From a virus: 21,178 nucleotides of DNA. Each line of letters opens with the position of its first letter. Position 1 is the stretch's first letter. The stretch covers positions 1 through 21,178 of the IMG/VR virus record IMGVR_UViG_3300023179_000590, one strand, 5' to 3'. The notes beneath the pieces are model-generated. The model was given only the letters and a program-made list of their open reading frames with translations. It ran no database searches and had not been told where the DNA came from. The translations under genes were made by a program, and so were the position numbers. This document shows, in pieces, positions 1 to 21,178 of this stretch.

Positions 1-115
1 ATATAGTTTGATATCTATACTTTTTCCAGTTATCTGAAGGATTTCCATCACGATCTTTAAAATTATGTCTAAAAGTAAGATCGGCAATGCTAAGTTTTGG
101 TAATTCTAGTCCCAT
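1..115 (-). CDS. Partial hypothetical protein, N-terminus only
   Basis: An open frame starts with ATG at 115 and stays open for 38 codons to the window edge. It is the first gene after the terminator at 156-181, so it probably belongs to the next transcription unit. A purine-rich AAGGGA touches the ATG directly, which is closer than a normal ribosome site, so the start is uncertain. The visible residues are polar, with many Lys, Arg, Asp and aromatic positions (for example DNWKKYRYQ), and match no family I recognise. It has no signal peptide or membrane segment in the visible part. Confidence 0.45.
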   Translation of the reverse strand, partial: MGLELPKLSIADLTFRHNFKDRDGNPSDNWKKYRYQTI

Positions 116-155
116 TCCCTTATTTTCATTTAATTATTAAGAGTTGTAATGCCAA

Positions 156-181
156 AGGGCCCACCATTTCTGGTGAGCCCT
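156..181 (-). terminator. Hairpin terminator after the metallophosphoesterase gene
   Basis: Read on the minus strand, an 11-position stem with one mismatch (156-166 against 171-181) closes a GAAA loop, which is a GNRA-type tetraloop, and is followed by TTTGGCATT, a short T-rich tail. It starts 14 nt after the stop codon at 196-198. Position, stem strength and the T-rich tail make it a likely intrinsic terminator that ends the long minus-strand operon. The tail is weaker than in a textbook terminator. Confidence 0.6.
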
Positions 182-195
182 CTGTTCGATGCAAC

Positions 196-1188
196 TTACT
201 TGGCAATAAATTCTTGACCTTTATAAAGAGTTTTGCCCTCATCAATATGGACTAAGTCCACATGGAATGAGCCTTCATCCTTATAACGAATGACTGCAAT
301 ACCCTGCTGCCAGTTTTCCCAGTAGGTTACTGGCTTACCATTAGAATCCGTGGATCCTTTGACGCTAGGTACATGGCCATCTACACGGCACAGACATCCG
401 GGGCTAATAGCCATAGCCTTAATACGACCTTCACGATCAAAGGTAGTCTTGGACTGAATTTCTTGGCGGTGAATATGTCCAAAAATTGTGGAAATATGCG
501 GCATTTCATTGGTGTACTTCATAGCTGTTGAGCCACCCGAGTTTACCTTATCGCCATGAATAGCACGAAGTTTATCGTTAATCCACCACATACCTGCTGG
601 GTAGGCATCGATATACTCTACGTTAATTTCATCTAGGCGTAGAAGATAAGGCAAAGACATTACTGGCCAAGAATCTGGCATGTTAGCCCGTTTTAACCCA
701 AAAGCAGATAGCGCATTAGCTTGTACAAACTTTTGCATACGGCGATCATGGTTACCCTCAAGCAATACAACTGTAGCCTTTGGGGCATTAGCACGCTGCT
801 CTTGCAAGAACAAATGACCACGATCAATAGCATGCTGAGTAGTCTGAGCAAAAGCTGCTTCTTGTTCGTATTTACCTTGTGCTGGAAGATCTAAAAAATC
901 CCCTAGATTAACAACTTGGTGTACTTCATTCTCATGTTGCTCTGCAGCAAGAACTTGCAATGCAACGCTCATTGCTGCTTCATCATGAAAAGGATCTAAA
1001 CCAGTATCATCAAACTGACGATAGCCAATTTGAGGATCGGGAAGAATAACGGCAGTTTTCCAACCACCTACAAGCGCCGGGGATTTAGGTGCCGGGGCAT
1101 AGCCAGTAATATTTACTGGGGCCGCTGGCTGTACTACAGGCCATTCCGGACCGGTTTTAATTTTAGCAATTTCATCACTTAGAGACAT
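196..1188 (-). CDS. Calcineurin-like metallophosphoesterase
   Basis: The 330-aa product carries the ordered metal-binding motifs of the calcineurin-like phosphoesterase superfamily (Mre11, lambda phosphatase, cyclic nucleotide phosphodiesterases): DPQ at 51-53, GDFLD at 96-100, GNHDRR at 145-150, HGD at 211-213 and GHIH at 237-240. These residues normally hold two divalent metals that hydrolyse phosphoester bonds. The substrate cannot be read from sequence; a nuclease, a protein phosphatase and a nucleotide phosphodiesterase are all possible. The first motif has Gln where the classical motif has His. I chose ATG 1188 because GGAG lies 5 nt upstream; the GTG at 1194 overlaps that site and has none of its own. 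The gene overlaps the preceding one by 10 nt and is followed by the terminator. Confidence 0.85.
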   Translation of the reverse strand: MSLSDEIAKIKTGPEWPVVQPAAPVNITGYAPAPKSPALVGGWKTAVILPDPQIGYRQFDDTGLDPFHDEAAMSVALQVLAAEQHENEVHQVVNLGDFLDLPAQGKYEQEAAFAQTTQHAIDRGHLFLQEQRANAPKATVVLLEGNHDRRMQKFVQANALSAFGLKRANMPDSWPVMSLPYLLRLDEINVEYIDAYPAGMWWINDKLRAIHGDKVNSGGSTAMKYTNEMPHISTIFGHIHRQEIQSKTTFDREGRIKAMAISPGCLCRVDGHVPSVKGSTDSNGKPVTYWENWQQGIAVIRYKDEGSFHVDLVHIDEGKTLYKGQEFIAK

Positions 1189-1415
1189 GCGCACTCCATG
1201 TTACGGTGACGGCGTACAGACTCTACGCTAAATGTTCCACCAACGTTTTTACAAATTTGATGTAAGTCTCGAGTTGCCATAAATGGATCTTTGACTACAT
1301 CTGAAAAAGATTCTTGGTCTTTTTCAGAAAGCGTTACCACCCAAGCACCGACAACACAGTGCTTAGTTGTAAGTAACTTTTGTTCTTTAAATTCTTGTAT
1401 AGCTTTAGCTAACAT
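1179..1415 (-). CDS. Small helix-turn-helix-like protein
   Basis: This 78-aa protein has a strong ribosome site, GGAGG with a 4-nt spacer before ATG 1415. The C-terminal half looks like a small DNA-binding fold: a helix around 46-56, a turn with GG at 59-60, then a basic recognition-like segment SVESVRRHRN at 63-72 and a final ECACL. Small phage proteins ending in a SVRRHR-Cys-x-Cys pattern are, to my memory, frequent in actinobacteriophages, but I cannot name a function. DNA or RNA binding is an inference from the basic helix. It overlaps the metallophosphoesterase gene by 10 nt and is separated from the previous gene by a 66-nt gap containing a strong hairpin. Confidence 0.65.
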   Translation of the reverse strand: MLAKAIQEFKEQKLLTTKHCVVGAWVVTLSEKDQESFSDVVKDPFMATRDLHQICKNVGGTFSVESVRRHRNMECACL

Positions 1416-1444
1416 TTGTCCTCCAATAGTTATCCCGTTTGTGT

Positions 1445-1470
1445 TTGGGGCAGGCTTAACCCTGCCCCAA
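1445..1470 (-). terminator. GC-rich stem-loop lacking a U-tract
   Basis: A perfect 10-bp inverted repeat (1445-1454 against 1461-1470) with a 6-nt loop sits in the gap between the 99-aa gene and the 78-aa gene. On the minus strand it reads TTGGGGCAGG, loop, CCTGCCCCAA and is followed by ACACAAACGG, so no U-run. Actinobacterial terminators often lack U-tracts, so it may terminate or attenuate; it may equally be an RNA processing or stabilising structure. It lies 29 nt upstream of the next start codon. The structure is certain; its function is not. Confidence 0.45.
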
Positions 1471-1481
1471 CAACTTATGTA

Positions 1482-1781
1482 TTAAATATACGACGAACCC
1501 ATGCCATCGTCAAATACACTCCTGCTGCGATTAACAACATTAGGAATGATTCGACCGCTAGCCTGAGTAGCGCCTGCTTCTGGTGCTGTAGGAATTACAG
1601 TTGTTGCCGTAATACCGTAACGAGCACCATTACGCTCTTTGCCAGGTTGACCATAAATAGCTTGATATGGTGTTGCTGTTCTTTGTGCCTTTGGAGAAGC
1701 GGCTGGATCTGCAGCCTGCACATTTCCACGAGGAACTAGAGTAGCACCGCCTGTGTCAGTGGCTGATGGATAAGTAGCCAT
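1482..1781 (-). CDS. Small Ala/Pro/Thr-rich hypothetical protein
   Basis: The 99-aa product is rich in Ala, Pro, Thr, Gly and Arg with little predicted order, for example AADPAASPKAQ and APEAGATQASG. It has no cysteine, membrane segment or catalytic motif. The ATG at 1781 follows GAGG with a 5-nt spacer, which supports translation. A 69-nt gap separates it from the SpoVS-like gene upstream, and the strong hairpin at 1445-1470 follows its stop codon. Possible roles include a virion-associated or scaffolding-type protein, but nothing in the sequence decides this. I do not recognise a family. Confidence 0.6.
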   Translation of the reverse strand: MATYPSATDTGGATLVPRGNVQAADPAASPKAQRTATPYQAIYGQPGKERNGARYGITATTVIPTAPEAGATQASGRIIPNVVNRSRSVFDDGMGSSYI

Positions 1782-1850
1782 TATTACCTCATTCTAGAAT
1801 AGAGAGCTATCGCACTATAACGGTAACTCTAAAAAGTTAAAATATCAGCC

Positions 1851-2138
1851 TTAACTCGCCATAATGGTGAAAACGATGGCTGAAATCTTACCCTCTCTGG
1901 ATTCAACATTTGTGAATCCTGGCTTACATACAAGATCAAGTCCTCTTGGGGCTACATAGCCTCTTGCGATAGCAATAGCTTTTACAGCCTGATTTACAGC
2001 TGAAGCACCTACTGCCCTGATCTTTACTGTTGGGCTTTCATACAGTGCATGTGCAATGGCTGACCCCACAGATTGTGGGTTAGACCCACCACTTACTCTA
2101 AGGTAGTTTTCTTCGTCTTTATTCTGGATTTCGCTCAC
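1851..2138 (-). CDS. SpoVS-like protein (stage V sporulation protein S family)
   Basis: Residues 12-92 match the SpoVS family along their whole length: LRVSGGSNPQSVGSAI at the start, the hallmark RAVGASAVNQAVKAIAIARG at 41-60, VAPRGLDL at 62-69, and a C-terminal strand ending IVFTI. SpoVS proteins are about 86 aa, so this 95-aa protein is full length with a short polar N-terminal extension. In Bacillus, SpoVS affects septation and spore coat assembly; the fold is Alba-like and nucleic-acid binding has been proposed. Its role in a phage is unknown: regulation of host development, or binding of DNA or RNA, are both inference. The start is GTG 2138, with AAGGA about 9 nt upstream. Its leader contains an inverted repeat that could pair with the ribosome site. 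Confidence 0.9.
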   Translation of the reverse strand: MSEIQNKDEENYLRVSGGSNPQSVGSAIAHALYESPTVKIRAVGASAVNQAVKAIAIARGYVAPRGLDLVCKPGFTNVESREGKISAIVFTIMAS

Positions 2139-2141
2139 GAT

Positions 2142-2190
2142 TAGTGTTCCTTAATTGTCCGATTATTGAGCGCCCTCTAAGAAAACACTA
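2142..2190 (-). promoter_or_regulatory. Inverted repeat that could mask the spoVS-like ribosome site
   Basis: In the 55-nt leader before the SpoVS-like start, TAGTGTT (minus strand of 2184-2190) is complementary to AACACTA (minus strand of 2142-2148). The helix can extend by two G-U pairs into the GG of AAGGA, the apparent Shine-Dalgarno sequence. The loop contains a further small palindrome, GAGGGCGCTC. Such pairing would reduce translation initiation. A 7-bp repeat in a short AT-rich leader could arise by chance, so this is only a candidate control element. Confidence 0.3.
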
Positions 2191-2193
2191 CCA

Positions 2194-2739
2194 CTATTTA
2201 GTGGCTAACTTATCGTAAACTTCTTTTTCATACTCAAAATCATGCTTATTTCTAGCAATTCGAGCTAATCCGTAGGAATCTGCGGCATTGTCATCATTAA
2301 ACTCTACTCCCCACTTTTTGTACACCTGTAGCAATACTTGACTCTTGCTTACCTTAGTGGCTTTTCCGGCAATGTATTTTTTAAGACTTGGTGGAGGGAC
2401 AATAATTGGAAACCTAACTTGATCATTACCTGGGTAAAGATCAAAGATTAATAGTTTTATCATTCCGCCAAGTTCTCCCAGCATGTGAGACATCTGGCTA
2501 CCAAATGCGTAACCTTCCATAGCTATCTTGGCTACCTCATATTCTGACAGTAAATCTTCAAGATAATTACGAATATTACAAAGCTTTTCTATGCCGTCGC
2601 CTTCTGCCTTATACACCTCGGTATAAAAATTGCCTTTTTTATCCATAATGGTAGTACCAAAGCCGGTATAAGACTGATCTATGCCAATATAGACTTCGCC
2701 TTTTAAAGCAGCTTTGTCGCCAAATGATTTGATACTCAT
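2194..2739 (-). CDS. RuvC-like Holliday junction resolvase
   Basis: The 181-aa product has the RNase H-fold layout of RuvC: first acidic residue in IGIDQSYTGFG (D21), second in KIAMEGYAFG (E75), and the C-terminal acidic pair in DDNAADSYGLA (D150 and D154). A PPPSLKKYIAGK stretch at 115-126 resembles the segment that precedes the last helix in RuvC. RuvC enzymes cut four-way junctions with two metal ions; in phages they resolve recombination intermediates and branched DNA before packaging. Length is close to cellular RuvC (about 170 aa). The gene overlaps the dNMP kinase gene by 4 nt (ATGA). A short palindrome lies across its stop codon. Confidence 0.85.
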   Translation of the reverse strand: MSIKSFGDKAALKGEVYIGIDQSYTGFGTTIMDKKGNFYTEVYKAEGDGIEKLCNIRNYLEDLLSEYEVAKIAMEGYAFGSQMSHMLGELGGMIKLLIFDLYPGNDQVRFPIIVPPPSLKKYIAGKATKVSKSQVLLQVYKKWGVEFNDDNAADSYGLARIARNKHDFEYEKEVYDKLATK

Positions 2740-3266
2740 GCAGATACCTTTACTAGGGCAAGCACCAAAACCTTAAGTTCATCAAGATCGCCTTTATTTT
2801 CTACTACATAATCAAACACGTAATTATCTAGAGCTACTTCAGATGAATGACTGTTGACAGGGCCTGTGCCCGGACGAGTTACCCGCCACATTTGACCGCC
2901 AAGATCTCTAATAGCATCTGCTTCATTTTTAAACCTTACATCGGTGATTATATAGTTTTTTGTAGGGTCTAAACTTCCTAAGGTTTTATTAACCCAAATT
3001 TGTTCTCCAAATATATTGCGGCCAGCTTCTGTGCCCATACGCTGTAGCAAACGACGTACTTCTGGGTAGTTGCGCTTAGCTTCTTCCCAACCAAGCATAC
3101 CTACCACATCAGCAAGAAATACTCCGTATCCTGCCATAGGATTTAAAGCTACTAGTGCTTCGCGCAACGTATCTGCAAACGCTGCACGTTCAAAATTCTC
3201 GTCAAGAAGAACTTTAGCTATTTCATCTTTACCGCTCTGGGCGTAACCGGATAATCCTATAATCAT
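2736..3266 (-). CDS. Deoxynucleoside monophosphate kinase (T4 gp1-like)
   Basis: The 176-aa protein opens with a P-loop, GYAQSGKD at 7-14, in the G-x4-GK-D form typical of phage dNMP kinases. Other family marks are ADTLREAL at 31-38, QRMGTEAGR at 75-83, TDVRFKNEAD at 108-117, and a late HSSE segment at 140-143. The enzyme phosphorylates dNMPs to dNDPs with ATP and so feeds phage DNA synthesis in the cytoplasm. It sits among replication and recombination genes, with 4-nt overlaps at both ends, which fits translational coupling. A generic P-loop nucleotide kinase is the main alternative; I favour dNMP kinase because of the TDVRF-NEAD motif. Confidence 0.85.
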   Translation of the reverse strand: MIIGLSGYAQSGKDEIAKVLLDENFERAAFADTLREALVALNPMAGYGVFLADVVGMLGWEEAKRNYPEVRRLLQRMGTEAGRNIFGEQIWVNKTLGSLDPTKNYIITDVRFKNEADAIRDLGGQMWRVTRPGTGPVNSHSSEVALDNYVFDYVVENKGDLDELKVLVLALVKVSA

Positions 3267-3766
3267 TTCATATCCCTCTCACTATCCCAGTGACCTTTAG
3301 GATTGCTTTGCTTATACTTCATGTATTTATCATAGTTTTCATTAGGGGTAAATTGAGTTGGATTTTTTTCATTTAACTGACGCAATAATTTGTCTATAGT
3401 TTGATTAAGGAATGTAATCTGACTCTTCAAAAGTTTTTCTATTTCAGTTAGTGGCCTGTTGTAATCCTCAGCAATAATCTGAACGAGTTTTATAGCTAAA
3501 TCTGGAATAAAATTATGACCAAACGTATCTGCACAGCACTCGTTAGGGCACACATCAAGGCTATCTTGGAGAGTGTTTTCCAAATAAGCAGCCATATCTT
3601 TTATTTCTTCTTCAGTCATTTTAGAAACTTCAGGAACAACATCTGTAGGTTTAGACGGTGTAGAAAATACACGGCTAACAGGTTGTGCGCCAGTGTACCC
3701 ACCGCCAACTGAAGTTTTTGTTGTATATTGCTGATAATAATTATTAGTTGATTCTATATTTGTCAT
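3263..3766 (-). CDS. Hypothetical protein with helical C-terminal half
   Basis: The 167-aa product has a polar, low-order N-terminus (1-48, rich in Thr, Ser, Tyr) and then a helical region. Residues 70-85 contain Cys73, Cys77, Cys78 and His84 close together (CPNECC), which might bind a metal but match no named finger. Residues 104-135 form a Leu-rich amphipathic stretch suited to a coiled coil. It overlaps the dNMP kinase by 4 nt and the upstream UvsY-like candidate by 4 nt, so it is expressed with both. I do not recognise a family. Confidence 0.65.
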   Translation of the reverse strand: MTNIESTNNYYQQYTTKTSVGGGYTGAQPVSRVFSTPSKPTDVVPEVSKMTEEEIKDMAAYLENTLQDSLDVCPNECCADTFGHNFIPDLAIKLVQIIAEDYNRPLTEIEKLLKSQITFLNQTIDKLLRQLNEKNPTQFTPNENYDKYMKYKQSNPKGHWDSERDMK

Positions 3767-4242
3767 ACTGAGTACCTCCGTGCTCGGGTCTTTACACTAC
3801 TATCTGATGTGCGGCGAGTTAACTCTCGAGAAACTAATGCTGAATCCCGCTCTAAGTTTTGCAGCAATACTTCCACCAGTTTGCGGTAAGCATGCTTTTC
3901 ATCTAGTTCTTGCTTAGCTTCTACGACCTTTGGGTCTAAAAGGATATTAGCTTTAGCAATTGTTACGCGATCACCACTACCGCCCTTCCAGTTATTTACC
4001 ATAGCTGTGGCTTCTAGCACTGATACGTAACGATCTGCCTCACGTTCATCAATTGCTGCGACAGCAACCTGTGGGGCTACATAATCAGTCCAACTAGTCA
4101 AAGTAACAAAAAGTTCCATAAGGTCTTCGTCATGAAGCTCTGTGATATCCACAGGTAACTCGGGTATTTCATAGTTAGGTTTGTTAGGGATTTGAAACCC
4201 TTTTTTATTTAATGCATTTAATGCATGCGCACTATTACTCAT
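3763..4242 (-). CDS. Small helical protein, possible UvsY-type recombination mediator
   Basis: The 159-aa protein has no catalytic motif. A conserved-looking stretch ITELHDEDLMELFVTLTSW (33-51) is followed by a long helical region with many charged residues and a C-terminal helix YRKLVEVLLQNLERD (119-133) ending in a basic tail with SRELTRR. T4 UvsY, which loads the UvsX recombinase, is also a small helical protein with a similar central ATA-rich helix and C-terminal helix; the resemblance is in layout only, so this is a hypothesis from context (RecA, gp32-like SSB, nuclease nearby). I chose ATG 4242 over 4272 because GAGGA lies 8 nt before it and the longer form would run deep into the preceding small gene. 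Confidence 0.7.
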   Translation of the reverse strand: MSNSAHALNALNKKGFQIPNKPNYEIPELPVDITELHDEDLMELFVTLTSWTDYVAPQVAVAAIDEREADRYVSVLEATAMVNNWKGGSGDRVTIAKANILLDPKVVEAKQELDEKHAYRKLVEVLLQNLERDSALVSRELTRRTSDSSVKTRARRYSV

Positions 4243-4408
4243 TATTTCCATCCTCGTATAAATCATCATCAATTAATTGAATAGTCTTGCATGGGTATGG
4301 AATTTGGCAAACTGCACAAGTAATTCCTACATGCTCACTGCGTTTTTCTGCATGGTGTAGTTCACGAATGTGTTTTACAGCAGCACGATACGGATGTTTC
4401 TTAATCAT
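4235..4408 (-). CDS. 57-aa Cys-motif protein (CxxC...YPCxTI)
   Basis: This short gene encodes 57 aa. GGAGG stands 6 nt before ATG 4408, and the gene overlaps the upstream nuclease gene and the downstream gene by 8 nt each, so it fits the operon perfectly. The N-terminal half is basic and His-rich (RELHHAEKRSEH). It is followed by TCAVCQIPYPCKTI, with Cys31, Cys34 and Cys40, then an acidic tail. The same signature, TC-x2-C...YPC-x-TI, recurs in the 73-aa gene at 14516-14737. Three cysteines with a His-rich segment suggest a small metal-binding fold; the function is unknown. Confidence 0.75.
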   Translation of the reverse strand: MIKKHPYRAAVKHIRELHHAEKRSEHVGITCAVCQIPYPCKTIQLIDDDLYEDGNNE

Positions 4409-5294
4409 TTGTTTCCTCCCTGAAGGTCTCGCAACGCTTGCAACCGTTGACTGGATCTATATTACATGCAGGTGGGCGCTGGTTGTCAACTGCCCATGCT
4501 ACATCGGCTGCATTTTCAAATATATCTGCTATGTACTCTGGGTCGTACATAACCTCAAACTCTTTGTAGTCTTGGTTGGCCTTTAGTTCATAAATATAAA
4601 CAATAGATTCTGGGGCTGACTCAGCAAGGCCCTCTTCTACCATCAAATGACAAAGATGTAAGTAAACCTGTCCCTGAAGTATATGGCTGCGAAAAGGCTG
4701 CTTTATTGCCCGCCAAGCTGTATCTAAGTCGTTACCTGCTGCAGAGAGCATACTTGGGGCTTCAAAGCGGATAGTGCCTGTGCCTATTGATTTAATTTCA
4801 ATAAGGAAGTCGGCATCAAGTCCCTTTACCCAACCATCTGCATGACCACGGATCATATGCTTTGCAGAGGATAAAGGAACCTCTTTGTAAATAAGCCCGC
4901 CCTCATTACAAAACTGGCAACCCTCTGGTGAAGTGGCGTAAAAGGATTCATTGCAGTACACGCATTCCCAAAGCCCATACATATTTCCCATTTGGGTGAT
5001 CCAGGACTGCCACTTATGATGAATTGCATGCCCTTCATCAAAGATGGACTGAGTGCGGAGAGTAGGCTTATCTTGGGTATGTACATAGTTACCGTTTAAT
5101 GCATGATAGGCATGTAAAGCACACCATTCAGACTTAATCATGTCACTAGGATGCAAATAACTTTGATCACGAAACTCTCGAGGCTTAGCCAACATGTAGC
5201 GTTCTAGTGGACCGGTCAAACGCGATTTACGTTTATTAGCGTCCAGGAATGCCTTTAGGCTTTTGCTTGTTATCTTTTGTGGTTTTGAAGTCAT
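4401..5294 (-). CDS. Cas4/RecB-like PD-(D/E)XK exonuclease with Fe-S type cysteines
   Basis: The 297-aa protein has the Cas4-family order: HPSDMIKSEWC with Cys58, a GHADGWV motif (D153), the catalytic FLIEIKS strand (E166, K168), QGQVYLHL (about 207-214), and a C-terminal CNIDPVNGCKRC (Cys277, Cys285, Cys288). One N-terminal plus three C-terminal cysteines is the 4Fe-4S pattern of Cas4 and AddB. An extra pair of knuckles, CVYC (111-114) and CQFC (126-129), looks like an inserted zinc ribbon. The likely role is processive exonuclease in phage recombination or end processing. No cas1, cas2 or CRISPR array is present. It overlaps whiB-like 1 by 59 nt; the ribosome site at ATG 5294 is weak (GGAT), and Met34 is an alternative start. 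Confidence 0.85.
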   Translation of the reverse strand: MTSKPQKITSKSLKAFLDANKRKSRLTGPLERYMLAKPREFRDQSYLHPSDMIKSEWCALHAYHALNGNYVHTQDKPTLRTQSIFDEGHAIHHKWQSWITQMGNMYGLWECVYCNESFYATSPEGCQFCNEGGLIYKEVPLSSAKHMIRGHADGWVKGLDADFLIEIKSIGTGTIRFEAPSMLSAAGNDLDTAWRAIKQPFRSHILQGQVYLHLCHLMVEEGLAESAPESIVYIYELKANQDYKEFEVMYDPEYIADIFENAADVAWAVDNQRPPACNIDPVNGCKRCETFREETND

Positions 5295-5604
5295 TTGTTG
5301 TATCCAGCCATTCTTCCAAAGTCATATTTGCTTTAGTATATTTACGTACCATAGCATTTCGTTCTCTATGTGACAAACCGCCCCATATTCCATGCAGTTC
5401 ATCCGCGTTTATTGCTTCCACTAGGCACTCTCGCCTTACTGGGCAAGGAGGCCTACCGTCTGCTCCTTTACAGATTGCCTTTGCTTTATCTGCAATGGAA
5501 GCATATTGGTCTTTATCCCGTGGTGGATAAAAGATTTCGGTGTCTACTCCGAAGCATTTGGCGTCGTATCGCCAAGTCCATTCGGGGTCGTCGTCGTATC
5601 GCAT
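5236..5604 (-). CDS. WhiB-family transcriptional regulator 1 (unusual Cys spacing)
   Basis: The 122-aa product has the WhiB features: Cys17 in AKCFG, then Cys45, Cys54 and Cys60 in a CPVRREC context, the GIWGG turn at 72-76 and a basic segment SHRERNAMVRK after it. WhiB proteins hold a 4Fe-4S cluster and bind the sigma factor to change transcription; phage copies can repress host whiB genes or affect superinfection. The canonical spacing is C-x2-C-x5-C; here it is C-x8-C-x5-C because KGADGRPP is inserted. The C-terminal 30 residues are Lys/Thr-rich. It overlaps the preceding nuclease gene by 61 nt and the following one by 59 nt, much longer than other overlaps here. Confidence 0.88.
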   Translation of the reverse strand: MRYDDDPEWTWRYDAKCFGVDTEIFYPPRDKDQYASIADKAKAICKGADGRPPCPVRRECLVEAINADELHGIWGGLSHRERNAMVRKYTKANMTLEEWLDTTNDFKTTKDNKQKPKGIPGR

Positions 5605-5921
5605 TCATGCTCTATTCTATAGTTACGAAGTTCAATGAAATCGTATTCCTCTAAGAGCACGTAGTTTTTCCCATTTAGATGCACTCCTAAGGCAGGAGTC
5701 CTGCCATCTAGGATTGCCTCTGTTATTATTTTCTCTAGTACATCAGATTTAAGAGTGAATGTTTTCTTGCCAGTCCACTTGTGTTCTACTAGAAAATCAT
5801 CCATCCTTACATCACCTTTCATAGACCAAAAGGCCCCAGAGGCAGCTGTACGCTTACCCCCAAGAGTTTTAGCTAAACGCTTTTCATGCTTCTGGGACTG
5901 CTTTTGGCCTTCGCTTTTCAT
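5544..5921 (-). CDS. PD-(D/E)XK endonuclease, Hjc-like resolvase candidate
   Basis: The 125-aa protein matches small phage nucleases of the archaeal Hjc and VRR type: an N-terminal helix with Glu13 (KHEKRLAKTLGGKRT), the acidic GDVRMDDF block (D37, D41, D42) and the catalytic FLVEHKWT strand with E46 and K48. A helix with IITEAILDGRTPALGVHL follows. Such enzymes cut branched or junction DNA. Start ATG 5921 shares one base with the RecA stop (TAATG) and GGAGG lies 4 nt before it. The last 25 residues are Thr/Asn-rich, and their codons overlap the start of whiB-like 1 in another frame. Junction specificity is inferred from family resemblance and from the RecA neighbour. Confidence 0.78.
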   Translation of the reverse strand: MKSEGQKQSQKHEKRLAKTLGGKRTAASGAFWSMKGDVRMDDFLVEHKWTGKKTFTLKSDVLEKIITEAILDGRTPALGVHLNGKNYVLLEEYDFIELRNYRIEHECDTTTTPNGLGDTTPNASE

Positions 5922-6970
5922 TAATCCTCCGTCAATTCAAGCACGGGGGTAATGCGCAATACGTCTAGTACTTCTCGAGTCAATGCCTCTTTAAGATCAA
6001 TCTCTTCGCGTATAGCATCAATTAAGTTTGCAGCACCTTGCCACTTTTGATCAGCGTAGTACAGCCAGCCACCCCGACGCTCAATGATGCCATGAACAAC
6101 TGCTAACTGAATAATTTCTTTAGCAAGATCATAGGAGCCGGCATCTACCGGACCACCATCAGAAAACCAAAAGTCTAGGTAAGCAACTTGCTGCGGAGGA
6201 AAGGTCTTATTCTTTAGAGTGTGCACTTTGATAGTCTGACCTGCACGACGCTTAGCATCTCCGGTACCGACTTCTAGCCAATCTCCACGCTTTACTTCGC
6301 AACGGATAGCCATAGCATAATCTTTGCCTAGACCTCCTGGAGTAGTGCGCGGGTCGCCGTACATAACTCCGATCTTCATACGGAACTGGTTAATAAGTAG
6401 GCATGTAATTCCACGCTCGTTATCAGTCAGCGAACGCTTTGTTGCCTTTGCCACCTTACGAAAGAACTTATTAGTCAACAAAGCTCCACGCCCAACAGTA
6501 GATTCATCCATAGACTTTTCATCTTCTGTAGATGGTACTAAAGCAGGTAGGGAGTCAATAATAATAAGGTCTACGGCCTTAGACTCACAGAACTGGATAG
6601 TTGCTTCGTAGGCTTCTTCCATTATGTTGGTCTCAATAAGCAGTACTCGATCAGTATCTACACCACAGATCTTTGCGTACCCTACATCAAAAGGCTCTGC
6701 TGCAATCCATACCGTAGTAAATTCAGGGTTTTTTTCTTGATTGGCCGCAATAGTTTTTAATGCAATTGCTGTCTTTCCGTTTGAAGCCTCACCAATGATT
6801 TCAGTCCATTGATTTACCGGCCAGCCACCACCAAGCACTACGTCTAAGGTTAAGGAACCTGTTGTAATGCGGGTAGGCATCTGTGCAGCACTTGCTACTA
6901 ACGCCCGTCCGTCTCCATACTTTTTGTTCCAAAGAGCAGCAAGTTTTAATACTTCTGTGTTTAAAGTCAT
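5921..6970 (-). CDS. RecA-like recombinase
   Basis: The 349-aa product is a clear RecA: Walker A GEASNGKT at 60-67, the catalytic Glu92 in WIAAEPFD, Walker B VDLIIIDS ending at D139, and the L2 region INQFRMKIGVMYGDPRTTPG starting at 193, including the conserved Gln195. It forms ATP-dependent filaments on ssDNA and drives strand exchange for phage repair and recombination-dependent replication. The length is that of cellular RecA, but the N-terminal polymerisation helix is short and divergent. It shares single bases with its neighbours on both sides (TAATG junctions) and is followed directly by the Hjc-like nuclease, which fits a recombination module. Confidence 0.93.
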   Translation of the reverse strand: MTLNTEVLKLAALWNKKYGDGRALVASAAQMPTRITTGSLTLDVVLGGGWPVNQWTEIIGEASNGKTAIALKTIAANQEKNPEFTTVWIAAEPFDVGYAKICGVDTDRVLLIETNIMEEAYEATIQFCESKAVDLIIIDSLPALVPSTEDEKSMDESTVGRGALLTNKFFRKVAKATKRSLTDNERGITCLLINQFRMKIGVMYGDPRTTPGGLGKDYAMAIRCEVKRGDWLEVGTGDAKRRAGQTIKVHTLKNKTFPPQQVAYLDFWFSDGGPVDAGSYDLAKEIIQLAVVHGIIERRGGWLYYADQKWQGAANLIDAIREEIDLKEALTREVLDVLRITPVLELTED

Positions 6971-7383
6971 TAGCCAATCCGATCTATAATGATGTTAGGG
7001 TTATAGTTGTTTCCCTTTGAAACTTGTTTAGCTGGTGTAGCTGGGCCGGTACTATCTGATGGTAGTCCGCCACCACTTCCAGACTGAGTCTTAGGGTATC
7101 CACAATCATAGCATCGATATACGTCAAACTGCCCACCCGCACTAGTTTGAGTACCTATTTTCATGTAGTTTCCTGAGTTACATTCAGGACACTTAGAAGT
7201 CATCTTTGCAGTCTGTGCTTTAGTTACAAGTTGATCTTGATTAGGATCATAGTTAACCGGGGTAGCGGTTACATTTCCTTCCGGTACATAACGTACGTTT
7301 GGTACTTGTCTAGGATCTGCTTGTGGCCTGCTTGGGACACTAGGGTTATTAGATAGTTTTCGAGACCACCAATCATTTGTCAT
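6970..7383 (-). CDS. Zinc-ribbon protein
   Basis: The 137-aa protein has a disordered Pro/Asn-rich N-terminus (1-60), a zinc ribbon formed by CPEC (Cys65, Cys68) and CYDC (Cys91, Cys94) with about 22 residues between the knuckles, and a Gly/Ser/Pro-rich tail ending NPNIIIDRIG. The ribbon shape (two CxxC knuckles, RCYDCGYPK) resembles TFIIS- and archaeal-type ribbons that bind nucleic acid or protein partners. Its start has AAGGA 7 nt upstream. It overlaps the upstream gene by 11 nt and shares one base with the RecA start, so it is coupled to RecA. A recombination-accessory role is inferred from position only. Confidence 0.72.
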   Translation of the reverse strand: MTNDWWSRKLSNNPSVPSRPQADPRQVPNVRYVPEGNVTATPVNYDPNQDQLVTKAQTAKMTSKCPECNSGNYMKIGTQTSAGGQFDVYRCYDCGYPKTQSGSGGGLPSDSTGPATPAKQVSKGNNYNPNIIIDRIG

Positions 7384-7804
7384 TGTTATATCCTTCTGTT
7401 AATAATCCAAGATCAATGAGAGTAGACATGCAAGACACTATAGAAGAGTACGAAACTACTCTAAACATTTGAGTCAGTGCAGTAATAAGTGCCTCTTCTG
7501 GCATTTCTTCTCCGTCTTCAAGCTCACCCTGAATAAAAGCTGTAGCGTTTACCTGTGCTGCAACCATTGCGCTTGTCTCTAGTACAGGCATTATAGGCAC
7601 TAACCTATCTAAACGCTTGTCACTTGCAGCCTCTTCCATTTCTGCTACATCATCTGACAAAGATCCTAGGCCCATTAGTACAGCTACTTGTTCAGGATTC
7701 TTGCAGCCAGAGTCATAAATAATCTTACGAATCTGTGACTTTGGCGAAAGAGTAGTAAGTTTAATTTTATTTTGATCTTTCTTCTTACGGTTAAAGAAAA
7801 TCAT
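7373..7804 (-). CDS. Hypothetical helical protein
   Basis: The 143-aa product starts with a short hydrophobic and then very basic segment (FFNRKKKDQNKIK), followed by mostly helical sequence with an acidic middle (DDVAEMEEAASDK, about 51-63) and Met/Ala-rich helices at 71-90 and 105-133. No cysteine motif or catalytic pattern is visible. It overlaps the polymerase stop by 4 nt (ATGA) and the zinc-ribbon gene by 11 nt, so it is translated with the replication genes. I do not recognise the family; a structural or adaptor role with the polymerase or RecA is possible but unsupported. Confidence 0.6.
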   Translation of the reverse strand: MIFFNRKKKDQNKIKLTTLSPKSQIRKIIYDSGCKNPEQVAVLMGLGSLSDDVAEMEEAASDKRLDRLVPIMPVLETSAMVAAQVNATAFIQGELEDGEEMPEEALITALTQMFRVVSYSSIVSCMSTLIDLGLLTEGYNNDK

Positions 7805-9780
7805 TTGGCCTCACCCCAACGATCAACAATCTTGACATCTGCCAAGAGCGGTATGTTTAACACTTTTATGTCCTCCATAGCATTTTGAATTGCCTTAGCG
7901 GTTTCTTCGGCAATGTTTTCCGGAGCAACTGTAACTAACTCATCATGTACGGTGAGAATTAAACTTGCTTCTTTTGGAATCATATCGTATGCCCGAACCA
8001 TTGCAACTTTGATAATATCTGCTGCAGATCCTTGAATTACCGTATTAAACGCCTGACGCTCTGCCCTTGCCCTCTTCCAAAGTTCCTTAGAACGTAGATC
8101 GGGCAGATAACGCCGACGCTTTAGCAAGGTTGTTACATAAGGAACAGGAGTCTGGTTACGGCTACTAGAAATAACCGTTCGTCGATACCGTTCAATAGAT
8201 GCAAACTTCTTACTAAAATTGTAAAGGAGTTCTTTGGCGTCAGTAATAGAACAACCAATCTGAGCAGCAATTTTATCGGGACCCACGCCATATGCCATAG
8301 CAAGCACGAGTACTTTACCAGCCTTACGGTCTACGCCCATGGTGTCGCCCACCGTAGTGTAGATATCTCCGCCATCTAAATAAGACCCCGTCATAATTCT
8401 ATCCTGCGAAAATGATGCAATAATGCGAGGCTCAATCTGGGAATAGTCAGCAACAATTAGCTTGTGCCCTTCCGGAGCAATAAACAGATTGCGAATAGCC
8501 TTGCCGTTGGCTGTGTGTGGAGCCGGTACATTCTGTAAGTTTGGATTTCTACTAGAGAATCGGCCGGTCTCTGTACCATACTGTACAAAGTCGGTGTGAA
8601 CCTTACCATTAAGCAGCAATGCTTTCTTTGATACTATTTTGCTCTTGCCAGCTAGGGTACGAGTGATATCTCCACCAATGTATGGAACTACATAGGTAGT
8701 TAAAAGTTTATTTAAATCTGCATACTTAATAAGACCATCAACTACAGCATCCTTACCGGCGAATATATTAAGCGCCTGCTCGGACACTGAAAAGTCTTGA
8801 GGAGTAGTTCGCTGACCAGAATCTAGTTTCTTCTTGCCATTAGGCGTAGGATGCTTTGGTTTTAGTCCTCGACCGCCATCTTTTACGGCGCTATAAAGCA
8901 GTGTTTGCTTTTCCTTAACGCTATTAAGATTAAAGACCTTACCCGCAGCAACATATATCTCTGCCTTACAGTCTTCAAGTTGTTCCTCTAAGCTTTTCTT
9001 CAATGAAGCAAGTGAAGAAACGTCAATGTCTGCCCCACGAAGCTCCATGCTGCAGATTACTTGTAGAACATCCATTTCCAAAGCAAACAGCTTTGTCATT
9101 TTTAATTCTGCAAGCCTGTCTGACAGAGTCTTCCATAACTTCCAAGTCCACTCAGCATCTAAACCTGAATACTTGGCAACCTCATCAAAGCTATGGGCTT
9201 CAATTTCTTTACCTACACCTTTGATCATTTCATACCCAAACTCACGTTTAAGGCAGTCATCAAGACCTAATCCATTAATACGATTTTGGTTATCTAAAAG
9301 AAACGATGCAATAAGCGTGCAGCCATACTCCGGAGTGGGTAGTCCGCCTACATACTTAGCAATACTTTGCAAGTCAAACTTTACGTTATGTCCTACCTTG
9401 CGCTTATCGCTCATAAAGATAGGCTTCAATGCTTTAAAAACTTCCCCCGGTGTTAATTGCTCAGGGGCTTCTGAAAAGATCTTCTTAGCTTTCTTTTCAT
9501 CCTTGCTATAGTCCTGTGGGCGGAGCGGCAGACCTTTAGCCTGACGAATCTTAGCGGATGGAAGTAATGGGTATTCAGTATCAATATATTCACCATTAGG
9601 GTGACCCATTGGAATTACATCTGTGCGGCCTTCAGTAGCCATAGAAATCCAAACAACATCATTCTGTCGTGGATCGCCTCGGTGTGGACCAGCAGTCTCT
9701 ACGTCAAAAACAAATTCATCTACAGCAGAATAATGCTGTACAAGTTCTTCTAATTGTTCAATAGTTAAAATAATATTCAA
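7801..9780 (-). CDS. DNA polymerase I (family A) with 3'-5' exonuclease
   Basis: The 659-aa product has both domains of a PolA Klenow-type enzyme. Exonuclease motifs are FDVETAG (D26, E28), GHNVKFDL (130-137) and YSGLD (Y204, D208). Polymerase motifs are TGRFSSRNPNLQNVP, motif A VADYSQIEPR (D445), motif B with R485, K489 and Y497, and motif C VHDE (611-614). No 5'-3' exonuclease domain is present. The residue matching E. coli Phe762 is Leu493. I chose the TTG at 9778-9780 because GGAGAG lies just upstream. A longer frame from another TTG at 9838-9840 has no ribosome site, and its extra 20 residues would be encoded by the hairpin at 9803-9836. It is the likely replicative polymerase of the phage. 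Confidence 0.93.
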   Translation of the reverse strand: MNIILTIEQLEELVQHYSAVDEFVFDVETAGPHRGDPRQNDVVWISMATEGRTDVIPMGHPNGEYIDTEYPLLPSAKIRQAKGLPLRPQDYSKDEKKAKKIFSEAPEQLTPGEVFKALKPIFMSDKRKVGHNVKFDLQSIAKYVGGLPTPEYGCTLIASFLLDNQNRINGLGLDDCLKREFGYEMIKGVGKEIEAHSFDEVAKYSGLDAEWTWKLWKTLSDRLAELKMTKLFALEMDVLQVICSMELRGADIDVSSLASLKKSLEEQLEDCKAEIYVAAGKVFNLNSVKEKQTLLYSAVKDGGRGLKPKHPTPNGKKKLDSGQRTTPQDFSVSEQALNIFAGKDAVVDGLIKYADLNKLLTTYVVPYIGGDITRTLAGKSKIVSKKALLLNGKVHTDFVQYGTETGRFSSRNPNLQNVPAPHTANGKAIRNLFIAPEGHKLIVADYSQIEPRIIASFSQDRIMTGSYLDGGDIYTTVGDTMGVDRKAGKVLVLAMAYGVGPDKIAAQIGCSITDAKELLYNFSKKFASIERYRRTVISSSRNQTPVPYVTTLLKRRRYLPDLRSKELWKRARAERQAFNTVIQGSAADIIKVAMVRAYDMIPKEASLILTVHDELVTVAPENIAEETAKAIQNAMEDIKVLNIPLLADVKIVDRWGEAK

Positions 9781-9802
9781 GGTGCTCTCCAAGAGACTAT
9801 GA

Positions 9803-9836
9803 GGGGCCGGGATAGGAGGGAGTAAGTCCCGGCCCC
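9803..9836 (-). terminator. Strong GC-rich hairpin between SSB and polymerase genes
   Basis: A perfect 10-bp stem (9803-9812 against 9827-9836, GGGGCCGGGA with TCCCGGCCCC) and a 14-nt loop lie between the SSB stop and the polymerase ribosome site. The minus-strand sequence after the stem is TCATAGTC, without a U-run. In actinobacteria such stems can terminate or attenuate transcription; it could also be an RNA processing site that sets the SSB to polymerase ratio. It begins 22 nt upstream of the TTG start I chose for the polymerase. Structure seen directly, role inferred. Confidence 0.5.
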
Positions 9837-9849
9837 ACAAGTGGATATC

Positions 9850-10527
9850 TTATTCTTCAGGAAGTTCGTGTGCGATTTCAGCAAGTTCTGCTTTAGTCGA
9901 CATACGGAGAGCATCGACGCCAAGTGGCTTCAATGTTGCTAAAAGATTAGCGGTTTCCTGAACGTCAAGATCCCAGTCTTCAGGGAGGTCACGTTCTTTA
10001 ACAGGCATGATTGAGTAGCTAGTCTTGGTACCCTGACCTGACTTGCTAACAGCCCAATACATACGATCTAGTGGACCAGTCTTTGGATCACGGTCCATCT
10101 TTTCCAACTGACCACAGAGACGTAGACCGACAGTCATAAGCTGGGCTGATGGTTCTTCATCAGTCAAATTTACTACTGAGAAAGCAAACTTATTGTCTGG
10201 CTTGTTACCGGTACGGCATAGTGGGCAGTCAGAGGTTCCTAAACAAACGAATGACTTCTTGCCTGGGCGGTTTACCCAGTGCTGAGAAAATACCATTGGT
10301 TCTGATGACAAGAACTTAATGAGTTGAACGTCTTCTTCAAACTTGAAGTCAGTGGCGTAACTCTTGCTTGCCTTTTCTTGCACCTTACGTGCTGCAGACC
10401 AACCAACTTGAATTGTAGAAGAACGATCCGAGACTTCGTTTTCATCTTCTGCTTCAAATAGAGCGGTTGTGTCAAGGTCCACATCTTCATCGAGATATGA
10501 ACTGATATTGGTGTTGCGTGCGTTCAC
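9850..10527 (-). CDS. Phage single-stranded DNA-binding protein, gp32-like zinc type
   Basis: The 225-aa protein has an acidic N-terminus (1-35) and a core in which His83, Cys95, Cys101 and Cys104 are spaced H-x11-C-x5-C-x2-C. T4 gp32 has H-x12-C-x9-C-x2-C in its zinc-bound ssDNA-binding core, so order and spacing agree well. The segment GLRLCGQLEKMDRDPKTGPL (133-152) resembles the conserved part of phage SSBs that lies after the zinc site. The C-terminus is acidic (HELPEE), as expected for an SSB tail that recruits partners. The start is GTG 10527 with AAGGA 7 nt upstream. It lies directly before the polymerase gene, with a strong hairpin in between. It should coat ssDNA at phage forks and assist RecA. 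Confidence 0.82.
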   Translation of the reverse strand: MNARNTNISSYLDEDVDLDTTALFEAEDENEVSDRSSTIQVGWSAARKVQEKASKSYATDFKFEEDVQLIKFLSSEPMVFSQHWVNRPGKKSFVCLGTSDCPLCRTGNKPDNKFAFSVVNLTDEEPSAQLMTVGLRLCGQLEKMDRDPKTGPLDRMYWAVSKSGQGTKTSYSIMPVKERDLPEDWDLDVQETANLLATLKPLGVDALRMSTKAELAEIAHELPEE

Positions 10528-10565
10528 TTTAGTTTCCTTAGTGTTATGGCCATTAGGCGGTTTGG

Positions 10566-11042
10566 TTATTCAGTTTCTTGGCTATGAATCAGTTTCCAGT
10601 CTTCATATATTTCTAATGATAGGTCCGGATACCTATTCCAGTCAATTCGAGGGGCTTCTTCAAGTCCTCTTGATTGAAAGCTTGTAAGTATACTTTCTAT
10701 CATTGCTTTGCTATACATACGCCAACCGGGTTTCTTTTCCCCGTTGACAATTATAGAGCGTAAGCGATAGGGGGCCTTTGGTATGTATCCTTTGCGTTCC
10801 CACAAACGAACAGTAACCAAAGGCCTCCCTAATGCTAGTGCAAGAGAGCCAGCGCTGTAAAGTTCTACAACATTACCATTAGGCAATGTCTTTACTTGTG
10901 GGTTTTGTGCCCACTCTGCACGCTCTTGCTTTTCTTTCTTTTTACGTTCTACTTCAGGACTTACAGGACGGCGCTTACGTTTAGAGCCTGGATAAAACTC
11001 ATCAAGCGATGCAAACATCTGATCAATTTTATCTTCACTCAT
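10566..11042 (-). CDS. MerR-like helix-turn-helix DNA-binding protein
   Basis: The 158-aa product has a charged N-terminus with Lys/Arg clusters (21-25, 33-38) and a MerR-type wing-helix segment at 61-92: LYSAGSLALALGRPLVTVRL, then WERKGYIPKAPYR. The order S-x-LA-x-LGR...T-x-R-x-WERKGYIP is the recognition and wing signature shared by MerR regulators and phage excisionase-like proteins. No C-terminal effector domain is visible. It probably binds phage DNA as a regulator, or as an accessory replication factor given its place before the SSB gene. ATG 11042 shares one base with the previous stop (TAATG); the GGAGG upstream is about 13 nt away, so coupling may matter. Confidence 0.75.
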   Translation of the reverse strand: MSEDKIDQMFASLDEFYPGSKRKRRPVSPEVERKKKEKQERAEWAQNPQVKTLPNGNVVELYSAGSLALALGRPLVTVRLWERKGYIPKAPYRLRSIIVNGEKKPGWRMYSKAMIESILTSFQSRGLEEAPRIDWNRYPDLSLEIYEDWKLIHSQETE

Positions 11043-11203
11043 TATAGCGGTTTTCCTCCTTCGTCTAATCCTTCTGCAATTTTTCGTAAAGTTTCTACTG
11101 CTACCTTAGCAGCACCGTAGCGATCTAGCCAGCGGTTAAACAAAAGCTTATCCCAGTTGTATAGAGCTTCTGCAACCTTTTCTACTAATACATCGTCAGT
11201 CAT
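11042..11203 (-). CDS. 53-aa helical hypothetical protein
   Basis: I start this small gene at ATG 11203, where GGAAG lies 5 nt upstream; the in-frame ATG at 11233 has no ribosome site and lies inside the C2H2-like gene. The product is helical with alternating hydrophobic and charged residues (KVAEALYNWDKLLFNRW, then VAVETLRKIAEGL) and no cysteine. It overlaps the C2H2-like gene by 8 nt (ATGACTGA) and shares one base with the MerR-like gene. The function is unknown; the coupling suggests it acts with these two putative DNA-binding proteins. Confidence 0.6.
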   Translation of the reverse strand: MTDDVLVEKVAEALYNWDKLLFNRWLDRYGAAKVAVETLRKIAEGLDEGGKPL

Positions 11204-11315
11204 CGGTGCTTCCGGTGTCTGTGGTATGGGCATTTAATAAATGGTCTAAAAGATCTACAAGTTCAGTAAACTCTTTATCGCATACCGGGCAAAGATTAAC
11301 CTCATTAAGTGCCAT
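11196..11315 (-). CDS. 39-aa C2H2-like zinc-finger microprotein
   Basis: A frame of 39 codons starts at ATG 11315 and ends with TGA overlapping the next start (ATGACTGA). The protein is almost only a finger: Cys9, Cys12, His25 and His30 in CPVCDKEFTELVDLLDHLLN followed by AH, spacing C-x2-C-x12-H-x4-H, with Phe16 and Leu22 at the usual core positions. C2H2 fingers are rare in bacteria but found in the Ros/MucR group and in some phages. The upstream GGGGGT is 10 nt from the start, a weak ribosome site. DNA or protein binding is likely by analogy, not shown. The gene was too short for routine calling but fits the operon. Confidence 0.65.
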   Translation of the reverse strand: MALNEVNLCPVCDKEFTELVDLLDHLLNAHTTDTGSTDD

Positions 11316-11335
11316 GTTTTTAAATACCCCCATTA

Positions 11336-11785
11336 TTAGGCCTTAGTCAAAACAAAGGCGTGAGTAACTGACTTACTAAAGATAGAGTCTACATCTTCTT
11401 CTGTCAAAAGACCCTCTGCTAAACATGCCATTACTTCATCTTGATTTAGTACAGGCTTTAACTCATAGCAGCGTGCCGACAATCCCTTTTCACGGAGCAG
11501 GTCATGTGCTGCCTGCTCATCCAACTTGTTTGAGACACGACGCTGGCGCTGCATACCATTATAGCCATTGTATTCTGGCATGTCATACCACTTGTGGCCT
11601 TTATCATCTTCAAGACCATTAGAGTCTACAAAAGACATAAGTTCTTTTTTGATTTCATCTTGACGCTTTGTTAGGTCATCAATATTGCGCTTTAGATGCA
11701 CATACTCGTGAAACATGCTGTCTAGATCCGACTGCCCTACAGTCTCTAGTGTAGGCAGATTTTCTTTACCAATTACGTTTGGCAT
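11336..11785 (-). CDS. Hypothetical coiled-coil protein
   Basis: The 149-aa protein has a strong ribosome site (AGGAGG before ATG 11785). Residues 20-52 form a charged heptad-like helix (HLKRNIDDLTKRQDEIKKEL), good for a coiled coil. A middle segment with Trp66 and GYNGMQRQRR follows, and then a more globular C-terminal part (about 85-149) including ELKPVLNQDEVMACLAEGLL and ending FVLTKA. Phage proteins with this layout are commonly listed without function; I do not recognise one here. Its neighbours are a ribbon-helix-helix protein and the SNF2 helicase on one side and the zinc-finger microprotein on the other. Confidence 0.65.
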   Translation of the reverse strand: MPNVIGKENLPTLETVGQSDLDSMFHEYVHLKRNIDDLTKRQDEIKKELMSFVDSNGLEDDKGHKWYDMPEYNGYNGMQRQRRVSNKLDEQAAHDLLREKGLSARCYELKPVLNQDEVMACLAEGLLTEEDVDSIFSKSVTHAFVLTKA

Positions 11786-11802
11786 ATTACCCTCCTGGTT
11801 AA

Positions 11803-11952
11803 TTAACTTTCTGTAAGTTCTTTCAATGCCTCAATTACTATATCAGTAACTGTGACACCTAACTCAGCTGCCTTTTCTTTGGCAGCATTCCAGAGATCAT
11901 CTGGAATCCTAATAGTGCGTGTTGGTGTTTGGTTTGACACTACATCTCCCAT
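11803..11952 (-). CDS. 49-aa ribbon-helix-helix (CopG/Arc-type) protein
   Basis: This short gene fills the gap between the SNF2 helicase and the 149-aa gene. GGAGGAG stands 6 nt before ATG 11952, a very strong ribosome site. The product has the ribbon-helix-helix pattern: a short strand TRTIRIPDDL (11-20), helix A WNAAKEKAAELG (21-32), the turn V-T-V-T, and helix B DIVIEALKEL (37-46). Such proteins dimerise, and the paired strands enter the DNA major groove, usually as repressors. No toxin gene is next to it, so an antitoxin role is unlikely. It probably regulates phage or host promoters; the target site is unknown. Confidence 0.8.
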   Translation of the reverse strand: MGDVVSNQTPTRTIRIPDDLWNAAKEKAAELGVTVTDIVIEALKELTES

Positions 11953-11982
11953 ATCGAACTCCTCCAACATCCTAGTATACTT

Positions 11983-13539
11983 CTAAATAGATTGCAAAAA
12001 CTGCTTAAGTGACCCTACTGTTAACTCCAAAGAACCCTTGCTATCCATACCTTCTCCGTCAATAATAGCATTGGCTACTGACAACTTTTGCTGCAGCATC
12101 TCATATTGACGTTCTTCAATAGATCCCTTGGTGAGTATATCTTGAATAACTACGTGCTCCCACTCACTTGAGGCTCGTTGTATACGGCCATTGCGTTGGG
12201 TTGCTAAACCTGCGTTCCAGGGTAGGTCGTAGTTAATAAGTAGGTTAGCCTGAGGGAGATCCACCCCATACCCACCAGCGTCAGAACTGACAATAACACG
12301 GGTAGCAGGATCAGTTTGAAAAGTGACTTTTGCATGTTCTTTTTCCTTTGCATTCATTTGCCCTGTGAATTTCTGAGCCTTAACCGTTACAAACTCTTCA
12401 GCAATAATATCAACCATGTTAACAAAACTAGTAAAGATTACAACTTTGTTTGCTTCGTCTTGTGAAAGAAAGTCTAAGACTATTTCTTTTAATACGTTAA
12501 GCTTAGGTGCTTTTTTAAGCTTATCAAGCATCCCTGCAGCAACTAATTCTCCGGCATACTTTGAACCCTCTATGCCAAAAGGATCAAAGTTATTAGCGTT
12601 ACCGCTTTTTATTACTAACTCTGGGTGATCACACAGTAATCGAAGAACAGTAAGTTTTGACATTATCCTGCCCCGGACTTCATTAGCCTCTGGATCATAA
12701 ACCTTATCCCCAAAGATCTTAAGATTTGGAAAGTCTATAACTACTTGATTTAAATCATCTAAAAGATCTTCACAAATAATATTATAAAGATTTTTCATAT
12801 TTGATTCCATTGGCACAAGGATTGGAGCTGCATGTATTGTCTTTGGAAGGTATGGAGATACGTCTGGATCACTTTGGCGTTTACGCACACAAGCAGTTCC
12901 TAATTTGGTATGCAAAGAATTTAAGTTCTTATACCGCTCAATCCAACCAAAATAATTACGCACAATGTATTTAGCATCAAAAGAGATAAAGTCCCCAAGG
13001 ATAGTTTTATCAACAAATTCCATAATAGAAAACAGTTCCTCTGCCTTGCCGTTTTCTACTGGAGTACCGGTCAAAGCAAATACATAAGGTGCTTTTAATT
13101 TTTTTGCTGTCTTAGACCTCTTTGACTTAAAACTTTTTAAAGCTGTGGCTTCATCTGCAACAATAAAATCTAGCTTCATTTTCTTTATAAGCTCGAAATC
13201 ATTAACTAATTGTTCGTAATTAATTATTATATAATCATAGTCTTTATAGCTAGAGTATTGTTTGATCCGGGCGGAAGGCGTCCCATCAATTACTAAAGAA
13301 CTGGATGTACCCTCGGTAAACTTTTCTATTTGAGAAGCCCACTGATATTTCAAACTAGAAAGGCAAATAACTAGCCCGGGCTTATCTACACGGTTATCTT
13401 CTATTAGCTGCTCTATTGCAGCAATAGTAATTACAGTCTTTCCCAGGCCGAGGTCATATGCAACAAGCATGCGTTCTTGCTTGCACATACGTTCTACAGC
13501 CTCGACCTGGTAGGGGAGGAGTTCACCCTTAAAAGACAT
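11983..13539 (-). CDS. SNF2-family DEAD/DEAH-box helicase
   Basis: The 518-aa product contains both RecA-like halves of an SF2 ATPase of the SNF2 group. The N-terminal half has LLPYQVEAVERM (Q-motif-like, 7-18), motif I DLGLGKT (29-35), motif II DEAT (129-132) and motif III LTGTP (156-160). The C-terminal half has VVIFTSF (366-372), SDAGGYGVDLPQAN (419-432) and motif VI QRNGRIQR (448-455). Length is short for the family, with no extra DNA-binding domain. Such phage enzymes move on dsDNA and remodel protein-DNA complexes or branch-migrate junctions, as T4 UvsW (a different SF2 group) does. It shares one base with the primase gene (TAATG), tying it to the replication block. Confidence 0.9.
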   Translation of the reverse strand: MSFKGELLPYQVEAVERMCKQERMLVAYDLGLGKTVITIAAIEQLIEDNRVDKPGLVICLSSLKYQWASQIEKFTEGTSSSLVIDGTPSARIKQYSSYKDYDYIIINYEQLVNDFELIKKMKLDFIVADEATALKSFKSKRSKTAKKLKAPYVFALTGTPVENGKAEELFSIMEFVDKTILGDFISFDAKYIVRNYFGWIERYKNLNSLHTKLGTACVRKRQSDPDVSPYLPKTIHAAPILVPMESNMKNLYNIICEDLLDDLNQVVIDFPNLKIFGDKVYDPEANEVRGRIMSKLTVLRLLCDHPELVIKSGNANNFDPFGIEGSKYAGELVAAGMLDKLKKAPKLNVLKEIVLDFLSQDEANKVVIFTSFVNMVDIIAEEFVTVKAQKFTGQMNAKEKEHAKVTFQTDPATRVIVSSDAGGYGVDLPQANLLINYDLPWNAGLATQRNGRIQRASSEWEHVVIQDILTKGSIEERQYEMLQQKLSVANAIIDGEGMDSKGSLELTVGSLKQFLQSI

Positions 13540-14519
13540 TACACTCCTAGAATTGCTGCTTTACCTAATACACAATGCTTTGCAGTCTCAACACCACGAT
13601 GTATAAGATCATCGGTCATTTCACCAATGTCCTTACATTCTACACCATCATAGTTAAAAAACTTACATTCCATACCGGTTTTGCGGCAAAGATCTAACAT
13701 ACGTAACGCTGCAATACGCCCGGGCTCATCATTATCAAAAGCAAAGATTAGATCTCTAGTCTCTCGCATAATTTTAAATTGATCTGGACTTACTGCTGTA
13801 CCAAATGTGGCTAGGCCACCTTCGATACCTGCTGAATGCAATCGTACTGCATCCAGAGGACTTTCTACAACAATCATTCTATTGTCATATTCAGTGTTGT
13901 AGCTATTGAATAAGGTTTTGCTTTTTGCAATACCTGTTGGACGATTTTTAAAGTAACGCTCTTTGTATCCTTTTTCTTGCCAACCCATAAGTTCGTTATC
14001 TTCCCAAGTACGAATAGGAAGAATCCAACGACTGTTACCGGTGTCCCAAAGAATTCCGTAATGTTTTACAGACCCCTCCGTTAGTAAACGAGAATCTAAA
14101 GCGTTCTTAGGAAAATTCTTAGAGAATAAAGCTAGACGTGCCTCGCTCATTGGGACTGGTTTTGGCACAGCAATGTAAGAATCTTTAATGTCTTCCATTT
14201 GCTTTATAAGCGTAGAAAGGTCAATACGAGTATTTTGTCGCAGCCACTCTTTAGCACCCTCAATATCAAGACGATCCCAAGAGGTATAAAACTCTTTTTG
14301 TTCCGCTACAAGAGTTAAAAGATTTCCCTTATACCCACAAGAAAAACAATGGTGAACTCCGGTCTCAGTATTAATTGACCACGATGGGTTTTGATCTACC
14401 TTACCGGTACGTAGTTCGTGACCTGGGCATAGAGCAGTAATCTCATCCCCACGCTCACGTTCAATCTCAATATCGAGATTAGCAAGAACTGCTTTTACTT
14501 TGTCCTCTGTAAGAATCAT
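13539..14519 (-). CDS. DnaG-type DNA primase with CHC2 zinc finger and TOPRIM
   Basis: The 326-aa protein has an N-terminal zinc-binding domain with Cys31, His34, Cys58 and Cys61 (CPGH, then CFSCGYKGN), spacing as in the DnaG CHC2 finger. The TOPRIM domain follows with the catalytic Glu219 in IVVESPLDAV and the metal-binding D262-x-D264 in FAFDNDEPG. It should synthesise RNA primers at the phage fork with the DnaB-type helicase. It is about half the length of cellular DnaG and lacks the C-terminal helicase-binding domain, which is usual for phage primases. It overlaps the 73-aa gene by 4 nt (ATGA) and the SNF2 gene by one base. Confidence 0.92.
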   Translation of the reverse strand: MILTEDKVKAVLANLDIEIERERGDEITALCPGHELRTGKVDQNPSWSINTETGVHHCFSCGYKGNLLTLVAEQKEFYTSWDRLDIEGAKEWLRQNTRIDLSTLIKQMEDIKDSYIAVPKPVPMSEARLALFSKNFPKNALDSRLLTEGSVKHYGILWDTGNSRWILPIRTWEDNELMGWQEKGYKERYFKNRPTGIAKSKTLFNSYNTEYDNRMIVVESPLDAVRLHSAGIEGGLATFGTAVSPDQFKIMRETRDLIFAFDNDEPGRIAALRMLDLCRKTGMECKFFNYDGVECKDIGEMTDDLIHRGVETAKHCVLGKAAILGV

Positions 14520-14737
14520 TCCTGCTCACCGTCTAACGCTTTAATTGTTGGGCAAGGGTATTGCGGATAGTTGTTTTCGTCAATGGCACACTCTGAACAG
14601 GTAATGTCGTCGGCAGGCCCATTGATAGGCGTATGGATTCCCCGCACACGCTCTTTGATTTCTTCCTGTGCAGAATCCCATAGCGTACGCTGCCAATTAT
14701 CTAAGCAGCTTTCCCGAGTAAATTTAAACTTCGGCAT
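14516..14737 (-). CDS. 73-aa Cys-motif protein (CxxC...YPCxTI)
   Basis: The protein has a basic and aromatic N-terminal half (MPKFKFTRESCLDNWQRTLW) and a C-terminal motif TCSECAIDENNYPQYPCPTI, with Cys47, Cys50 and Cys62. The same motif appears, with a shorter spacer, in the 57-aa gene at 4235-4408, so the two are probably distant paralogues. Three cysteines suggest metal binding together with another ligand, but no fold is evident. AAGGA lies 5 nt before ATG 14737. It overlaps WhiB-like 2 by 14 nt and the primase by 4 nt. The function is unknown. Confidence 0.72.
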   Translation of the reverse strand: MPKFKFTRESCLDNWQRTLWDSAQEEIKERVRGIHTPINGPADDITCSECAIDENNYPQYPCPTIKALDGEQE

Positions 14738-14981
14738 TTTGTTCCTTTTTTAATTTTGCCCTCAATGTTTCACGTTGCCGTTGCGTAGTTGCTCCCCAGA
14801 TACCTTGTAGGTTTGGTTTGCGAACAGCATAGCGAAGACACTCTACTAAAACTGGGCAGCCGTTGCAAATTTCTTTTGCTGCAGCTATACCTGCACGATC
14901 AGATGGGTGTGGAAAAAACATATCCGGATTTTCTACATACATACAGGCCTGTTGACCTTCAAAATTTGGACCAAAATCCAT
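14724..14981 (-). CDS. WhiB-family transcriptional regulator 2
   Basis: The 85-aa product is a compact WhiB with canonical cysteines: Cys13, Cys39, Cys42 and Cys48 in ICNGCPVLVEC, the FFPHPSD segment at 22-28, the GIWGA turn at 60-64 and a basic C-terminus RQRETLRAKLKK. It should carry a 4Fe-4S cluster and act through the host sigma factor on transcription. AGGAGG stands 5 nt before ATG 14981 and shares two bases with the TAG stop of the upstream micropeptide. It overlaps the 73-aa gene by 14 nt. Unlike WhiB-like 1 its cysteine spacing is normal, so the two copies are not recent duplicates. Confidence 0.92.
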   Translation of the reverse strand: MDFGPNFEGQQACMYVENPDMFFPHPSDRAGIAAAKEICNGCPVLVECLRYAVRKPNLQGIWGATTQRQRETLRAKLKKEQNAEV

Positions 14982-14990
14982 GACTTCCTC

Positions 14991-15059
14991 CTAGTCAGTA
15001 TATTTATTTATAAGCCAAAGTATAACTATTAGTGCTGACAATAATGCTATTGATTTCAT
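14991..15059 (-). CDS. 22-aa hydrophobic micropeptide, coupled to dnaB-like and whiB-like 2
   Basis: In the gap before WhiB-like 2, an ATG at 15059 overlaps the TGA of the helicase gene (ATGA, 4 nt), the same coupling used by many real genes here. The frame runs 22 codons and ends with TAG inside the AGGAGG site of WhiB-like 2. The peptide has one hydrophobic segment, SIALLSALIVILWLI (3-17), between a Lys near the N-terminus and a Lys-Tyr-Thr-Asp tail, suited to a single membrane span. It may be a small membrane protein, or a leader whose translation controls WhiB-like 2. With only 23 codons, coincidence is possible. Confidence 0.5.
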   Translation of the reverse strand: MKSIALLSALIVILWLINKYTD

Positions 15060-16279
15060 GGCGCACCATATTCTTGAAACTTACCGTTTTCCCAATCCCA
15101 AAGTAGTTCTACTTCTACCTTGCCGCAGTTACGACTAGCTTCAATACGAAACAGACGAGAAGAATCATCAAACTCATCTTGCCGTTCAAGAGCTAATATC
15201 ACATCCGCATCTTGAAAGAATGAAGATGAATATCCAATTGACTGGGCGGATACTCGACCTTTTTTCATCTTCCACTCAAGTACCTGAGTAGTGATAACAA
15301 CCGGCTTACGTACTTTCTGTGCAAGCCGTTTTAATGATCGGGTGATATTTGTTAATGCAAGGGCGCTGTTTTGTTCCCCGCTGATCTCATCAGTCATAAG
15401 GTAAACACCGTCTACAAAAACAATATCTGGTTGAAGCTTATCGATCTTTGCTGACAATCCTGAAATAGTACGAGCAGAGACGCTATCAGTTAAGTAAAAG
15501 TTATGCATGGTCTCCATACGAGATAGCATTTTTTGATACCTAACTTCTTCATCAACTTTTAGATCGCCACGAGTTAACCGCGCATAAGAAATGTTTGAGC
15601 GCATTGCATCGTGACGTGCTTTTTGTTCTTGATTACTCATCTCAAAAGACTGAAACATTGGAACAAATCCGTCTTCATGTAAATTGACCGCAGTCTGTAG
15701 TGCAATCACTGACTTACCTGTTTTAGGTGGAGCAATAATTACTACAAGCTGCCCGGGCTGCAAGCCTGCCGTTGCTTGATCAATCAAAGAGAACCCTGTG
15801 GCCATGCCAATCAAACCATTAGGACGAGTTTTTATGTCTAGGTATTCTTGGTATCGACTTGCAGGGTTAGACGTAAGATCTACATCGGTAGACTGGCTAA
15901 TGCCGTCATCAAATAAACCTGCAACACCTTTTCCCATCAACTCTATCGCAATAGTATGATCGCCCGAAGCTATTGCCTCTGCAGCATCCTGAACTATCTC
16001 TATAGTTTTTTGGCGCTTACGGTACTCAACTAACTGATCAAGTAAGTACTCTACAGAATCTTCAACTTGCAGCAATCGATAATTTGGAAAGTTATCTTTT
16101 ACAGTAGTAGCTGTGGGAACTTCGCCATACTTTGAATAGTGCGTACGAATAAACTTCCACACAGATTTGTTTTCATCTACGTAGAACCAATTATCTTCTA
16201 AGCCATACTCCATTATCTTTGAGATATCTCGAGTACGGACTGCACGACTGATTAATCGTAATTCATTATCAGCAGCCAT
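15056..16279 (-). CDS. DnaB-type replicative helicase
   Basis: The 407-aa protein has a divergent helical N-terminal domain (1-120), then a linker and the RecA-fold ATPase: Walker A APPKTGKS (183-190), SFEMSNQEQ with the catalytic Glu213, Walker B DIVFVDG with D290, the glutamine sensor TTQVLEW (Q332), QSIGYSSSFFQDADVILALE (346-365) and RIEASRNCG (378-386). This order fits DnaB/SF4 helicases, which unwind DNA 5' to 3' as hexamers at the fork. It starts at ATG 16279 with GGGAGGG 4 nt before it, sharing a base with the upstream stop. A loader and an initiator are encoded upstream and a primase downstream. Confidence 0.9.
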   Translation of the reverse strand: MAADNELRLISRAVRTRDISKIMEYGLEDNWFYVDENKSVWKFIRTHYSKYGEVPTATTVKDNFPNYRLLQVEDSVEYLLDQLVEYRKRQKTIEIVQDAAEAIASGDHTIAIELMGKGVAGLFDDGISQSTDVDLTSNPASRYQEYLDIKTRPNGLIGMATGFSLIDQATAGLQPGQLVVIIAPPKTGKSVIALQTAVNLHEDGFVPMFQSFEMSNQEQKARHDAMRSNISYARLTRGDLKVDEEVRYQKMLSRMETMHNFYLTDSVSARTISGLSAKIDKLQPDIVFVDGVYLMTDEISGEQNSALALTNITRSLKRLAQKVRKPVVITTQVLEWKMKKGRVSAQSIGYSSSFFQDADVILALERQDEFDDSSRLFRIEASRNCGKVEVELLWDWENGKFQEYGAP

Positions 16280-16686
16280 TAAACCCTCCCAAGGTCATAG
16301 TACCAACTACCATAGCGTAGTGCGTTCTGGGGTATGTCAATTACACACGCCAAGTCACTTCGATATGGCAACTCTGCCACAAGATCTGAAATGACTCCAT
16401 AGGCCTTACCATATCTAAATGGGTTAGTGCCAAGATTATCCAGGTCCTCCATTACTTCGTCCATTTCTTTTTGAGTATAGCCAAAACCGACCAACTCTAA
16501 AATGAAACCGGTATACGAGGAGTAATTCCAGAACCTAGACAACATACCATAGTTGTATGTCACTTCTTCAGTAGTGTGTGGAATAATACCAAAAACTTTT
16601 TTTATTGCCGGAGCTCTATCAATAAAACAATCAATAGTTACTACGGCCCTACGTGGAACTTCGTTACTTAAATCCCCTCCTTGCAT
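16279..16686 (-). CDS. Hypothetical protein between SWIM protein and helicase
   Basis: The 135-aa product starts after a polar N-terminus with a hydrophobic strand RRAVVTIDCFIDRAPAI (12-28) and continues with aromatic-rich sequence containing many Tyr, Phe and Gly (SRFWNYSSYTGF, VGFGYTQKEMDEVMEDL, YGSWYYDLGR). Asp19 and Asp23 in the first strand recall a metal-binding nucleotide fold, but no complete motif follows. GAGG lies 8 nt before ATG 16686; a better purine run lies inside the coding region without a start codon after it. Its place between the helicase loader region and DnaB suggests a replication role, not shown by sequence. Confidence 0.62.
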   Translation of the reverse strand: MQGGDLSNEVPRRAVVTIDCFIDRAPAIKKVFGIIPHTTEEVTYNYGMLSRFWNYSSYTGFILELVGFGYTQKEMDEVMEDLDNLGTNPFRYGKAYGVISDLVAELPYRSDLACVIDIPQNALRYGSWYYDLGRV

Positions 16687-16689
16687 AAT

Positions 16690-16974
16690 CTAAGCCTCTA
16701 TGTATCCATATTTGATTACAAACTCACGAAACTGCTCAGCGGATTCATTTGCTGCAGCACTCTCGTCTTCTGTTGCCCGTGAAGAAACTTTAAGCGGGTA
16801 CACACCACCATTGCGGCGAGCACGTGCAACAACTGTGCGAGTATGAGTACATACTTGCCTATTTTCAAATGAGGTACAGGTGCAGCGAACAGATTCGCTA
16901 CTCAAGTCAATAGAAACTTCATAAACACCTCGCGGTGATAAAAAGAATTGAACTGTACGCCAGTCAGCAGCCAT
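16690..16974 (-). CDS. SWIM-type zinc-finger protein
   Basis: The 94-aa protein contains a SWIM signature, C-x-C-x8-C-x-H, in VRCTCTSFENRQVCTHTRTV (numbered from ATG 16974: Cys31, Cys33, Cys42, His44), preceded by strands (FLSPRGVYEVSIDL), as in known SWIM domains, and followed by a helical tail. SWIM fingers bind DNA or protein and occur with bacterial SNF2 helicases; here an SNF2-type helicase is encoded separately 3 kb downstream. I prefer ATG 16974, with AAGGA 7 nt upstream and a 4-nt gap to the loader gene. ATG 16989 is possible but has its AAGGA only 3 nt away. Its partner is not known. Confidence 0.75.
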   Translation of the reverse strand: MAADWRTVQFFLSPRGVYEVSIDLSSESVRCTCTSFENRQVCTHTRTVVARARRNGGVYPLKVSSRATEDESAAANESAEQFREFVIKYGYIEA

Positions 16975-16978
16975 TGTT

Positions 16979-17671
16979 TTATCCTTCATTTTTCCTTCGA
17001 TCTCCCTCTTCTGATACTATGTTTAGTGGAATAAATGCTTCATGTGCAAAACTTTCCATAGGTTGCCCATAAACCTCACCCCAATTTTTTAATGGAACGT
17101 TCGTTGTAACGATAGTAGGTAATCCTGCATTGTAACGAGACCGAAGAACAGAGTCAAAAGTGTTCTCAGCCCAGCCAGATGCAGTTCTATGTTCCTTACC
17201 CAAATCGTCAAGCACTAGGATACTAATATTATCCAAAGGTTTGGCATCGCCATATATGCTTTCCATAAGTGCAGCATCACTGCCGTCATCTTCTTTCCAA
17301 GCACGTTGTTGAATACGTAGTAGCTTTGGATAGTCTACAAATAGTGCTGGTTTCTTAGCGAATGTTTCAGTCGATCCCCAAAACTCTGGGGCAGACTTCC
17401 GCAATACTTCCTGCAGTACAACACTAGCAAGAGTAGTCTTGCCGTGTCCTGGCATGCCAACTAAAAGTAATCCTAATCCGCACCTAGATGACCCACGAGA
17501 CTTAATAATTTCCCCATTTAAAACCAGATCTATCCAAGTTTGTATGGTAGTTGCGGGGTCATTTTTGTAAGGCCTTAAGTCATCCAAAGTAAGGCCAATA
17601 AAACGTTCTGGAATTCCAGCTTGATTTATCTGGCTCCTCACGGATGGCCTTAATTCTGACAAGCTATACAT
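16979..17671 (-). CDS. DnaC-like AAA+ helicase loader
   Basis: The 230-aa product is an AAA+ ATPase of the DnaC/DnaI type: an N-terminal region (1-60), Walker A GMPGHGKT (72-79), Walker B ILVLDDLGKEH (D155, D156), and sensor I IVTTNVPLKNW (T190, N191). Family members load the DnaB hexamer on ssDNA at the origin. The C-terminal helix after AHEAFIPLNIVSEEGDRR holds the expected arginines. It shares one base with the initiator gene (TAATG) and lies two genes before DnaB, the usual phage order of initiator, loader and helicase. Some IstB-type ATPases look similar, but no transposase is present. Confidence 0.85.
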   Translation of the reverse strand: MYSLSELRPSVRSQINQAGIPERFIGLTLDDLRPYKNDPATTIQTWIDLVLNGEIIKSRGSSRCGLGLLLVGMPGHGKTTLASVVLQEVLRKSAPEFWGSTETFAKKPALFVDYPKLLRIQQRAWKEDDGSDAALMESIYGDAKPLDNISILVLDDLGKEHRTASGWAENTFDSVLRSRYNAGLPTIVTTNVPLKNWGEVYGQPMESFAHEAFIPLNIVSEEGDRRKNEG

Positions 17672-18603
17672 TAGTCCTCCAATAGCTTTAGCATACGAGC
17701 CTGATGTGCTTCAAACTCATCGTCTGTATAGGCAACTTCTTCAGTCCTTGAATGTATTCCATGAACTGTTGGGTAGTAAGAAATAAACCTACGCCAATAA
17801 GGATGACCTATACCGGGATCTTTTGTCAAGCGTGGATCATTAAAGAATGCTCGCATGGCCTTTAGCATTGCTAACCGAGTGACTCCATCACTAACTTGAC
17901 GGTTAATCCAAGTAGCAAGATTCTTGCCGTTAACTTGGCTGGGAACATTAGGCGCAGTATTTCGGGTCAATTCGTAGAACTCACTGACTAAGTCTTCTGT
18001 AGTCCAGAGTTCCTCTGGCCGTTCATTCCTAAGCATGCTAGCTGGGACTGCTTCAAACTTAGTTTTTTTGTACTTAGCTTTTCGAATTTCTTTTTTATCG
18101 CGTAGGTCTAAGGCTCCTATTGCCCCAAACTCTTCTTCTTCAACCCATTTCTTTTTAGCCTTGGGTTCCTGTGGCTCTTCGTCAAGACCTGGCCAACTCA
18201 CTAGAACATACTCCTCTTCATTGTTTACTTCCTCGGGCGGCACGCCCGATACGTTATTAGAACTTACGTTAGTAAGTTCTATTAACGTACTTAAGCTACT
18301 AGTACTATAGCTAATAGCGGTACCGTATTGCAGGTGCCCTGAAAATCCGTCTCCGGTAAACCAGGCCGGGGTGATACTCAATTCGTAAGCCCATTGGCCA
18401 TTTTGATCCTGGAATCGGGTTTCAGTCAGATACCCAGCATTAATTAGTTCCCGCAGCGCTTTTCTTATGGCATCTCGACCCTCTGGAACTAGGGGGTATA
18501 TTTCAGATGCGGACATGGCCCGACCCATGCCAATAAATAGGCCCCAAATGCCCCTAGAACGCAGCGAGAGCCGCGTATCCGTCAAGGGGGTAGAACTTAT
18601 CAT
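17671..18603 (-). CDS. Winged-helix replication initiator / primosome-like protein
   Basis: The 310-aa protein starts with a winged helix-turn-helix (about 15-80): GIWGLFIGMGRAMSASEI, the recognition-like helix GRDAIRKALRELINAGYLTE (42-61) and the wing ending AYELSITP. A long acidic, low-order linker follows (115-160, rich in Glu), then a basic patch KKEIRKAKYKKTK (170-182) and a C-terminal helical domain (195-285) with an aromatic core WRRFISYYP. This layout is found in phage replication initiators and DnaD-like proteins that bind the origin and recruit the loader. The start ATG 18603 has GGAGGG 5 nt upstream. An origin may lie inside this gene, as in lambda O, but I see no clear iteron cluster. 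Confidence 0.75.
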   Translation of the reverse strand: MISSTPLTDTRLSLRSRGIWGLFIGMGRAMSASEIYPLVPEGRDAIRKALRELINAGYLTETRFQDQNGQWAYELSITPAWFTGDGFSGHLQYGTAISYSTSSLSTLIELTNVSSNNVSGVPPEEVNNEEEYVLVSWPGLDEEPQEPKAKKKWVEEEEFGAIGALDLRDKKEIRKAKYKKTKFEAVPASMLRNERPEELWTTEDLVSEFYELTRNTAPNVPSQVNGKNLATWINRQVSDGVTRLAMLKAMRAFFNDPRLTKDPGIGHPYWRRFISYYPTVHGIHSRTEEVAYTDDEFEAHQARMLKLLED

Positions 18604-18621
18604 AATGCCCTCCTAAACGCC

Positions 18622-18900
18622 TTACAGTGGCGGTACACGCCTCGGTAGACGCCTAACTATACGTGGGTCCCTGCTTTCTAGCAAACTAACCACAGAAACA
18701 GATAAAGTTATACCAGCAAAGGCTGATGCCAGAGCCGTAAATATTAACATTCCTGGCTTTGTCGTGTCTGTAAAATATGTGCCTAAAAGGCTAATAAAAA
18801 AGGCTAGCAGGCCCCTATATTTACCAAGATTTATTACTAATTCTTCTACAGCAGTTAATACAAACGCCGTAGCTAATGAAGCTATAACTAAACTAATCAT
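18622..18900 (-). CDS. Small membrane protein, three predicted spans
   Basis: The 92-aa product has three hydrophobic segments at about 2-18, 29-44 and 50-73, separated by short loops with Glu/Lys and Asp/Thr/Lys. The C-terminus is strongly basic (RIVRRLPRRVPP), which by the positive-inside rule would lie in the cytoplasm. It stands 13 nt after the stop of the tail gene and just before the replication block. A holin is conceivable from size, spans and basic tail, but there is no endolysin in the window and no other lysis gene nearby, so I leave it as a membrane protein. GAGGG lies very close to ATG 18900. Confidence 0.65.
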   Translation of the reverse strand: MISLVIASLATAFVLTAVEELVINLGKYRGLLAFFISLLGTYFTDTTKPGMLIFTALASAFAGITLSVSVVSLLESRDPRIVRRLPRRVPPL

Positions 18901-18913
18901 GCCCTCACCCTAT

Positions 18914-21178
18914 CTATATAATCTGCTTAAATACAACTCGATCAAAAAGCACTGAATTTGTAGAGCTTCTAGTCGTAGGTGTATACCTTAAAGTAACCTT
19001 AGCATATGATGCTGTACTTGGAGCAGTAAGGTTGTCGGTTGCGTCTGCAACCTCTATATAATTCCAACGATTTTTAGTAGTAATTGGAGTATCTTTGTAA
19101 ACTGTTGAGCCAGAAATTGCAGTGTTTGTCGAGTCAAACCATTCTACAGTAATTCTAATAGTTCCTGCGTCTGCGCTAGAGGTAATCTGAGCAGCTGCAT
19201 TGCACACGTACCTATTGCCTCCACCAACAAAGATAGAATTTTGATATACATCAAAAGAAGTTTCACTAGTAGTTGTGTTCGTTAGTTTTAACCAAGAGGT
19301 GCTATTAGAGCCCACTTCTCCATACAAAGCTCCCTTGCCAACAACCCTAGCCATTGTAGTGTTAGCACTGCTTGTGCTCCATCCATAAAGGCTTTTTTCA
19401 AACGAGGCTGATTTAAGTAACGAGTCTACATTCTCTAAATCAAAATACTCTAACTCTCCAAGCTTTACAATGAAGCTAGATCCCAGTGGGGTGTAGTTAG
19501 GAAGGTTAGCCGTTAGTCGACTTAGCTTATTAGCTAATTTAGGCCAGTAGTAGCTCTTACTACTTCCGGTAGCTGATTGCATAGTCGAATAAATTTTTTG
19601 CGCATTATCTCTAGGATGAGTAATGGCAATAGTTGCGGAGTCTGCTGGATCAACAAATGGAGTTGGGTTAGCACTAAGTTCTGCTTGAACACCATCTACG
19701 TACCAAGTACCTGTAGCTATAGACGATGTTATTACTACCCCAACCGTTGGAGTAGTTGTGGTTGCTTTGTCTGCCAACCCGGTTACAGAAAGACGTGTCC
19801 AAGTATTTGCAGGAACTGTAAATGATTTTATTGCATATCCGTTATAGGTATTAATCGTATATGTTCCTGCAGGTCCGTAAACGTACGCAGATACGCTGAC
19901 CTCTTCGCCTCCATAAGGGAATGGAGCAGTTGTGGGAGAGCCTGAAAGCGTCATGTTTGAGGGGTATTTAAACGTAGTAGTTATATAACTGTTTGCTGCA
20001 GAAGTTACAATCTTTCCAACGTAAGTACCAAACATTGCAGGTATTCCAGCCGAAGTATAAGTTACTGAAGTTAAGGTTCCATTAGAAGCTGCATAACCAG
20101 TGGTGGATCCGGAACCCGATGCTTCAAAAGAAGGATTATTAATAAGATTAGTGCGTAATTTCTTTTCCCACTGACAGTCTCCAGCTGCAGCAAAAAGATC
20201 ATTGTAAGGGTCAAATGCTGGAACAAGGTTTGTTGTAGTGGTGTTTACACCACCGCTGCCCCAGAAAAACGGCTTTAATTTAGATCCTTTTTCTAAGAGG
20301 CACCCATCAATGTAGTAAACATTTCCGTTAGTCATTGCAGGAAAAAATATTGATGCTTTAACTCTAGCGGGTACAGTGTTTGGAGTTCTAAAAGTAACAG
20401 ATACTCTATTAAACTGAGTGCTGCTTAAGGTTACGTTACTTCCAACAGTTCGATATTGATAATTAGCAAGACGAATTATTGGTAGGTTTATTGTTATACC
20501 TGAAGCTGATAATTTATCGCATAGGAAACTAACAGAATAGTTTCCATTTTTACTATGGACTACAGCTTCTGCCCATTTGCTAGTGTCATATCCATCAAAG
20601 ATTTTAATACGATCGCCAATTTTAAAAGATTTTGTGCCTGAGGTAAGAAAATATAATTCTTGTAAATCGGTTAAAAGTGGGGTAAAAGCCCCCGAATTGG
20701 TTACTCCGTAATACCCCGTATCGGTAGAGGATTGAATATTATAGTATGTCTCGCCTGTACCTAAAGTATCCGTTGAATTAATTGCATAAGGATTTGAGTA
20801 AGTATCCCCAGAGGTGTCCCCATTAACTGCTACATACTGTTTTAAATTAAGGCTTGACAAAGTTGAAACTGCGGCAGAACCTATACCTACAGTTGTAGTA
20901 AGAATTGGGGAATCTATATAAAATACATCGGTACTAGTGCAGTTAGTAAAGTCAATAATTACTTGCATTGTGGCTGCTCCAGAAGGAGGGTTAACAACAT
21001 CTGTAGTTATTTTTTGACTTGTAGAAGTAACAGCAACTGTTTTAGTGGTTGTAGAGAGCGCCGTTCCCGAAGAATTAAACCATCTCATTCCAAGAGTAAC
21101 GCTTCTGCTAGAAGTTAAATTGCTGTATATGTTTAAAGAAGCTGAATAAAAGTAAGATGAGGTTACAGATATTCTGCT
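18914..21178 (-). CDS. Tail or fibre protein with repeated beta-sandwich modules (partial)
   Basis: The frame is open to the right edge: 754 codons are visible and the first Met (21088) has readable codons before it with no stop, so the true start lies outside. The protein is rich in Thr, Ser, Gly and Asn with few charges. Counting from Met 21088, four modules end in a similar strand: VFYIDSPIL (55-63), VYYIDGCLLEKG (257-268), WYVDGVQAE (462-470) and VLFDRVVF (713-720). Two of them begin with NLINNPSFE (314-322) or SLLKSASFEKSLYGW (556-570). This is the pattern of CBM4/9-like jelly-roll domains in actinobacteriophage minor tail proteins, which bind cell-surface sugars. Receptor binding is likely but inferred; the enzyme or anchor part lies upstream. 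Confidence 0.78.
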   Translation of the reverse strand, partial: SRISVTSSYFYSASLNIYSNLTSSRSVTLGMRWFNSSGTALSTTTKTVAVTSTSQKITTDVVNPPSGAATMQVIIDFTNCTSTDVFYIDSPILTTTVGIGSAAVSTLSSLNLKQYVAVNGDTSGDTYSNPYAINSTDTLGTGETYYNIQSSTDTGYYGVTNSGAFTPLLTDLQELYFLTSGTKSFKIGDRIKIFDGYDTSKWAEAVVHSKNGNYSVSFLCDKLSASGITINLPIIRLANYQYRTVGSNVTLSSTQFNRVSVTFRTPNTVPARVKASIFFPAMTNGNVYYIDGCLLEKGSKLKPFFWGSGGVNTTTTNLVPAFDPYNDLFAAAGDCQWEKKLRTNLINNPSFEASGSGSTTGYAASNGTLTSVTYTSAGIPAMFGTYVGKIVTSAANSYITTTFKYPSNMTLSGSPTTAPFPYGGEEVSVSAYVYGPAGTYTINTYNGYAIKSFTVPANTWTRLSVTGLADKATTTTPTVGVVITSSIATGTWYVDGVQAELSANPTPFVDPADSATIAITHPRDNAQKIYSTMQSATGSSKSYYWPKLANKLSRLTANLPNYTPLGSSFIVKLGELEYFDLENVDSLLKSASFEKSLYGWSTSSANTTMARVVGKGALYGEVGSNSTSWLKLTNTTTSETSFDVYQNSIFVGGGNRYVCNAAAQITSSADAGTIRITVEWFDSTNTAISGSTVYKDTPITTKNRWNYIEVADATDNLTAPSTASYAKVTLRYTPTTRSSTNSVLFDRVVFKQII

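Follow-up and report, generated by a model that had tools for sequence, protein, structure and literature searches.

A candidate membrane micropeptide gene of 22 codons between the helicase and WhiB-like genes of a narrow phage lineage

A replicative helicase gene and a WhiB-like gene in an uncultured phage are separated by 74 nt, and a very short hydrophobic reading frame fills that interval. The question is whether this frame is a gene in its own right, an aid to translation of its neighbor, or an accident. The window analyzed is the whole 21,178-base virus record, a compact phage region mostly on the minus strand that includes two WhiB-like genes alongside replication genes. A preliminary description of the same sequence had proposed either a real small membrane protein or a leader that controls translation. 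Genes as short as 22 codons are usually missed by gene callers. The features at the junction are as follows.

15056..16279, minus strand: DnaB-like replicative helicase, upstream of the micropeptide ORF (PF03796, E = 7.2e-31; phrog_19, E = 1.1e-59)
15056..15059, minus strand: ATGA, the micropeptide start overlapping the helicase stop, spacing -4; the helicase CDS terminates in CCATGA
14991..15059, minus strand: hydrophobic micropeptide ORF by translation, 22 aa, MKSIALLSALIVILWLINKYTD and a stop, with counterparts in loci L004/L005/L046 and L006/L007/L008
14987..14993, minus strand: TAGGAGG, in which the micropeptide stop runs into the Shine-Dalgarno sequence of WhiB
14724..14981, minus strand: WhiB-like protein, downstream of the micropeptide ORF (PF02467, E = 3.9e-17; phrog_14459, E = 2.2e-18)

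The reading frame and its surroundings

Translation of the minus strand returns the 22-residue hydrophobic frame as first described, and both of its claimed contacts with the flanking genes are present. The ATG at 15059 shares ATGA with the end of the helicase gene; it is the first ATG, GTG or TTG of the frame in the window, and it has no clear Shine-Dalgarno sequence upstream. At the other end, the stop falls in the ribosome site of the WhiB-like gene, within TGACTAGGAGGAAGTCATGG, where the AG of TAG is common to AGGAGG. It is separated from the WhiB-like ATG at 14981 by 9 nt, as it is in L004. Overlaps of -4 are the commonest arrangement in closely spaced genes and permit coupled translation. 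They are ordinary in the window, where 5 other adjacent pairs in our own gene list share this arrangement; that list was set by hand, with one start shifted from 4272 to 4242.

The best 15-residue Kyte-Doolittle mean of the frame ranks 1 of 39 among the window ATG ORFs of 18 to 30 aa on both strands. When the inner 63 nt are base-shuffled, a fraction of 0.00009 of 100,000 trials yields an open frame that matches or exceeds the micropeptide in hydrophobicity. The gap holds another frame, at 15004-15069, which encodes 21 aa that are not hydrophobic, and its counterpart ATG is missing in L004. The micropeptide matches no family in Pfam or PHROGs at E 0.01, and tblastn against 50,697 phage records is likewise negative at E 10, a 22-aa query having little power in either search. 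The excerpts at hand of the literature on actinophage WhiB, phage small proteins, translational coupling and small phage membrane proteins contain no mention of the ORF.

The surroundings can be used to ask how readily gaps in this phage hold reading frames. Each of the 3 other window gaps over 100 nt has an ORF of 45 to 57 codons, below the 60-aa cut-off.

4235-4408, minus strand: small gap-filling ORF, 57 aa
11196-11333, minus strand: small gap-filling ORF, 45 aa, with a CxxC...H...H pattern
11803-11970, minus strand: small gap-filling ORF, 55 aa

We take the CxxC...H...H of the 45-aa ORF to be a motif, and the 55-aa ORF presumably resembles a ribbon-helix-helix protein, likewise by its motif. 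Closer in size to the helicase-WhiB gap are three gaps of 55, 66 and 69 nt, none of which has an ORF of at least 10 codons. Hence spacers near 74 nt can be empty in this phage, and chance alone does not supply such gaps with ORFs. Two distinct WhiB-like genes, at 5236-5604 and 14724-14981, both on the minus strand, lie within this one 21-kb phage fragment. WhiB is exclusive to Actinobacteriota and is used as an actinophage marker, according to the excerpt at hand of PMC10202952, and the phage host is therefore probably an actinobacterium.

Helicase-WhiB junctions among relatives

The main point of interest is where else a gap exists at this junction, and what fills it. Helicase searches supplied 46 loci and the best 80 of 176, and scans with a helicase C-terminus pattern supplied 17 and at least 119 stretches. 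The pooled 246 loci gave 120 junctions among the matches listed, and removal of three partial copies of other junctions (L099, L191 and L213) left 117 that are distinct. The WhiB start was placed in 114 of these 117, the exclusions being L018 (ATG not found), L214 (a stop within the WhiB frame) and L220 (contig end). Placement is doubtful for L133, at -134, and for L040, at +10 though there is an ATG at +1; neither is near the 40-nt limit from above. The junctions of L214 (IMGVR_UViG_3300032280_000136) and L105/L194 (IMGVR_UViG_3300032305_000778) are near-identical apart from the stop in L214, which may indicate that WhiB is lost in some phages, or an assembly error.

Among the matches listed, a gap of more than 40 nt is found in 4 of the 114 placed junctions, ranging from 74 nt in the window and the L004 type to 79 nt in L007 and L008. 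All 4 share one design, with an ATGA start, 22 to 24 residues, a hydrophobic core, and a stop within TAGGAG(G). The remaining 110 have WhiB either overlapping the helicase or beginning no more than 32 nt after it; the spacing is mostly -35 to -11 nt, with WhiB overlapping the helicase end, and the rest fall at about -4 to +32 nt. The long gap and the ORF occur together, 4 of 4 among the 114 placed junctions from the matches listed. The preliminary description had proposed looking for the frame and its hydrophobic character in related phages, and both hold in every one of these distinct gap junctions, which is indirect support for a real, predicted small membrane protein. In phages that have no ORF, the helicase stop lies near or past the WhiB start, and in one of them, L011, the helicase stop itself forms TAGGAGG.

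The carriers, among the matches listed, are the window and six IMG/VR contigs (L004, L005, L046, L006, L007 and L008), and their peptides are of three divergent types that keep hydrophobicity and little of the sequence. Type 1 is the window peptide, MKSIALLSALIVILWLINKYTD. Type 2, MKSIILSAILLSLIWLLHKYTD, belongs to L004, L005 and L046, which have one junction sequence. Type 3, MTNIVTGILIVVFIIAAI[A/S]SFMDH, belongs to L006 and L007, with one junction sequence, and L008, whose peptide differs at one residue; its homology to the other types is not recognizable from sequence, and the peptide ends vary between types. Each type has one predicted segment of membrane-spanning length by the Kyte-Doolittle scale only, with best 15-residue means of 2.82, 2.62 and 3.25, and 18-residue means of 2.04, 1.89 and 2.77-2.92, for types 1, 2 and 3 respectively. 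The corresponding fractions of shuffles with an equally hydrophobic open frame are 0.00009, 0.00043 and 0.00001. L007 and L046 have an in-frame GTG further upstream inside the helicase gene, which is absent from the window, so ATGA is the start common to the carriers.

Other searches do not enlarge this set. A WhiB-based scan of 55 loci adds no carrier among those with a placed WhiB start (the start was not placed for L261, L263 and L286, and was wrong for L264). Pattern scans with the micropeptide region match only the L004, L005 and L055 contigs, L055 being the L046 contig; the gap range of one of these scans went up to 54, too short for the L006-L008 type, whose equivalent is 60, so its silence on those contigs carries no weight. 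A pattern scan of the genome collection matched 127 stretches, with no relatives among them, and a nucleotide search of named phages with the junction found no match. By tblastn the helicase matches 969 phage records, all below 60% identity. In Streptomyces phage BRock, the single neighborhood examined, a primase follows the helicase, with no annotated WhiB in the stretch inspected. A control for hydrophobic gap ORFs, covering part of the loci (the window, L002-L012, L046, L047, L054-L068 and L147-L250), gave 45 candidates including repeats, of which 2 distinct ones passed, both being the micropeptide gene. The filter also discarded the L006-L008 type, and it is therefore a weak control.

Sequence turnover and recombination at the junction

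Between the window and L004, 18 of 69 nt are changed and the frame is unbroken; the differences fall 10/4/4 by codon position. By codon, 10 changes are replacements and 1 is silent; nine of the replacements exchange A, I, L, V or S for one another, and one is N to H. With replacements in such excess, selection on the precise peptide sequence is not apparent, and the counts, both by position and by type of change, are too few to prove selection in either direction. In a neutral simulation, run after the data were seen, that allowed substitutions only and held start and stop constant, 2.0% of runs retained a frame both open and as hydrophobic, and 31% retained an open frame of any hydrophobicity. 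This lends modest support to selection on the hydrophobicity of the peptide, and not on its exact sequence.

The helicase tree has 27 rows, five of them carriers. Carriers require 3 changes on this tree, and each carrier group adjoins a non-carrier: L002 (100/99), L003 (81/96) and L011 (100/98). One row, that of L044 (IMGVR_UViG_3300013014_000554), ends at its first stop; the helicase reading frame of L044 breaks across the match, with 10 stops, which suggests a frameshift, in the phage or in the assembly. Among the matches listed, the helicase closest to that of the window is that of L002, at 88%. L002 pairs with the window on the helicase tree and with L004 on the WhiB tree (96/95), where the L025 and L027 rows begin one codon ahead of the ATG. 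Because the two trees disagree on L002, the junction appears to recombine, which suggests that the interval between helicase and WhiB is a likely recombination point.

L002 is also the phage in which the ORF appears to have been lost. It keeps the tail ATAAATACACTGACTAGGAGG, the hydrophobic stretch is missing, and its helicase-WhiB distance is 27 nt versus 74 nt, so that a 47-nt deletion is most likely. This loss, together with the ORF-free sister phages, indicates that the micropeptide gene is dispensable and that WhiB needs no micropeptide leader. The TGACTAGGAGGAAGTCATGG segment is identical in L002 although the ORF is gone there, and for that reason the last codons of the peptide may be retained for the WhiB site.

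Competing readings and the favored one

Translational coupling declines with distance. An intergenic distance of about 20 nt is reported to nearly abolish termination-reinitiation in six gene pairs from E. coli and H. volcanii (PMC10666635, from the excerpt at hand). The excerpt at hand of PMC12548453 describes coupling that persists less efficiently to about +40 nt, with one case at +62 nt, and short ORFs that can deliver ribosomes to the next gene. From what these two excerpts report, a bare 74-nt gap would weaken or break coupling between helicase and WhiB; with the ORF present, the distances are -4 and +9 instead of 74 nt, and each stop lies close to the next start. It is thus possible that the ORF only carries ribosomes over the spacer to WhiB and that its amino acids are irrelevant, and the 10 to 1 ratio of replacement to silent changes fits such a passive role. 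Against it, the strong hydrophobicity of all three types would go unexplained, as would the spacer itself, since 110 of the 114 placed junctions among the matches listed have none over 32 nt. WhiB also has a strong Shine-Dalgarno sequence of its own, and the weaker coupling out to about +40 nt and the case at +62 nt in the excerpt of PMC12548453 make the need for a bridge uncertain. On balance we regard a peptide-independent bridge as unlikely.

The frame could also be a chance ORF, untranslated or inconsequential, in a spacer left by recombination. The behavior of L002 on the two trees and the empty spacers of 55 to 69 nt elsewhere in the window are compatible with this, and AT-rich DNA easily yields hydrophobic frames. 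Weighing more heavily are the start, frame, hydrophobicity and stop position retained in 4 of 4 gap junctions, along with the rank of 1 in 39 and the shuffle fractions of 0.00001 to 0.00043, and we consider an accident of this kind quite improbable.

The remaining proposal is a regulatory leader that gates WhiB translation by arrest or attenuation. The part of this idea that stands is the geometry, with the overlap at the helicase end and the micropeptide stop in the WhiB ribosome site, to which a possible hairpin can be added.

14981..14997, minus strand: TGACTAGGAGGAAGTCA, predicted hairpin of 5 bp that places the Shine-Dalgarno sequence of WhiB in a 7-nt loop; energy no better than shuffles

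This hairpin, with the stem TGACT/AGTCA, has one and the same sequence in the window, L004, L005, L046 and L002, and could account for the conservation of the final codons even in L002, which lacks the ORF. What does not stand is the dependence of WhiB on the ORF. With none of 8 junction RNA folds better than shuffles (z -0.49 to 1.06), the hairpin missing in the L007 type, the peptide ends not alike across types, no room for the ORF ahead of WhiB in 110 of the 114 placed junctions among the matches listed, a TAGGAGG formed by the helicase stop in L011, and a WhiB gene with its ribosome site in the ORF-less L002, a leader is very improbable.

The reading we favor, and consider probable from the comparison of sequences, is that the ORF is a genuine, tiny accessory gene found in a narrow phage lineage, encoding a predicted single-span membrane micropeptide between the helicase and the WhiB-like gene. 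On reaching the end of the helicase, ribosomes would reinitiate at the shared ATGA and translate the 22 codons, then terminate within the ribosome site of WhiB, 9 nt upstream of its start, such that the insertion would leave the chain of coupled translation unbroken. Given the position of the helicase stop in the ORF-free phages, and the TAGGAGG of L011, the best reading of this arrangement is a small gene whose insertion left ribosome flow intact. Once translated, the micropeptide would presumably insert into the host membrane, where its role may be minor and dispensable, for instance modulating a host membrane protein during infection. A more elaborate version, which we think improbable, is a fast-changing membrane micropeptide co-delivered with the WhiB-like regulator, its hydrophobic length kept and its sequence turning over, as would be expected if it tracks a host membrane target (e.g., in superinfection exclusion or transporter dampening), the two forming a host-takeover cassette that comes and goes at the helicase-WhiB junction.

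Neither small membrane proteins nor coupled short ORFs are new as classes, and the micropeptide is ordinary in kind. Among small single-span membrane proteins of bacteria, E. coli DinQ and YohP (27 aa) are likewise described in excerpts as very short and essentially one hydrophobic segment; the likeness is one of description, and the micropeptide differs in being a phage gene in a replication operon. It resembles the phage small proteins (<100 aa) in being a very small phage gene, but has only 22 aa and lacks the Pfam, PHROGs (E 0.01) or tblastn (E 10) match. With the translationally coupled short ORFs in the excerpts of PMC10666635 and PMC12548453 it shares the -4 nt ATGA overlap and the short distance from stop to next start; it differs in that its hydrophobic product is kept, and in that the downstream WhiB, preceded by a strong Shine-Dalgarno sequence, occurs in most placed junctions with no ORF ahead of it.

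By itself the micropeptide raises no major question. The comparison of gaps and ORFs, 4 of 4 among 114 placed junctions, picks out a candidate mini-gene in an uncultured phage lineage and, if that gene is real, a membrane micropeptide can enter a tightly coupled operon with ribosome flow uninterrupted.
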